Shown here piece after piece: positions 1-64,000 of a stretch of 64,000 nt of DNA (its first letter is position 1; every line of letters begins with the position of its first letter). The DNA lies in the NCBI GenBank assembly GCA_905181885.1, contig CAJIZI010000001.1:1-64000 (forward strand). Direction: 5' to 3'. Origin of the DNA: an uncultured Gammaproteobacteria bacterium (GTDB lineage: Bacteria; Pseudomonadota; Gammaproteobacteria; Nitrosococcales; Methylophagaceae). The position numbers and the translations under genes were made by a program. The notes beneath the pieces are model-generated. The model was not told where the DNA came from, did no database searches, and was given only the letters and a program-made list of their open reading frames with translations.

Positions 1-1
1 T

Positions 2-690
2 AGCGAATCAGAACTTGTTGCCCTAGGTAACGTCTTACGACAACACCCTCACGTACTGATTGCCACTGATGATATTTACGAACATATCTTGTGGGCTGAT
101 ATGGGCTTTCATAACATCGTCACCGCTTGTCCAGACCTTTATGACCGCACTATCGTATTAAATGGTGTTTCTAAAGCCTACTCAATGACAGGCTGGCGTA
201 TTGGTTATGCCGCGGGCCCAGCACCTTTAATTGGTGCCATGAAAAAGATCCAATCACAAAGCACATCCAACGCTGCATCGATTTCTCAAGCAGCAGCTGT
301 TGAAGCGCTAAATGGTGAGCAGCAATGTATCCAAGATATGTTAGTAGCATTTAAAAAACGCCATGATATTGTAGTCGAAAAACTCAATTCAATCAGCGGA
401 ATTGAATCTTTAAAGAGTGATGGTACTTTCTATCTCTTTCCCATATGCAAATAATGCAATTGAAAGGCTTTATCAAAGATAGGCCAGACATAAATAATGC
501 TAATGATCATCGAATTTTGCTGAAGCACTTACTAGATCGATGAAAGGCGTCGCGGTTGTTCCTGGTACCTGCCTTTGGCGCTTAGAGGCCGTATACGTTA
601 GAATATCCTTTGCTACCAGCGATGGATAATCTCAACGTTGCATCTATCAACGTATCGCTGAGTTTATAAGACAGCGATAGAAGTAAGCTA
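2..690 (+). pseudogene. Aspartate-type class I aminotransferase, 5'-truncated by window and frameshifted
   Basis: The reading frame is open from the window edge and shows a class I PLP aminotransferase core: DDIYEH, then LNGVSKAYSMTGWRIGY, which holds the PLP lysine (SKAYSMTGWR). The frame ends at 454, but family-like sequence continues in other frames. After the extra base at 443, YANNAIERLYQR follows, then a PDINN stretch in a second frame, then GVAVVPGT and VRISFATSD in a third, with further shifts around the expected AFG. This many frame changes in one C-terminal third points to gene decay rather than one sequencing error. The N-terminus lies outside the window. Family assignment is firm; the exact substrate (aspartate or another amino acid) is not determined. 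Confidence 0.8.
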
Positions 691-695
691 GAAGC

Positions 696-726
696 TTGAC
701 CCAGTCTTGTGCCAAGCCTCTATGCT
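696..726 (+). promoter_or_regulatory. Possible decayed promoter of tRNA-Asn
   Basis: TTGACC at 696-701 and TATGCT at 721-726 sit upstream of the tRNA and are followed by a C-rich discriminator, as in stable-RNA promoters. The 19-base spacer is long and the -10 is imperfect, so this may be a weakened promoter, in line with the decay around it. Confidence 0.3.
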
Positions 727-744
727 ACCCCTCTTCTACGATAT

Positions 745-820
745 TCCCCGATAGCTCAGTCGGTAGAGCAATTGACTGTTAATCATTGGGTCCCAGGTTC
801 GAGTCCTGGTCGAGGAGCCA
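745..820 (+). tRNA. tRNA-Asn (GTT), with stem mismatches
   Basis: The 76-base cloverleaf has an encoded CCA end. The D stem GCTC/GAGC and T stem CCAGG/CCTGG are perfect, and the anticodon loop CTGTTAA gives GTT (Asn). Two mismatches are visible: C4 against A69 in the acceptor stem and T28 against T42 in the anticodon stem. A functional copy usually pairs at both places, so this may be a degenerating or secondary copy. It lies just after a decayed aminotransferase gene and is followed by a strong terminator hairpin. Confidence 0.8.
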
Positions 821-828
821 TATATAGC

Positions 829-862
829 AAGGGTTTACAAGCGATTGTAAGCCTTTTTTTTT
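829..862 (+). terminator. Rho-independent terminator after tRNA-Asn
   Basis: Arms GGTTTACAA (832-840) and TTGTAAGCC (845-853), with one G.T pair, enclose a GCGA loop and are followed by nine T. Nearly the same hairpin follows tRNA-Thr at 6137-6170. Confidence 0.85.
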
Positions 863-945
863 GCCTAAAAACAGCAAGGGGCGCAACCTGGGGCGCTACC
901 TCCATTCCTAAATATCTAGCTTTTTTCCTTTCTGAATTGTTTACC

Positions 946-1185
946 TTACTTAAACATTGGCGTTGTTGTCATTTTGTAAACAATAGCCACACCACTCAAG
1001 AACCACTCGGCTAAAAAATACTCCACTTTAACTTTTTCAGTTGGCTGAAACACTGAATCAAACTTAACATCGGAGCTGAATGCTAAACGGGGTAGCCACC
1101 CACCTAAAAACGGCATACCAAACAACAGCAATCTTGCATCGTTATCAAAAGTAATAGGTTTAACAACCCACTCTCTTTTTTCCAT
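946..1185 (-). CDS. Small hypothetical protein with strong ribosome-binding site
   Basis: This encodes a 79-residue protein that I do not recognise. The main argument that it is real is the consensus AGGAGG about six bases before the ATG. The composition is protein-like, with an aromatic-rich C-terminal half and a hydrophobic stretch (FLSGVAIVY near residues 62-70), but there is no signal peptide or clear domain. It lies antisense to the 3' flank of tRNA-Asn, in a decaying accessory zone, so it could be a cargo gene or a remnant of an integrated element. Confidence 0.4.
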   Translation of the reverse strand: MEKREWVVKPITFDNDARLLLFGMPFLGGWLPRLAFSSDVKFDSVFQPTEKVKVEYFLAEWFLSGVAIVYKMTTTPMFK

Positions 1186-1287
1186 GCTGGGCCTCCTTTG
1201 GACCTGTAATTATTCTTTTGACCACCGTTAATTACAAAATATCCCCAATTACCGCCTATAACTTTACGACTCATTCAGGCCTAGTGT

Positions 1288-1437
1288 GGCTTAAGCAACT
1301 TAATATGAGCTGAATCAATTTCAAATGGAATGGCTATTGCAGCAGCGATAACTCCCACTGACACGACAGCTGCGATTGAACTAATTGGGATCGGTAGTAC
1401 CCCACTAGAAAATGCTATAAATTTTTCTTTGTCCTAA
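1288..1437 (+). pseudogene. Orphan C-terminal remnant of a DUF4214/RTX gene
   Basis: Translation from 1309 gives AESISNGMAIAAA, ITPTDTTAAIELIGIGSTP and then a different short tail ending at TAA 1437. This matches the last 36 or so codons of the metalloprotease at 1609-3585 almost residue for residue, with mostly synonymous changes. Similarity extends upstream to GLSNLI, where an in-frame TGA (1306-1308) interrupts it. No start or upstream domain remains. It is best read as the 3' scar of a second, tandem copy that has been deleted. Confidence 0.8.
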
Positions 1438-1608
1438 GTTGGAACTTTTGTAGGTGCTTCTTAAGTCAAATTCATTACTATAGATAGAGGTGAGTAAGGC
1501 TCTTTTACCTTTTGTTTAATTCAGATATAAGGCTTAAAAAATAATTTGCCTACACGTTTCCCTTCAGATAAATTTGTAAGGTCTAATTTAATTTTAAAGA
1601 TAAAATAA

Positions 1609-3585
1609 ATGGCTATTGCTTCTCCAACTTTTTTCTCGGCAACAAAAACTGACCATATTGATGGACTTATATCGGGTGCCTATTGGCAGCTAGGGCCTGA
1701 TCGAACAATCTCATGGGGACTTGGTGATTTTGGTTATACATGGACCACTACTGGTCTTCAAGTTATGCAAGAAGCATTTAATGCATGGGAAGCAGTAATC
1801 GACGTGGATTTTGAGTATATTGGTTATGTCGATGACTATAGAAAATCAACCGAAGTTTTTATAGAACCTATAGACATTATGCTGTCTCTTCACGATAACA
1901 CTTTTTTTAATAGTTCATCGATAGCTGGGAGAGGATTGTTTCCAAATACGGAGTTCGCGGATCGCATTGTGGCCTCTGAGGGTAATAATACGATTTCGTA
2001 TCCTCAACCTGAAGGAGACATAACTTTCAATATAGAGCACCCCGTCTTTGATATGTCTAACTTAGGCAGTAACGCTTTTCATATCGTATTGCATGAAATA
2101 GGCCACGCATTAGGACTTAAACATCCTCACGACGGGGGGTTAGCTGGCTACACCACATATCAGGATGCAGGACTAAGTAATCTTGATGATGGTTTTTTAA
2201 CTCTTATGAGCTACGATCCTACAAGCTCTATATGGGAGTATGGTTGGGCTTCAACGCCACTGCCTTTAGACATTATTGCAGCACAAACTATTTATGGCGC
2301 AAACACAACAACACATGCCGGCAATACTACGCATAGTTTATTAGACGATGGATTATTACGCACTGTTTATGACGTGTCCGGCACTGATACCCTTGATGCT
2401 AGCAACATTGATAAAGGGATTACACTTAGACTAGCTCAAGGGAGATCGACAACTGTCGATACGTTAAGCACTGTTTATATTGCTAAAAATACGGTTATTG
2501 AAAATGCTATAGGCACTTTTTTCAATGACACTATATATGGTGAAAAAGGTGATAATACTCTACAAGGTTGGAGTGGCAATGACCTTATCTTTGGTGGCTT
2601 AGGTGATGACTTAATTCTTGGCCAAGATGGTAATGACGAACTTCAGGGTGGCTTAGGTGATGACAACCTTCAAGGTGGTGATGGTGCTGATCTTATGGCT
2701 GGACAAGATGGCAATGACAGGTTATTTGGGCAGAATGGCAATGATCAGCTTCAAGGCGGTGCTGGATTAGATATATTTAAGGGTGGCTCGGGTAATGATA
2801 CTTTGTATGGAGGTAGCGGGATCGATCAGGCCTACTTTACAGGCAACCGCTCAAACTTCACCCAGAGCACAGAAATTAACAGCTTATTTAGCAATCGAGA
2901 AGTGACCACCTTTACTGATAATTTGGGCTTCGAAGGTACTGACCAACTCACCAGCATAGAGCGTGCCTACTTCACTGATTACTACGTAAACTTAACGGTT
3001 AAAAATGAAAGCGCCGTCAGTAATATTGCGAGTAGTGATTTACAACAATTACAAGAACTCTATGTAGCCTTTTTTAACAGAGTCCCAGATGCTGATGGCT
3101 TAGAGTATTGGATCGGCCAGTTCAATAGCGGTCAAAGCATTAATCAAATAGCTGAATCTTTTTATAACTCTGGAATAGCCTTTTCAGAATTAACAGGCAT
3201 ATCAGCAGGAATGACCAACACCAGTTTCATTAATGTTGTTTACAACAATGTCTTAGGAAGAAGTAGTGGTGCCGATCCTGAAGGCCTCTCCTTTTGGACA
3301 ACAGCACTTCAAAGCGGCGCTGAAACAAAGGCTACTCTAGTAGCATCAATTATAACGTCAGCACATCAATTTAAAGGTGATGCACAATGGGGCTGGGTTG
3401 CTGACTTACTTGATAATAAAGTTGAAGTAGCTAATTTATTTTCTGTTGAGTACGGCTTAAATAACTTAACCTCAGCTGAATCAATTTCAAATGGAATGGC
3501 TATTGCGGCTGCGGTGACACCCACAGACACGACAGCTGCGATTGAACTGATTGGGATCGGCAGTACTCCAATCGAATTCATATAA
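1609..3585 (+). CDS. Secreted serralysin-like M10 metalloprotease with RTX and DUF4214 regions
   Basis: This 658-residue protein starts with a metzincin catalytic domain. HEIGHALGLKH at residues 162-172 supplies three zinc histidines and the catalytic Glu163, and MSY at 200-202 is the Met-turn with its tyrosine. Residues about 325-405 hold GGxGxD-type RTX calcium-binding nonapeptides, and about 480-600 form a DUF4214 region (LYVAFFNRVPDADGLEYW). There is no Sec signal peptide, as expected for type I secretion, but no exporter lies in this window. The ribosome-binding site is weak (AAAGAT). Family knowledge suggests an extracellular protease; its substrate is unknown. The 3' end is duplicated upstream at 1288-1437. 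Confidence 0.9.
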   Translation: MAIASPTFFSATKTDHIDGLISGAYWQLGPDRTISWGLGDFGYTWTTTGLQVMQEAFNAWEAVIDVDFEYIGYVDDYRKSTEVFIEPIDIMLSLHDNTFFNSSSIAGRGLFPNTEFADRIVASEGNNTISYPQPEGDITFNIEHPVFDMSNLGSNAFHIVLHEIGHALGLKHPHDGGLAGYTTYQDAGLSNLDDGFLTLMSYDPTSSIWEYGWASTPLPLDIIAAQTIYGANTTTHAGNTTHSLLDDGLLRTVYDVSGTDTLDASNIDKGITLRLAQGRSTTVDTLSTVYIAKNTVIENAIGTFFNDTIYGEKGDNTLQGWSGNDLIFGGLGDDLILGQDGNDELQGGLGDDNLQGGDGADLMAGQDGNDRLFGQNGNDQLQGGAGLDIFKGGSGNDTLYGGSGIDQAYFTGNRSNFTQSTEINSLFSNREVTTFTDNLGFEGTDQLTSIERAYFTDYYVNLTVKNESAVSNIASSDLQQLQELYVAFFNRVPDADGLEYWIGQFNSGQSINQIAESFYNSGIAFSELTGISAGMTNTSFINVVYNNVLGRSSGADPEGLSFWTTALQSGAETKATLVASIITSAHQFKGDAQWGWVADLLDNKVEVANLFSVEYGLNNLTSAESISNGMAIAAAVTPTDTTAAIELIGIGSTPIEFI

Positions 3586-3697
3586 AATTCTGGTTAAAGC
3601 ATTAGCTAAGCGTAATTTTTACTTGATTATATGAGCTTTTCAAGGGACCTACTAATCTTAAATGATAATAGTGTTGTTAACTTAATCCCTTTTTTAT

Positions 3698-5697
3698 TCA
3701 ACTGCTGCCCCATATTTGTTTTAGTACCCTCTTAAAATCAGGGTACAAGACTCTATTACCATGACCGCTTAAATGATCACCATCAAAGAATAGAGGTTCT
3801 CCTTGTGCATCAAAAGCCGAACATTTTTTATCAGGGCATAATATGGAGAAATTATCCCAAAGTATGAGGTTGTCATGTTTTTGATTCAATTCCTTCAGAG
3901 AATCAACAACAGGTGTCATCATATCTACTAAGAAACTTTTTTCGACATAGAAACCTCGTTCACAGATAGGGTTATCTTGATTAAACCAATCAGAACAACG
4001 AAATGGAGGCGCATTAAATACCGGCTTAGGGAGATCGATTAGTACATTAACACCCATCTTATCCAAACGTTCGATAAGATTGGAGGTCTCTTCTTTTCCA
4101 TAAAATATATCTTTTATGGTCGATGCATTTTTGCTTTTATTGAGGGTACTCTGTGGATCAAATAGTGCCCATTGATCAATTAAACGATATGTTCTTAAAG
4201 AAGCAAAAAATACGATGTCACCCGGATTAGCCTTTTTCTCTACTATGTCCATCATGCGCTCCGAGGTCCCTTCGCACCCTGCTCTCGTGTTTATGGGAAG
4301 TAGCATGATCGCCCAATGCACACCTCCCTAACGCATATTTGTATACCGATACGCCGAGTCTTTTTGATGCTTCATTGAGCATTGTTGAGTAGGCATACGC
4401 ATGAGAATCACCAATGACAAACATTTGACGAGTACCAAATATTTGGCCAGCTTCCTCATTGATGTTTTTCACCTCGTGATCATAGGCGTACCAAGTATAT
4501 GAATCTTTTGTATCACTTAAACTCAGCCTATGTCTATGATCAAATAGACTACTTGTTCCTTGGAACGTCAAAACAATTACAGTTAGTCCCCCTAATACTT
4601 TGGTACAAAGAAGAAATTGAAAGCTTACTAGCACTTCTTTGGATTCCTTTTTCAATAAGATGATAAGACGTCATTGAAAATAGCATCGTTAGCGTTAGTG
4701 CTAATAGTTGTTGAGCTATAGTTTCTAAACCTATTGTCCATCTCATTAGGCTGTAGATTGGCCAATGCCAAAGATATAATGAATATGATATTTTCCCCAA
4801 ATAGACAGCAATAGGGTTATTAAATAATTGCTTACATATTGACTTTCCTTGGCCTTGATCAATAACAGAATTAATAAATAGTAACGTTCCTGTTACAGAC
4901 AATAGTGCCCAGGGGAAGGGAAAGTGTTGCCTGTCAGACCACCAGAGTCCAGCTAAAATAAAAGAAAAGCCGATCCATAACTGCCAAGTTGCATTGAAGT
5001 TAGATGTTGGAATAAATCTTTTTTCAGTGTGGTACTGATAAAGCATTGCACCTGCAGCAAGCTCCCAAAAGCGACTAGGAATAAGATAGTAGCCCCAATC
5101 AGGCTTATTTAAACCCAGCCAATAAGATGTATATAACGATGCAATAGTTAGGATAGGTAATATCCACCAAGCAATTGTTCCTTTTACTCCTGTTTTTTTT
5201 CGCCAAACAATCCAAAGTAAAAATACAACAGGGAAAAAAAGGTAGAACTGCTCTTCTACGCCCAGAGACCATGTATGAGCGAAAGGGTTATATTCAATTC
5301 TAGGAGAGAAATAACCATCATTAGATAAAACTAAAGCTATATTACTTAGTCCCGCAAAGGCAGCTAAACCTGTATTGTCAGTTGCGGAACTGAGCCAAGA
5401 GGAAGGAATAAATAATGTGGTGAAAATACTCACTACAACTAACATCACTAGGAGAGCTGGAATAATACGTATGATTCTCCTAGAATAAAAATCAACGAAA
5501 TAATTGTAACCATCTATAAATTTTCTCTCAGCCAGTGATTTACTCACTACATAACCTGAAACTACAAAAAATATATCGACTCCAGAAAAACCTCCAGGAA
5601 GTATAGAGTCGTTTAGATGAAAGAACATGACAGCGAGAACTGCTAGGGCCCGTAAACCATCAATTTCTTTGTAATGTATGCGTTTTGAATTAATCAT
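3698..5697 (-). pseudogene. OafA-type acyltransferase with SGNH domain, twice frameshifted
   Basis: Three overlapping frames make up one gene. The first, 5697 to about 4610, is a multi-pass acyltransferase-3 domain beginning IDGLRALAVLAVMFFHL. A shift near 4605-4615 leads into TKVLGGLTVIVLTFQG and the SGNH block-I motif VIGDSHAYA. A second shift near 4300-4330 (after YALGRCAL) leads into the C-terminal part, ending with the DGDHLSGHG block that carries the catalytic Asp and His. Such proteins O-acetylate surface polysaccharides at the inner membrane. Two shifts argue for a true pseudogene, although assembly error in homopolymers cannot be excluded. It lies between tRNA-Asn and tRNA-Thr in the accessory zone. 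Confidence 0.85.
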
Positions 5698-6010
5698 CTT
5701 TTTTATTTTATTTTGGCCTGTCTACACGAGTTACCCGAGACTTACCCTAACTGGAAACTCACCTATTTAAACAATCAAAGGAGTACTTCACAGTATCAAG
5801 GCTTAAATTATTTGTCCTGATTTTATCGAATAAAGGGGAATACTAAAGCAATAGACCCAATCATGAATGCTTATTTAAATACTTCACTTGACCTTATGAT
5901 ATTTGCTCTCGAAAATATGAAGTAAAGTGAAAATAGTAACGGCCAATTTTATCTTCTAAGCCATTACTTTTAGTAATGAATCACTACAGGCTGATTAAAT
6001 CATGTTTTTC
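5698..6010. other. Intergenic stretch without recognisable gene
   Basis: This AT-rich stretch separates the acyltransferase start from the tRNA-Thr promoter. I see no convincing ORF or RNA. The only structure is a short inverted repeat, CATTACT and AGTAATG, around 5963-5980. Confidence 0.5.
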
Positions 6011-6039
6011 TTGCCATTACTCTAATCAATCCGTATAAT
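6011..6039 (+). promoter_or_regulatory. Sigma70-type promoter of tRNA-Thr
   Basis: TTGCCA (6011-6016) and a perfect TATAAT (6034-6039) are separated by exactly 17 bases and lie 13 bases upstream of the mature tRNA end. Confidence 0.75.
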
Positions 6040-6052
6040 TTCGCTTTTTCAA

Positions 6053-6128
6053 GCCGGTGTAGCTCAGTTGGTAGAGCATCTGATTTGTAATCAGAGGGTC
6101 GTAAGTTCAAGTCTTATCTCCGGCTCCA
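6053..6128 (+). tRNA. tRNA-Thr (TGT)
   Basis: The 76-base cloverleaf has an encoded CCA, D stem GCTC/GAGC, anticodon stem TCTGA/TCAGA and anticodon loop TTTGTAA, giving TGT (Thr). The acceptor stem has one T6-T67 mismatch and the T stem has a G.T closing pair. A near-consensus promoter precedes it and a strong terminator follows. Confidence 0.9.
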
Positions 6129-6136
6129 GATACAGT

Positions 6137-6170
6137 AAGGGTTTACAAGCAATTGTAAGCCCTTTTTTTT
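6137..6170 (+). terminator. Rho-independent terminator after tRNA-Thr
   Basis: Arms GGGTTTACAA and TTGTAAGCCC around a GCAA loop are followed by eight T. The hairpin and the sequence downstream of it resemble the tRNA-Asn 3' flank at 829-960. Confidence 0.88.
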
Positions 6171-6343
6171 GGGTGAAAAACAGCAGGTGGTGGAATAGGT
6201 GGTGGAACTCAATATCAATGGCTTACAAGGCATTATTCGTTATAAGTGATTAGCTTACTTAAACATTAGATTGGTTAGAGGCAACATCAAAGCCAGTTTT
6301 GACCCGGCCCCAAACCCAATCAAGTAATCAGTAAATAGCGCCC

Positions 6344-6373
6344 ATAAAAAACAAAACCCGCCGAAGCGGGTTT
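6344..6373 (-). terminator. Terminator of the His-rich periplasmic protein gene
   Basis: On the minus strand AACCCGC and GCGGGTT (6355-6372) form a tight stem with a four-base loop, followed by a T-rich run. It lies just beyond the stop at 6416. Confidence 0.8.
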
Positions 6374-6415
6374 GTCTGAGATTAAGGTTATGTGCTTTGG
6401 TGCTTTTGACAAGCT

Positions 6416-7075
6416 TTAGTGTTTCATACCCTCTGCATCCATCATGATTCCCATGTGTTGGCTTGCAACATTAAGACCACCTTCATGTGCATGCCAGCTG
6501 ATACCGCCGTCTCCATTGGCGTCAACACCATTAACAGCGGCTTGCGTCAGTTCTGCCATTTTGGCGGCATGAGCCGCAGCTTGACCTGCACTAGTTGCAA
6601 TAAGCACTGCTTGTGCTTCATATAAAGCCATTCTGCTACGCGCGATGGCATTGTTTAATGATGTCACTGCGTGTTCTGTGTGGACTTTGACTGCTTCGGA
6701 CGCACCTTCACTTTTACTGGCGAGTGTGGCGTGTCCAATTCCCCCATTGGCCGCCTTAATCAGCCCGTATCCAGTACCAGGTCCTGATGCTTCATATGAT
6801 GAGTCTATCGCGTGGCGCACATGTCTTGCATGCAATTTCATTGCTGCTAGATCGTTTGGAGATTTAGCGGCAAGAGCAGCGTGAGCGGCTGCAATTCCTG
6901 CATCTTTCATTGCCACAGGCAAAAGGCCATGTTGGGACGGTGTATCATTCCAACTAGTCATCACATGCCCGATATGAGCATGTGCTTCACTCATAGCTTC
7001 TCCTGCATAAGCACTGGTGTTAAAAGCCATTCCTGCAATCATTACCGATACTAACCCAGATATGATTTTTTTCAT
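6416..7075 (-). CDS. Periplasmic His- and Ala-rich protein of unknown function
   Basis: This 219-residue protein has a classical Sec signal peptide (MKKIISGLVSVMIAGMAF, cleavage after about residue 24, AYA). The mature part is predicted helical and rich in Ala and His (AHAHIGH, LHARHVRHAI, AAAHAAK). Near the C-terminus DANGDGGISWHAHE looks like a single EF-hand-type calcium loop. I recall the GHVMTSWNDTP pattern from uncharacterised proteins, but I know of no function. It follows katG on the same strand 62 bases downstream and is closed by its own terminator, so it may share control with katG. Metal binding is inference from composition only. Confidence 0.75.
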   Translation of the reverse strand: MKKIISGLVSVMIAGMAFNTSAYAGEAMSEAHAHIGHVMTSWNDTPSQHGLLPVAMKDAGIAAAHAALAAKSPNDLAAMKLHARHVRHAIDSSYEASGPGTGYGLIKAANGGIGHATLASKSEGASEAVKVHTEHAVTSLNNAIARSRMALYEAQAVLIATSAGQAAAHAAKMAELTQAAVNGVDANGDGGISWHAHEGGLNVASQHMGIMMDAEGMKH

Positions 7076-7137
7076 TTTTATACTCCTAATAAAGTTTATT
7101 TTGACGGTGTAAATTATGTCTGACTAATTATTTAGGC

Positions 7138-9342
<2,205 letters not shown>

Positions 9343-9414
9343 TTATTAAATGCTGATAATTACACCATAACTTTTAATTTTGAGATCTTTACTAAAATTT
9401 ATACTAACAACAAA

Positions 9415-9474
9415 TTAATTTATAAACCTAATTTTATTTAAAAAAAACCATATCCTACCCATAAGTAGTGACAT
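9415..9474 (-). other. Upstream mini-ORF in katG leader, fossil peroxiredoxin start
   Basis: A 19-codon frame (MSLLMGRIW...) is preceded by GGGAGGAAGGTAACT, a strong ribosome-binding site. The site and first codons align with the real start of the peroxiredoxin gene at 54132 (GAGAGGAAAGTAATT, then ATGTCATCACTTAT against ATGTCACTACTTAT). It may be translated as a leader peptide or simply be a relic of the gene that once followed this promoter. Confidence 0.55.
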
Positions 9475-9507
9475 AGTTACCTTCCTCCCACTGTCATTAA
9501 AGCTTTT

Positions 9508-9536
9508 TTTATAAAGGTATCTTATTAGGCTATCAA
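9508..9536 (-). promoter_or_regulatory. Sigma70-type promoter of katG
   Basis: On the minus strand TTGATA (9536-9531) and TATAAA (9513-9508) are separated by exactly 17 bases. The same elements with the same spacing occur in copy B at 54165-54193. Confidence 0.7.
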
Positions 9537-9558
9537 GTGTTTAACAAACAACTTGTTT

Positions 9559-9595
9559 CGATAATTTTAATCGGTAATAGCGATTTACTGTATCG
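9559..9595. promoter_or_regulatory. OxyR-like tetrameric operator upstream of katG
   Basis: Four blocks, CGAT (9559), ATCG (9570), CGAT (9581) and ATCG (9592), are each separated by seven bases, for 37 bp in total. This 4-7-4-7-4-7-4 layout equals the classical OxyR site (ATAG-N7-CTAT twice), though the block sequence differs from the E. coli consensus. It lies upstream of the -35 of katG. Binding by OxyR is inferred from geometry and from the two peroxide genes it precedes. Confidence 0.6.
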
Positions 9596-9710
9596 TTAAA
9601 AATCCCAATAAATCACTACATCAATTTAAAGTTAGATAGGTAGAGGTATTAACTGAACCTGAAAATATGATGAATACATACCATAAAAGAAATAAACCAC
9701 TCTCTGTAGC

Positions 9711-10772
9711 TTATTTAAGCAACGGAAGTCTATTTAATAACTTTTCACAATAATCCCATTCATCCAATGTTTCTCTCCACACCAATGGAATTGCATTAAC
9801 GCCATTGTATGCACCAAGAACCATCCCGATAGCAATTCCCCTTGACGCATTGTCTCCACCCACCATCGTGTTTTGCTGTAATGCTTTTTTTAGTCCATCT
9901 TTCTCATTTTCATACTTTAGAATGAAATAAACAGCACCAGGAAGTGTTCCCTCAGTAGGACTTGCTTTGCCTACTTTTATAGGTTCTGAACGACCTACGT
10001 CCCAGAGTCTTGCCATGCTGGTAATGGCAAGATCATCAGCAAATATCTCCTTCGAAAGTGCTGAGTTTTCATCGGTTGCTTCTTTTACTTTTTCCATTGC
10101 CTGAGCAACTTTATCCTGAAAAAAGCTATCCATTTCTAAAGCAGAAGACTCAATTGCATTAGAGGGCGTCTCTCCATTAATGACACGATGGGTGACGCGA
10201 GCGAAAAACTCACCACCTCCTAGCGCATGAAAATCTCTATGGGTAAACATGCTTTTTCTTGCAACATCGACAACTTCATCTATTGAGTCGTAATAGGCGT
10301 GTGCTGCTGCGTGGCGTATTGCCATCGCGTTAGAGAGCCCACCAAGACGTTCAACAGGGAGTCCCTGCTTTACTTGACCATAAGTCTCTCGTGTCATAGT
10401 ACAGATCCAAGAACCCCAGCCATTTTCAAGGCGCTTCATCCAGTGAGGGAGCAGGTCTGTCACATTAAAAGCTCTCGGGGCATCTGCAGTAGATGCCAAA
10501 TGCTCTAAAACCACAATATTATAGTCACCGTAATCAGTTGTCCCTCCGGCCTTTTTACCTGGATGGTAGTTACGTTCCCCCCAGCCAATGCCATGAGTTT
10601 GCCCACCCATCATCTCACCCGGTGACATATATTTTTCTATGGGTTTGTTACCGTATGCGTTATATATTTTTTGAGCGTCATACTCATAATGACTACCAAG
10701 ACAAAGTGCATCAGCCACGATAGCACCAAAAAATGTACCCTTTATTCTGTCTTTTTTTGAAATATTATCCAC
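9711..10772 (-). CDS. ADP-ribosylglycohydrolase family protein (J1-crystallin-like)
   Basis: This 353-residue protein starts at GTG, with AGGA upstream. The N-terminal DRIKGTFFGAIVADALCLG and C-terminal GGDNASRGIAIGMVLGA match the ADP-ribosylglycohydrolase fold, in which acidic residues at both ends bind metal ions. The family removes ADP-ribose from proteins or related molecules; the C-terminal GGDNASR differs from the usual GGDTDT, as in the J1-crystallin-like branch, so the substrate is open. It begins 15 bases after the Sel1 lipoprotein stop and is probably cotranscribed. A paralogue lies at 62575-63705. Confidence 0.85.
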   Translation of the reverse strand: MDNISKKDRIKGTFFGAIVADALCLGSHYEYDAQKIYNAYGNKPIEKYMSPGEMMGGQTHGIGWGERNYHPGKKAGGTTDYGDYNIVVLEHLASTADAPRAFNVTDLLPHWMKRLENGWGSWICTMTRETYGQVKQGLPVERLGGLSNAMAIRHAAAHAYYDSIDEVVDVARKSMFTHRDFHALGGGEFFARVTHRVINGETPSNAIESSALEMDSFFQDKVAQAMEKVKEATDENSALSKEIFADDLAITSMARLWDVGRSEPIKVGKASPTEGTLPGAVYFILKYENEKDGLKKALQQNTMVGGDNASRGIAIGMVLGAYNGVNAIPLVWRETLDEWDYCEKLLNRLPLLK

Positions 10773-10787
10773 ATTTATCCTATATGA

Positions 10788-11468
10788 TTATTTGTGCTTT
10801 TCGCCCCATTCTTGAGCTAGCTCCATAGCCTCATTTATATCGGCTTCGCTCATTCTACCTGCAAGCTTTTCTTTACTCTTTGATGCTGTTATATGTCCAC
10901 CAGAACTAGCGATCTCCAACCACATATATGCTACTAAATAGTCTTCCATTTCACTTCCCTCATCAGCATACATTTTGCCTAACTTATATTGAGCCCAATC
11001 ATGGCCTTGTTCTGCTGCTTTGTTCCACCAGTAAACCGCTTGCTCAAGATCTTTCACTACACCTTTGCCATCAGCGTACATACGTCCCAACTTGTATTGA
11101 GCCCAAGCTTCACCTTGTTCTGCTGCTTTGCTCCACCAATGAACAGCTAACTTGTAGTCTGTTAATACGCCACCACGGCCCTTACTATACATATCGCCTA
11201 GCTTATACTGAGCCTCTGGGACACCTTGTTCTGCTGATTTTTCCCACCAATAAAATGCTTGTGAGGCGTCCTCTTCCACACCATAACCATGATAATACAT
11301 AGCGCCAAGCTTGCCTTGGGCATAAGCATCATTTTGCTCTGCTGCTTTTAGGCAGTTAACTAGACCTTCTTTATCTCCCGAACTAAAGGTATAAAAGCAA
11401 GGAGCAGAATCAAATGACGCACAGCCAACCAACAACATAAATGAAAATATTAAAGCTAAGAGTCTCAT
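10788..11468 (-). CDS. Sel1-repeat lipoprotein
   Basis: The 226-residue protein has a lipoprotein signal peptide (MRLLALIFSFMLLVGC, lipobox LVGC with the lipidated Cys at about 16). Four Sel1-type tetratricopeptide-like repeats follow, each with the pattern AQYKLGxMYxxGxG and a WWxKAAEQG segment. Such repeats usually mediate protein-protein contacts at the envelope. AAAGGATC precedes the ATG. It is followed closely by the ADP-ribosylglycohydrolase gene. A shorter Sel1 protein lies at 18386-18832. Confidence 0.9.
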   Translation of the reverse strand: MRLLALIFSFMLLVGCASFDSAPCFYTFSSGDKEGLVNCLKAAEQNDAYAQGKLGAMYYHGYGVEEDASQAFYWWEKSAEQGVPEAQYKLGDMYSKGRGGVLTDYKLAVHWWSKAAEQGEAWAQYKLGRMYADGKGVVKDLEQAVYWWNKAAEQGHDWAQYKLGKMYADEGSEMEDYLVAYMWLEIASSGGHITASKSKEKLAGRMSEADINEAMELAQEWGEKHK

Positions 11469-11563
11469 ATCGATCCTTTATTGTTGTTATTTAACGGTTA
11501 GTGTAATGGCAAGTGATAGAATATTAAAAGAGAAACAGACAGTCAACGTAGTAGAATTTATAT

Positions 11564-12451
11564 CTAGGCTACATCACTTTGTTTAGAGTGATACTTCCAA
11601 TACTCCACTATCAGCATATGTGGGATCGTTAATACAGATAACAAAATAATGACGCTTTTTAATGACAGAGCTGCGGAGGAAGTCCCGCTGTAATTTAGAG
11701 CTATAAGCCCTAAAAAGATATAACTCAGTATAGTCAGAGGAAAAAGAGCATAAAAGAATGCTCTAACAGTCTTAAAATTAAGAGTGAAATATAACTCGGA
11801 TAGATGTTTCAAAGAATGTGATAAACAAAAAAACACAACCAAAAACATTAAAGGCGGTAGGAAGAGACCCGCGCTTAATGTCACTATAAATTCGAAGCGA
11901 TCATTCAAGGGGACCTTTGATTTTAGAGTAGCAAAAATAATTGATAAGGGAATAAATATATAAGCCATATAGTGGCCTATCACTGAAAGGGAAAGTGCAT
12001 TACTTTCCTCCACAAAAATGCTGAAGATCTGGGAAACATCATTTTGATAAAATACGAATGGTGTTGTTAAAAGAGCAATTCCTGGAATGATCGAAAAAAG
12101 ATTTGAAGATGAAAATTTGGAAAAATCAGACCCAAAATGCCACGCTGATATCAAAAGGAAAAAAAGCAATGAAGCTAGGGGGAAAGTCACCCAAAATATA
12201 AAGCCAACAATCGACAATAATAGATAACCAGCAAAAAACAAAATAAGCTTCCTGCGAGTATCAACAAGGCCTGTAGCTTCAGCAATCTTATGATCAAGCG
12301 CACCATGAGGAAGGCCTAAAACCAACATCAATATGGAAAGTATAATAGCCTGCACCTCGAATGATAATGTACCTAAACTATAATTAAGAATGAGTAAAAA
12401 CGCGACGGCTCCAACAAACAAACGCTGTATAGGTAAAAGAGAATTCGTCAT
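11564..12451 (-). CDS. blh: Beta-carotene 15,15'-dioxygenase, Brp/Blh family
   Basis: This 295-residue integral membrane enzyme cleaves beta-carotene into two retinal molecules, the chromophore for the rhodopsin at 16864. Hydrophobic helices run through the whole length. Conserved histidine motifs for the iron centre are visible: GLPHGALDHK near residue 45, AWHFGSDF near 105, LSHSLKHL near 215 and PHMLIVEYW near the end. Its start overlaps the crtY stop by four bases (ATGA), so it is translationally coupled. It is the last gene of the retinal operon. Confidence 0.93.
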   Translation of the reverse strand: MTNSLLPIQRLFVGAVAFLLILNYSLGTLSFEVQAIILSILMLVLGLPHGALDHKIAEATGLVDTRRKLILFFAGYLLLSIVGFIFWVTFPLASLLFFLLISAWHFGSDFSKFSSSNLFSIIPGIALLTTPFVFYQNDVSQIFSIFVEESNALSLSVIGHYMAYIFIPLSIIFATLKSKVPLNDRFEFIVTLSAGLFLPPLMFLVVFFCLSHSLKHLSELYFTLNFKTVRAFFYALFPLTILSYIFLGLIALNYSGTSSAALSLKSVIILLSVLTIPHMLIVEYWKYHSKQSDVA

Positions 12452-13584
12452 GACAAAACTGCTTTTATGAATGGCTGTTTTGGGACTGCCGCGATTAGGC
12501 GCATAAAGTCATGTACCTGTGCTTTATCACTCATGAATTTAGCAAAGCTGTCTGGCCTCATATTTTTACCTATACTCATAAATATATCTTCTGCAAGATC
12601 AATATTATTATCTAACACCCGTAAGAATGTGTGATCAAAAAAATCAGGAATATAATGACCCGCTTTTCCGAGCTTTATGTCTAAAGTATCATTGCAAAAT
12701 TTTGTCACTATTAATTTTGCCCATATTTGACTCCTCAAAAACCCATAGCCCGAAGAAGGTTTTAAATTATCATTCTTCATACCACCAAGGATAATGCCAT
12801 CCTCGCTACGTGGTGGATGGTTAATTCCCATAGGTAAAACGCCCTGTTCTTCTCTAATTATTTTATAAGACACTTTCAAACTATCTAAATAGTACTGAAG
12901 ACTGACGTCTAAATCTGAAGGAGGGTAATAGGCATTGGAAAAACTTGTGAGCTCTATAAGTGCATGACGCTTTGTAAAGGGAAGTAGATAACGAAACTGA
13001 CATATTTTACCATTGCCTTTAATATCATCCATTAGTCCTACTAAATCAGAATCAAAGAAATCATCTTCTGTTTCAATCTCAACACCCGAAAATCCCTGAA
13101 AAATTTGTGTATATTGAATAAGCTCATCAGGTTCATAAGCACGCGTATCAATTACATGTGTTGCTCTCGCAGAAAGGTTTGGCCCTTCTACATTAAAATA
13201 TTTTCCATTTTTTTCTATTTTCGAAACAACCTGTCCCAAAACAAGTGTTTGTCTAGGATCATCTTCGATCGCTTGAGTCGTTTTCTTATAAAAAGCTAAA
13301 GAAGCTATATGACAGTATGCAAAATGTTCAGAACGATGAATATAACTCTGCTCTTTAGATGAGAAACGCCAAGCTTTCCAGCTGTTTAAAATTATATCCC
13401 GATGGGAGAAATCTTGTTGATGATCAAGCCAAAAGCACCAAGTTTTATCATCATGGTAATTTTCACGTTTTTCCAAAATACAAACTGATAACCCTGCCTT
13501 CTTCATTTGTGCGTATTCGTAAGCGAGGCTTAAACCAGCACACCCACCACCTATAATTAATACATCACATTCAATCTTTCGCAT
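12448..13584 (-). CDS. crtY: Lycopene beta-cyclase CrtY
   Basis: The enzyme converts lycopene to beta-carotene, the precursor of retinal. The N-terminal dinucleotide-binding motif CDVLIIGGGCAGLSLA and the CrtY-type block LEKRENYHDDKTWCFW are present. I chose the ATG at 13584 (MRKIECDVL, 378 residues) instead of the longer frame from 13626, because the dinucleotide fold should begin a few residues from the start. This start overlaps the crtB end by 14 bases, and the stop overlaps blh by four. Confidence 0.92.
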   Translation of the reverse strand: MRKIECDVLIIGGGCAGLSLAYEYAQMKKAGLSVCILEKRENYHDDKTWCFWLDHQQDFSHRDIILNSWKAWRFSSKEQSYIHRSEHFAYCHIASLAFYKKTTQAIEDDPRQTLVLGQVVSKIEKNGKYFNVEGPNLSARATHVIDTRAYEPDELIQYTQIFQGFSGVEIETEDDFFDSDLVGLMDDIKGNGKICQFRYLLPFTKRHALIELTSFSNAYYPPSDLDVSLQYYLDSLKVSYKIIREEQGVLPMGINHPPRSEDGIILGGMKNDNLKPSSGYGFLRSQIWAKLIVTKFCNDTLDIKLGKAGHYIPDFFDHTFLRVLDNNIDLAEDIFMSIGKNMRPDSFAKFMSDKAQVHDFMRLIAAVPKQPFIKAVLS

Positions 13585-14431
13585 AAGATGTTTTGATCCA
13601 AAATTTCGGGTTAAACCATAAAACAAACAGCGTACGTAATGCTATGATTATTTTTTCAGATCTTGATGTAAAAACACGCCCTTCCCAATACCTACACTTT
13701 TTTTTAATCAATTTTGTACCAATTGCTTTATACAGTCTAGATGCTACCAGAATGCATAGTTTTGAGCGAAGAGGCAAATAGGCCAGTCCCCACTCCGCTT
13801 TTTCATACAGAGTGTTTGCACGTAAAAGTAATTTTTGGCAAGCTTGTGCCATCTCTTTATTTTCTTGGGCTGGATCTTTAGTGATATCGCTTAGCGACAA
13901 TGTCTGCGGAATGTAAATACGTCCTTTCAAGGCATCTTCATGTATATCACGACATATATTCGTCAATTGCATGGCCTTTCCTAGGTCACAGGCATATTTT
14001 AAGGCATCTTCATCATTTGTTCCCAATATAGGACTCATCATAAGACCAACGGTGCCAGCAACCTGATAGCAGTAATGATCTAAAGCGCATTCATCACTCA
14101 TTGTGACTGGATCAAGATCAAATATGACACCCTCGAGAAGTGTACGTGCAGCTTGCACATCAATATTGCATTCTAATGCCAACGATAAGAAGTCATTGGT
14201 AACGTCATTTGTACTTGTTCCTAATTCTAAATCTCGACTTATTGAATTTAAGTATAGCCTAGCAGTATCGGGACAATCTCCCTCATCAGCAATATCGTCA
14301 ACTACACGACAAAATCGATAAAGTCGGGCCGCTTTATCTATTGTTTTTTCACCTAAAAAAAAGCTAGCAAAAGAGAAGCTTCTTGCGTGTTTAGTGAGCG
14401 TATCCCTGGCCCTTTTTGTTTGTTCACTCAT
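13571..14431 (-). CDS. crtB: Phytoene synthase CrtB
   Basis: The 286-residue enzyme joins two geranylgeranyl diphosphates head to head to form phytoene. The two Asp-rich, magnesium-binding motifs of squalene/phytoene synthases are visible: VVDDIADEGD near residue 48 and TNICRDIHEDALKGRIYIP near 160. The N-terminal HARSFSFAS is also typical. The start overlaps the crtI stop by four bases (ATGA). Confidence 0.95.
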   Translation of the reverse strand: MSEQTKRARDTLTKHARSFSFASFFLGEKTIDKAARLYRFCRVVDDIADEGDCPDTARLYLNSISRDLELGTSTNDVTNDFLSLALECNIDVQAARTLLEGVIFDLDPVTMSDECALDHYCYQVAGTVGLMMSPILGTNDEDALKYACDLGKAMQLTNICRDIHEDALKGRIYIPQTLSLSDITKDPAQENKEMAQACQKLLLRANTLYEKAEWGLAYLPLRSKLCILVASRLYKAIGTKLIKKKCRYWEGRVFTSRSEKIIIALRTLFVLWFNPKFWIKTSYAKD

Positions 14432-15900
14432 GATGCTTTTGGGATCAGATTATCAATAACTTTGGCTGAACAAACAACTCCTGGTAAACCCGCACCCGGA
14501 TGCGTTCCCGCTCCGACAAGATACAAATTTTCGATACCTTCAGCTTTATTGTGATAACGAAACCAAGCCGATTGTGTAAGGAGTGGTGAAATAGAGAACC
14601 CTGCACCATGCACACTACTATAATCTTGCTCAAAATCATCTGGTGTTTTGAAAAAATCAGCCGTTATTGTGTTTTCTAGATCAGGAAGAATAGTATCGCT
14701 AAGTGCTTTTACAATTTTATCTCTAAGTTTCGGCCCTTCTACTTTCCAATCTATCTCACCCTGTTGATTGGGAACTGGGGCTAACACATAAAAAGAGTCA
14801 CATCCTTCTGGTGCAAAAGATGGATCTGTTGCTGTAGGTCGATGAAGATATAAAGAAAAATCATCAGCCAGAATTTGTTTATGAAAAATATCATCTAGTA
14901 AGGCTTCGTAGCGTTTCCCTAGCCAAATTGTATGATGTTCAACGTCAGTATATTGTTTTGTTGTGCCAAAATATAAAACATAAAGTCCCATAGAAAATTG
15001 TGCATATTTTGTTTTTATTTGAACACTAATACTTTTATCTTTTCTATCAATCATGGAGCTATATAAGTATGCAGCATCAGCATTTGATACAACGATATCA
15101 GCTGATTTTATTTCACCACTCTTTAGTATTACACCCACAGCCTTACCATTTTTAATATCTACTTTTTGAACGGCCTTATTTAATGAAACTTTAATCCCTT
15201 CTTCATGCATTAGGGTTTCAAAAGCTTTTGTAAGAGAACCCGTTCCACCCATTGCAAAATGGACACCCCATTCACGCTCTAGATAATGAATGAGAGAATA
15301 AATTGAGGTCGTGTCAAATGGGTTTCCACCTACTAATAGAGATTGAATAGAAAAAGCTTGCTGCATATAGGGTGATTTTAAATGCGAAGAAACTAAGCCC
15401 CAAACTGTTTTAAACGATTTGAGCCTTATAAGATCGGGTAATACACCGACCATTTTGGAAAACTTGTGGAATGGTTCATCAGCTAAATCCTCAAACCCTA
15501 TTTTGAAAATAGCTTTTGATTTCTCTAGAAGATGCAAATAGTTTTGTTTGTCTTCGGGTTCAAATTTTTCAATTTCTTTGAGAGTACTCTCTAAGCTTCC
15601 GCCATAGTTAAAGATTTTTCCATCAGGAAAATAGAATTGATACCAAGTCTTAAGAGGAACAATATCTACGTAATCGCTAATATTTTTATCAAATAAATTA
15701 AAAAGTTCTTCAAACAAAAATGGCGCAGTTAATACAGTTGGTCCCGCATCATGTTTAAACCCATCAATCTCATAGACTTGTGCCCTACCACCTATTGCAC
15801 TGCATTGATCTATAACCTCAACATCATATCCTTTAGCTCGCAGTCTTAATGATGCTGCAATTCCACCATAGCCAGCACCTATTACAACAGCTTTTTTCAT
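14428..15900 (-). CDS. crtI: Phytoene desaturase CrtI
   Basis: This 490-residue FAD enzyme desaturates phytoene to lycopene. The N-terminal FAD-binding fold VVIGAGYGGIAASLRLRAKG and the bacterial desaturase signature near the C-terminus (NLYLVGAGTHPGAGLPGV) are clear. DGFKHDAGPTVLTAP is typical of CrtI. It starts three bases after the crtE stop and overlaps crtB by four bases. Confidence 0.96.
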   Translation of the reverse strand: MKKAVVIGAGYGGIAASLRLRAKGYDVEVIDQCSAIGGRAQVYEIDGFKHDAGPTVLTAPFLFEELFNLFDKNISDYVDIVPLKTWYQFYFPDGKIFNYGGSLESTLKEIEKFEPEDKQNYLHLLEKSKAIFKIGFEDLADEPFHKFSKMVGVLPDLIRLKSFKTVWGLVSSHLKSPYMQQAFSIQSLLVGGNPFDTTSIYSLIHYLEREWGVHFAMGGTGSLTKAFETLMHEEGIKVSLNKAVQKVDIKNGKAVGVILKSGEIKSADIVVSNADAAYLYSSMIDRKDKSISVQIKTKYAQFSMGLYVLYFGTTKQYTDVEHHTIWLGKRYEALLDDIFHKQILADDFSLYLHRPTATDPSFAPEGCDSFYVLAPVPNQQGEIDWKVEGPKLRDKIVKALSDTILPDLENTITADFFKTPDDFEQDYSSVHGAGFSISPLLTQSAWFRYHNKAEGIENLYLVGAGTHPGAGLPGVVCSAKVIDNLIPKAS

Positions 15901-15903
15901 ATT

Positions 15904-16809
15904 TTAATTTTGATCTAAAGTAGTTTGTTTTATTAAACTTTCTAATAGTAACGTTTCATTATGAATAATTTGCTGACAAACAAGCGGTAATTCAACAAGT
16001 TTTTCTCGTGCAAGCTGTAAATGATCCAATGCCGTATTAACAGCCTTTAGTTGAGGATCTAGAATATTTTTCTCTTGATACAAAGTGATTATATTCACTC
16101 CAGACTTTAACCCTTGTTTTGATTGGTCCATTTTAAAGTCACCAATATCATCAAAGATCTGATAAGCAATTGAATAATGTCTAAACACTGTCTCTGCTGG
16201 TTGAATAGAACCGCTATGCCCTTTAGCAATGAGAGGGAGTGTTATCGCCAAGGAAAAGAGTGGACCCGACTTACCTGCAGCGATATCCTCATAAGCGACT
16301 AGATCATCAAGCGATTGATCTTTACTTTGCCGAATATCTAAAAGTTGCCCTTTGATCAGTTCTGATATTTTAGAATGTATATGCTTGATCAATTTGCTTT
16401 TAGGTATATCAGTTGATAGATCTGCAACGCAAGCATAGGCGGCAGAAATTAAAAAGTCACCAATACAGATAGCAATATCAGGCCCAAACTTTTTCCATAC
16501 AGCTTCTTGACCTCGTCTTAAATCATCAGAGTCTTGCAGATCATCATGTATTAATGACGCGTTATGGAATAATTCAGGCACACAGCTCATAACAATTGAA
16601 TCTTCAAAGCTTAAGCCTAAGTTCTTAGCGAATGAGAATGTCAATCTAGCTCTTGTTCTTGAGCCACCCGAACTGAAATGATAAGTAACAGCATCTTCCA
16701 ACACCGTTTGATCTTTAAAATCATTGATGTAAAGAGACAACTTTTCTTCAACTAAAGTTAAGGCGTAAAAGTCATCTACATTTTTTTCTAGGGGAGCAGC
16801 TAAGTGCAT
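15904..16809 (-). CDS. crtE: Geranylgeranyl diphosphate synthase CrtE
   Basis: This 301-residue trans-prenyltransferase supplies the C20 precursor of carotenoids. The first Asp-rich motif HDDLQDSDDLRRG (residues about 88-99) and the second, DDIGD near 215, bind the diphosphate-magnesium complex, and GGSRTRARL is the conserved N-terminal motif. The product is assigned as C20 mainly because of the carotenoid operon. A strong hairpin lies between this gene and the rhodopsin gene upstream. The ribosome-binding site before the ATG is poor. Confidence 0.92.
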   Translation of the reverse strand: MHLAAPLEKNVDDFYALTLVEEKLSLYINDFKDQTVLEDAVTYHFSSGGSRTRARLTFSFAKNLGLSFEDSIVMSCVPELFHNASLIHDDLQDSDDLRRGQEAVWKKFGPDIAICIGDFLISAAYACVADLSTDIPKSKLIKHIHSKISELIKGQLLDIRQSKDQSLDDLVAYEDIAAGKSGPLFSLAITLPLIAKGHSGSIQPAETVFRHYSIAYQIFDDIGDFKMDQSKQGLKSGVNIITLYQEKNILDPQLKAVNTALDHLQLAREKLVELPLVCQQIIHNETLLLESLIKQTTLDQN

Positions 16810-16821
16810 AATATAATCAGG

Positions 16822-16857
16822 TTGAAGGAATAATACGCAGTCGTATTACTCCTTCAA
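16822..16857 (-). other. Intercistronic hairpin between rhodopsin and crtE
   Basis: On the transcribed strand, arms of 16 bases (TTGAAGGAGTAATACG and CGTATTATTCCTTCAA, one G.U pair) enclose a four-base loop. No T tract follows, so it is not a standard terminator. It sits in the only sizeable gap of the operon and is probably a processing or mRNA-stability element, or a partial attenuator. Confidence 0.8.
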
Positions 16858-16863
16858 ATCCTA

Positions 16864-17613
16864 TTACTTAGCGATATAGCCTTCAGCTTCTGATTTTTTA
16901 CGTGCAATCATGTAGATCAAGATTCCAAAACCAACTTTTGCTGCGATATCAGCAATTGAATAGCCTATTTCTACAGCAACACCCGCTGATTCAAAGCCAA
17001 GCATTGGAAGGAAATATACTACAGGATAAAATGACCAAGTAATGACTACAACCCAGCATGCTTGTGAAACCAACCCTCTTGCTTCTATAGGCTGTGCTTC
17101 AATTGAACTTTTCAAACCAAAGAAAAGTACATAAACAATGAATAGGAATGGGATCATAGCTGCTAAGCCCCATGATAATCTGCCAGCTAAGTCCGTTGAA
17201 ATTTCACCTGGGTAACCAAGTAAAATCATAAGAGCAGCTGCTGATCCTAGCACCACACATCTATTGAGTGTTTCGCTAGATGATAGCTTCATAACTAAAA
17301 TCAGTTCAATTAGAAGCAATGGTACAGTTAATAACCAATCTACATAACGATATGTAACGTTAAAAGCTTCACCTGTTGAAGAGACGACACCATCTACTGC
17401 ACTGTATGCGCCATCGAATGAGATAAAAATTTGTAAGTAATGATAGGCAGCAATGAAAGTTACAAGTCCTGTCACAACCATAGCGGGTCGGTACGATGCT
17501 GAAACTGAGCCTAAATTAAGCCATGAAAATAAAGTTCCTGCAGCCATTGCTGCAAATGTAAATGAGAAGAAATTATAAACAAGTTGATACTCGTTAAAAG
17601 ATAAGTTTTCCAT
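16864..17613 (-). CDS. Xanthorhodopsin-like light-driven proton pump
   Basis: This 249-residue seven-helix microbial rhodopsin binds retinal at Lys226 in the last helix (ADIAAKVGFG). Helix C carries RYVDWLLTVPLLLIE with Asp92 as Schiff-base counterion, Thr96 and Glu103 as proton donor, the DTE pattern of outward proton pumps. Leu100 occupies the tuning site that is Leu in green-absorbing and Gln in blue-absorbing proteorhodopsins. His58 matches the histidine paired with the counterion. The short N-terminus without signal peptide, LGYPGE and the SWG block resemble Salinibacter xanthorhodopsin more than classical proteorhodopsin. Gly149 aligns with the glycine that opens the carotenoid antenna site. 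It is first gene of the retinal operon; AAGGAA precedes the ATG. Confidence 0.95.
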   Translation of the reverse strand: MENLSFNEYQLVYNFFSFTFAAMAAGTLFSWLNLGSVSASYRPAMVVTGLVTFIAAYHYLQIFISFDGAYSAVDGVVSSTGEAFNVTYRYVDWLLTVPLLLIELILVMKLSSSETLNRCVVLGSAAALMILLGYPGEISTDLAGRLSWGLAAMIPFLFIVYVLFFGLKSSIEAQPIEARGLVSQACWVVVITWSFYPVVYFLPMLGFESAGVAVEIGYSIADIAAKVGFGILIYMIARKKSEAEGYIAK

Positions 17614-17686
17614 TTTATTCCTTTGTTTTGAGTTTTTTTATTTAAAAGTACTAAAAGTAGAGAGTAAAATTAGATGAATAGTTCCA

Positions 17687-17715
17687 ACAATAAACTAAAA
17701 TAAAGTAATCTTCAA
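17687..17715 (-). promoter_or_regulatory. Candidate promoter of the rhodopsin operon
   Basis: On the minus strand TTGAAG (17715-17710) and TATTGT (17692-17687) are 17 bases apart, about 75 bases before the rhodopsin ATG. Each matches four of six consensus bases, so support is modest. Confidence 0.3.
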
Positions 17716-17832
17716 AATAGTTTACATGGTTGCATAAAAACCACATCATAAAATCACTTTATGGACTGACTATAAAGCAGCAAAAAATCTAATGCAAATA
17801 ATTCACATTCTTATCTAGTCCAGCACAAATGA

Positions 17833-18087
17833 TTAGAGCATTGTTCTCTGATCTGGCCTCCATTTAGCAACGTTCAACTTCATACTCCCAATACCTAGGC
17901 TTCTCACCCACTTTGCTGCACTATCTATTGTACTCCAGGTCTTAATATCACCTTTCAGAGTGGTTGCAGGTTGTGAATTACCGCTACCTGTAGTAATTGA
18001 AGCATGAACAACTCCTCCATCAGCTACAATGCATACAGACTTAATAGCACCCGCTTCTATGAGTGCCTTCAGAGTCGTACTATTCAT
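17833..18087 (-). CDS. ParC-like plasmid-partition-associated small protein
   Basis: The 84-residue protein begins LKALIEAGAIKSVCIVADG and ends with KTWSTIDSAAKWVRSLGIGSMKLNVAKWRPDQR. From memory this resembles small partition-associated proteins found next to ribbon-helix-helix genes on plasmids of proteobacteria. Its ATG overlaps the stop of the RHH gene upstream by eight bases, so the two are coupled, in the manner of toxin-antitoxin or partition modules. No toxin activity can be claimed from sequence. Confidence 0.6.
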   Translation of the reverse strand: MNSTTLKALIEAGAIKSVCIVADGGVVHASITTGSGNSQPATTLKGDIKTWSTIDSAAKWVRSLGIGSMKLNVAKWRPDQRTML

Positions 18088-18268
18088 TTTTGTTAGCCTC
18101 GAATAAGCTTGACTGTATGGCTACGGGAAAGCCTTCAGCCTTACAATGTTCACGTATGAGAATTTCTACCATATTGGCTACGCTTCGATGTTGGCGTTCT
18201 GATGCCTCACGTATAGCTTCTTTAATGATAGGGTCAACCCGGAGGTTCAGTGTTGCTGTTTTTTTCAT
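18080..18268 (-). CDS. Ribbon-helix-helix DNA-binding protein
   Basis: I place the start at ATG 18268 (MKKTATLNLRVDPIIKEAI, 62 residues), with CAGG just upstream; a longer frame runs to 18316. TATLNLRVDP forms the DNA-binding strand, followed by two helices (IKEAIREASER and VANMVEILIREHC), the pattern of CopG/Arc-type repressors. It is translationally coupled to the ParC-like gene downstream. It probably autoregulates the pair. Confidence 0.75.
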   Translation of the reverse strand: MKKTATLNLRVDPIIKEAIREASERQHRSVANMVEILIREHCKAEGFPVAIQSSLFEANKNE

Positions 18269-18385
18269 TACCATGCCTGAGTAATTTACAGCATAATGCG
18301 TTACATATGCAAACATTAAGAGCTTTACATTTAGAATATAAAGAATAAGCTAAACATTAATCAGCGTTTTAACAAAAGGAGAATT

Positions 18386-18832
18386 ATGAATAGGTTTTTA
18401 TTGGGGATACTTATGCTTGTAATGTTTATTCATAATGCTGAAGCATGCATCGACGTCAACATTCAGGACACAAGAAACTTCAGCAACTGCCAAAAATTAG
18501 CTGAGCAAGGTGATTCTGTATCTCAATATCAACTAGGACTCATGTATCAGATGGGAAAAGGTGTTTCACAGGATTACCACAAGACATTCCATTGGTGGAG
18601 CATGGCAGCTGACCAAGGTAATGCTACTGCTCAACATCGCCTAGGCTATATGTACATTCAAGGGTATGGTGTAGCACAAGATTATGTCATGTCTCATCTA
18701 TGGTTCAACCTTGCTACTCTAAATGGTGATAGAAGTGCCGCCGAAAATAGAGAAATTGTTGCCGCTAGGATGAATAGGTCTCAAATAAAACAAGCACTAT
18801 CACTGGCTAATAAATGGATTGCTCAACACTAG
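18386..18832 (+). CDS. Small secreted Sel1-repeat protein
   Basis: The 148-residue protein has a Sec signal peptide (MNRFLLGILMLVMFIHNAEA) and about three Sel1 repeats (SQYQLGLMYQMGKGVSQDY, then AQHRLGYMYIQGYGVAQDY, then a terminal LWFNLATLNGD type). AAAGGAGAATT precedes the ATG. It is likely periplasmic and is probably an adaptor. It resembles, in shorter form, the lipoprotein at 10788-11468. Confidence 0.85.
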   Translation: MNRFLLGILMLVMFIHNAEACIDVNIQDTRNFSNCQKLAEQGDSVSQYQLGLMYQMGKGVSQDYHKTFHWWSMAADQGNATAQHRLGYMYIQGYGVAQDYVMSHLWFNLATLNGDRSAAENREIVAARMNRSQIKQALSLANKWIAQH

Positions 18833-18915
18833 TTTATAAGAATGAATAAGTGACTTGTGGAACTGTCAAAATTATAACAGGTGATCAAACACTACAGAAC
18901 GTTGAAGGTAATAAT

Positions 18916-19398
18916 ATGAAAAAATGGAAGAATATTGGAGCACTCTTTTTTTTACTTACAACTTTCACAGCACAAACTGAAACCATAACTGGCCGGGTTT
19001 TTCACATATCTGATGGAGATACACTCAAGATCCTCACTGAAACTAATGAAAAAATAAGGATAAGGTTAGCTGGTATAGATACTCCAGAAAAAGGGCAGCC
19101 TTTTGGTAGGGAAGCAAAGCAAGCTTTAACCGTACTCACATTACAAAAGAAAATCACGATTGATGTGCAAACTATAGATCGCTACGAACGGACGGTCGGA
19201 CTTGTTTATGTTCAAGGACTGGATGTTAATGCTGAACTAGTCAGACAAGGAATGGCCTGGGTTTATCGTAGATATACCAATGATGAAAGGTTATACGCTC
19301 TCGAAGCTAAAGCAAAAAAAGAAAAACGGGGCCTTTGGTCAACAAATAACTTTATAGAGCCTTGGTTGTGGCGTAGAGGTGAACGTAAGTTCAAATAA
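18916..19398 (+). CDS. Secreted thermonuclease (SNase-like)
   Basis: The chosen ATG at 18916 gives 160 residues with a signal peptide (MKKWKNIGALFFLLTTFTA) and AAGG upstream; the longer frame from 18850 lacks support. The staphylococcal nuclease fold is evident: HISDGDTLKI, IRLAGIDTPEKGQPFG with the catalytic Arg and Asp, and DRYERTVGLVY with the Glu-Arg region. These enzymes degrade DNA or RNA with calcium, outside the cytoplasm. It is 83 bases after the Sel1 gene. Confidence 0.9.
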   Translation: MKKWKNIGALFFLLTTFTAQTETITGRVFHISDGDTLKILTETNEKIRIRLAGIDTPEKGQPFGREAKQALTVLTLQKKITIDVQTIDRYERTVGLVYVQGLDVNAELVRQGMAWVYRRYTNDERLYALEAKAKKEKRGLWSTNNFIEPWLWRRGERKFK

Positions 19399-19535
19399 AC
19401 TTTATATTTTTTAACTCACTGCACCACCCTAAGATTTATTGATAGAGAAAAGCTGTTGTTGAACTTTGGTTATTAATTTATTTTTAACGATGCTATATTA
19501 AATTATGGCGATATTTACTACAGAGGGAACTGTTT

Positions 19536-19805
19536 ATGGAGTTATTCTTTTTCTACATTCTCTTTTCTGTCTTAGTTGGTTTTCATGCTGATAGTAAGGG
19601 TTACTCTGGCATAAATTTCTTTGTTCTAGCCATATTACTTTCTCCAATTATCGGCTTCATCACAACTTTAATACTGTCTCCTACAACTGAAGAAATAGAA
19701 GATAAAGAGATCGCTACTGGAAATAAAAAAAGATGCCCCGAATGTGTAGAGCTGGTAAAACTAGATGCATCTGTATGTAAACATTGTGGGCACACATTTA
19801 CTTGA
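19536..19805 (+). CDS. Small membrane protein with C-terminal zinc ribbon
   Basis: The 89-residue protein has two hydrophobic helices (residues about 2-15 and 27-48), then a C-terminal CPECVELVKLDASVCKHCG ribbon with four cysteines for a zinc ion. Such membrane-plus-ribbon proteins are widespread and mostly uncharacterised. GAGGGAAC precedes the ATG, a good ribosome-binding site. Confidence 0.8.
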   Translation: MELFFFYILFSVLVGFHADSKGYSGINFFVLAILLSPIIGFITTLILSPTTEEIEDKEIATGNKKRCPECVELVKLDASVCKHCGHTFT

Positions 19806-19895
19806 GAAATTGATGTCATTATAATTACTAATAACGCTAGCGTTCAGAGCATACTTTGTTATGAAAAAACGATGTGAGATTTGGGACAACGCCTG

Positions 19896-20093
19896 ATGAG
19901 TGATTTAATCTTAGACTCTGAGGTAACTTGCCCCTCTTGTGGGAACAAAGAGTTAGAAACAATGCCAACAGGCTTTTGCCAGTGGTTTTACGAATGCCGC
20001 TCATGCCATGACATCATCAAACCAAAGCCAGGAGACTGTTGTGTTTACTGCTCTTATGGGACAGTAAGCTGCCCCTCAAAACAAACCATATAA
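19896..20093 (+). CDS. GDCCVxC-domain small protein (Cys form)
   Basis: The ATG at 19896 gives 65 residues; a TTG at 19881 in frame is less likely. CPSCG and CRSC form a ribbon-like pair, and GDCCVYCSYGTVSCP is the hallmark of the GDCCVxC family, some members of which are selenoproteins. Here all expected positions are cysteine. Function is unknown; thiol-based metal binding is plausible. Confidence 0.75.
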   Translation: MSDLILDSEVTCPSCGNKELETMPTGFCQWFYECRSCHDIIKPKPGDCCVYCSYGTVSCPSKQTI

Positions 20094-20124
20094 TTTTTAT
20101 GAAATCGTGAATTTATTCAACAAA

Positions 20125-20250
20125 TTATTTTTTTTTGTTTTTTACTTTTTCTTCTTTAAGGCTTTTAAATTCCATCACCGTTAAAATAGCTCCAAAAATA
20201 GTTAGAGCGCTACAGAACAATCCTGTAAAAAATATTAAGGACGCTTCCAT
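20125..20250 (-). CDS. Small membrane protein, 41 residues (third of a trio)
   Basis: The frame MEASLIFFTGLFCSALTI continues to an EFKSLKEEK tail ending in a lysine run. It has one hydrophobic helix (about 4-25) and a strongly basic C-terminus. GAAAGGAATAACG precedes the ATG, and its start is two bases after the stop of the gene before it. Coupling and the good ribosome-binding site make it a likely real gene. I cannot assign a function. Confidence 0.65.
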   Translation of the reverse strand: MEASLIFFTGLFCSALTIFGAILTVMEFKSLKEEKVKNKKK

Positions 20251-20252
20251 CG

Positions 20253-20423
20253 TTATTCCTTTCTCGTGATGACTTTAAAATAAATTGCAAAACTTAGTAT
20301 CGATGGGATCCACGTTGCTGTGAATAACCCTTCTTCTCTTTGTCCAGTAAACCATAAGAATGCTGTAGTCGCAAATGCTATAAAAACTGCGAGTAAAATA
20401 CATAAATCTGACTTTTTTAACAT
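20253..20423 (-). CDS. Small membrane protein, 56 residues (second of a trio)
   Basis: The frame begins MLKKSDLCILLAVFIAFA, continues LWFTGQREEGLF and TWIPSILSFAIYF, and ends TRKE. Two hydrophobic helices are joined by a short polar loop. CGAAAGGAAGATTA precedes the ATG, and its TAA lies two bases before the next start. The layout suggests a small multicistronic membrane module; function unknown. Confidence 0.68.
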   Translation of the reverse strand: MLKKSDLCILLAVFIAFATTAFLWFTGQREEGLFTATWIPSILSFAIYFKVITRKE

Positions 20424-20447
20424 TAATCTTCCTTTCGTTTTTTTAAA

Positions 20448-20636
20448 TTAATCGCTGTTCCAAAAACCCCATGATGCTATCAACAAGAAAATTAGTGTTA
20501 TTGATGCATGAGTTCTGAGGCTGGTTTCCCCTGGTATTTCAAACAAAAGCGGGACGATAGAAAACATTCCAAGGAAAAGCCAGAATGTTGATAGAACCGC
20601 CAATACAGCTGCTAATGTTGCAATATAGTGTCGCAT
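20448..20636 (-). CDS. Small two-helix membrane protein (first of a trio)
   Basis: I favour the ATG at 20636 (MRHYIATLAAVLAVLSTFW, 62 residues); an alternative start at 20669 or 20675 would add about a dozen residues. Two hydrophobic helices flank PLLFEIPGETSLRTHASI. The next gene of the trio starts 24 bases downstream on the same strand. Not recognised as a named family. Confidence 0.65.
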   Translation of the reverse strand: MRHYIATLAAVLAVLSTFWLFLGMFSIVPLLFEIPGETSLRTHASITLIFLLIASWGFWNSD

Positions 20637-20819
20637 ACCCACACTTAGATAAAATAATTTCAAGTACATTACCACACAGCTTTAACTAAAGCTAAAGTAG
20701 TCTTTCCTATACTGTCAAACTTCATTGCTATCAACTATATAAATAACTAATGAGTGAGTCCTACTAAATTTGTAGGCGCTAATTTATAAAGTTTAATGCA
20801 CCATAAAAAATACTAATCA

Positions 20820-22109
20820 TCACACATTCTTTATTACTAAGCTCTCTGCATCCTCTACCCCCGCCATTGAGTCATCATAAACCCCTCGATCCAAACTACC
20901 TTCACTCTTTGCTACAATACTGCTAACTACAGCATCACCAGACACATTGACGGCTGTTCTGATCATGTCCATGAGACGATCAACTCCCAAGATCAAACCA
21001 ATACCTTCCACTGGCAAGCCGACCTGAGTAAAGACCATTGACAACATGATCAGGCCAACACCAGGTACACCCGCTGTACCAACCGAAGCCAATACTGACA
21101 TCAAAATGACAGTTAAATAGCCCATCACGCCCAATTCAAGTCCATAGATATTAGCAATAAAAACAGTCGCGACCCCTTGCATAATCGCTGTTCCATCCAT
21201 ATTTATGGTCGCACCAAAAGGGACCGTGAAAGATGCAACAGCATTGTCGACACCAAGGCGTTTCGTCACAGTTCTTAACGTAACCGGGATCGTTGCATTT
21301 GAACTAGCTGTACTAAAAGCAAATACCTGTGCACTTCTAATCTTTCTTAAAAAGATCATAGGGCTCAGGCCTGAAAATAACTTCAGCACAATCATCAAAG
21401 TAAACAGCAGATGAATTAGCAGTGCAGAAACTAAAACAGCTACATATGCTGCCAGCTGTATTAGTAACTCTAGCCCTAGCTCAGCTACTGATTTAGCAAT
21501 GAGAGCAAAGACAGCATAAGGTGCAATAGCCATAACGATGGTCACCATCTTCATCATGATCTCATTGGCGATCTCAGCACCTTTTACAAAAGGGGTAGAC
21601 TTCTCACCCAGCATCAACATACTGATACCAACCAAGATCGAGAAAAATATCAATGGCAGCATATCGCCATTAGCCATTGCCTGAATAGGGTTAGAAGGAA
21701 CAATATTGATAATAACTTCTGAAAGCGGCGGCGTCTCTTTTGCTGTAAAGCTCGTGGCTTCTTCAAACTCCATGCCTTCACCCAAACCGACCGACACTGC
21801 AAGACTAATAGCAACAGCAATCGCTATCGCCGTCGTCATCATATAAAGTAGAAATGATTTACCACCAACACGGCCTAAAGTACTCAAATTACCAATTCCA
21901 CAAACACCACAAATGAGTGAAAAGAAAACCAGAGGTACTACCAACATCTTTAAACCATTCACAAACATTTTGCCGATAACAAAAAATAAGCCATCAACAA
22001 TGTATGTATTAATCCAACCATCTTGGCTATTTAAGCCAGATAGATTAATGAACAGGCCTAGCAATATCCCTAAAAAAACTCCCACCAATACTTTTATCGT
22101 TAAACTCAT
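20820..22109 (-). CDS. Dicarboxylate/amino acid:cation symporter (DAACS family)
   Basis: This 429-residue inner-membrane transporter takes up dicarboxylates or acidic amino acids with sodium or protons. The diagnostic elements are FSTASSNATIPVTLR (serine-rich re-entrant loop HP1), FGATINMDGTAIMQG (NMDGT motif of helix 7) and GTAGVPGVG (HP2), followed by LGVDRLMDMIRTAVNVSGD. Length matches GltP/DctA proteins. It stands alone, with over 500 bases before the cox genes that run the other way. The substrate cannot be fixed by eye. Confidence 0.92.
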   Translation of the reverse strand: MSLTIKVLVGVFLGILLGLFINLSGLNSQDGWINTYIVDGLFFVIGKMFVNGLKMLVVPLVFFSLICGVCGIGNLSTLGRVGGKSFLLYMMTTAIAIAVAISLAVSVGLGEGMEFEEATSFTAKETPPLSEVIINIVPSNPIQAMANGDMLPLIFFSILVGISMLMLGEKSTPFVKGAEIANEIMMKMVTIVMAIAPYAVFALIAKSVAELGLELLIQLAAYVAVLVSALLIHLLFTLMIVLKLFSGLSPMIFLRKIRSAQVFAFSTASSNATIPVTLRTVTKRLGVDNAVASFTVPFGATINMDGTAIMQGVATVFIANIYGLELGVMGYLTVILMSVLASVGTAGVPGVGLIMLSMVFTQVGLPVEGIGLILGVDRLMDMIRTAVNVSGDAVVSSIVAKSEGSLDRGVYDDSMAGVEDAESLVIKNV

Positions 22110-22533
22110 TTTCTAACCTTATTTTATTTTGATATTCAGTTTCATTAACAAGTCTTTTTAAGACCTTATTATCAATGACATTTTAAAAGAACCCAAGTTT
22201 GATATATATCTTACTTCTATTGAATAAATATTATTATGACTAACAGCAAGTTTTATATGCTCTTCCTCCTGCTTTAATGCATGAGGAAAGAAAAACTTAA
22301 ATCCACATAAATGTGAAATTAAAGTGAATGAGTGGGAACTCTTATTCTCGATAATGTTCAGATGAAGTAAGCATTAATATATGGGTAATAAAAAACAACA
22401 TATGTATACAAATAACCGTAAATGCACACCAAGTATATGATATTAAAATATAAACGTGTCTTTTTGGCGTACATCGTTCACACCAACCACATTTATCAAG
22501 TGAAAATAAAATATAAATATAGTCTTAAAACGC
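22110..22533. other. Intergenic stretch between symporter and cox genes
   Basis: The AT-rich spacer between divergent transcription units shows no credible ORF. A weak hairpin (AAGTCTT/AAGACC region near 22150-22165) and several AT tracts are all I see apart from the cox promoter. Confidence 0.5.
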
Positions 22534-22562
22534 ATGACCAGCTTCAAAAAGTCCTATATAAT
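22534..22562 (+). promoter_or_regulatory. Candidate promoter of the cytochrome oxidase operon
   Basis: A perfect TATAAT at 22557-22562 lies 17 bases after ATGACC (22534-22539), a four-of-six match to the -35. It leaves a leader of about 110 bases before coxB. Confidence 0.5.
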
Positions 22563-22679
22563 GTGGCCTGTTAAATACCGTGGCAGACGAAAATATAAAA
22601 AATCACTGCTTTAATTAATTAAATTTGTAGAAGATGTTGCCTTAAATTTAAGGCCTGACAAAATTAAGGAAAACTATTC

Positions 22680-23801
22680 ATGCGTCGATTCCTGCATCAG
22701 TTGAGTATAACTCTTGCTTTCTTTATTCCTGGTAGCGTCTACGCTGCTATGGAAATGAATATGCCGCGAGGTGTAACCGATACGAGTCACATAATATACG
22801 ACCTACACATGCTCATATTATGGATATGTGTTGCCATCGGTGTTGTCGTCTTTGGCGTCATGTTTTGGTCCATTTTCTATCACAGAAAATCGCAAGGTGC
22901 AGAAGCATCACAATTCCACGAAAGTACAACAGTAGAAGTGATCTGGACTGTTATTCCTTTCTTGATCTTAATTGCTATGGCCATTCCATCAACCAGTGTA
23001 CTCATTGACATGTACGACTCGAGTGATTCTGACATTGATATACAGGTCACTGGATACCAATGGAAATGGCAATACAAGTATTTAGGTGAAGATATTAATT
23101 TCTTTAGTTCTTTGATTACTCCAAAGGAAGAAATTGCAAACGAGCAGGCAAAAAACACTAATTACCTATTAGAAGTCGATAACGAACTGGTTCTACCCAT
23201 TAATAAAAAAGTTCGCTTTCTTTTCACGTCAAACGATGTTATCCATGCTTGGTGGATGCCAGATCTAGCTATTAAGAAGGACGCTATCCCTGGCTTTATA
23301 AACGAGTCTTGGACACGCATTAATGAAGTCGGCACCTACCGCGGACAGTGTGCAGAATTATGTGGTAAAAACCATGGTTTTATGCCAATTGTCGTCAAAG
23401 CCGTAACCCAATATGATTACGACATATGGGTTGAAGAACAACAAGCAGCCGCAATAGCAAAAGCCGCAGAGTCAGAGCAAGAATGGACAATGGATGATCT
23501 CGTCGCTAAAGGTGAAACTGTTTACCAAAAGAATTGTGCAGCCTGTCACATGGTCGATGGTTCTGGCCTACCTCCCGCCTTCCCAGCTCTTAATGGTAGT
23601 GATGTAGTATTGGGTGACATAGAAACACATATGCATATGATGTACTACGGCGTACCAGGATCAGCAATGGCAGCCTATGGTAAACAACTATCAGCAGTCG
23701 ATTTAGCAGCTGTAATTACATACAAACGTAATGCTTGGGATAACAACACAGGTGAAGTTATTTCTCCTGCTGATATGCAAGCATACATAGACAAGCAATA
23801 A
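22680..23801 (+). CDS. coxB: Cytochrome c oxidase subunit II with fused cytochrome c domain
   Basis: The 373-residue subunit takes electrons from cytochrome c and passes them to subunit I. It has a signal peptide (residues 1-22), two membrane helices (about 42-67 and 86-107) and a periplasmic CuA domain with ligands His189, Cys224, Glu226, Cys228, His232 and Met235. The C-terminal cytochrome c domain carries CAACH at 286-290. This fused form is typical of proteobacterial caa3/aa3-type oxidases. It leads the cox operon, with coxA ten bases downstream. Confidence 0.97.
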   Translation: MRRFLHQLSITLAFFIPGSVYAAMEMNMPRGVTDTSHIIYDLHMLILWICVAIGVVVFGVMFWSIFYHRKSQGAEASQFHESTTVEVIWTVIPFLILIAMAIPSTSVLIDMYDSSDSDIDIQVTGYQWKWQYKYLGEDINFFSSLITPKEEIANEQAKNTNYLLEVDNELVLPINKKVRFLFTSNDVIHAWWMPDLAIKKDAIPGFINESWTRINEVGTYRGQCAELCGKNHGFMPIVVKAVTQYDYDIWVEEQQAAAIAKAAESEQEWTMDDLVAKGETVYQKNCAACHMVDGSGLPPAFPALNGSDVVLGDIETHMHMMYYGVPGSAMAAYGKQLSAVDLAAVITYKRNAWDNNTGEVISPADMQAYIDKQ

Positions 23802-23811
23802 AGAGGTCTTC

Positions 23812-25410
23812 ATGAGCGAGCAAACATTAACACTGGACGATCACGAGCACCACGAACACGGGCCTGCTAAAGGTCTCTTACGTTGGGTGTTTACCACTAA
23901 CCATAAAGATATCGGTACCCTCTACCTTATCTTCAGCCTGACCATGTTCTTCATTGGAGGCATGATGGCAATGGTTATCCGTGCCGAATTATTCCAGCCA
24001 GGCCTGCAGCTAGTGGAACCAGGATTCTTCAACCAAATGACCACTATGCATGGACTCATAATGGTGTTTGGTGCCGTCATGCCAGGCTTTGTTGGACTAG
24101 CAAATTGGCAGATCCCGCTTATGGTCGGTGCTCCAGATATGGCACTCCCGAGAATGAACAACTGGAGCTTTTGGATACTTCCTTTTGCATTCACAATGTT
24201 GTTATCTACATTGTTTATGGATGGTGGCGCACCCGATTTTGGTTGGACATTTTATGCCCCTCTATCAACAACGTACGCACCTCCAAGTGTAACTTTCTTT
24301 ATTTTTGCAATTCATATGATGGGTATATCGTCAATTATGGGTGCAATGAATATAATCGTCACTCTGTTTAATATGCGTGCACCTGGCATGTCATTAATGC
24401 AAATGCCAATGTTTGCATGGTCATGGTTAATCACAGCCTTTCTACTTGTTGCTGTTATGCCTGTTCTCGCAGCCGTAGTCACAATGATGTTAATGGATAT
24501 CCACTTTGCAACAAGTTTCTTTAGTGCTGCTGGTGGTGGTGACCCTGTATTATTTCAACATATTTTCTGGTTCTTTGGACACCCAGAAGTTTATATCATG
24601 ATTTTGCCAGCATTTGGAGTGGTTTCTCAAATATTACCTACTTTCTCACGCAAACCTTTATTTGGTTATCACTCAATGGTCTACGCACTCATTGCGATTG
24701 CTATCTTATCCTTTGTTGTTTGGGCACACCATATGTTTACTGTCGGCATGCCTATCGGTGGCCAGCTGTTTTTCATGTACTCGACCATGCTAATCGCAGT
24801 ACCAACTGGTGTGAAAATATTTAACTGGGTAGCCACTATGTTTAAAGGCTCACTCAGTTTCGAAACACCGATGCTCTTTGCTGTCGCTTTCGTTGTCCTA
24901 TTCACTATTGGTGGCTTCTCAGGCATCATGCTAGCGATCGCTCCTATTGATTTCCAGTATCAAGATACTTACTTTGTAGTAGCTCACTTCCACTATGTAC
25001 TTGTGCCGGGTGCAGTGTTTGGTATCGTTGCAGGTGTTTACTACTGGTTGCCAAAATGGTGTGGCAAAATGTATGACGAATCATTAGGGAAAACGCATTT
25101 CTGGCTCTCATTTATAGGTTTAAACCTTACTTTCTTCCCAATGCATTTTGTTGGATTAGCAGGTATGCCACGCCGCATTCCAGACTACTCATTACAATTT
25201 GCAGACTTCAATATGATGGCAAGTATGGGGGCTTTCTTATTCGGTGCCTCACAGCTGGTCTTTGTCTACCTTGTGATAAAAGCAATACGCAGTGGCGAAA
25301 AAGCAGCCCAAGTACCATGGGAATCAGCTGAAGGTCTTGAGTGGACATTACCAACACCACTCCCATACCACACATTCACTACGCCACCCGTGTTTGAATC
25401 AAAATTATGA
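23812..25410 (+). CDS. coxA: Cytochrome c oxidase subunit I
   Basis: The 532-residue catalytic subunit holds heme a and the heme a3-CuB centre that reduces oxygen to water while pumping protons. HPEVYIMILPAFG contains the CuB histidine cross-linked to tyrosine, WAHHMF the two other CuB ligands, and VAHFHYVLV the heme a3 and heme a ligands. The N-terminal NHKDIGTLYLIF is the usual subunit I signature. Its stop overlaps the ctaG start by four bases. Confidence 0.98.
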   Translation: MSEQTLTLDDHEHHEHGPAKGLLRWVFTTNHKDIGTLYLIFSLTMFFIGGMMAMVIRAELFQPGLQLVEPGFFNQMTTMHGLIMVFGAVMPGFVGLANWQIPLMVGAPDMALPRMNNWSFWILPFAFTMLLSTLFMDGGAPDFGWTFYAPLSTTYAPPSVTFFIFAIHMMGISSIMGAMNIIVTLFNMRAPGMSLMQMPMFAWSWLITAFLLVAVMPVLAAVVTMMLMDIHFATSFFSAAGGGDPVLFQHIFWFFGHPEVYIMILPAFGVVSQILPTFSRKPLFGYHSMVYALIAIAILSFVVWAHHMFTVGMPIGGQLFFMYSTMLIAVPTGVKIFNWVATMFKGSLSFETPMLFAVAFVVLFTIGGFSGIMLAIAPIDFQYQDTYFVVAHFHYVLVPGAVFGIVAGVYYWLPKWCGKMYDESLGKTHFWLSFIGLNLTFFPMHFVGLAGMPRRIPDYSLQFADFNMMASMGAFLFGASQLVFVYLVIKAIRSGEKAAQVPWESAEGLEWTLPTPLPYHTFTTPPVFESKL

Positions 25411-25967
25411 ATTTAAAGACACCAAAAGGATTAACTGTCCTAGTTGTATTCATGTTTGGTTTTGGCTTTATGCTAGTACCTCTCTACGATGTGTTCTGTG
25501 AGATAACAGGCCTGAATGGAAAAACTAATGGACAATATCAAGGCGAAATAACCCCTGCCGGTTCAGAAAAAGGCAGACAAGTCACACTGCAGTTTGTCGT
25601 TAACAAAAATGATAACCTGCCTTGGGAATTCGAGCCGAACCAGACTGAGATGACATTAGCAGTAGGTGAGAGGAGGGAGACGACATATCGAGTTACAAAT
25701 ACTTATAAAACAGCAGCTATTGCACAAGCAGTACCTAGTGTATCCCCGGCAGAGGCTGCCGAGTATCTAAATAAGATAGAGTGTTTTTGTTTTGAACAAC
25801 AACCCTTAGAAGCCGGTGAGCACAAAGATATGCCTCTCGTTTTCTTTGTTGACCCTAAATTGCCAGCACATATCAACAAACTAACACTTTCGTATACCTT
25901 GTTCGATATTACAAATTCAAAGAAACCAGCAAGCGATCCACATAAAGTTAAAAAGGTAGTTAATTAA
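25407..25967 (+). CDS. ctaG: Cytochrome c oxidase assembly protein CtaG/Cox11
   Basis: The 186-residue copper chaperone delivers copper to the CuB site of subunit I. One N-terminal membrane helix (residues about 9-26) is followed by LYDVFCEITGLNGK and a periplasmic beta domain with the copper-binding pair in KIECFCFEQQPL. It overlaps coxA by four bases and abuts coxC, so it is part of the same coupled unit. Confidence 0.96.
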   Translation: MNLKTPKGLTVLVVFMFGFGFMLVPLYDVFCEITGLNGKTNGQYQGEITPAGSEKGRQVTLQFVVNKNDNLPWEFEPNQTEMTLAVGERRETTYRVTNTYKTAAIAQAVPSVSPAEAAEYLNKIECFCFEQQPLEAGEHKDMPLVFFVDPKLPAHINKLTLSYTLFDITNSKKPASDPHKVKKVVN

Positions 25968-26860
25968 TGGAGCACTCATCAGACGAGTATTACGTACCCG
26001 ACCAAAGCATTTGGCCTATCGTAGGTGCAATAGCCATGTTCTTAATGCTTGGAGGTACAGGATCAGCGTTGATTGATCTTCAGAATTCAGAGCACATTTC
26101 TCTAAGTAGTTCCATTATCATGTACTCGGGTATGGCTATACTTATATTCATGCTTTTTGGCTGGTTTGGTAATGTCATAGAAGAATCACGTCGAGGTGCA
26201 TACTCAGCACAAGTTGATATTTCATTCCGTTATGGCATGACATGGTTCATTTTTTCAGAAGTTATGTTTTTTCTAGCATTCTTTGGCGTTTTATACTATG
26301 CGCGCACATTCTCCGTACCTTGGTTAGGTGGTGAAGGTGATAAAGGGATATCACACATGTTGTGGCCCGATTTTGTAGCAACATGGCCTCTTCTGACTCC
26401 CCCAAACCCAGAATTATTTATGCCTATAAAAGAAGTGATTGATCCATGGCATTTACCACTGATAAACACAATCTTACTAGTAACATCGAGTTTTACAGTA
26501 ACATTTGCTCATCATGCGTTGAGACATGGCGAACGTGCCAAAATAAAAATATGGTTAGCGATCACGCTAGTATTTGGCATAATCTTTCTTGGATTACAGG
26601 CAGAAGAATATATTGAGGCATATCAACAACTTGACCTGACTTTAAACTCAGGTATCTATGGAGCAACATTCTTCTTATTGACTGGCTTCCATGGTCTCCA
26701 CGTTACTATTGGTAGCATCATTTTATTTATCTTGCTTATTCGTGTCATTAAAGGCCACTTCACCCCAGACAACCACTTTGGTTTCGAAGCTGGTTCATGG
26801 TATTGGCATTTTGTTGATGTCGTATGGTTGCTACTTTTCGTTGTCGTTTACGTATTTTAA
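25967..26860 (+). CDS. coxC: Cytochrome c oxidase subunit III
   Basis: The 297-residue protein has seven membrane helices and stabilises the oxidase core. SEVMFFLAFFGV, HALRHGERAKIK, TGFHGLHVTIGS and the C-terminal GSWYWHFVDVVWLLLFVVVYVF region are hallmark blocks. The start shares its first base with the ctaG stop. Confidence 0.97.
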   Translation: MEHSSDEYYVPDQSIWPIVGAIAMFLMLGGTGSALIDLQNSEHISLSSSIIMYSGMAILIFMLFGWFGNVIEESRRGAYSAQVDISFRYGMTWFIFSEVMFFLAFFGVLYYARTFSVPWLGGEGDKGISHMLWPDFVATWPLLTPPNPELFMPIKEVIDPWHLPLINTILLVTSSFTVTFAHHALRHGERAKIKIWLAITLVFGIIFLGLQAEEYIEAYQQLDLTLNSGIYGATFFLLTGFHGLHVTIGSIILFILLIRVIKGHFTPDNHFGFEAGSWYWHFVDVVWLLLFVVVYVF

Positions 26861-26916
26861 AGGTTGGAACATTTATAACGATGCTTTGATTAGGTCAACA
26901 CTTGAGGACAAGTGAA

Positions 26917-27624
26917 GTGACGAAAAACCGATATATTTGGTCATTTTTTAATTGGAAAATATCAGTACAAATTCCTTTTTTTCTTTTCGCTGCTTTTGCC
27001 TTTATAGTCTGTTGCACTCTTTCAAATTGGCAGTTGCAAAGGGCCCATCAAGCTGACGATTTATTTCAAACCTACCAACTGCAGGACTCACGACCAGAAT
27101 CTGTTTTATCAGAGTCTCCCGAGTCCTATCAAAAAGTTAGTATTGCAGGAGTAGTAAAAAACCATTACTTCCTTGATAACAAAACTTATCAAGGTTTTGG
27201 TGGTTGGCATGTACTAGCAGAGGTCCAAACCAAAAAATTTTTAATATTAGTTAACCTCGGGTGGCAACCGAAACAAAACAAATTAGTCTTACAAGAACCA
27301 TTACCAAGCTATCTCGAAGTACAAGGTTTAATTAGGAAACCACAAGCTGGCTTTATGTTACAAGCAGCAGAAGAGGATCCGAATTGGCCCAAGTTACTAC
27401 AGCAAATAGAAATACCATTGATCAACAAGCGTCTTAACCGAGAATTGTTTCCCTTTGTCTTATATGCAGAAAATCAAATTGGTAAGCTAATTCCAGCCCC
27501 CATAAAAATAGAAAATAAATATTACATGCATATTGGTTACGCCATTCAATGGGTCTTGATTGGTCTTGCGGGCTTAATATGTTTTATTATCGTCTCTCGA
27601 ATAGAGTACAAAGAAAATGAGTGA
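26917..27624 (+). CDS. surf1: SURF1-family oxidase assembly protein
   Basis: SURF1 helps insert heme a into subunit I. The GTG at 26917 gives 235 residues with GAGG nine bases upstream; a TTG at 26902 is less likely. The N-terminal helix ends in CTLSNWQLQRAHQ (the family's W/Q/R pattern), the middle contains NHYFLDNKTYQGFGGWHVL, and a C-terminal helix follows HIGYAIQWVLIGLAG. It overlaps the next gene by eight bases. Confidence 0.92.
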   Translation: MTKNRYIWSFFNWKISVQIPFFLFAAFAFIVCCTLSNWQLQRAHQADDLFQTYQLQDSRPESVLSESPESYQKVSIAGVVKNHYFLDNKTYQGFGGWHVLAEVQTKKFLILVNLGWQPKQNKLVLQEPLPSYLEVQGLIRKPQAGFMLQAAEEDPNWPKLLQQIEIPLINKRLNRELFPFVLYAENQIGKLIPAPIKIENKYYMHIGYAIQWVLIGLAGLICFIIVSRIEYKENE

Positions 27625-28225
27625 AAAGAAAAAAAGCTGGTTGCACAACTCCATATGGCTAATTACCCTCGTTCCCTTGGTCATTGCATGGTCAATGGCT
27701 TTTACCGGTATTGGTGTGCCCGGAAGCACTAAAAATAAGGGTGAACTCATGCCAATGGGCCTCACTGTTCCAAAAAACATTATTAATGCCCAACAAGGCC
27801 ATTGGGGAATTATAGTCGTGAGTGACACCTGTAATGAAGAATGCCAACAACAACTCTTTCGTGCCCAACAACTTTACCTTGCAATGGGTAAACGTGCGGA
27901 ACGATTACAAACAGTATGGGTCTCAAATGATGTTAGACGAGAAACAAGTGATCTGGTTGTCGATGTTGCATTTAAAGATGACAATAATATAAAGCCATCT
28001 CAAACATCACTCCTTTCAGTCGAAACAGAATTTCAAAAAATGGCTCAAGTCAATGATAACGAAACGTTCAACTGGTTCAATAACAATAATATAAAGTGGC
28101 AAGATCACAGCATATTCTTTATAGACCCAAATGGAATTTTAGTTTTACGTTTCGAACCAGCACTATCTGGTCAAGACATGATGTCGGATATTAAGTGGCT
28201 ATTAAAGGCCTCTCGTCTCGGTTAA
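27617..28225 (+). CDS. Membrane-anchored SCO-like thioredoxin-fold protein in cox cluster
   Basis: The 202-residue protein has one N-terminal helix (residues about 12-30) and a periplasmic domain. TCNEEC at 71-76 gives a CxxxC pair (Cys72, Cys76), and QDHSIFFIDPNG carries His164, matching the Cys-Cys-His copper site of SCO/SenC proteins. Overall similarity to SCO looks distant, and the protein is often only listed as a conserved oxidase-cluster protein. Its position between surf1 and ctaA supports a role in copper delivery, probably to CuA of subunit II, but that is inference. Confidence 0.7.
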   Translation: MSEKKKSWLHNSIWLITLVPLVIAWSMAFTGIGVPGSTKNKGELMPMGLTVPKNIINAQQGHWGIIVVSDTCNEECQQQLFRAQQLYLAMGKRAERLQTVWVSNDVRRETSDLVVDVAFKDDNNIKPSQTSLLSVETEFQKMAQVNDNETFNWFNNNNIKWQDHSIFFIDPNGILVLRFEPALSGQDMMSDIKWLLKASRLG

Positions 28226-28250
28226 ATAAGACTATAAGGAAACATAAAGA

Positions 28251-29213
28251 GTGATCGATAAATTATGTAAGTACTCGTTTTTCATGGCACTCATAGTTGT
28301 CACACTAGGTGCACTAACACGCCTGTTAGATGCCGGCTTAGGTTGTCCTGACTGGCCTGGCTGTTATGGTCAGGTTATTCCCCCAAATTTAGCGGAACTT
28401 CCTATTATCGATGAAGGTAAAGCTTGGATGGAAATGATTCATCGTTACGTTGCTACCGCATTGGGCTTTATTATTCTGGTCCTCGCAGTGGCCATACAAA
28501 GTACATTTAATATCTCAAAAAAAATAAAATGGTTAAGTCGATTTCTATTAGTTTTAGTGATCGTTCAAGGTATTTTTGGAATGTGGACCGTTACATTAAA
28601 ACTATTACCACAAGTGGTCACCATACATTTACTCGGCGGAATGGCAATATTAGCAACTACATTTTTGCTTATTCTCATGCGCAGAACTAATCAGGAAGTA
28701 ACAGGCCCCTCTTCCAAGCCTAAAATACTTTCGCTAGTTGTCCTTGTTTTATTATCAGGCCAAATCGCATTAGGTGGCTGGACTAGTAGTACTTATTCAG
28801 GCCTCGCTTGTACTGACTTTCCAACTTGTGATGGTCAAATGTTCCCACCACTTAAAATGGAACAAGCTTTTCAACTTACTGAGTTTAGTGATAGAAATTA
28901 TGAAGGTGGTTTATTAGACTCCGAAGCACGCGTCACGATACAATACACACATCGCGTTTTGGCTCTAGTCTTATTGCTCGCTATAGTGGCATTGTTTTTC
29001 CGTCTCAGAAAAACAGAGTTATACAAGACCAGGGCTAATATTTTATTGGGCTTAACCGTATTACAAATTGTGATTGGAATTAGTACAGCTATGTTGATGC
29101 TACCCCTCTCACTTGCCCTACTGCACAATACAGGTGCCGCACTACTATTACTCTCTGTCGTTTATATTATATATAGCGTCTTTTCGACAGATGAAACAGC
29201 TCAAATAGACTAA
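28251..29213 (+). CDS. ctaA: Heme A synthase CtaA (COX15)
   Basis: The 320-residue integral membrane enzyme oxidises heme O to heme A. GTG start with AAGGA ten bases upstream. LGALTRLLDAGLGCPDWPGCYG, EMIHRYVA, TIHLLGG and YTHRVLA show the conserved histidines and the cysteine pair (GCPDWPGC), and a second CTDFPTC is present. Eight helices are expected. It precedes ctaB, which makes heme O. Confidence 0.95.
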   Translation: MIDKLCKYSFFMALIVVTLGALTRLLDAGLGCPDWPGCYGQVIPPNLAELPIIDEGKAWMEMIHRYVATALGFIILVLAVAIQSTFNISKKIKWLSRFLLVLVIVQGIFGMWTVTLKLLPQVVTIHLLGGMAILATTFLLILMRRTNQEVTGPSSKPKILSLVVLVLLSGQIALGGWTSSTYSGLACTDFPTCDGQMFPPLKMEQAFQLTEFSDRNYEGGLLDSEARVTIQYTHRVLALVLLLAIVALFFRLRKTELYKTRANILLGLTVLQIVIGISTAMLMLPLSLALLHNTGAALLLLSVVYIIYSVFSTDETAQID

Positions 29214-29239
29214 TCGCAGAGAAAATATTCACAGGTGAC

Positions 29240-30157
29240 ATGATGGAAGAAACAATTGGAACTATTAATACAATAGCTAGAGCCACCTGGAAAGATTATC
29301 TCGTCTTGTGCAAGCCAAAAGTCGTTGTACTTATGCTCGTCACTGTGCTTGTAGGAGCCTTACTTGCTATCCCTGGGTGGCCTGATGTGTTCAAGTTAAC
29401 GATAGCTCTTATCGGTATTGGTGCCTGTGCAGGTAGTGGCGCCGCAGTCAACCACATCATTGATCATCGCCTTGATACTAAAATGGCAAGAACTAAAAAT
29501 AGACCCATTGCAAAAGGACGTGTTAGCCCTAAACAAGGGCTAGTCTTTGCTTTAGTCCTTGCTATCGGCGGTTTTTCTTTATTATGGATAGTGATCAACC
29601 CCATAACGGCATGGCTAAGCCTAGCATCATTGTTAGGCTATGCTGTTGTCTACACCATGTTTTTAAAACGAGCAACGCCACAAAATATTACTATTGGTGG
29701 CCTTGCTGGCGCCATGCCGCCCCTATTAGGCTGGACTGCTATGACAGGCCACGTGGATCCCAACGCCTTATTATTGGTACTTATTATTTTTGCATGGACC
29801 CCTCCACATTTCTGGGCCCTAGCTATTCACAAAAAAGATGAATACGCAGAAGCTGATATACCAATGCTACCCGTGACGCATGGTAATCATTTCACTCGTA
29901 TTCATATTGTGCTTTATAGCTTACTGATGTTTGCAGCCACGTTAATGCCATTTATATCAGGTCTAAGTGGCTGGCTCTACCTGATGGGTATGTTATTGCT
30001 GAATGCTCGTCAATTTTGGATGGTAAAAAAAATATTTGACGAAACAAACGTCCAAGCTCCTATGGAGCTATTCAAATATTCTATTCAATATCTATTATGG
30101 CTATTTGTACTTATTCTCGTTGACCACTACGCTATCGTCAGTAGAGTTGTAGGTTAG
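29240..30157 (+). CDS. ctaB: Heme O synthase (protoheme IX farnesyltransferase)
   Basis: The 305-residue UbiA-type prenyltransferase adds farnesyl to heme b, giving heme O. The magnesium-diphosphate motif is in NHIIDHRLDTKMARTKNRP, and TPPHFWALAI plus KKDEYAEADIPMLP form the second conserved loop. ATG at 29240 or 29243 are both possible. It closes the oxidase operon. Confidence 0.96.
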   Translation: MMEETIGTINTIARATWKDYLVLCKPKVVVLMLVTVLVGALLAIPGWPDVFKLTIALIGIGACAGSGAAVNHIIDHRLDTKMARTKNRPIAKGRVSPKQGLVFALVLAIGGFSLLWIVINPITAWLSLASLLGYAVVYTMFLKRATPQNITIGGLAGAMPPLLGWTAMTGHVDPNALLLVLIIFAWTPPHFWALAIHKKDEYAEADIPMLPVTHGNHFTRIHIVLYSLLMFAATLMPFISGLSGWLYLMGMLLLNARQFWMVKKIFDETNVQAPMELFKYSIQYLLWLFVLILVDHYAIVSRVVG

Positions 30158-30476
30158 ATATTATAAGCCAGCCATAAAGGTACTTAATATAAGCGAAAAC
30201 TCAAGTTGTGATCTTAATTTTTATTCTATTTATGTTCGATAGCAGTCAAAAATAACATTGGAACATACATTACCAAGCTGCTCGCTCAAGATTCATCTAT
30301 ATAGGTATTTTAAAATCTAACCCCACTAGATAAATAAGCTATCAGATGAGTACCGAAACGCAACTAAAAATAAGAAAAAATTTATGATAGCCGTTGAGTT
30401 TTAAAATACTAGCATTCATACTTTGATTATTTAACAGACTGCTGCCAAGATAAAATAAAGAAATAAGGGGTATAAA
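30158..30476. other. Intergenic stretch between ctaB and tRNA-Cys
   Basis: The 319-base AT-rich spacer lies between convergent units. I see no ORF of note, no clear terminator hairpin and no repeat. Confidence 0.5.
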
Positions 30477-30550
30477 TGGAGGCTGCGGTCGGAATCGAAC
30501 CGGCGTTAACGGATTTGCAATCCGCTGCATGACCACTCTGCCACGCAGCC
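30477..30550 (-). tRNA. tRNA-Cys (GCA)
   Basis: The 74-base cloverleaf on the minus strand has acceptor GGCTGCG/CGCAGCC, anticodon loop TTGCAAA (GCA, Cys) and encoded CCA. It follows tRNA-Gly in the uvrC-pgsA-tRNA arrangement common in gammaproteobacteria. Confidence 0.97.
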
Positions 30551-30570
30551 TAAATATCAGATCTAAAAGC

Positions 30571-30602
30571 AAAAAAGCCGCAGTGAAACCGCGGCTTTTT
30601 TA
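30571..30602 (-). terminator. Hairpin with A/T tails between tRNA-Gly and tRNA-Cys
   Basis: AAAAAGCCGC and GCGGCTTTTT arms around a nine-base loop can act in either direction. It may end part of the transcription after tRNA-Gly, so tRNA-Cys could have lower or separate expression. Confidence 0.75.
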
Positions 30603-30608
30603 TTTGTC

Positions 30609-30684
30609 TGGAGCGGAAAACGAGATTCGAACTCGCGACCTCAACCTTGGCAAGGTTGCGCTCTACCAGCTGAGCTATTCCCGC
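30609..30684 (-). tRNA. tRNA-Gly (GCC)
   Basis: The 76-base cloverleaf on the minus strand has acceptor GCGGGAA/TTTCCGC (one G.T pair), anticodon loop CTTGCCAAG centre (GCC, Gly) and encoded CCA. It lies 51 bases after pgsA. Confidence 0.97.
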
Positions 30685-30735
30685 TTTGAAGGACTGCATT
30701 ATAGGCAGTTCATAAGATATGTCAAGCACTGATAA

Positions 30736-31287
30736 TTATGAAGTTAATATCGGCCAAGCCGCTTTTAAATAACTCAGCATTGAACTAATTGTTAGCCCTG
30801 CAGCAACATATAATAAAGTCACACCAATCTCAAAGATTGGTAAATCAAATGCAGGCGAATGATAAAGAAGACAAGCAATTGAAAGCATTTGAAAAGCAGT
30901 TTTTAATTTCCCTACGTAAGACACCTTAATAGCGCTCCTTGATCCTAATTCTGCCATCCACTCACGTAATGCCGACACGGTAATTTCACGACCAATAATT
31001 ATGACAACAGGTAATAAAATATACCACTCGTTTGTTTTAAATAGAATTAAAACCAACGCAACCGCGACAATTAATTTATCAGCAACCGGATCAATAAAGG
31101 CACCAAAGGCTGAGGCTTGATCCCACTTCCGTGCAAGATAACCATCTAACCAGTCTGTAATAGCAGCCACAACAAAAATAGCTGTTGCCCATGCTGGCGC
31201 TGATTTATAAGGTAATAAGAACACTACGATTAATACAGGTATCAAGGCAATCCGCAGCAAACTCAATATATTGGGAATATTTGACAT
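30736..31287 (-). CDS. pgsA: CDP-diacylglycerol-glycerol-3-phosphate 3-phosphatidyltransferase
   Basis: The 183-residue inner-membrane enzyme makes phosphatidylglycerol phosphate, the first step to phosphatidylglycerol and cardiolipin. The CDP-alcohol phosphatidyltransferase motif is seen as TDWLDGYLARKWDQASAFG continuing FIDPVADK, with all the metal-binding aspartates. N-terminal NIPNILSLLRI is typical. It follows uvrC by 51 bases and precedes the tRNAs. Confidence 0.96.
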   Translation of the reverse strand: MSNIPNILSLLRIALIPVLIVVFLLPYKSAPAWATAIFVVAAITDWLDGYLARKWDQASAFGAFIDPVADKLIVAVALVLILFKTNEWYILLPVVIIIGREITVSALREWMAELGSRSAIKVSYVGKLKTAFQMLSIACLLYHSPAFDLPIFEIGVTLLYVAAGLTISSMLSYLKAAWPILTS

Positions 31288-31338
31288 AACAGGTCTTTTA
31301 GCTGAATTTAATAATACAATGGTAGCACCATAAGCTGC

Positions 31339-33174
31339 TTATTTCTCATCATGGAACACATCATATATTTTTTGTGCCAATGCTTCACTAATACCATCCA
31401 CTAATGCGATATCTTCTACACCAGCCCTCTGAACCTCTTGAATTCCTCCAAATTGCTGCAATAACTTCTGTCGACGCTTTGGGCCCATTCCATCAATACC
31501 CTCTAAAGGTGATATTTTTCTGGATTTGGCACGTCGTTGCCTGTGGCCAGTAATGGCAAAACGATGAGCTTCATCTCTGACTTGTTGTAACAAATGCAAC
31601 GCTGGTGAGTCTGCATTCAAGTCAACCTCTCCAGACCGGCCCACTAAAAATAATGTTTCTTCACCTGGTTTACGAGCAGGACCTTTTGCAATACCTAAAA
31701 TTTCTATATCTAACTGCAGTTCGGCCATGACTGCTTTCGCCTCAGTTAATTGTCCTTTACCACCATCAATCAATAATAGATCTGGTCGTTTACCCTCACC
31801 TTTTTGCAAGCGCTTATAGCGCCGGCTTAATGCTTGATTCATTGCTGCGTAATCATCACCAGGCGTAATACCATCAATATTAAACTTTCTATAATCACTT
31901 TTAATCGCACCTTCCAAGCCAAACACCACACAAGATCCTACTGTTTTTTCACCGCTCGTATGACTAATATCAAAGCACTCAATGCGCTTTGGCATCTCTT
32001 CTAAGTCAAGCGCTTCTTGTAAGCATTCAAAACGCTTTAATAAATTAGAACGACTACTCAAACGCTGAACGAGACTAACTTCAGCATTAACCATAGCCAT
32101 CTTCATCCATCGAACACTTGGCCCCCGTTGTGGGCAACGTAATAAAACGCGATGTTTTGACTCTGACTTTAGGACTGATTGAAGTAGTGACATATCATCG
32201 AACTCATGACTGATCAATACTTCTGTCGGCACGTTCTTTCCTAAATAATATTGAGGAATAAATGCCGATAGTAGTTCTTCTGGTGAACTGCCTGATGAGC
32301 CCTTTGGAAAGTAACTTTTGCTCCCCAAGCTATGTCCACCTCTAATAAAACTTACTTCAACAACAGACATCCCATCTCGTACAATCGCAGCTAGTACGTC
32401 TAAGTCCCCCTGCTCAGCACTTACATATTGGCGTTCTTGCACACGCCGAAGATTAATTATTTTATCTCGGATCGATGCTGCTTTTTCAAAAGATAATTCA
32501 GCCGAAGCTACTTCCATTTGGTCTGATAAATCATCAACAACTTGTTGGTTTTTACCCTCTAAAAACAGAATGGTATGCTGAATATCCTTTTGGTAGTCTT
32601 CTATAGATATAAGACCAACACAAGGCGCTGTGCAACGCTTGATCTGATATTGCAAGCACGGTCTAGATCGGTTTGCATAATAAGCATCGTCGCATTGTCT
32701 GACGGGAAATATTTTCTGTAGTAAATGTAAACTCTCTCTGACCGCACCGGCACTTGGGTAAGGCCCAAAATATTGTCCTTTTTTACGCTTAGTACCCCTA
32801 TGGAGGCCGATCCGAGGAAATGAGTCTCCTGAAATAAATAAGTAAGGATAAGTTTTATCATCTCGTAATAAAATGTTGTAACGAGGCATCAACTCCTTAA
32901 TTAGATTATTTTCAAGGATAAGAGCTTCATTTTCTGTATGCGTGACTGTTGTTTCTATATGGTCAATTTGCGCTACCATCACAGTATTCTTTCGCGTCAA
33001 ACCACTTAAGCGAAAATAACTAGCCACCCTCTTTTTTAGGTTTTTAGCTTTGCCAACATAAATGACGGTATCAGTATTATCAACCATTCGATACACACCA
33101 GGACGACTGGTCAGTTTGTCAAGGAATGCCGCCGAATCAAACGGCGTTGTTTGTTGATCTATTTCTTCTGTCAT
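31339..33174 (-). CDS. uvrC: UvrABC excinuclease subunit C
   Basis: The 611-residue nuclease makes both incisions in nucleotide excision repair. The N-terminal GIY-YIG domain shows GVYRMVDNTDTVIYVGKAKN, the UvrB-interaction helix pair lies near residue 210-235 (LSFEKAASIRDKI), the C-terminal RNase H-like domain has ECFDISHTSG and LLIDGGKGQL with catalytic Asp residues, and a helix-hairpin-helix domain ends the protein. Mfd, its transcription-coupled partner, begins 185 bases away in the other direction. Confidence 0.97.
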   Translation of the reverse strand: MTEEIDQQTTPFDSAAFLDKLTSRPGVYRMVDNTDTVIYVGKAKNLKKRVASYFRLSGLTRKNTVMVAQIDHIETTVTHTENEALILENNLIKELMPRYNILLRDDKTYPYLFISGDSFPRIGLHRGTKRKKGQYFGPYPSAGAVRESLHLLQKIFPVRQCDDAYYANRSRPCLQYQIKRCTAPCVGLISIEDYQKDIQHTILFLEGKNQQVVDDLSDQMEVASAELSFEKAASIRDKIINLRRVQERQYVSAEQGDLDVLAAIVRDGMSVVEVSFIRGGHSLGSKSYFPKGSSGSSPEELLSAFIPQYYLGKNVPTEVLISHEFDDMSLLQSVLKSESKHRVLLRCPQRGPSVRWMKMAMVNAEVSLVQRLSSRSNLLKRFECLQEALDLEEMPKRIECFDISHTSGEKTVGSCVVFGLEGAIKSDYRKFNIDGITPGDDYAAMNQALSRRYKRLQKGEGKRPDLLLIDGGKGQLTEAKAVMAELQLDIEILGIAKGPARKPGEETLFLVGRSGEVDLNADSPALHLLQQVRDEAHRFAITGHRQRRAKSRKISPLEGIDGMGPKRRQKLLQQFGGIQEVQRAGVEDIALVDGISEALAQKIYDVFHDEK

Positions 33175-33358
33175 AACAGTCTGAAATTTTGCCCCAAAAT
33201 TTGATGATCATTTTTACTAAAATGCATTATCTCATATACGCTATCACCAATAAATTAATGTTACTTGGAAACAAGAACATCGACTCAAAAGAATTAATTG
33301 GTCTTATAATGCCAATATATGTGAGAATGTCATCCTTTAAATCATCTGTTTATCAACA

Positions 33359-36300
33359 ATGTCATCACCTGTCGCACTAAGCCCTTTAAAACCCATACTT
33401 CCTGAAAACACTCATGATGCCTTTCAGGCCGGTCAACTCTATGGTAGTGCACAGGGTTTATTACTTGCTAACGCTGCCCAGCAACACGATGGACCCATAT
33501 TAGTACTGACTGATGATGCGGTAAGTGCTCATAAATTAGAAATTGAAGCACGGTTTTACTTTGGAGAAACAAGTCTTCCAATTTTACACTTTCCTGATTG
33601 GGAAACTCTGCCCTACGATACTTTTTCTCCACATCAAGACATAATTTCCGAACGCCTTGAGACACTTCATCAATTACCAAACTTTAAACGAGGCATATTA
33701 TTAGTACCAATAACCACAATAATGCACCGCATTTCGCCACGCTCTTTTTTAGAAAGTAACACTTTATTTTTACGAACTGGTGATATCTTTGATTTGGAAA
33801 AATGGCGGAGTAAACTTGAAAAAGCTGGCTACCGCAATGTTTCACAGGTAATGGAGCATGGAGAGTTTGCTGTTCGCGGTGCTATTATCGACCTATACCC
33901 TATGGGAAGTAAACATCCCTATCGAATTGATTTATTTGATGATGAAATAGACAGTCTTAGATCGTTTGACCCTGAAACTCAGCGTTCGATTGAAAATATT
34001 AGCTCATTAGAATTACTTCCTGCTAGAGAGTTCCCAGTCAGTGATAATAGTATTCAGCATTTTCGACACCGGTTTAGAGAGCAGTTTGAGGGAGACCCAC
34101 AAAAAAGTCTTATCTACCGAGAAGTAAGTGAAGGTAATATGCCGGGGGGTATCGAATATTATCTCCCTTTATTTCTTGAAAAAACCAATAGCTTAGTAGA
34201 TTACCTGCCCGACAACACCTTACTAGTCAATATTAATGATCCACACCAAGCAGCTACTGATTTCTGGCAGGAAATTAATCAGCGCTACCAAGAACATTAC
34301 ATCGATAAAGAAAGACCTCTACTCCCTCCTCAGCTCGTTTTTTTCCCAGTCGAAGAACTGTTTGCAAAATTCAAAGAATATAAGCGGCTTCATAGTCAAT
34401 CCTTTGAGTTAGAAAAAGGGGTCGGTAAGCAGAACTACCTCACTACAATTCCGCCACAAATGACACTTACAGCACAACAAGATAGGCCATGCGAAGCGCT
34501 AACTAAATTTATTGATAACTTTGATGGCCGCATTCTTTTTGCAGCAGAAACTGCAGGGCGGCGAGAAACGTTGCTGGATATATTACGCGAGAATGGCATC
34601 CTGCCAAAAGTGTATGTCAATTGGGATCAATTTCTCATAGACGATACCCCTCTTGGCATAGTAATAGCACCACTAGAACAAGGGCTGGTTCTAATTCAAA
34701 ATAAACTAGCCGTCATAGCAGAGCCACAGTTGTTTGGTCAACAAGTAATGCAGCGCCGTAGGCGTAGTCGTAAAAAACGAGATTCAGATGCTGTTATACG
34801 TAACCTAGCAGAACTTACTATTGGCAATGCCGTTGTACACGAAGATCATGGAGTCGGCCGCTACCTAGGGCTTCAAACACTCGATGTTGGCGATGTTACA
34901 ACTGAGTATGTCACCCTCGAATATGCCAAAAGTGACAAACTATATGTTCCTGTCGCAGCACTTGACCTTATAAGCCGTTATTCAGGAGCCGCCCCCGAAC
35001 TAGCGCCCCTTCATAAGCTGGGTTCAGGTCAATGGGAAAGAGCCAAACGCCGTGCGGCTGAAAAAGTTCGAGATGTAGCTGCAGAATTGCTTGATATTTA
35101 CGCTCAGCGTGCAGCTCATAAGAAAACGCCTCTAGATACTCCTGACGAGCAATACAACTCGTTTATAGCTGCTTTTCCATTCGAAACTACGCCCGATCAG
35201 CATGATGCAATCGAAGATGTCATAAAAGATATGACTTCTGACTCACCAATGGATCGTCTTGTTTGCGGTGACGTTGGCTTTGGTAAAACAGAAGTAGCTA
35301 TGCGTGCAGCCTTTTTAGCCACACAATCAGGCAAACAAGTCTTAGTATTGGTGCCCACAACATTATTAGCTCAACAACACTATGAAAACTTTAAAGATCG
35401 CTTTGCAGATTGGCCGGTTCACATTGAGGTGATGTCACGCTTTCGCTCCAAAAAACAGCTCGATAACGTTAAGCAATCCATGTCAGATGGCACTGCAGAT
35501 ATCATTATTGGAACCCATAAACTGCTTCAACAAGATATTAACCCAAAACGCTTAGGACTCTTCATACTTGATGAAGAGCATCGGTTTGGTGTTACCCAAA
35601 AAGAACAGATAAAAAAATACCGTGCAGAAATAGATGTACTAACGCTCACCGCTACTCCAATTCCTCGCACACTAAATATGTCGATATCTGGGATCAGAGA
35701 TCTTTCCATTATTGCTACCCCACCAGCACGCCGTTTAGCCATAAAAACATTTGTACAAGAATGGAAACAAGACAATATTCGTGAAGGGATCTTGCGTGAA
35801 ATAAAACGTGGGGGTCAAGTTTACTTTCTTCATAATAAGGTTGAAGATATAGACCGTGTTGCTCGTGATATTGAACGGCTATTACCTGAAGCTAAAGTTG
35901 CAGTTGCACATGGTCAAATGCGTGAACGTGAGCTTGAACAAGTAATGCTGGACTTCTACCATCAGCGTTTTAATGTGCTCGTCTGCACCACAATTATCGA
36001 AACAGGTATCGACATTCCCTCTGCCAATACTATCTTCATCGATAGGGCAGACAAGCTAGGCTTAGCTCAGCTCTATCAGATCCGAGGTCGCGTAGGCCGT
36101 TCACATCATCGAGCCTATGCATACTTAATAGTACCCCCCCAAAAATCAATGACCAAAGATGCGATAAAACGTTTAGAAGCGATTGAATCTATTGAAGACT
36201 TGGGTGCCGGCTTCACCTTAGCAACACATGACATGGAAATCCGTGGCGCAGGTGAACTTTTAGGCGATGACCAAAGTGGTCAAATGCAAGAGATTGGTTT

Positions 36301-36823
36301 TGGCTTGTATAACGAACTCCTTGAACGAGCTGTTAACGCATTAAAATCAGGCCAAGAACCGACTTTATCAATGTCCGATAGGAAATTTATCGAGATAGAT
36401 TTACATGTTCCCGCCCTTATTCCTGATGACTATCTCCCGGATGTCCACACCCGCCTTGTTCTCTATAAACGAATTTCAGCAGCAAAAGACAATGAGGCTT
36501 TAAAAGAATTACAAGTTGAAATGATCGATCGATTTGGGCTGCTTCCCGAGCAAAGCCAAACCTTATTTGCCATTCATGAGTTACGGTTTAAGGCAAAACT
36601 GCTTGGCATTCGAAAAATAGATGTTTATGAGCAGGGGGGCCGTATTATATTTGAACAAACACCCAATGTTGACTCCATGACTCTTATTCAGTTAATACAA
36701 AATAAACCCGCTAAGTACAAGCTCGATGGCCAAGATAAACTTCGTTTTACTGACAATATGCCCGAAGCAGATGACCGTTTATTAGTACTCAATGATTTAT
36801 TAAATAACTTACAAAAAAACTAA
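33359..36823 (+). CDS. mfd: Transcription-repair coupling factor Mfd
   Basis: The 1154-residue motor removes RNA polymerase stalled at DNA damage and recruits UvrA. Domain order is complete: UvrB-homology region (about 20-350), the RNA polymerase-interacting domain (GNAVVHEDHGVGRYLG, about 490), a RecG-like helicase with Walker A in CGDVGFGKTEVAMRAA (about 640) and DEEHRFG, the QxxGRxGR-type motif in QIRGRVGRSHHRAYAYL, and the C-terminal TRCF domain that masks UvrA binding. Next to divergent uvrC, it forms a repair pair. Confidence 0.97.
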   Translation: MSSPVALSPLKPILPENTHDAFQAGQLYGSAQGLLLANAAQQHDGPILVLTDDAVSAHKLEIEARFYFGETSLPILHFPDWETLPYDTFSPHQDIISERLETLHQLPNFKRGILLVPITTIMHRISPRSFLESNTLFLRTGDIFDLEKWRSKLEKAGYRNVSQVMEHGEFAVRGAIIDLYPMGSKHPYRIDLFDDEIDSLRSFDPETQRSIENISSLELLPAREFPVSDNSIQHFRHRFREQFEGDPQKSLIYREVSEGNMPGGIEYYLPLFLEKTNSLVDYLPDNTLLVNINDPHQAATDFWQEINQRYQEHYIDKERPLLPPQLVFFPVEELFAKFKEYKRLHSQSFELEKGVGKQNYLTTIPPQMTLTAQQDRPCEALTKFIDNFDGRILFAAETAGRRETLLDILRENGILPKVYVNWDQFLIDDTPLGIVIAPLEQGLVLIQNKLAVIAEPQLFGQQVMQRRRRSRKKRDSDAVIRNLAELTIGNAVVHEDHGVGRYLGLQTLDVGDVTTEYVTLEYAKSDKLYVPVAALDLISRYSGAAPELAPLHKLGSGQWERAKRRAAEKVRDVAAELLDIYAQRAAHKKTPLDTPDEQYNSFIAAFPFETTPDQHDAIEDVIKDMTSDSPMDRLVCGDVGFGKTEVAMRAAFLATQSGKQVLVLVPTTLLAQQHYENFKDRFADWPVHIEVMSRFRSKKQLDNVKQSMSDGTADIIIGTHKLLQQDINPKRLGLFILDEEHRFGVTQKEQIKKYRAEIDVLTLTATPIPRTLNMSISGIRDLSIIATPPARRLAIKTFVQEWKQDNIREGILREIKRGGQVYFLHNKVEDIDRVARDIERLLPEAKVAVAHGQMRERELEQVMLDFYHQRFNVLVCTTIIETGIDIPSANTIFIDRADKLGLAQLYQIRGRVGRSHHRAYAYLIVPPQKSMTKDAIKRLEAIESIEDLGAGFTLATHDMEIRGAGELLGDDQSGQMQEIGFGLYNELLERAVNALKSGQEPTLSMSDRKFIEIDLHVPALIPDDYLPDVHTRLVLYKRISAAKDNEALKELQVEMIDRFGLLPEQSQTLFAIHELRFKAKLLGIRKIDVYEQGGRIIFEQTPNVDSMTLIQLIQNKPAKYKLDGQDKLRFTDNMPEADDRLLVLNDLLNNLQKN

Positions 36824-36893
36824 TTAAACCTATATGTGTCAAGTCTTTAGTGAGCATGGTAATAAAAAATTCTAAATCAGTAAAATAAAAACT

Positions 36894-37898
36894 TTAAGCT
36901 ATTTTTTCTAACCTTCCTGTCTTAGTAGACTTCAATGCTGCAACAATCGTTTGGCAGTTCGCTCTTGCATCCGCAACTGACAAATCCGGCAAAGTATTAT
37001 TTAAAACACAATCACTAAAATGTTCGATTTCTTTAACAAAATGATTAGCTATCTCAAGTTTTACTTTGTGTTGTTCTCCTGCATCAGTCCACCATGAGAT
37101 AACTGGTGCATCATCAGGGTTTTGCCATACCGTATCGCACTTTATTCCGCCTAGTGTGCCAATAATTTCATATTCACTCCGCCGTGCACGTTCAAAGCTC
37201 ATATCAAAATGGGCATATCGGCCATTATCAAAATCCAAGATACCGCTCAAACTTATATCTGCCCCACTCTCCAACAGTTTAGCCATTGCCATTACTGATT
37301 TAGGCTCACTATCAAACCATTTTCGCGCCGTATGAACAGCGTATGGCCCAATGTCCCACATCGCACCACCACCATTATCAATGTCTCTCTCCAAACGATA
37401 CATTCGTGCTGGTTTCATAGGAAAAGAAAAGCATGTCTTTACAGTTCTCACTTCTCCAATTGCACCTGATTTAATCAACCCATCCACATAATCATGTTGA
37501 GGATGAAAACAGTACATAAACCCCTCCATAACATGCACATTCTGTTGTTTAGCTGCACTCGAAATCGCATCAATATCTTCAACGGATAAAGCCATGGGTT
37601 TTTCAATCAAGACATGCTTACCTTGCTCAATTGCTTTAAGCGCCCACTCAGTATGTTCTTCATTAGCCATAGGTAAATAAATCGCATCAATATCAGCATT
37701 ATTTAATAATAAAGCAGGAGAATCGTAAGCCTTAACATCTGTTTCATTCGGTGCATACTTTGCCAAAATATCAGCCGCAGCTCCCGGTCTACGACTAGCT
37801 ATTGCAATAAGCTTACTATTCCCAGCTTCAATAATGGCTGGCATCAAGCGTTCATTCACCCGTGCAGCGCCTAAAATTCCCCAACGTACAACTTTCAT
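36894..37898 (-). CDS. Gfo/Idh/MocA-family oxidoreductase
   Basis: The 334-residue NAD(P)-dependent dehydrogenase has an N-terminal Rossmann fold (RWGILGAARVNERLMPA), the EKPMALS lysine-proline motif near residue 99 and a C-terminal alpha/beta domain with GGGAMWDIGPYAVHTARKWF. Family members oxidise or reduce sugars and related polyols; the substrate here is unknown. It converges with mfd and stands alone. Confidence 0.88.
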   Translation of the reverse strand: MKVVRWGILGAARVNERLMPAIIEAGNSKLIAIASRRPGAAADILAKYAPNETDVKAYDSPALLLNNADIDAIYLPMANEEHTEWALKAIEQGKHVLIEKPMALSVEDIDAISSAAKQQNVHVMEGFMYCFHPQHDYVDGLIKSGAIGEVRTVKTCFSFPMKPARMYRLERDIDNGGGAMWDIGPYAVHTARKWFDSEPKSVMAMAKLLESGADISLSGILDFDNGRYAHFDMSFERARRSEYEIIGTLGGIKCDTVWQNPDDAPVISWWTDAGEQHKVKLEIANHFVKEIEHFSDCVLNNTLPDLSVADARANCQTIVAALKSTKTGRLEKIA

Positions 37899-38050
37899 GT
37901 TTCACTCCCTAATGTATTATTACCACTCATCATACCTAATTAAACCTAAGGCAATTAAAGTAGCCTCGCAAAAAGCGACTTTTTATCATTTCAATTTTAA
38001 CCTATGGTAAGCTCACAAGCAGTTTACCAATCAACAATAAGGAATCTATC

Positions 38051-38557
38051 ATGACTATCGAAATAGGCCAGCATTTACCCTCAGGAGAACTAACTGAATG
38101 TAATGAGTTTGACCCTAAAAATGGCTGTCCCATGAATCCAAAGCCTCAGGATGTCTTAGCATTAAGTAAAGGTAAAAAAATTGTCATCTTTGGTGTTCCA
38201 GGTGCCTTCACACCCTTATGTTCAGCACAGCATTTACCTGGCTTTGTAGAGTATGCTGACAGTATCAAATCTAAAGGCGCTGATGAAATTTGGTGTCTCT
38301 CGGTCAACGATGCTTTCGTCATGGCTGCTTGGGGTAAAGCTAATAATGCCAGCGGCAATGTACGAATGATGGCTGATGGCAGCGCCATATATACTCAAGC
38401 CTTAGGCCTTGACCGTGATTTAACGGGTGGAGGAATGGGTATTCGCTGCTTTCGTTTCGCAATGATAGTCGAAGATGGTGTTGTCAGCTATATTGGCGTC
38501 GAGGGATCTGGCGAGTTTGGCGTTTCAAAAGCTGAAACAATTTTGGCCCAGCTTTAA
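38051..38557 (+). CDS. Peroxiredoxin, Prx5 type
   Basis: The 168-residue thiol peroxidase has its peroxidatic Cys57 in VPGAFTPLCSAQHLPG, the Prx5/AhpE-type active site with the conserved Thr and Pro. It lacks a fused glutaredoxin domain, so it probably uses glutathione or a separate glutaredoxin. AAGGAATC precedes the ATG. It converges with rpiA across a long shared hairpin. Confidence 0.93.
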   Translation: MTIEIGQHLPSGELTECNEFDPKNGCPMNPKPQDVLALSKGKKIVIFGVPGAFTPLCSAQHLPGFVEYADSIKSKGADEIWCLSVNDAFVMAAWGKANNASGNVRMMADGSAIYTQALGLDRDLTGGGMGIRCFRFAMIVEDGVVSYIGVEGSGEFGVSKAETILAQL

Positions 38558-38565
38558 AAGACTCA

Positions 38566-38607
38566 AATAGAGCAACGTCGTTAAGACCTTAACGACGTTG
38601 CTCTATT
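38566..38607. terminator. Long perfect inverted repeat between convergent prx5 and rpiA
   Basis: Arms of 20 bases, AATAGAGCAACGTCGTTAAG (38566-38585) and its exact complement (38588-38607), are separated by two bases. The right arm includes the last codons and stop of rpiA (IEQRR). It likely ends both transcripts or blocks 3' decay, although there is no T tract. Confidence 0.75.
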
Positions 38608-39275
38608 ACTCCAACTGTTTCATCTGCAATAAAAACTGCTGTGGCTAAACCTGTAAATATTCCATGTTCGACTACACCAGGCACGTCATTCAACATTTTA
38701 TCCAAAACTAAAACCTCTATGTCACCAAAAGTCATATCTACCACTAAGCTACCGTAAGATGATACTGCTAGACCATCACCAGCAGCATTGGGCCTTAATT
38801 CTCCCTGCCCACCTAATGCTTTCAGACTAGCTAATACCATCTGCCAAGCAAAAGGCATTACTTCAATTGGTACTGGGTAGTTTTGGCCTATATGATCAAC
38901 CACTTTACTTTGATCAATCAAAACATAAAACTCATCACAGGCTCGTGCCAATAATTTTTCCCGCACCAGATCTGAACCACGTCCTTTGAGTAAAATATTG
39001 TCTACCGTCACTTCATCTGCACCATCCACATACACATCAATCTGGTTCAAATTATCCATACCAAGCTGAGGCAAGCCCAAACTTTTTGCTTTCATCGTAC
39101 TCACGATGGAGCTTGCAACTGTTGAACATTTAAGGCCCTGCTTTTGGCGCTCTGCCAAAGCTTCTATAAAATAGTTAGCAGTTGAACCTGTTCCGAGGCC
39201 AACAATCATTCCATTTTCTATCAAACTGGCCGCATGTTCTGCCACGAGTTTTTTTGCACTTGAAGAAGCCAGCAT
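38589..39275 (-). CDS. rpiA: Ribose-5-phosphate isomerase A
   Basis: The 228-residue enzyme interconverts ribose 5-phosphate and ribulose 5-phosphate in the pentose phosphate pathway. GLGTGSTANYFIEAL binds the phosphate, DGADEV and LKGRGSDLVREK line the active site, with the catalytic Glu and Asp. GGAGAAAAAA precedes the ATG. The 3' end forms one arm of the 38566-38607 hairpin. Confidence 0.96.
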   Translation of the reverse strand: MLASSSAKKLVAEHAASLIENGMIVGLGTGSTANYFIEALAERQKQGLKCSTVASSIVSTMKAKSLGLPQLGMDNLNQIDVYVDGADEVTVDNILLKGRGSDLVREKLLARACDEFYVLIDQSKVVDHIGQNYPVPIEVMPFAWQMVLASLKALGGQGELRPNAAGDGLAVSSYGSLVVDMTFGDIEVLVLDKMLNDVPGVVEHGIFTGLATAVFIADETVGVIEQRR

Positions 39276-39370
39276 TTTTTTCTCCTTAGGGACTTAAACA
39301 TCAAAATTCAGTATCATCTTCAGACATTGTGAACACCTAATGAACTAAATTCAATATCAAGGAAAGCAGC

Positions 39371-40255
39371 ATGACGTCTTTTGATGCTATCGCAAACCAT
39401 ATTCAACAAAGTACAGGCCAGCGACTCACTAGTATTAAGCTCGCACCCATAAGTGGTGGGGGTATCAATGAGGCTTATCATCTAAGGAGTGAGGAACAAT
39501 CTTATTTCGTTAAACTTAATACCCCCGAGCGAGAGATCATGTTCGAAGCCGAGGCAGAAGGTCTAACTGAACTCGCAGCTACTCAGTGCCTTCGTATCCC
39601 AAGCCTTATTTGCTCTGGTAAGACAAATCAACATAGCTACCTAGTCCTAGAATATATTGATTGTCAGCCTTTCAATGCAGCTTCAAGTAAATTGTTAGGT
39701 GAACAATTAGCCCAGTTACATCAAATAGAACAACCTTTTTTTGGATGGCACTATGACAATACGATTGGCAGCACACCACAGTACAATTCACGTGAAGATA
39801 ATTGGTTACCCTTTTTTCGGCAACAGCGTCTGCAACAGCAACTTACCTTCGCCACGAAAAATGGATATGGTCATCAATTGCAAGACAAAGGTGACAAGCT
39901 TTCAGAAAATTTACACATGTTTTTTGAAGGCTACCACCCTAGTCCATCGCTACTTCATGGTGATTTATGGGGTGGAAATGCTGCAGTAGATCCTACTGGA
40001 AACCCCGTTATATATGATCCCGCATGTTATTATGGTGACAGGGAAACTGACCTTGCTATGACAGAATTATTTGGTGGCTTTAGTAATGACTTTTATGATT
40101 CCTATAATTCATCTTACCCACTTGATAGCGGCTATAAAACTAGAAAGTCACTCTATAACCTTTATCATATTCTTAATCACGTTAATATATTTGGAGCTAG
40201 TTATCTTGGCCAAGCCACTAATACGCTTGATCAGCTTAATGCGGAACTTACCTAA
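39371..40255 (+). CDS. Fructosamine kinase-family protein
   Basis: The 294-residue protein has an aminoglycoside-phosphotransferase-like kinase fold. SGGGINEAYHL is the nucleotide loop, YFVKLN holds the ATP lysine, LLHGDLWGGNAA the catalytic Asp, and YDPACYYGDRETDLAM the metal-binding Asp with the FN3K-type extension. Relatives phosphorylate sugar adducts on proteins, leading to deglycation; some bacterial forms act on ribulosamines. ATCAAGGAAAGCAGC precedes the ATG. Confidence 0.9.
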   Translation: MTSFDAIANHIQQSTGQRLTSIKLAPISGGGINEAYHLRSEEQSYFVKLNTPEREIMFEAEAEGLTELAATQCLRIPSLICSGKTNQHSYLVLEYIDCQPFNAASSKLLGEQLAQLHQIEQPFFGWHYDNTIGSTPQYNSREDNWLPFFRQQRLQQQLTFATKNGYGHQLQDKGDKLSENLHMFFEGYHPSPSLLHGDLWGGNAAVDPTGNPVIYDPACYYGDRETDLAMTELFGGFSNDFYDSYNSSYPLDSGYKTRKSLYNLYHILNHVNIFGASYLGQATNTLDQLNAELT

Positions 40256-40472
40256 CGCTTGAAACTGTAGATAAAAAGCAAATTAATTGGGTTTTTAAAG
40301 CTTATCCTCTATACCAAGCTAATTAAACCACCTCACATTCATCAATGGATGGTCATATATTCTTTCTTTATTGGAGCACTAAGGGAAGTCTAACGAACAA
40401 ATTGAGGTTTTATAAAATCAAATAAGACTGATAAAATTCCATTTCACTGTAATTCAAAGTTTTAGGAACTCT

Positions 40473-40943
40473 ATGAAACCAATAAAAGTGTTGTTTGTAT
40501 GCATGGGCAATATCTGCCGCTCTCCCACCGCTGAAGGAGTCTTCAATAAATTACTTCACGATAAAAAACTTAGCGACAGGTTTATTGTCGATTCTGCAGG
40601 AACTCATGCTTATCATGTTGGTAACGAGCCCGATATTAGATCGCAACAAACGGCACAGCATCGGGGTGTTGAATTATCTGCCATTCGTTCTCGCCAGGTC
40701 ACAGAAACCGATTTTGCTCACTTCGATTACATCCTTGCCATGGATAGTGACAACTATCAGCTACTGATTAATGCCAGTCCAAGTGAACAACATCATAAAA
40801 TAAATCGATTTTTAGATTATGCACCCGCACGGAAAGAAAGTGATGTACCTGACCCATATTATGGGGGGCAAAATGGTTTCAATGATGTTTTTGATCTAAT
40901 CGAGGAAGCTTCTCAGGGTTTTTTACACGCTGTTCTCAAATAA
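40473..40943 (+). CDS. Low-molecular-weight protein tyrosine phosphatase
   Basis: The 156-residue phosphatase carries the P-loop VLFVCMGNICRSPTAEG with nucleophile Cys10 and Arg16 (CX5R), and the general acid Asp in VPDPYYGG near residue 128. Family members dephosphorylate tyrosine on proteins and sometimes act in polysaccharide export control, but no such genes lie nearby. It stands 38 bases before nhaD on the same strand. Confidence 0.94.
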   Translation: MKPIKVLFVCMGNICRSPTAEGVFNKLLHDKKLSDRFIVDSAGTHAYHVGNEPDIRSQQTAQHRGVELSAIRSRQVTETDFAHFDYILAMDSDNYQLLINASPSEQHHKINRFLDYAPARKESDVPDPYYGGQNGFNDVFDLIEEASQGFLHAVLK

Positions 40944-40981
40944 AGTTGAGTTTCCCCTTCCACTAGAATAAGTGGCAGGGT

Positions 40982-42511
40982 ATGATCTCAGCTTATAAAT
41001 TATTTGAAGCTAGAGGTCTATACACTTTGAATCATCTACAAGTTAATACAACATTAATAATGACATTATTAATGAGCATACTCATCTTTATATTCCCACA
41101 AGTTTCTTTTGCCGCTGGTGCCGGTGATTTACCCTTAATAAATCTAACCACCCACTGGGTTGGTTACGCCTCTCTTACCATTTTTGTTTTTGCCTATGTG
41201 CTCGTTATTCTTGAAGATAAGATCCATATGCGAAAGTCCAAACCAGTCATGCTTGCTGCAGGCATTATTTGGGCAATGGTTGCAATAATATATGCACAAC
41301 AACCAGATGATGCTTTCCATCACACAGCAGAGGTATTAATAAGACACAATCTGCTTGAATTTGTTGAGTTGTTCTTATTTTTACTAGCTGCCATGACCTA
41401 TATCAACACAATGACTGAACGTGGCATATTTGATTCCCTACGAAGCTGGCTGGTCAATCAAGGCTTTTCACTTAAAACTATCTTCTGGCTAACCGGACTA
41501 CTCGCCTTCGTTATCTCGCCTATTGCTGATAATTTAACTACGGCGTTACTGATGGCAACAGTTGCCATGGCTGTTGGCGGCGATAACACTAAATTTGTGG
41601 CAATTGCCTGCATTAATATCGTTGTTGCTGCAAATGCCGGTGGTGCATTTAGTCCTTTTGGTGATATTACTACCCTAATGGTTTGGCAAAAAGGTATAGT
41701 TCAATTTGAACAGTTTTTTGCTCTCGTCATTCCCTCAGTAGTCAACTGGGTTATACCAGCAGTTATTATGTCAATGGCTGTAGGCAAAGGTCATCCTGCT
41801 GCAACCACAGAAAAAGCTGTTTTGAAACCAGGGGCCTTTACCGTTGTTTTTCTATTCTTACTAACGATAACAATGGCAGTCTGCGCTCACAACTTCTTAC
41901 ATATACCCCCTGTCATCGGCATGATGACTGGTTTAGGTCTACTCAAAGTATATGGTTACTTTATTAAGATTAATGATAAACGGCAACTTGCTCTAATGGG
42001 TGATGCCAACGGAACATCCTTCAAATCGGAAGTTGCTAACCAAGAGCAACCTTTTAATATATTTCAACAATTAGAACGTGCTGAGTGGGATACGCTCATG
42101 TTCTTTTATGGCATTATTTTATCTGTCGGTGGCTTAGGTGCTATAGGCTACCTAGCACTAGGTTCGGAGCTAATGTACGTCGATATGGGCCCAACTAATG
42201 CCAATATCCTTGTAGGAGTATTATCCGCTATCATTGATAATATCCCAGTAATGTTTGCTGTCTTAGCTATGATGCCCTCGATGGATCTTGGTCAATGGTT
42301 ACTTGTCACGCTAACTGCTGGTGTTGGTGGTTCAATGCTCTCTATCGGTTCAGCTGCCGGAGTTGCAGTGATGGGGCAAGCAAGAGGTATATATACATTT
42401 TTCGCCCATATTAAGTGGATATGGGCAATTGCTTTAGGTTACGCTGCAAGTATATGGGTACACTTATGGCTGAATGCAGACTTATTCGATAATATACCTT
42501 TAACGCTTTAG
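40982..42511 (+). CDS. nhaD: Na+/H+ antiporter NhaD
   Basis: The 509-residue ion transporter family protein expels sodium in exchange for protons, a task typical of marine and alkaline-tolerant cells. A hydrophobic N-terminal segment (about residues 24-44, ending SFAAG) may be a signal peptide, followed by ten or more helices. DNLTTALLMATVAMAVGGDN and NAGGAFSPFGDITTLMVW are the conserved transport blocks, mirrored later by IIDNIPVMFAVLAMMP and GGSMLSIGSAAGVAVMG. The true start could be the ATG at 41060, which begins just before that segment. It fits with the Rnf complex, which couples to sodium or proton gradients. Confidence 0.92.
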   Translation: MISAYKLFEARGLYTLNHLQVNTTLIMTLLMSILIFIFPQVSFAAGAGDLPLINLTTHWVGYASLTIFVFAYVLVILEDKIHMRKSKPVMLAAGIIWAMVAIIYAQQPDDAFHHTAEVLIRHNLLEFVELFLFLLAAMTYINTMTERGIFDSLRSWLVNQGFSLKTIFWLTGLLAFVISPIADNLTTALLMATVAMAVGGDNTKFVAIACINIVVAANAGGAFSPFGDITTLMVWQKGIVQFEQFFALVIPSVVNWVIPAVIMSMAVGKGHPAATTEKAVLKPGAFTVVFLFLLTITMAVCAHNFLHIPPVIGMMTGLGLLKVYGYFIKINDKRQLALMGDANGTSFKSEVANQEQPFNIFQQLERAEWDTLMFFYGIILSVGGLGAIGYLALGSELMYVDMGPTNANILVGVLSAIIDNIPVMFAVLAMMPSMDLGQWLLVTLTAGVGGSMLSIGSAAGVAVMGQARGIYTFFAHIKWIWAIALGYAASIWVHLWLNADLFDNIPLTL

Positions 42512-42567
42512 CATAGAATGCTGACTACAGCCATAGCCCCTTAAATTCCTTTTGAGTATTTTGTTAC

Positions 42568-43623
42568 ATGCGACATAGCACCAATAATTTACGTATCGTT
42601 GGCACTCAAAAAGTTTTGCCGCCGGCTAAGCTATACCTTGAGTTACCCATGAGCGATGTGGCTTCTGAAACAGTATTTAAAGCACGTACGCAAACTCAAG
42701 ATATTTTACAAAGTAAAGATGACCGTTTAGTTATTATTGTAGGTCCTTGTTCTATTCATGATCCTGATGCTGCACGTGAATACGCCGCCAAACTTAAGCC
42801 TTTGATCACTGAATTAAAAGATGACTTGCATATCATCATGCGAGTTTACTTTGAAAAACCCCGTTCAGTAATCGGTTGGAAGGGTCTTATCAATGACCCG
42901 TATTTAGATGGCAGTTTTAAAATTAATGATGGTCTACACTTTGCTCGAAATCTTCTTCTCGACCTTGCTGAGACAGGGGTTCCTGCAGCAACAGAATATT
43001 TAGACCTAATTAGCCCTCAATATATAGCAGACCTTGTCTCTTGGGGAGCTATTGGTGCTCGCACAACGGAAAGTCAAGCTCACAGAGAGTTAGCATCAGG
43101 TTTGTCTTGTCCTGTTGGCTTCAAAAATGCGACTGATGGTAGTTTACAAATTGCCGTTGATGCATGTTTATCAGCTTCTAAGCCTCATCATTTTATGTCC
43201 CTGACTCATGAAGGACAATCCGCTATTTTCTCAACAACAGGCAACGCAGATTGCCACATTATTCTTCGAGGTGGAAAATCACCTAATTATGATGCTCAAA
43301 GTGTCAATGATGCAGCTAAACAAATTGGTCGCTCGGGGCAAACAGTTCGGATTATGATTGATTGTAGTCATGCCAATAGTGGTAAAAATCACATACAACA
43401 AGAAAATGTTTGTCATGAGGTAGCAGCTCAAGTAGCAAATGGTGACAAACGTATTGTAGGGTTAATGCTTGAAAGTCATTTAGTCGCTGGCCGCCAAAAC
43501 AAGCAAGTAGGAAAGCCATTAGTATATGGCCAAAGTATCACAGATGCTTGTATGGCCTGGGCTGATACTGAGCCTCTATTACGCGAACTTGCAGCAGCAA
43601 CTCGTGCGCGTCGTCAACACTGA
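42568..43623 (+). CDS. aroG: 3-deoxy-7-phosphoheptulonate (DAHP) synthase, class I
   Basis: The 351-residue enzyme condenses phosphoenolpyruvate and erythrose 4-phosphate, the first step of aromatic amino acid synthesis. VGPCSIHDPDAAREYA, MRVYFEKPRSVIGWKG and IDCSHANSGK are class I motifs including metal-binding Cys and His. Which of the feedback types (Phe, Tyr or Trp sensitive) it belongs to cannot be decided by eye, so the symbol is generic. There is no visible leader peptide. Confidence 0.93.
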   Translation: MRHSTNNLRIVGTQKVLPPAKLYLELPMSDVASETVFKARTQTQDILQSKDDRLVIIVGPCSIHDPDAAREYAAKLKPLITELKDDLHIIMRVYFEKPRSVIGWKGLINDPYLDGSFKINDGLHFARNLLLDLAETGVPAATEYLDLISPQYIADLVSWGAIGARTTESQAHRELASGLSCPVGFKNATDGSLQIAVDACLSASKPHHFMSLTHEGQSAIFSTTGNADCHIILRGGKSPNYDAQSVNDAAKQIGRSGQTVRIMIDCSHANSGKNHIQQENVCHEVAAQVANGDKRIVGLMLESHLVAGRQNKQVGKPLVYGQSITDACMAWADTEPLLRELAAATRARRQH

Positions 43624-43784
43624 GTAATAAAGAGAGGCAAAGCTCCTCCCAATAAAGCAACGCCAATAATCAAGTTTGAGTTTCGTAAAACCCTTTAAAT
43701 CAGCTATAATATATCTGCAATCCATGCTAATAAAAAGTAAACATTTAGCTGGCTTTATTTTAGATTATATCAACAGGTTATTGC

Positions 43785-44366
43785 ATGGCAGATTATGCCC
43801 TCATCCTCGTTAGTACCATACTTGTAAATAACATTGTGCTGGTTAAGTTTCTAGGCTTATGCCCATTTATGGGTGTTTCGCGGAAATTAGAAACCGCTAT
43901 CGGTATGGGGCTAGCAACGACTTTTGTACTTACTCTGTCATCGATTACTAGCTACCTTGTAAACGAATTTTTATTAGCTCCATTAGGCATTGAGTTTTTA
44001 CGCACTATTAGCTTTATTTTTGTTATTGCCGTTGTAGTTCAATTTACTGAACTTGTTGTACATAAAACTAGTCCTATGCTCTATCAAGTCTTAGGGATTT
44101 TTCTACCATTGATTACAACTAACTGTGCTGTATTAGGTGTCGCCTTGCTCAATGTACAACAAGAAAACGACTTTATAGAGTCAGCCTTATACGGTTTTGG
44201 TGCTGCCGTTGGTTTCTCTGCTGTGCTTATTATTTTTGCAGCAATGCGCGAGCGCATTGCTGTTGCTGATGTCCCTACTCCGTTTCAGGGTGCAGCGATC
44301 GGTCTAATTACTGCTGGACTAATGTCAATGGCCTTTATGGGCTTCACTGGCCTAGTTAAAGTTTAA
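43785..44366 (+). CDS. rnfA: Rnf electron transport complex subunit A
   Basis: The 193-residue protein has six membrane helices and is part of the Rnf complex that couples ferredoxin:NAD electron transfer to ion movement, or in some gammaproteobacteria (as Rsx) reduces Sox[21 protein letters not shown] and [17 protein letters not shown] each carry one of the conserved cysteines of the membrane iron-sulfur site. It leads a tight six-gene operon; TATAAT at 43705-43710 may be its -10. Confidence 0.97.
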
Positions 44367-44368
44367 TC

Positions 44369-44929
44369 GTGTTTACTGCAATTATTGCCATCACCATGTT
44401 GGCACTCGCCTTCGGGTTATTATTGGGCTTTGCCTCAATACGTTTTAAAGTTCAAGGTGACCCAATTGTTGAGCAAATTGATAAACTATTACCACAAACC
44501 CAATGCGGTCAATGTAGCTTTGCTGGTTGCAGACCCTATGCTGAGGCTATTGCAACCGGTGAGGTCGACATCAACCGCTGCCCACCTGGTGGTGAAACTA
44601 CTATCAATGCACTCGCCAACCTGCTTGAAGTCGAAGTTAAACCATTGGATGATGATTGCGGTGTTGAAAAACCAAAAGCATTAGCCATTATTGATGAAGG
44701 GCGTTGTATCGGCTGCACCCTATGTATACAAGCCTGTCCAGTGGATGCCATTTTAGGCGCTGCCAAACAAATGCATACTGTAATAGCTAATGAGTGTACT
44801 GGCTGCGAGCTCTGTCTCCCTCCATGCCCTGTCGACTGTATTGATATGGTTGAAACACCTGTCAACCCTAATACTTGGCGCTGGCCAGACCCCGCCCATC
44901 TTGATTTAAAGAAGGTCAACCAACCATGA
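44369..44929 (+). CDS. rnfB: Rnf electron transport complex subunit B
   Basis: The 186-residue iron-sulfur subunit starts at GTG two bases after rnfA. One N-terminal helix is followed by a four-cysteine domain ([19 protein letters not shown], later RCPPGG) and two 4Fe-4S ferredoxin motifs, [14 protein letters not shown] and [14 protein letters not shown]. It passes electrons to the membrane part. It overlaps rnfC by four bases. Confidence 0.97.
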
Positions 44930-46398
44930 GACAGCTCGGCTCTTTCCCTGGTGGATTAGTATTAGATGGTCAAAAAAACCGTTCTACACATTTGGCAATA
45001 CGCCAAGCCCCCCTCAGTAAAACCTTGATTTTACCGTTGCAACAACACATAGGTGAGGCCTCAGTTCCAACAGTAGTTATAGGCGAAAGAGTGCTTAAAG
45101 GGCAAATGATCGCCCGAGCTAATGGACATGTTTCTGTCAATCTGCACGCCCCTAGTTCTGGCCATATTACCGCCATTGACAACCAAGACATACCCCACCC
45201 ATCAGGACTTTCAGCCCTTTCCATTAGTATTGAAACTGATGGAAAAGAGCAATGGGCGCCGCTCATCAAAACTGATAATTATCAAAAGCTTTCAGCCCAT
45301 GACTTACGTCAGAATATTCGTTACGCAGGCATTGTCGGTCTCGGTGGCGCCGGCTTCCCGAGCTTCATTAAGCTCAACCCTGGCATACACCATTTCGTCG
45401 ACACTTTAATTCTAAATGGTGTCGAGTGCGAACCATATATTACTTGCGATGACATGATCATGCGTGAACGTGCTGAAGGTATACTCGACGGCATAGCCAT
45501 CATGCGCCATGCAATCAAAGCAAAAAGTTGTATTATTGCGATTGAAGATAATAAGCCCGAAGCTATTACAGCCATGCAAAGTGCCTTAGCTCAACACTCT
45601 GATCACATTGATACCGAAATTGTTATCGTACCAACACGCTATCCCGCTGGTAGTGAAAAACAATTGATCCAAGTAATTACTAAGCTACAAGTACCTAACA
45701 ACAAGCTACCAATTGACATTGGTATAGTCATGCACAATGTAGGTACAGCCTATGCAATTGGTAGGGCTATCAATCATGGTGAACCATTGATATCACGTAT
45801 CGTAACGATTACTGGCCAAAATGTTAATAAAGCGGGTAATCTCGAAGTACTCTTGGGTAGCCCAATTCGAGACCTATTAGATTTTTGTGAAGCAACAACC
45901 CAAAATCCTAGTCAGCTACTTCTTGGAGGACCAATGATGGGTTATCATCTTACTGGCTGCGATTTACCAATAACAAAAACCTCAAATTGTATTCTTGCGG
46001 GCGTAGAGAACGCTGTAACAGAACCAATGCCTATGCCCTGTATTCGCTGTGGTGAATGTGCTACAGCATGCCCTGTCAGCTTATTGCCCCAACAGATCTA
46101 TTGGCATGCCAGAGCAAAAGAACTTGAGAAAACACAAGAATATAACCTCTTCGATTGCATCGAATGTGGTTGCTGTAGCTATGTCTGTCCCAGCGAGATT
46201 CCACTAGTTCAGTATTTTCGCTTTGCAAAAACAGAAATCATGAATCAAGAAGACGAAAAGAAAAAGTCCAATGTAGCCCGTATTCGCCATGAAAACAGAC
46301 AAACTAGACAAGAAACGGAAAAGCGTGAAAAAGATCTTCGCCAACAACGACGTAAAGCAACATTAGCAAGTGAGCATGTTGATAAGGAAACATCCTAA
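44926..46398 (+). CDS. rnfC: Rnf electron transport complex subunit C
   Basis: The 490-residue subunit holds the NADH/FMN site ([27 protein letters not shown]) and two 4Fe-4S motifs ([34 protein letters not shown]). The C-terminus is a short charged coil and lacks the long repeat extension seen in E. coli RsxC. The stop shares a base with the rnfD start. Confidence 0.97.
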
Positions 46399-47429
46399 TG
46401 GGTTTGTTTAAACTCACTCCTCCATTTTTATCTAGCACTAATCGTGTTACCGATCACATGTTACAGCTCTCCTTAGCCTTATTCCCAGCAATCATAGCTC
46501 TTGTTTATTACTTTGGATCTGGCGTACTAATTAATATTATCTTAGCTATCGTAGTAGCTATAGCTTCTGAGGCTTTGATGCTAAATTTACGTCAACGCCC
46601 GCTCAAACCTTACTTAAGTGATGGCAGTGCAATAGTCACAGCTCTCTTAATAGCCGTAGCTTTACCTCCTCTATCTCCTTGGTGGTTAACAACTGTCGGT
46701 ACACTCTTTGCCATAATTTTTGCTAAACACCTTTATGGTGGCCTCGGCTATAACCCCTTTAATCCAGCCATGATTGCCTATGTGTTGCTCTTAATTTCTT
46801 TTCCTGTTGAAATGACAAGCTGGCTACCTATTGCAAGCCTCGCTGAATCTCAGGTCACCTTTAGCAGTGCACTTCAAATTATATTTACCGAACAGTTGCC
46901 TCAACAGTTATCCTATGATGCAATTTCTGCTGCCACCCCCCTAGATATGATGAAAACTCAAATAGGCTTACAACAGACGCCTAGCCAAATTCTAGAAAAC
47001 CCACTCTTTAGCCGCTTTGCTGGAGAGGGTTGGCAATGGGTCAACTTCTGGTTTGCAATTGGCGGGATATTTTTAATCTATCGCAAAATAATTAGTTGGC
47101 ATATCCCCGTTGCAGTTATAGTTTCACTTGCAATAATAGCCTTTATAACTTGGTTAATATCACCTGAGACCACAGCATCGCCATTATTTCATCTGTTTAG
47201 TGGCGCCACAATGATAGGTGCCTTTTTTATTGCAACAGATCCGGTATCTGGTGCCACAACCATAAAAGGTCGGCTTATCTTTGGTGCTGGCATTGGTCTA
47301 TTGACCTATGTTATTCGCGTATGGGGAGGCTACCCTGATGGTATTGCTTTTGCTGTTATATTAATGAATATGCTTGTCCCACTCATCGACTATTACACCC
47401 AGCCAAGAGTCTATGGCGCTAATAGATAA
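46398..47429 (+). CDS. rnfD: Rnf electron transport complex subunit D
   Basis: The 343-residue membrane subunit has about ten helices and a covalently bound FMN expected on the threonine of the FSGATMIGAFFIATDPV block. DGSAIVTALLIAVALPP is also typical of the RnfD/NqrB family. It forms the ion-translocating core with the other membrane subunits. Confidence 0.96.
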   Translation: MGLFKLTPPFLSSTNRVTDHMLQLSLALFPAIIALVYYFGSGVLINIILAIVVAIASEALMLNLRQRPLKPYLSDGSAIVTALLIAVALPPLSPWWLTTVGTLFAIIFAKHLYGGLGYNPFNPAMIAYVLLLISFPVEMTSWLPIASLAESQVTFSSALQIIFTEQLPQQLSYDAISAATPLDMMKTQIGLQQTPSQILENPLFSRFAGEGWQWVNFWFAIGGIFLIYRKIISWHIPVAVIVSLAIIAFITWLISPETTASPLFHLFSGATMIGAFFIATDPVSGATTIKGRLIFGAGIGLLTYVIRVWGGYPDGIAFAVILMNMLVPLIDYYTQPRVYGANR

Positions 47430-48067
47430 TGAATACACTCCAGCATCATGTTATCAGTATAGGCTTAATACTAGCTGCCTTTGCAATTGGATCTAGCAGT
47501 ATTGTTGTGATCACCGAAAAAGCAACACGCCAAAAAATCATTGATAATGAGCGTCAAACATTATTAAAAGCTATCAATATATTAATTCCTAAGCAGTACT
47601 ATAATAACGATATTTTAGCTGACACTCTTGAAATTCCTGCTGAACAAAAATTGGCCACTTCAAAATCTAGCACTGTATATAGGGCAAGACTCGATGGTAA
47701 TCCTATAGCTGTAGTTTTTACCAGCATCGCACCTGATGGTTATAGTGGTAAAATAAAATTATTAATTGGTGTATACAATAATGGTGATTTGGCTGGTGTG
47801 CGTGTAATTCAACATAAAGAAACCCCAGGCTTAGGGGATAAGATTGAACCTCGAAAGTCAGATTGGATTAATAGGTTTAGTGGTTTGTCATTGAATGACC
47901 CTGTTTCTTCGCAATGGCAAGTTAAAAAAGATGGTGGTTATTTTGATCAATTCACAGGTGCAACTATTACGCCACGAGCTGTCGTTCGTGCAGTTAAAAA
48001 TGCCTTACTTTATTTTAAAGTGCATCAAGAAACATTATTTAAACCACAGTTTGAGAAAGTGCTATGA
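47429..48067 (+). CDS. rnfG: Rnf electron transport complex subunit G
   Basis: The 212-residue subunit has one N-terminal helix and a periplasmic FMN-binding domain. [12 protein letters not shown] contains the threonine that carries covalent FMN (family motif SGAT). [12 protein letters not shown] is another conserved block. It overlaps rnfE by four bases. Confidence 0.96.
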
Positions 48068-48765
48068 CCCCGTTATATAAGTCTATTATTCGTGACGGCC
48101 TTTGGAAAAACAATCCAGCTTTAGTACAGTTGCTCGGTTTATGTCCACTTCTAGCTGTAAGTAATACTGTTATAAATGGCCTTGGTCTTGGCCTTGCCAC
48201 CATCTTAACTTTAGTTGCATCAAACGGTATTATTTCACTATGCCGCTATCACATTCCTGATGAAGCACGGCTACCAGTATTTGTTCTAATTATCGCCTCC
48301 ATCGTCACAGCCATTGAATTGTCTATGAGTGCTTGGTTTCATGAACTGTATTTAATACTTGGTATTTTTATTCCTCTCATTGTCACCAACTGCGCGATCA
48401 CTGGGCGTGCCGAAGCTTTTGCAGCTCGCAATCCTGTAGGCCCTGCTATCTTAGATGGCTTTATGATGGGTATTGGGTTTACAGCTGTATTAGTTTTACT
48501 TGGGGCGATGAGAGAAATCCTTGGCCAAGGCACGTTATTCAGTGAGGCCCACTTGATGTTTGGAGAAATAGCTAGGCACTTTACTATCATTGTTATCGAT
48601 GATTATCGTGGGTTTTTAATAGCTCTCTTGCCGCCTGGAGCTTTTATTGGCCTAGGGTTAATTGTCGCATTAAAAAATGTTCTAGATGCCAGGCAGGCAA
48701 GGCATAACATTTCAGCGAGGACTACCTTAGAGGACAACTACTCTCCTCAGGTACCCACTCAATGA
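48064..48765 (+). CDS. rnfE: Rnf electron transport complex subunit E
   Basis: The 233-residue six-helix membrane subunit is homologous to Rnf[19 protein letters not shown] and [18 protein letters not shown] each carry a conserved cysteine. It overlaps nth by four bases, as in the classical rnfABCDGE-nth order. Confidence 0.97.
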
Positions 48766-49412
48766 ATCAAGTCCAGCGCCATGATTTTTTTGCTGCTCTG
48801 CAAACCCATAATCCAGAACCCACAACAGAGCTCAATTTTAGCGACCCCTTTGAGCTCTTAATTGCTGTCATTCTATCCGCTCAAGCAACTGATATTGGCG
48901 TTAATAAGGCTACAAATATACTTTACCCTGTGGCAAATACACCCGAAAAAATTTATGCTCTAGGTGTCGATGGCTTAAAGCACTATATCAAAACTATTGG
49001 CTTATTTAACAGTAAAGCAGCCAATGTAATTAAAACCTGCAGGCTATTAATTGATAAGCACAATAGTAAAGTTCCTGAAAATAGAGAAGCTTTACAAGCT
49101 CTCCCTGGCGTAGGCCGGAAAACAGCAAACGTCGTCTTGAATACTGTTTTTAACCATCCTGTTATCGCCGTAGATACCCACCTGTTTCGTCTGTCTAACC
49201 GCACTGGTTTAGCCAAAGGAAAAACAGTTCGAGCCGTTGAAGATAAACTAATTAAAGTAGTACCCAAAAAGTTTATGCAAAATGCCCATCACTGGCTAAT
49301 TTTACATGGCCGCTATGTTTGCACAGCTAGAAAGCCCCATTGTGAACAATGTGTTGTATCTCATTTGTGTGACGATTTTCGTCGTCAGCATAAAAAAGAT
49401 CAAAAAAAATAA
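48762..49412 (+). CDS. nth: Endonuclease III
   Basis: The 216-residue glycosylase-lyase removes oxidised pyrimidines. The helix-hairpin-helix [14 protein letters not shown] contains the catalytic Lys, [11 protein letters not shown] the catalytic Asp, and [17 protein letters not shown] binds the 4Fe-4S cluster. It is coupled to rnfE and its stop shares a base with the next start. Confidence 0.97.
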
Positions 49413-49834
49413 TGTTTAGTCAAAACAGACAACAGTTACGCCAGTATTATCATGATATCTGGCAAAAGAGACAATCAAACCAGTCACTATTACCCTTAGA
49501 AATAATAATTTGTCAGGTCATTGAACAACACCCTGAATATCACGTCATTTTTGATACCACGAGCAATTTAGAGCAAGAATATTTTGTTGAAAATGGCCAA
49601 AGTAACCCATACTTGCATATGGGACTCCATATTTCCTTACACGAGCAAATTTCCACTGATAGGCCACCTGGTATTCGTGCTATCTACTCACAGTTACAAG
49701 TAAAATATAGTAATGCTCACGAAACAGAGCATGAAATGATGGAATGCTTGACGGAATCATTGTGGTTAGCACAAAAGAATAATCTGCCTCCTTCAGAAGA
49801 AAACTACTTGGCGGCCCTTAAAGCTCTACTTTAA
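49412..49834 (+). CDS. DUF1841 family protein
   Basis: The 140-residue protein begins FSQNRQQLRQYYHDIWQK and contains NPYLHMGLHISLHEQISTDRP, hallmarks of DUF1841. No function is known. It directly follows nth with one base shared and is probably translated from the rnf operon mRNA. Soluble, no signal peptide. Confidence 0.88.
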   Translation: MFSQNRQQLRQYYHDIWQKRQSNQSLLPLEIIICQVIEQHPEYHVIFDTTSNLEQEYFVENGQSNPYLHMGLHISLHEQISTDRPPGIRAIYSQLQVKYSNAHETEHEMMECLTESLWLAQKNNLPPSEENYLAALKALL

Positions 49835-49940
49835 ATTAAAAGAAGTAAAAGATAATCTTTCACTTAGCTCAAAAATGTAAAATTAGTCAAAACACAAGAA
49901 ATTTTCAAATGCTCATTTACTATAAAAGTACACAAGCGCC

Positions 49941-50954
49941 ATGTTAAAGAAAATGAAAGCAATAGGTTGTCACTTAGCTGAAGAGTCCCCTATTCAGTTT
50001 GAACAAAGTATTCCTATCGCAAAAGGACATGATGTTCTTGTTGAAATTAGTGCGGTTAGTGTTAACCCTATTGATACAAAAATAAAAGCAGGCATCACCG
50101 ATAGACTTAATACTCCACGTATATTAGGTTGGGATGCAATGGGAACTGTCATTGCCGCTGGTGACAAAACAACCCTACTTAATGTTAGTGATAAAATTTT
50201 TTATGCTGGTGATATCTCACGACCGGGATCCTATGCCCAATATCAGCTCGTTGATGAGCGTCTAGCAGCCAAAGCACCTGTAAATATAAAACCAGAACAG
50301 TCTGCCGCCATGCCCTTAACAAGTATTACTGCTTGGGAGGCGCTCTTTTCACGTTTAAAAATCATTCCAGGCCATGATGATGGTAAAACTATTTTAATTA
50401 TAGGCGGTGGTGGTGGTGTCGGTTCCATTGCAATTCAATTAGCTAAGGTCGTTGCAAATTTGCACGTCATTGCTACCGCCTCACGACCCGAGACGGAGCA
50501 ATGGTGTGCTAAATTAGGAGCAGATGAAATAATCAATCATCATTTAGATTTAATTGAGCAATATCGTATGCTTACGATCGAAAAACCCGACTATATACTT
50601 TGTCTAGCTGATACTGACCAACACTTCAGTGCTATGGCAGAAATAATTGCCCCAGAAGGGATGATTTGTAGCCTTGTTAATAGCAAAGAAAAATATGACA
50701 TGAACGTTCTGAAAAACAAAAGTGCAGGCTTTGTATGGGAATTTATGTTTACCAAGCCTATGTTCAAAACTAAAAACATGGTTACACACCATAATATCTT
50801 AACGCAAATTGCCAGCATGATTGATGAAGGAAAAATAATAAGTACTCTACAGCAAACAATCGGACCGATCACACCGGGAAATATAATCACGGCCCACCAA
50901 AAGTTACTCACTGGAAAAACCATTGGTAAGATTGCTTTAACAGCACTCGTCTAA
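49941..50954 (+). CDS. Zinc-type alcohol dehydrogenase / quinone oxidoreductase family protein
   Basis: The 337-residue medium-chain reductase has the GroES-like N-terminal domain (VLVEISAVSVNPIDTKIKAG, GWDAMGTVIAAG) and NAD(P)-binding fold ILIIGGGGGVGSIAIQLAK. Zinc-binding cysteines are absent, so it is of the quinone-reductase or zeta-crystallin type, probably using NADPH. The start could be ATG 49941 or the in-frame ATG at 49953 (MKAIG). Confidence 0.87.
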   Translation: MLKKMKAIGCHLAEESPIQFEQSIPIAKGHDVLVEISAVSVNPIDTKIKAGITDRLNTPRILGWDAMGTVIAAGDKTTLLNVSDKIFYAGDISRPGSYAQYQLVDERLAAKAPVNIKPEQSAAMPLTSITAWEALFSRLKIIPGHDDGKTILIIGGGGGVGSIAIQLAKVVANLHVIATASRPETEQWCAKLGADEIINHHLDLIEQYRMLTIEKPDYILCLADTDQHFSAMAEIIAPEGMICSLVNSKEKYDMNVLKNKSAGFVWEFMFTKPMFKTKNMVTHHNILTQIASMIDEGKIISTLQQTIGPITPGNIITAHQKLLTGKTIGKIALTALV

Positions 50955-51046
50955 AACACACAAAATGCCTTCTCAAAGTAGCTTCATAAAAGCGACCGGC
51001 GTATAATTCTTATGTATATGATCATTTGTCTACGGCAAGCGCTTAC

Positions 51047-51517
51047 ATGAGTTCAAAACAACGAAGTCTTTTTTTTGTTGATAATCTTATTGCTATTACT
51101 GTCTTTACTTTACTCACAGTTTTTAGTGCATCAGCTATAGCAACTGCACCAGTGACTTACCACAGATATAATATGACTCCAGAAGAAGTCGTCGAGCGCA
51201 TAAAACCAATTGGAAAAGTTAATCTCAGAGATCCGTCATCAGCACAAAAAAAGGATCAAGAGACCCTCGGTAATTTAAGTCATGGGGAAAAAGTTGTTAG
51301 AGACTATTGTATCCGATGTCACACTGCTGGTTTAATGCGTTCCCCTAGGTTAGGGGAAGCTAAAGATTGGGCTCCACGCCTCAAAAAAGGTCTCTTCACT
51401 CTCCATGATAATGCCATCTATGGCATCAACAAAATGCCCGCGCGTGGTGGCCGAAAAGCCCTAAGTGATGCCGATATCGAAGCAGCCGTTAACCATATGT
51501 TATTACTCGTCAAATAA
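51047..51517 (+). CDS. Cytochrome c5-family protein
   Basis: The ATG at 51047 gives 156 residues; an upstream TTG is in frame. An N-terminal hydrophobic helix (about 13-33) serves as signal or anchor. The heme-binding CIRCH lies at 88-92, with the likely axial Met in NKMPARGG near 131. Such monohaem proteins carry electrons in the periplasm, possibly to the aa3 oxidase encoded at 22680. Confidence 0.88.
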   Translation: MSSKQRSLFFVDNLIAITVFTLLTVFSASAIATAPVTYHRYNMTPEEVVERIKPIGKVNLRDPSSAQKKDQETLGNLSHGEKVVRDYCIRCHTAGLMRSPRLGEAKDWAPRLKKGLFTLHDNAIYGINKMPARGGRKALSDADIEAAVNHMLLLVK

Positions 51518-51656
51518 GTACTCTGAACGTTCAGGCTCAGATTGACTCATAACATCTCACCCTCCCCCTCGATTAAGCACCCCTAAAACTCCTTAAATCA
51601 AGTAGACTACTTAAAAGTTAACCTAGCATGTTAGACATACTATTGAAGTTAAACTT

Positions 51657-52124
51657 ATGAATAAAACCCTCATCACTTTGGCGCTAGTTTTAAGCATAAC
51701 CACTATCGCCATCACGACACAAGCCAAGCCTGGACCTTATGATCCTAGTCGTGATGCATTCAAAGACTTCCAAAATGCTCAACTCCGTGCAGAAAAAGAA
51801 GAAAAGTTAATTCTTGTTCAGATTGGTGGTAACTGGTGTAGCTGGTGCCACAAATTAGAAAGTTTCTTAAATAACAATTCAACAATAAAAACACTTCGGG
51901 ATGAAACCTTTATAGCTATTAAAGTAAATGTCAGTCCTGAAAATGATAATGCAGCCTTTTTAAATGAAATGCCTGAGTTTGAAGGCTATCCCTTTCTCGT
52001 TATTACTGATAAAGATGGGGAAGTTTTAAATTCTAGAACATCAGGGGCTTTGGAAGATGGCTTTAGCTATTCAGAAACTAAATTCAAAGAATATTTCGAA
52101 TACTGGAAACAAGCAGAACGATAA
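51657..52124 (+). CDS. Periplasmic thioredoxin-like protein
   Basis: The 155-residue protein has a signal peptide ending near TTQA (residue 23) and a thioredoxin fold with GGNWCSWCHKLE (Cys61, Cys64). The fold continues through FIAIKVNVSPEND and EGYPFLVITDKDG with the cis-Pro. It resembles DUF255/thioredoxin-7 proteins. The role is probably thiol-disulfide exchange in the periplasm; partner unknown. Confidence 0.85.
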   Translation: MNKTLITLALVLSITTIAITTQAKPGPYDPSRDAFKDFQNAQLRAEKEEKLILVQIGGNWCSWCHKLESFLNNNSTIKTLRDETFIAIKVNVSPENDNAAFLNEMPEFEGYPFLVITDKDGEVLNSRTSGALEDGFSYSETKFKEYFEYWKQAER

Positions 52125-52163
52125 CTTAACTAACGAAACATTTAACAGACTAAAGAGTAAATT

Positions 52164-53438
52164 ATGAAACTCGAAACACTAGCCCTTCATCATGGTTACG
52201 ACGCTGAATCAACCACTAAAGCCGCTGCTGTACCTATTTATCAAACTACATCTTATACCTTTGATGATACCCAGCACGGTGCTGATTTGTTTGACCTTAA
52301 AGTCCCGGGGAATATATATACCCGTATAATGAATCCCACTACTGATGTACTAGAACAGCGCATCGCAGCATTAGAGGGTGGGATAGCTTCGTTGGCTTTA
52401 GCCTCTGGCATGGCTGCCATTACTTATGCCATTCAGTGTATATGTAGCGTCGGTGATAATATTATCAGCACCAGTCAACTCTATGGTGGAACTTACAACT
52501 TATTTGCACATGCTCTCCCCAGACAAGGTATCAACGTAAAGATGCTTTCACACGATGACTTTGAAGGTTTTGAAGCAGCGATTGATGAAAACACCAAAGC
52601 CATTTTCTGTGAATCTATCGGCAATCCAGCGGGTAATGTCGTTGATATCGAAAAACTAGCAAAAATAGCAAAAAAACACGGTATCCCATTAATGGTTGAT
52701 AACACCGTTGCTACACCTTTCCTATGCCGCCCTATCGAACATGGTGCTGATATTGTTATTCATTCCCTAACAAAATACATTGGTGGCCATGGTAACTCTA
52801 TCGGAGGTGCGATTGTAGACTCTGGCAAGTTTGACTGGGTTGCAAATAAAGCCCGCTTTCCTGTATTAAATGAGCCTGATCCTTCATATCATGGTGTTGT
52901 CTATACTGAAGCACTTGGACCAGCCGCATTTATAGGCCGCTGTAGGGTTGCACCATTGAGAAATACTGGTGCCGCTATCTCTCCAATGAACTCATTCCTC
53001 ATACTACAAGGACTAGAAACGCTTGGAATTCGGATGGAAAGACACTGTGAAAATGCCCTCAAACTAGCTAATTACCTCAATGACCATTCTAAAGTTTCAT
53101 GGGTCAGCTACGCCAGTTTAAAAGATAGTCCTTACTATGAAACATGTAAGAAAATCTCTGGGGGTAAGGCCTCTGGTATTTTAAGTTTTGGCATTAAGGG
53201 TGGCGAAAAAGCAGGCGGACAATTCATCGATGCCCTTGAGATGATTTTACGACTTGTCAATATCGGTGACGCTAAATCACTTGCCTGTCATCCTGCCTCC
53301 ACCACACACCGACAGCTTAATGAAGAGGAGCTAGAAGCTGCTGGCGTAAAAGCTGACTTGGTCCGTATCTCTGTCGGTATCGAAAATATTGAAGACATTA
53401 TCGCTGATGTAAGCCAAGCTTTAGATAAAGTGAAGTAG
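52164..53438 (+). CDS. metY: O-acetylhomoserine sulfhydrylase (MetY-like)
   Basis: The 424-residue PLP enzyme makes homocysteine from O-acetylhomoserine and sulfide. The PLP lysine is Lys204 in HSLTKYIGGHGNSIGG. NIYTRIMNPTTDVLEQRIA and the long insertion around residues 225-260 set MetY apart from MetB/MetC. RLVNIGDAKSLACHPASTTH is the C-terminal family block. AGAGTAAATT precedes the ATG; a terminator hairpin follows. Confidence 0.95.
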   Translation: MKLETLALHHGYDAESTTKAAAVPIYQTTSYTFDDTQHGADLFDLKVPGNIYTRIMNPTTDVLEQRIAALEGGIASLALASGMAAITYAIQCICSVGDNIISTSQLYGGTYNLFAHALPRQGINVKMLSHDDFEGFEAAIDENTKAIFCESIGNPAGNVVDIEKLAKIAKKHGIPLMVDNTVATPFLCRPIEHGADIVIHSLTKYIGGHGNSIGGAIVDSGKFDWVANKARFPVLNEPDPSYHGVVYTEALGPAAFIGRCRVAPLRNTGAAISPMNSFLILQGLETLGIRMERHCENALKLANYLNDHSKVSWVSYASLKDSPYYETCKKISGGKASGILSFGIKGGEKAGGQFIDALEMILRLVNIGDAKSLACHPASTTHRQLNEEELEAAGVKADLVRISVGIENIEDIIADVSQALDKVK

Positions 53439-53524
53439 CTGAGAAATACCAACGAATTAAGAGCTAGATATAACCTTTTTTATTAAAATAAACTATCTAA
53501 CGCCTTCTTATCTCTATCAAGCAT

Positions 53525-53546
53525 TGCCTGGCCGCAGGGCCAGGCA
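53525..53546 (+). terminator. Hairpin terminator after metY
   Basis: TGCCTGGCC and GGCCAGGCA arms around GCAG form a GC-rich stem between convergent metY and the peroxiredoxin gene. There is only a weak T-rich tail. Confidence 0.6.
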
Positions 53547-53565
53547 CAATTTAAGTTAATATGAC

Positions 53566-54132
53566 TTATATCTTTCCAACTAGCTCTACTGAAGGTCTTA
53601 ATGTTTCTGCACCAGGCTGCCATGATGCTGGACAAACCTCACCCTCATTGGATGCAACGTACTGTGCAGCTTGTACTTTTCGTACTAGCTCTTTAGCACT
53701 ACGGCCAATCCCTAAATCGTGTATCTCACATACTTTAATCATTCCTTCAGGATCTAAAACAAATGTACCTCTGAGAGCTAGGCCAGCATCTTCTATCATG
53801 ACATCGAAGTTTCTTGTGATAGCTCCCGTAGGGTCGCCAATCATAGGGTAATTTATTTTGCCAATCGTATCAGATTCATCGTGCCAAGCTTTGTGTGTGA
53901 AATGTGTATCTGTAGATATTGAATAGACTTCAACGCCTAACTCCTTTAATTGAATATAATGGTCGGCTAAATCTCCTAGTTCAGTTGGGCAAACAAATGT
54001 AAAGTCAGCTGGGTAAAAGAAAAACACAGACCATTTTCCTTTAAGATCTATATCAGACAGTTCAACAAAATCGCCCTTATGATAAGCCGTGGCCTTAAAA
54101 GGTTTCACTTGTGTATTTATAAGTGATGACAT
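53566..54132 (-). CDS. ahpC: AhpC-type 2-Cys peroxiredoxin
   Basis: The 188-residue peroxidase reduces hydrogen peroxide and organic peroxides. Peroxidatic Cys48 is in [16 protein letters not shown] and the resolving Cys in [12 protein letters not shown] near the C-terminus, with an AhpC-type tail. No AhpF reductase lies nearby. The strong GAGAGGAAAG ribosome-binding site, promoter and OxyR-like array directly upstream are shared with katG. The ahpC name is by family; exact electron donor is open. Confidence 0.94.
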
Positions 54133-54164
54133 AATTACTTTCCTCTCACTGTGATTAAAGTTTT

Positions 54165-54193
54165 TTTATAAATGCATAATATAAGGCTATCAA
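54165..54193 (-). promoter_or_regulatory. Sigma70-type promoter of ahpC
   Basis: On the minus strand TTGATA (54193-54188) and TATAAA (54170-54165) are 17 bases apart, leaving a leader of about 26 bases. Identical elements stand before katG. Confidence 0.7.
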
Positions 54194-54215
54194 GTGTTTA
54201 ACAAACAACTTGTTT

Positions 54216-54252
54216 CGATAATTTTAATCGGTAATAACGATTTACTGTATCG
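54216..54252. promoter_or_regulatory. OxyR-like tetrameric operator upstream of ahpC
   Basis: CGAT (54216), ATCG (54227), CGAT (54238) and ATCG (54249) are each separated by seven bases, as in the katG copy. The second pair extends to a perfect TAACGAT/ATCGTTA inverted repeat. The site ends 22 bases upstream of the -35. Confidence 0.6.
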
Positions 54253-54379
54253 TTAAAAATCCCAATGACTCGCTACATCAATTCAAAGTTAGATAGCTGG
54301 AGGTATTAACTGAACCTGAAAATATGAATCGATAATCTCGAAGATACTAATGGGGAAAACAAATTTAGACCTTACAACT

Positions 54380-56392
54380 TTACTTTAACAACCCACGAAT
54401 ATTCGACAAATGAGCCTTGCCTCTTTCCTTACGCTCTTGAGGATCAGCTTGTACTTTTTCAGTCGTCCAGATTAAGTCATCAGAAGGAAGCTCTCTTAAA
54501 AAACGACTCTCTTCACACGTAATTTTTTCACCGTAACGTTTACGAGTATTGGCCATAGTAAAAACTAAACTACGCTGTGCACGTGTAATACCGACATAAG
54601 CAAGTCGTCGCTCCTCCTCAATGCTGTCCCCTTCAATACTAGCTCTGTGTGGGAGAATTTCTTCTTCCATACCGATGATAGTGACATGTGGAAACTCCAA
54701 GCCTTTTGCAGCATGTAAAGTCATTAAATGAACTGCATCAGACTGATTCTCATCAGCTTGACGTTCTAAAATATCCATCAAGGTTAGGCGGGCGGTTATA
54801 TCACCAATACTTTTCTCTTCAGTATCTTGTTCGATAAGTCGGCTAATCCAGGTTAACAACTCTTCAACATTATCCATCCGGCGTGTCGCTTGATCAGGAT
54901 CGCCTGTCACTTCCTCTAACCAGGCTCGATAATCTATCTCTTCAATCATATCCCGAATTGCTTCCATCAGATCGCCACGTTTTGCCCTATTAGCAATATC
55001 TATAAGCCAACGGCTAAAATGCTCAATACGTGTAACTGCTGCTGATGATAGCTTTGCATGGAGACCCATTTCAAAGCAGGCACCAAACATACTTGTTTTA
55101 CGATCTGCAGCATAGTTTCCTAACGCTTGTAATGTTGTTGATCCGATCCCTCGACGTGGGGTATTAATAACACGTAAAAAAGCATTATCATCATCTTGAT
55201 TAGCCAATAATCTGAGATAAGCCATAATATCTTTTACTTCAACGCGTGAGAAAAATGACGTGCCACCTGTTAAGATATAGGGAACATTATGTTCTCGCAG
55301 AATACGTTCTATGGGCCTTGATTGATGATTGCTCCTGTATAAGATCGCATAATCTTTAAAATCAGTTTGATGCTTTAACTTATGGTAGAGAAGTTCTGAC
55401 ACAACTTTTTCTGACTCATGATTATCGTCGCGACAACCAATTACACGAATGGCATCACCCTCTCCCATTGCACTCCATAATTTCTTTTCAAACAGGTGCG
55501 GGTTGTGACTGATTAACCCATTAGCTACACGTAAGATACGACTCATTGACCGATAGTTTTGCTCAAGCTTGATCAATTTTAAGCGTGGAAAGTCCACTTC
55601 TAATTGCGCTAGGTTTTCAGGTCTTGCACCACGCCAAGAATAGACTGATTGATCATCATCTCCTACCACCGTCAAAGCTTCACGAATACCAACTAATTGC
55701 TTCACCAATTCGTATTGGCAGCCATTGGTATCTTGATACTCATCTACTAATAAGTAATGGATCCTAGCTTGCCAGCGTTGTAAAATCTCAGGATACTCTC
55801 GGAATAATACTACCGGCTTTAAAATTAAGTCGTCAAAGTCAACGCCATTGTATGCTTTCAGTGCATCAACATAACGAGAATATATCTTAGCAGCTGCTTT
55901 TTGTTGTTCATCTTCTGCTACTTTTATTGCCTCTTCAGGCAAAATAAGCTTATTTTTCCATGCAGAAATCTGCCACTGGCATTGTTCTGCATGTTCACTA
56001 TCTGCAGCAAAGTCACGACCCATTAAATCACGTAATACAGCTAAGCTATCGTGTGCATCAAAAATTGAAAAACCTGACCGAAACCCAATATAGCTAAACT
56101 CTTTTCGTAAGATCGTTAAACCCAAATTGTGAAAAGTTGAGACCATAAGACCACGACTCGACATTTCACGGTCAGCCATCAATTGTGCCACCCGTTTTTT
56201 CATCTCACTCGCAGCTTTATTAGTAAAAGTTACTGCGGCAATGCGATGTGCAGGAATATTACATTGTTCAATCAAGTATGCAATTTTTCGCGTGATCACC
56301 CGTGTTTTACCGCTACCCGCACCAGCTAATACCAGTAAAGGACCGTCAATATGACGTGCAGCTTCTCGCTGTTGTGGGTTAAGATCTTGCAA
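54380..56392 (-). CDS. rep: ATP-dependent DNA helicase Rep
   Basis: The 670-residue superfamily 1A 3'-5' helicase helps replication forks pass obstacles. Walker A is VLAGAGSGKTRVITRK (about residue 20), motif II is LLVDEYQDTN, motif III GDDDQSVYSWRGARPEN, motif VI RRLAYVGITRAQ. The N-terminus and the C-terminal SRFLRELPSDDLIW and GKAHLSNIRGLL match Rep rather than UvrD. Confidence 0.95.
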   Translation of the reverse strand: MQDLNPQQREAARHIDGPLLVLAGAGSGKTRVITRKIAYLIEQCNIPAHRIAAVTFTNKAASEMKKRVAQLMADREMSSRGLMVSTFHNLGLTILRKEFSYIGFRSGFSIFDAHDSLAVLRDLMGRDFAADSEHAEQCQWQISAWKNKLILPEEAIKVAEDEQQKAAAKIYSRYVDALKAYNGVDFDDLILKPVVLFREYPEILQRWQARIHYLLVDEYQDTNGCQYELVKQLVGIREALTVVGDDDQSVYSWRGARPENLAQLEVDFPRLKLIKLEQNYRSMSRILRVANGLISHNPHLFEKKLWSAMGEGDAIRVIGCRDDNHESEKVVSELLYHKLKHQTDFKDYAILYRSNHQSRPIERILREHNVPYILTGGTSFFSRVEVKDIMAYLRLLANQDDDNAFLRVINTPRRGIGSTTLQALGNYAADRKTSMFGACFEMGLHAKLSSAAVTRIEHFSRWLIDIANRAKRGDLMEAIRDMIEEIDYRAWLEEVTGDPDQATRRMDNVEELLTWISRLIEQDTEEKSIGDITARLTLMDILERQADENQSDAVHLMTLHAAKGLEFPHVTIIGMEEEILPHRASIEGDSIEEERRLAYVGITRAQRSLVFTMANTRKRYGEKITCEESRFLRELPSDDLIWTTEKVQADPQERKERGKAHLSNIRGLLK

Positions 56393-56804
56393 CTTGTTTT
56401 TACCTCGGATTGATATGTTTTAGGCGCTCTACACATCGCCAATACACTGAAGCAAGCCGCTAATAATGGCTAGCTGAGTTTGCAATTGATAAACTAATTA
56501 GCCAAATATAATAATGTTGTGAATCTCAATAACCAAACGATGAGCTAATAATATCTACCTGATATCTCACATAAGCGTTTCATAACTAGACTTATTCACA
56601 ATTATACGTGCAAACTTATGGCTTGAATAAACCTCGATACCCATAAAGCTATGAATTTAAATTCTTGGTCAAATAGGTGGAAAATAATAACTATCATTAC
56701 AAAAGTAATTCTTACTGGCGTTACTTTAAAGGAGGTCTTATCAAAACCTAACAAAGAAAAAACCCACTTATTAGCCACGTTTTGTAAACTAATTTATAAT
56801 TTTG
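56393..56804. other. Intergenic stretch upstream of rep
   Basis: About 410 bases of AT-rich sequence between the rep start and the ppnP stop. A plus-strand frame at 56651-56881 runs into ppnP and lacks a ribosome-binding site, so I do not accept it. No repeat or RNA recognised. Confidence 0.5.
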
Positions 56805-57119
56805 TCAGCCTATATATGAGCAACAATAATCAGTTAGTTGAGTTACTTTCAAATGAAATGAGGAATCACCTGGCACATTGAACGATTCACCACTTTCCAC
56901 ATCAATCCAATTATCAGAACTTTCTATACGATAGGTTAATTTTCCTGCTAATATTTCCATCACCTCGGGCTTTTCTGTACCGAAGGTATAATCACCAATC
57001 ATCATAATACCTAATGTTTTAACGGTACCATCGCTAAATACTATGGACCGACTAGTGACATTGCCATTGAAATAGACATTGGCTTCACGTGTCAGCGTCA
57101 CATTCTTAAACTCTGACAT
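56805..57119 (-). CDS. ppnP: Pyrimidine/purine nucleoside phosphorylase
   Basis: The 104-residue cupin-fold protein cleaves several nucleosides with phosphate. It is full length for the DUF1255 family: FKNVTLTREANVYFNGNVTSR, SDGTVKTLGIMMIGDYTFGT, and the C-terminal SFNVPGDSSFHLKV. It starts three bases after the ubiK stop, so the two are coupled. Confidence 0.93.
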   Translation of the reverse strand: MSEFKNVTLTREANVYFNGNVTSRSIVFSDGTVKTLGIMMIGDYTFGTEKPEVMEILAGKLTYRIESSDNWIDVESGESFNVPGDSSFHLKVTQLTDYCCSYIG

Positions 57120-57122
57120 AAA

Positions 57123-57380
57123 TTATTTTTTTTCTGTGGTTGATGACTTTTCTAGTTCAGCAACTTTTTGTTCTAGCACTTCCAACTTGGCACGAGTACG
57201 TTGCAAAACTTGGCTTTGAATGTCAAATTCTTCTCGTGTAACCAAATCTAATTTTGCAAACATACCACTAAGTGCACTTCTGACGTTTTTTTCAACATCA
57301 GACTGCATGGCTGTTAAACCAGAGGGCATAGCCTTCGAGAGACTTTCTACTACTTCTTCAATTTTTTTTGGATCAAGCAT
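57123..57380 (-). CDS. ubiK: Ubiquinone biosynthesis accessory factor UbiK
   Basis: The ATG at 57380 (MLDPKKIEEVVESL, 85 residues) has AGGAATAGAAAG upstream; a longer frame to 57404 lacks this. The helical N-terminus and the C-terminal coiled coil (VLQRTRAKLEVLEQKVAELE) match the YqiC/BMFP family. UbiK binds UbiJ and lipids in the aerobic ubiquinone assembly complex. Confidence 0.92.
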   Translation of the reverse strand: MLDPKKIEEVVESLSKAMPSGLTAMQSDVEKNVRSALSGMFAKLDLVTREEFDIQSQVLQRTRAKLEVLEQKVAELEKSSTTEKK

Positions 57381-57472
57381 CTTTCTATTCCTAATTTGCT
57401 GCAAGTATTCTATTCTACGTTAATCTAGCCCGGACTCAAACCATCTTTATAAGGCAATATCAGCAAACCAAT

Positions 57473-57961
57473 TTACAATCCTAGATTATTTAACCATATT
57501 AATACATCAGCTTTTTTAAGCATTCCACTGTGACTAATAAGCTGTTCACCATCGTATAAATAAGTTAGAGGTAGCTCCCCCCGCCAGCGCTTCTCCACAT
57601 CAAAATAAAGTATCTCTGGATGGTCATTCGCAAATACCCAGTTTTGAGCTTGTATTAAGCCAAACCCAAATATTTTATTCAACACAATACTGGATTCTAA
57701 AAAAGGATCAGTTGCTACAGTCACGACCTTTACATCAGGATAGGCTTCTAGTAGTTTCCCTAGCATCGCCAACTCTTTCATGCAATATGCACAGTCAATT
57801 CCCCAAAATAAAAGCAAATAGGGCTTATCAACATATTGTTGTTGGATCTCAAGAAAAGAGCCTTTTACAAAAGGCTTAACGCTATGATCGGACGTGAAGC
57901 CTAATAACGCTATCAAGCTCACAAAAATAAGGATACGTAAGCTTTTAATTTTATTGGCCAA
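57473..57961 (-). CDS. Envelope thioredoxin-like protein (TlpA-like)
   Basis: The 162-residue protein has an N-terminal hydrophobic signal/anchor (residues 8-22) and a thioredoxin-like domain with LLLFWGIDCAYCMKEL (Cys57, Cys60). KVVTVATDPF and LPLTYLYDGEQLISHSG follow the family fold, including the cis-Pro region. Its start overlaps the end of the BNR propeller gene by 11 bases, so they are coupled. It may keep the cysteine cluster of that protein reduced, which is inference. Confidence 0.8.
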   Translation of the reverse strand: MANKIKSLRILIFVSLIALLGFTSDHSVKPFVKGSFLEIQQQYVDKPYLLLFWGIDCAYCMKELAMLGKLLEAYPDVKVVTVATDPFLESSIVLNKIFGFGLIQAQNWVFANDHPEILYFDVEKRWRGELPLTYLYDGEQLISHSGMLKKADVLIWLNNLGL

Positions 57962-59168
57962 AGGGAACCGTCATCATTCGGATTGTGCTCGCGTCTTTTG
58001 CCTTACCTTCAGTCCATAAAAGTAAAAACTTATTTGTCATCGCCACAACACGCGGGTGTGTAGCACGTATACCCTCTTCAGAAGCGATTACAGTCTTAGT
58101 CCAACTTTTTCCCTGGTTAATTGACTGTGAGTAAGCGATTTGAAAACCTGTTGCTGTGATATTATCCCAAGTTGCTAGTACCTCACCACCACTAGATACG
58201 GATAGATCACTATGCACTGCCGTATCCTCACCTAAGCGAAGTGGTTCAGACCAAGATTGACCATTATCTATTGAATTCAAATAGTAGGTGCCGCTATGCT
58301 TGGTATGACCTGTTCCTACGGTACTATGAATCAGATCCCTCTCGTCATCAAAAGCAATGCTCCCCCCTATATGTGGACAGCCCTGAAAGTCCCAATTAAA
58401 ATTACCTACAGTGCTGAGTTGTTCCCAGCCTTGTTCTGAGTCAACTCTGCCTAAGGTCATATCAGAAGGATCTTTATCTCGATAAAATACATAAAACAGC
58501 CCATCATGATATTTTGCTGTATTCCAACAGCAGGCACAACTTCGCTCGTCTAGAGTTAGGTTAGTCGACCAAGTCAACCCACCGTCAAGACTATTTGAAT
58601 AACGTAGCCCCTGTGTTGCTCCTTTGCCCTTTTTAGTGCGGCTATCTAGCCAAGTTAGACTGATTGTATCTGCATCTGCATCCATTGCAAAAAAGCCATG
58701 AGCTCCGTGCCAATCAGCGGGAGAATCTATCCTCTCCCACGATTCCCCTTTATCTTCTGATATCATTACGATCATGGGCCCAGCGTTATGCTTGCCGTCC
58801 TCTATTCGACTTCCCCAAACTGCAACAAGGTGATTTCCCTGAACAGCTAGTCGTGCATCATTGCCCCTCACAACTCTGGCTGTGATATCCAAGCCTCGGG
58901 TAATATTGACAGGTTTGGACCATGACTCACCTTGATCAACAGAAGATTGATACCAAAGGCTATCTTTATTTTTTATTTTTTTCCCAAGTAATAAATGTAC
59001 AGAATCGTCAATATATTTAATATCAACACTCGTTACATTATTAGATGAATAAACCAAAGAGGCTTTTGACTCATTTGAGCCCACATGATGTCCTGCCATA
59101 GTAGTTGGCATATTTATGCTAAATCCCATAAATAGCATTAAAACCATGTGTAGTTTATTCACTGTCAT
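57951..59168 (-). CDS. Secreted BNR/sialidase-like beta-propeller with CACC motif
   Basis: The 405-residue protein has a signal peptide (residues 1-25, ending TMA) and at least five Asp-box repeats (SSVDQGESW, SEDKGESW, SLDGGLTW, SIDNGQSW, SINQGKSW), which build a six-bladed propeller. The sialidase arginine triad is not obvious, so enzymatic action on sialic acid is unlikely. A CACCW motif (Cys211, 213, 214) and GCPH (Cys264) could bind a metal. It lies between a TonB receptor and a thioredoxin-like gene on the same strand, which suggests a metal or cofactor uptake module. Confidence 0.8.
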   Translation of the reverse strand: MTVNKLHMVLMLFMGFSINMPTTMAGHHVGSNESKASLVYSSNNVTSVDIKYIDDSVHLLLGKKIKNKDSLWYQSSVDQGESWSKPVNITRGLDITARVVRGNDARLAVQGNHLVAVWGSRIEDGKHNAGPMIVMISEDKGESWERIDSPADWHGAHGFFAMDADADTISLTWLDSRTKKGKGATQGLRYSNSLDGGLTWSTNLTLDERSCACCWNTAKYHDGLFYVFYRDKDPSDMTLGRVDSEQGWEQLSTVGNFNWDFQGCPHIGGSIAFDDERDLIHSTVGTGHTKHSGTYYLNSIDNGQSWSEPLRLGEDTAVHSDLSVSSGGEVLATWDNITATGFQIAYSQSINQGKSWTKTVIASEEGIRATHPRVVAMTNKFLLLWTEGKAKDASTIRMMTVPFGQ

Positions 59169-59226
59169 TACCCCATCATAACTAAAAAGTGCTGGCTTAG
59201 TTCAATAAGCCAACACTTTACATTTC

Positions 59227-61300
59227 TTAAAGTTTATATTCGAAACCTACAAAGGCTTGCCTTGGTGGCGCAGGCGTATAACGCTCGGAACCATAAGCAA
59301 GCTCAGCGCTCTCTGCATACAACCTATCGGTTATATTATTTACTCGCGCAAAAATTGTAAAGTTCTTATCTAATCTCATATCTCATTTTAATATTACCAA
59401 CATCATGCCCCGCATAACGTGCTGTATTTGCATCATCTAGCCAATAAGAACCAACATGTTCCCATTCAAACATGGTCGTCAAACCGCTCAATTGATTTGG
59501 CGTATATATCAAACGTGCATTAGCAGTGTTTTCAGGTGCCTGTTGCTGTTCATTATCACCATAAACATCATCTCCATCAAATTCGTGCTGCGAGAAGCTG
59601 TAAGCCAGTTTTGTAGTGACTTCATCAGATAATTTAGAGGCTAATGAAAATTCTAACCCGCGGTGGAGAGTTTTACTACCATTAACAAAATAACGCTCCC
59701 CGAAGGCATTTTCTCTACGAACAATTGTATCGTCAATTACAAGTGAGTAGATAGCCGTTGTAAATTCATGCCCCCCTTTTCTATATTTGTAACCAACTTC
59801 AAATGTATCTGTTACTTCTTCATCTAAACTAAAATCAATATTATTTGTTCTCAAGCTATACAAGCGTGATGCTTGAGGAACTCTAAAACCATTCGCATAG
59901 CGACCGTATACTGACTGCTGACTTGATATCTGATAAGTTAAATCAAGTTTAGGGCTAAGATGGTTAAAAGTAGGGTCAATATCAGAACTAGCCCGAGAGT
60001 ATGTAGAGGCAGCGTATTGACCATCTGTTAGCTTATTCGTGTATTCAAAGCTATTTATGTCATATCGTAAACCTGCACCTAACTTAATCTTTGGGGTTAT
60101 TGCAAGTTCAACTCTAATGTAGGGGGCAATGGCCTTATAATCAACTTCATAATCATAAATTTTACCCGCAGCCACCGTACTTCCCCAACCAGAGGGAGTA
60201 TAGTCAAATCCTTGTTCAAACTCAGTTGAAGCTTGAGTATATTCAACATCTAAGCCTGTTATTGTCTGCACTCTTCCTGTATCGATATCTGCTTTTAATA
60301 ATAATCCATAGCTATTTTCTTCGCTATCGTTAGATGGGGCATTCGCCTCCCAAGTCGCATTGTACCTATTCCTATTGTTACGAATATAAGCAATTGTGTT
60401 AACTTCAAGCATGTCAGATACTATATGATTCAGTTCAAAATTTAAACGAGAATAATCAAATTTTCGTATAGGTTCAACACCAGCACTTATGGTCCTCTCA
60501 ACATTTTGGCCAATATAGCTAGGTTCATCACGATAACGTCTGAACCCATTAATAGCACTTGTCATTTCTGACTCTGAACTATTTATGCTCAGACCTATTT
60601 TAAGCTGATTCTCATCATTTAGGTCATTGACATAATTAATTGAAAGTTCGTCCCGCTCATATTTGGAGTGCTCTCGCCAAACATCACTTTTTGCATGTGA
60701 AATATTGGCAGAAATTGCAGCATGCTCATCGATCTCTATAGCAGTCCCAATTTCAAATCGTTGAAAATCATCGCGGCCTGATTCGGCTGATAATTTAGTA
60801 CCTAAATTATCCATGGGGTTAGATGATCTAACATTTATGATTCCACCCACGGCATCAGAACCGTACAAGGCCGTACCAGCACCCTTAAATACTTCCACTG
60901 CACCCGCCGAACTAAAATTCGTATAAGCCAAGCCATTATGATTAAAAAATCCCGATGACTGGATCGGTATACTGTCTTGCAAAAACAAGTAATATGGGTT
61001 CGTACTTTGCGGTAAACGAATACTTGTCGTATGACCAACAGTTGATCCCGTTTGAGTCAAGCGGACACCAGCTATTGAATTTAATAATTCACGCTGCGTT
61101 GATGCTTTGTCAACTTCAACCTCACTGGCAGACTTTATATCTATGCTAGCTGGTAACTCTAGGGAAGAGCGCTCACTTCGCGTGGCTGTGACAGTCATAT
61201 CATCAAAAGTGATATCTTCAGCATAGCTGAAGCTAGCAAAACATAATAGCGACATCAATGATAGTGCTGAAGTAAGTATAATATTCATAACAATTCCCAA
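59227..61300 (-). pseudogene. TonB-dependent outer membrane receptor with C-terminal frameshift
   Basis: The first frame (61300-59366, 644 residues) has a signal peptide, a TonB-box-like DDMTVTATR, a plug domain (LLNSIAGVRLTQTGS, GTALYGSDAVGGIINVRS) and most of a 22-strand barrel. It stops at MRYEIR. The next frame continues perfectly as RLDKNFTIFARVNNITDRLY to the final FEYKL and stop at 59227, typical of receptor C-termini. One extra G near 59370-59380 explains the break. It could be a real null mutation, phase variation or a sequencing error. The ligand is unknown; linked genes hint at a metal or metal complex. Confidence 0.85.
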
Positions 61301-61513
61301 TAATACAAATTTATCTAGCTAAGAGTCCAGCCTTTAACTTACAGGTATAGATACACAAATAAAACCATCATTTGTTTTAATGATTATTTTATGGATTTTG
61401 ACTTATTCAACTCAATGAGATTGTGTGATAACACCCAATTTGATAACTTTTTTACAGTCCCACAGAAACACAAAAAATAAGTTGCGCGAAATTTAAGCCA
61501 ATTTAATAGCTTA

Positions 61514-62371
61514 CTATGAGTGAGGGAGAACTAGACGAAATCCAAGTCCACCAGTACGTATTTCACGTGGGTATCTATATCGAAAGGCAGAACGCATGTA
61601 ATCAACAGCGCCATGCCATGTACCCCCCCTAAAAGTATGTCGTTCGCACTCACCAGCCGTCCCTGACCAAGAGCTACCATCTGTTGGAGCACCCTCATAA
61701 TTTGGATGCCAACAATCTGCAACCCACTCATAAACATTGCCATGCATGTCGTATAGGCCAAATTCATTGGCTGGAAAACTAGCCACTGGGACTACTTTTT
61801 TACGATTTACTCCTTCTTTGTTGCACCCAGCAACCTTAAAGGCATTACCCTCAAAGTTAGCTTGTTGATCAGTGATACACATTCCAGTATTAAATGGCGT
61901 ATTAGTCCCTGCTCGAGCAGCATACTCCCACTCTGCTTCACTAGGCAGTCGGTAATTTTTGTCAGTAACCGAATTTAACCATGTAATAAAAACCTGAACA
62001 TCATCCCAAGAAATATACCTTACTGGCATGTCAGACTCAGTCCAGCCATTGTTTTCAGGTTCATGAGTACAAGCTTTAGCACTAACACAAGTAGCCCATA
62101 ATTCAGCTGTCACTTCAGTTTTTGTCATTTGAAAGGCGGGAATAGTCACCAAGTGAACAGGTTTTTCTCTATCCTTACAATCAATAGAACTAACACAGCC
62201 CATCTCAAATTTTCCAGCTGGAATATTCGCCATTTCAGGTAAGGTGAAGTTTACGCTCTCCTCTGCATAGGAGTTTTCTAACGTTGAAAATATAACCAAC
62301 ACAAATAAAAACAATATCTTAAGGATATTTTGAAATGGGAAATAAATTTTCCCAAGGATGTCTATTGTCAT
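61514..62371 (-). CDS. Formylglycine-generating-enzyme-family (FGE-sulfatase domain) protein
   Basis: The ATG at 62371 (MTIDILGKIYFPF, 285 residues) has GGAACAG upstream and precedes a signal/anchor helix ending SYAEE; a longer frame to 62500 is less likely. The domain begins MANIPAGKFEMGC and includes YRLPSEAEWEYAARAG, ANEFGLYDMHGNVYEWVAD, FRGGTW and RSAFRYRYP, ending GLGFRLV. The C-terminal cysteine pair of true sulfatase-activating enzymes is not seen (the position reads YMRSAFRY), so oxidation of cysteine is doubtful. Probably a periplasmic protein with a structural or lectin-like role. Confidence 0.85.
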   Translation of the reverse strand: MTIDILGKIYFPFQNILKILFLFVLVIFSTLENSYAEESVNFTLPEMANIPAGKFEMGCVSSIDCKDREKPVHLVTIPAFQMTKTEVTAELWATCVSAKACTHEPENNGWTESDMPVRYISWDDVQVFITWLNSVTDKNYRLPSEAEWEYAARAGTNTPFNTGMCITDQQANFEGNAFKVAGCNKEGVNRKKVVPVASFPANEFGLYDMHGNVYEWVADCWHPNYEGAPTDGSSWSGTAGECERHTFRGGTWHGAVDYMRSAFRYRYPREIRTGGLGFRLVLPHS

Positions 62372-62574
62372 TTCTGTTCCAAGATTAAGCCATAATCGAG
62401 CGGTAATCCTATAGCCCAAATCATAATAGGTCAATAGTCCGAATATATAGATAAGGCCACACTGACTATAACTGTAAAACAATACAACATGCTTTATCAC
62501 TTAGTAATTTTTGACCAGGCTTTTCTTTTGCTTTACCGTGAGTCAACTATTTTCAACCAAATGATAAGGCCTCA

Positions 62575-63705
62575 ATGCATACAAGCAAAACAGAACAACT
62601 CAAAAACACACTATTAGGTGCTCTCACTGCTGATGCTGCTGCTTTAGGCTTTCATTGGATTTATGACCAGCAACGTATTTATGATATTGCTTCTCTCTTG
62701 CCCGAGTTTCATACCCCGTCTTCAGCCGATTACATGGGGGTTCCAAGTTACTTTGCTCATAGTAAAAAAAATAGCGGTGATGTCTCACATTATGGCGAGC
62801 AAACAATAACCCTTCTTCATTCGCTTTCTGATAATCAAGGTGTTTATAGCAAAGCTCACTATCAAAATTTATTTTGCGAGCACTTTGGCTATGGTGGTGA
62901 TTATATTGGCTATATCGATAGGCCCATGCGCGACACCCTAGACAAGATTACATCAAACCAGCTACTCGTCACAAAAAAAGCTAACGCCATTACTTTCCAT
63001 GGTGATGAAGAACAAAAACAAAAACTAATCACACTCATCACCAACTTAGTTAAACAAAATACAAGTTCATCAGCTGTTGCACAGGCTGGTATCGAAAACA
63101 AAGATCTGCCTTATGCTAAAAAACTATTTCAGGTGTTAAAAACACTTACCGACTATCACGGCGCTGATGATGAACAACTCCCTGCCATAGCAAAATTACC
63201 CGCTTTGGCTGCTCTCTACGCTGGTGACAATAAATTGTGTCAATTTACCGAGTCTGCTGTTCGTGTCACGAATAATAATGACCGTGCCGTAGCCTTTGGC
63301 CAAGTCGCCAGTAAAATGATTGAGACAGCTATCCTCACGCAAGATGTTCCTAATGTGATTGAAGCTGCACGTCAATCAGCCACGCCCGAAATACTATCCT
63401 TAATAGATCAAGCGCTTAATTTACGAAATAAATCCACACCCGAAGTGACCAAACAGCTCGGCATGAGTTGTAACTTAGAATTTGGTATACCCTCAGTAAT
63501 TCATAATTTATCGAAACAAGACACTTTCACAGAATCAATCAGACAGAATATTTATGCTGGTGGTGATTCCTGTGGTCGCTCTATATTGCTTGGTGCTGTT
63601 CTAGGCAATATCTATGGCGTAAACGAAGATAACGGGATTCCACAGTCTTGGATTGAAAAACTCGCTCAAAAAGAGCATATCACTCACTTACTGAGCTGTC
63701 TTTAA
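62575..63705 (+). CDS. ADP-ribosylglycohydrolase family protein (J1-crystallin-like), second copy
   Basis: The 376-residue protein has LKNTLLGALTADAAALGFHW at the start and YAGGDSCGRSILLGAVLGN near the end, the same layout as the gene at 9711-10772. HYGEQTITLLHSL is also shared in pattern (DYGDYNIVVLEHL there). Sequence between them has diverged strongly, so it is an old paralogue or separate acquisition. It stands alone. The ATG at 62575 lacks a strong ribosome-binding site. Confidence 0.85.
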   Translation: MHTSKTEQLKNTLLGALTADAAALGFHWIYDQQRIYDIASLLPEFHTPSSADYMGVPSYFAHSKKNSGDVSHYGEQTITLLHSLSDNQGVYSKAHYQNLFCEHFGYGGDYIGYIDRPMRDTLDKITSNQLLVTKKANAITFHGDEEQKQKLITLITNLVKQNTSSSAVAQAGIENKDLPYAKKLFQVLKTLTDYHGADDEQLPAIAKLPALAALYAGDNKLCQFTESAVRVTNNNDRAVAFGQVASKMIETAILTQDVPNVIEAARQSATPEILSLIDQALNLRNKSTPEVTKQLGMSCNLEFGIPSVIHNLSKQDTFTESIRQNIYAGGDSCGRSILLGAVLGNIYGVNEDNGIPQSWIEKLAQKEHITHLLSCL

Positions 63706-63747
63706 TCAACGCCAGGCTCGTAAAGCTGATTTAGAAGCTTAGAAGGG

Positions 63748-63999
63748 TTAAATATCAATGTGATTGAGCCACACGTCATGTTTATTACACATACTTAATA
63801 CATTTAAACGGCCAGAATAGTTACCTAATGAAAACATTGACATCGGTACGTCGTCTGTCATTGGATCAAACAGATTCTCAGCAATGAACTCAAAATGTTC
63901 ATTTAATAGCATGTGCTTGACGATATAATGCTCATAACCCCTCATTTCATGCCCTGTCAAGACTTTGACCATCACACCTTCATCACCAGAATCTAACTC
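63748..63999 (-). CDS. C-terminal part of an unidentified protein, cut by window end
   Basis: The frame stays open to the last bases of the window (ELDSGDEGVMVKV...), so the visible start candidates are internal and the gene continues beyond 64000. The readable 84 residues (MRGYEHYIVKHMLLNEHFEF, then DPMTDDVPMSMFSLGNYSGR) look soluble and protein-like. I do not recognise the family. Confidence 0.6.
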   Translation of the reverse strand, partial: ELDSGDEGVMVKVLTGHEMRGYEHYIVKHMLLNEHFEFIAENLFDPMTDDVPMSMFSLGNYSGRLNVLSMCNKHDVWLNHIDI

Positions 64000-64000
64000 A

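Follow-up and report, generated by a model that had tools for sequence, protein, structure and literature searches.

Why should the DNA ahead of a catalase-peroxidase gene recur, almost unchanged, ahead of a peroxiredoxin gene 45 kb away in the same genome? The two genes, katG and ahpC, lie in the window analysed here, that is, the first 64,000 nucleotides of contig CAJIZI010000001.1 from an uncultured gammaproteobacterium of the Methylophagaceae; the features of the katG and ahpC regions located in it below are on the minus strand. The reading we favour, to which we give a probability of roughly 0.78 from sequence comparison, is that katG and trxB each received a copy of an OxyR-dependent promoter that originated at ahpC.

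Copies of one block at katG, ahpC and trxB

The katG gene (7138-9324) encodes a catalase-peroxidase of 728 aa (TIGR00198, 1258 bits), and ahpC (53566-54132) a peroxiredoxin of 188 aa (TIGR03137 AhpC, 334.9 bits for a cut-off of 272). Upstream of katG lies a 210-bp block, P' (9461-9670), which is identical in 191 of 210 aligned columns to the block P upstream of ahpC (54119-54327), with one 1-bp indel; past these limits the flanking sequences are unrelated. A first-pass annotation of this DNA had described a repeat of about 190 bp at these two places, with about eight differences across its outer 140 bases. Our alignment bears this out with slightly wider limits: the differences are concentrated toward the gene-proximal end, and 7-8 of them fall within the first ~145 columns.

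When the genome (1,504,707 bases) was searched with the block, the ahpC copy was retrieved with an E-value of 1.9e-79, which excludes chance. A third copy, 67 bp long and 88% identical, stands directly upstream of trxB, encoding thioredoxin reductase, outside the window (C1:311652-311718), and there is no further match. The block is therefore no widespread repeat scattered beside unrelated genes, a possibility that the annotation had raised against itself: its three places all precede peroxide/thiol-redox genes, in the same orientation. Since katG, ahpC and trxB are not homologous, the near-identical promoter DNA ahead of them is what is expected of a propagated promoter. The annotation had further proposed that a whole regulatory unit was copied to a second gene; the copying stands, while the number of recipients has to be raised from one to two.

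A predicted OxyR-type site and its regulator

On its coding strand the block reads CGAT-N7-ATCG-N7-CGAT-N7-ATCG; a gap of 11 bp leads from there to TTGTTA, and a -10-like hexamer comes 17 bp further on. Four alternating inverted half-sites of 4 bp, 7 bp apart and with a 22-bp period, make up the architecture of an OxyR-type site, although the half-sites of E. coli OxyR read ATAG/CTAT and those found here CGAT/ATCG. A genome pattern scan allowing up to three mismatches gave perfect matches (16/16 fixed bases) only at the predicted sites of katG (CGATACAGTAAATCGCTATTACCGATTAAAATTATCG, 9559-9595) and ahpC (54216-54252); the trxB site has two mismatches and all the rest have three, which puts them at background level. 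The reversed pattern, used as a control, gave 6+6 matches, and 0.07 matches are expected by chance in the window at this threshold.

A probable ahpC promoter, TTGTTA-17-TATTAT (54176-54204), was returned by a promoter scan with 9/12 consensus bases, a score for which about 1.3 sites are expected by chance in the region. In register with it, we place a probable katG promoter at 9519-9547, with TTGTTA (9547-9542), a 17-bp spacing and TAAGAT (9524-9519). The simple promoter scan calls no katG promoter, this candidate (8/12 consensus) being under its threshold, and TAAGAT is a weaker -10 match than the TATTAT of ahpC. The block promoter thus described appears to be sigma-70-like. Within the box and core promoter, P and P' differ at 1 of 68 sites; over the rest of the block they do so at 18 of 142 (Fisher p 0.008). 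This low divergence suggests that both copies are kept by selection; patchy gene conversion could also have produced it.

The genome encodes exactly one LysR-type regulator, with a LysR_substrate domain. OxyR is both its best NCBIfam match and its best PDB match (7l4s, 3e-58). Its score against the NCBIfam OxyR equivalog, 221 bits, does not reach the cut-off of 329, but OxyR is still the best family, and this cut-off serves to assign names and does not describe a functional property. The redox cysteines of E. coli OxyR, C199 and C208, are nine residues apart, and the protein keeps this spacing (GHCLRQHALTAC). Judged by its best family match, its cysteine spacing and its PDB relatives, it is a divergent OxyR.

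Source, timing and route of the copies

The block upstream of katG carries a relic of ahpC. It reads GGGAGGAAGGTAACT-ATG-TCA-CTA-CTT-AT, to be compared with GAGAGGAAAGTAATT-ATG-TCA-TCA-CTT-AT at ahpC itself. The fossil ribosome-binding site and peroxiredoxin start that had been claimed on the katG side are real: alignment with ahpC identifies the ribosome-binding site GGGAGGAAGG (9489-9480), the ATG and about four ahpC codons, which now open a 19-codon leader ORF (MSLLMGRIWFFLNKIRFIN-stop, 9415-9474). All of these are meaningless for katG. From the fossil start to katG's own leader runs an A+T-rich spacer of 86 bp (9376-9461). We considered it as decayed ahpC sequence or as native katG upstream sequence, and rejected both, its similarity to ahpC or to the katG upstream region of G007, a relative, being no higher than that of shuffled sequences.

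In ten relatives with an intact ahpC, a recognisable box lies 123-129 bp before the ahpC ATG, the distance being 120 bp here. The nearer relatives also keep, as does the present genome, the adjacency of ahpC to its conserved upstream neighbour, a rep/uvrD-type helicase gene (54380-56392). When 29 genomes from the genus were scanned with the strict box pattern, it was present upstream of ahpC in nine relatives and at two lone sites, and relatives lack the set of copies seen here, the present genome being the only one with the strict box at three genes. Both lone sites are one-mismatch matches (G006:C26:995-1021 and G012:C27:13095-13121), and no ahpC was found in either relative. Because the box belongs to ahpC in relatives, beside rep in the nearer ones, and because an ahpC start is fossilised at katG, ahpC is the source, in support of the direction first proposed. 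The opposite view, that the block was ancestral at katG, was rejected, as it is missing from the resident-type katG of relatives and also from G007, which has the same katG type as the present genome.

The katG gene itself probably came from elsewhere. In a katG tree, the type common to the present genome, G007 and G022, a sister species and the nearest relative, is nested among katG of many gamma- and beta-proteobacteria, and the katG of G003, G010, G011, G012 and G017 form a separate type. In the trxB tree, by conflict, the present genome and G022 (100/99) are joined by G010 (94/88) in a half that also holds G012 and G003, and G007 falls in the opposite half. This disagreement argues for horizontal acquisition of katG. 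Upstream of the resident-type katG (G010, G012, G011, G003, G017), we noticed an apparent weaker and independent OxyR-type box, ~100 bp from the start codon, which reads TTAATCG...GATTAA...TATC, AAACAATC-GTTTT.

The acquired gene occupies different places in the two sister species. Contig C3 of G022 is collinear with positions 6002-64000 of the window. In the present genome katG stands between a 219-aa gene of unknown family (6416-7075) and an ADP-ribosylglycohydrolase gene (9711-10772); in G022 these two border genes adjoin, with neither katG nor P' between them. The katG of G022 is found instead between a PLP-enzyme gene and rep, at the place expected for ahpC, where the ahpC promoter and a 72-codon piece of ahpC precede it. 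The ahpC remnant has lost its peroxidatic cysteine (FVFPTE for FVCPTE) and is under relaxed constraint (dN 0.115, dS 0.22). Its 72 codons, the first of AhpC, belong to a 76-codon open frame (G022:C3 48220-48450) that ends inside the katG leader; this frame could be translated as a leader, or it could be a relic in decay. Loss of the DNA that separates P from P' was considered as the origin of the G022 layout and rejected, the intervening 45 kb being present and collinear in G022.

Other parts of the collinear region depart from the usual divergence. Positions 6002-7130, which hold the 219-aa gene with its flanking DNA, show 96% identity to G022, with a dS of 0.07 where neighbours mostly have 0.3-0.5, pointing to a probable recent exchange. 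A 44-bp direct repeat, similar to window positions 6223-6266, lies on either side of the 219-aa gene in G022. At the other extreme, a TonB-dependent receptor gene (59366-61300) has a dS of 0.82, the highest of the collinear genes.

The trxB copy is probably older than the one at katG. The native upstream sequence of trxB is recognisable as far as '...TAATCT' and is then followed by the ahpC-like insert, which runs past the OxyR-type site into the promoter. Since the insert is at the same point in the present genome and in G022, the trxB capture predates their split. Among the trxB upstream regions of 22 relatives we found no such site, at least 6 of the 16 fixed bases being mismatched in the best of them. 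The trxB copy of G022 (G022:C55) lacks the middle of the OxyR box, apparently through recombination between two ATTATCG repeats.

The Jukes-Cantor distance between P and P' is 0.091, and their distances to the G022 promoter are 0.317 (P) and 0.332 (P'). In a three-way comparison, the odd one out is G022 at 43 sites, the katG copy at 7 and the ahpC copy at 5. A P-P' distance so far below those to G022 dates the origin of the katG copy, or its last homogenisation, to a time well after the split. The katG of G022 being under the ahpC promoter in another layout, a second event or a later homogenisation is needed. The simplest reading is that the same acquired katG captured the ahpC promoter on two separate occasions. 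We lean slightly toward the full scenario, in which katG was placed twice independently under the ahpC OxyR promoter in sister species, after an ancestral capture by trxB, so that the regulon grew via repeated promoter copying. We saw no mobile element and found no terminal repeats at the block ends, and the copying therefore probably went through illegitimate recombination.

The explanation we propose starts from an ahpC promoter with one OxyR site just upstream of its -35 element. A short promoter piece would have been inserted behind the native trxB promoter before the split from G022 and, later, a 210-bp piece extending from the rep-ahpC gap through the ahpC start codon would have been copied upstream of the acquired katG. 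Peroxide would oxidise OxyR via its two cysteines, and OxyR at the box would recruit polymerase to the adjacent promoter, an action of the oxidised protein that is established for OxyR. Expression of ahpC, katG and trxB would then rise together, supplying two enzymes against peroxide and one that reduces the thioredoxin pool. OxyR binding, peroxide induction, co-regulation of the three genes and a selective benefit are all predictions made from the sequences.

Could the same facts be explained by a single ancestral capture? In such a history katG would have entered the ahpC locus, as in G022, and the unit formed by P, the ahpC fragment and katG would later have been copied or moved, with P and P' homogenised by gene conversion and an intact ahpC kept or regained. 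This would account for both genomes having the same acquired katG placed after an ahpC promoter and an ahpC start, and direct repeats 45 kb apart could convert each other. The synonymous divergence of katG from its G022 counterpart, 0.185, is also below the 0.3-0.5 typical of its neighbours, so the two lineages may have swapped katG alleles once they had separated. However, P' is much nearer to P of its own genome (0.091) than to that of G022 (0.332), and this over its whole length. We saw no katG trace at the ahpC locus of the present genome, where rep and the PLP-enzyme gene around ahpC diverge ordinarily and thus give no sign of allelic replacement. The native katG terminator, common to G022 and G007, is missing in the present genome, and the 86-bp spacer holds no ahpC remnant. 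On balance we hold a single capture to be unlikely.

Three copies in one genome might also bring to mind a non-autonomous, MITE-like element landing upstream of genes at random. We find this very improbable: the copies are merely three, all in the same orientation at peroxide/thiol genes, they have different ends (210 and 67 bp), the block takes in part of the ahpC coding start, and its ends carry no terminal inverted repeats of the kind seen in IS or MITE. Even less credit can be given to OxyR sites that converged at each gene without any copying. Selection acts on the site itself, which could have had separate origins, and in relatives the resident-type katG genes appear to possess their own weak box. 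But the 210-bp likeness covers ahpC start codons, which serve no purpose ahead of katG, and this already refutes convergence for katG; the trxB copy continues beyond the site into promoter sequence (67 bp, 88%). Copying of the ahpC promoter is thus the reading we retain.

The fate of the promoter in G022 may be different. No LysR protein was found in this genome, which is 84% complete, and the box has diverged at the same pace as the DNA around it (20/68 versus 37/144 sites). If the gap is real, the G022 lineage could perhaps have lost the regulator, the promoter persisting without it.

Promoter copying and known systems

Discussions of regulon growth usually start from models in which sites are born by point mutation. 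The putative peroxide regulon described here, with its three genes, can be understood as one promoter in several copies: the source, direction, relative timing and an empty sister site can all be seen, and the client is an acquired gene. It offers, in a genome that is small and encodes a single LysR-type regulator, a natural example on which the growth of a regulon through promoter copying can be tested. There are precedents for promoters that propagate, for promoters captured by acquired genes and for the OxyR regulon, and we rate the present case as unusually complete; our literature search found no published description of one OxyR promoter multiplied across a regulon. To our knowledge, each promoter of a gamma-proteobacterial OxyR regulon has its own sequence, and published cases of mobile promoters are reportedly for the most part statistical repeats.

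In Yersinia pseudotuberculosis, katG, ahpC and trxB are among the predicted or tested members of the OxyR regulon (PMC8139631). The present system resembles the gamma-proteobacterial regulon in its targets, its four-tetranucleotide site with a 22-bp repeat and its one two-cysteine OxyR (PMC8139631), but differs in that three members share one promoter by descent. With the putative mobile promoters of Matus-Garcia, Nijveen and van Passel (2012, NAR), as presented in PMC9208149, it has in common an intragenomic promoter copy upstream of non-homologous genes; unlike in those cases, the source, direction, regulator and functional logic are readable here. Promoter capture is described in PMC11111574, which cites Blount 2012 and Li and Bock 2019, as activating horizontally acquired genes. 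There too, illegitimate rearrangement places an acquired gene under a resident promoter, and the katG in the ahpC locus of G022 is of this type; what sets the present case apart from the earlier ones, so far as they are summarised in that source, is a natural stress-responsive promoter and two layouts in sister species. Finally, non-coding regulatory DNA moves as a unit here as in the horizontal transfer reported by Oren et al. (2014, PNAS; as cited in PMC11111574), yet it has moved between loci of one genome and not by replacement of the same locus from another strain.
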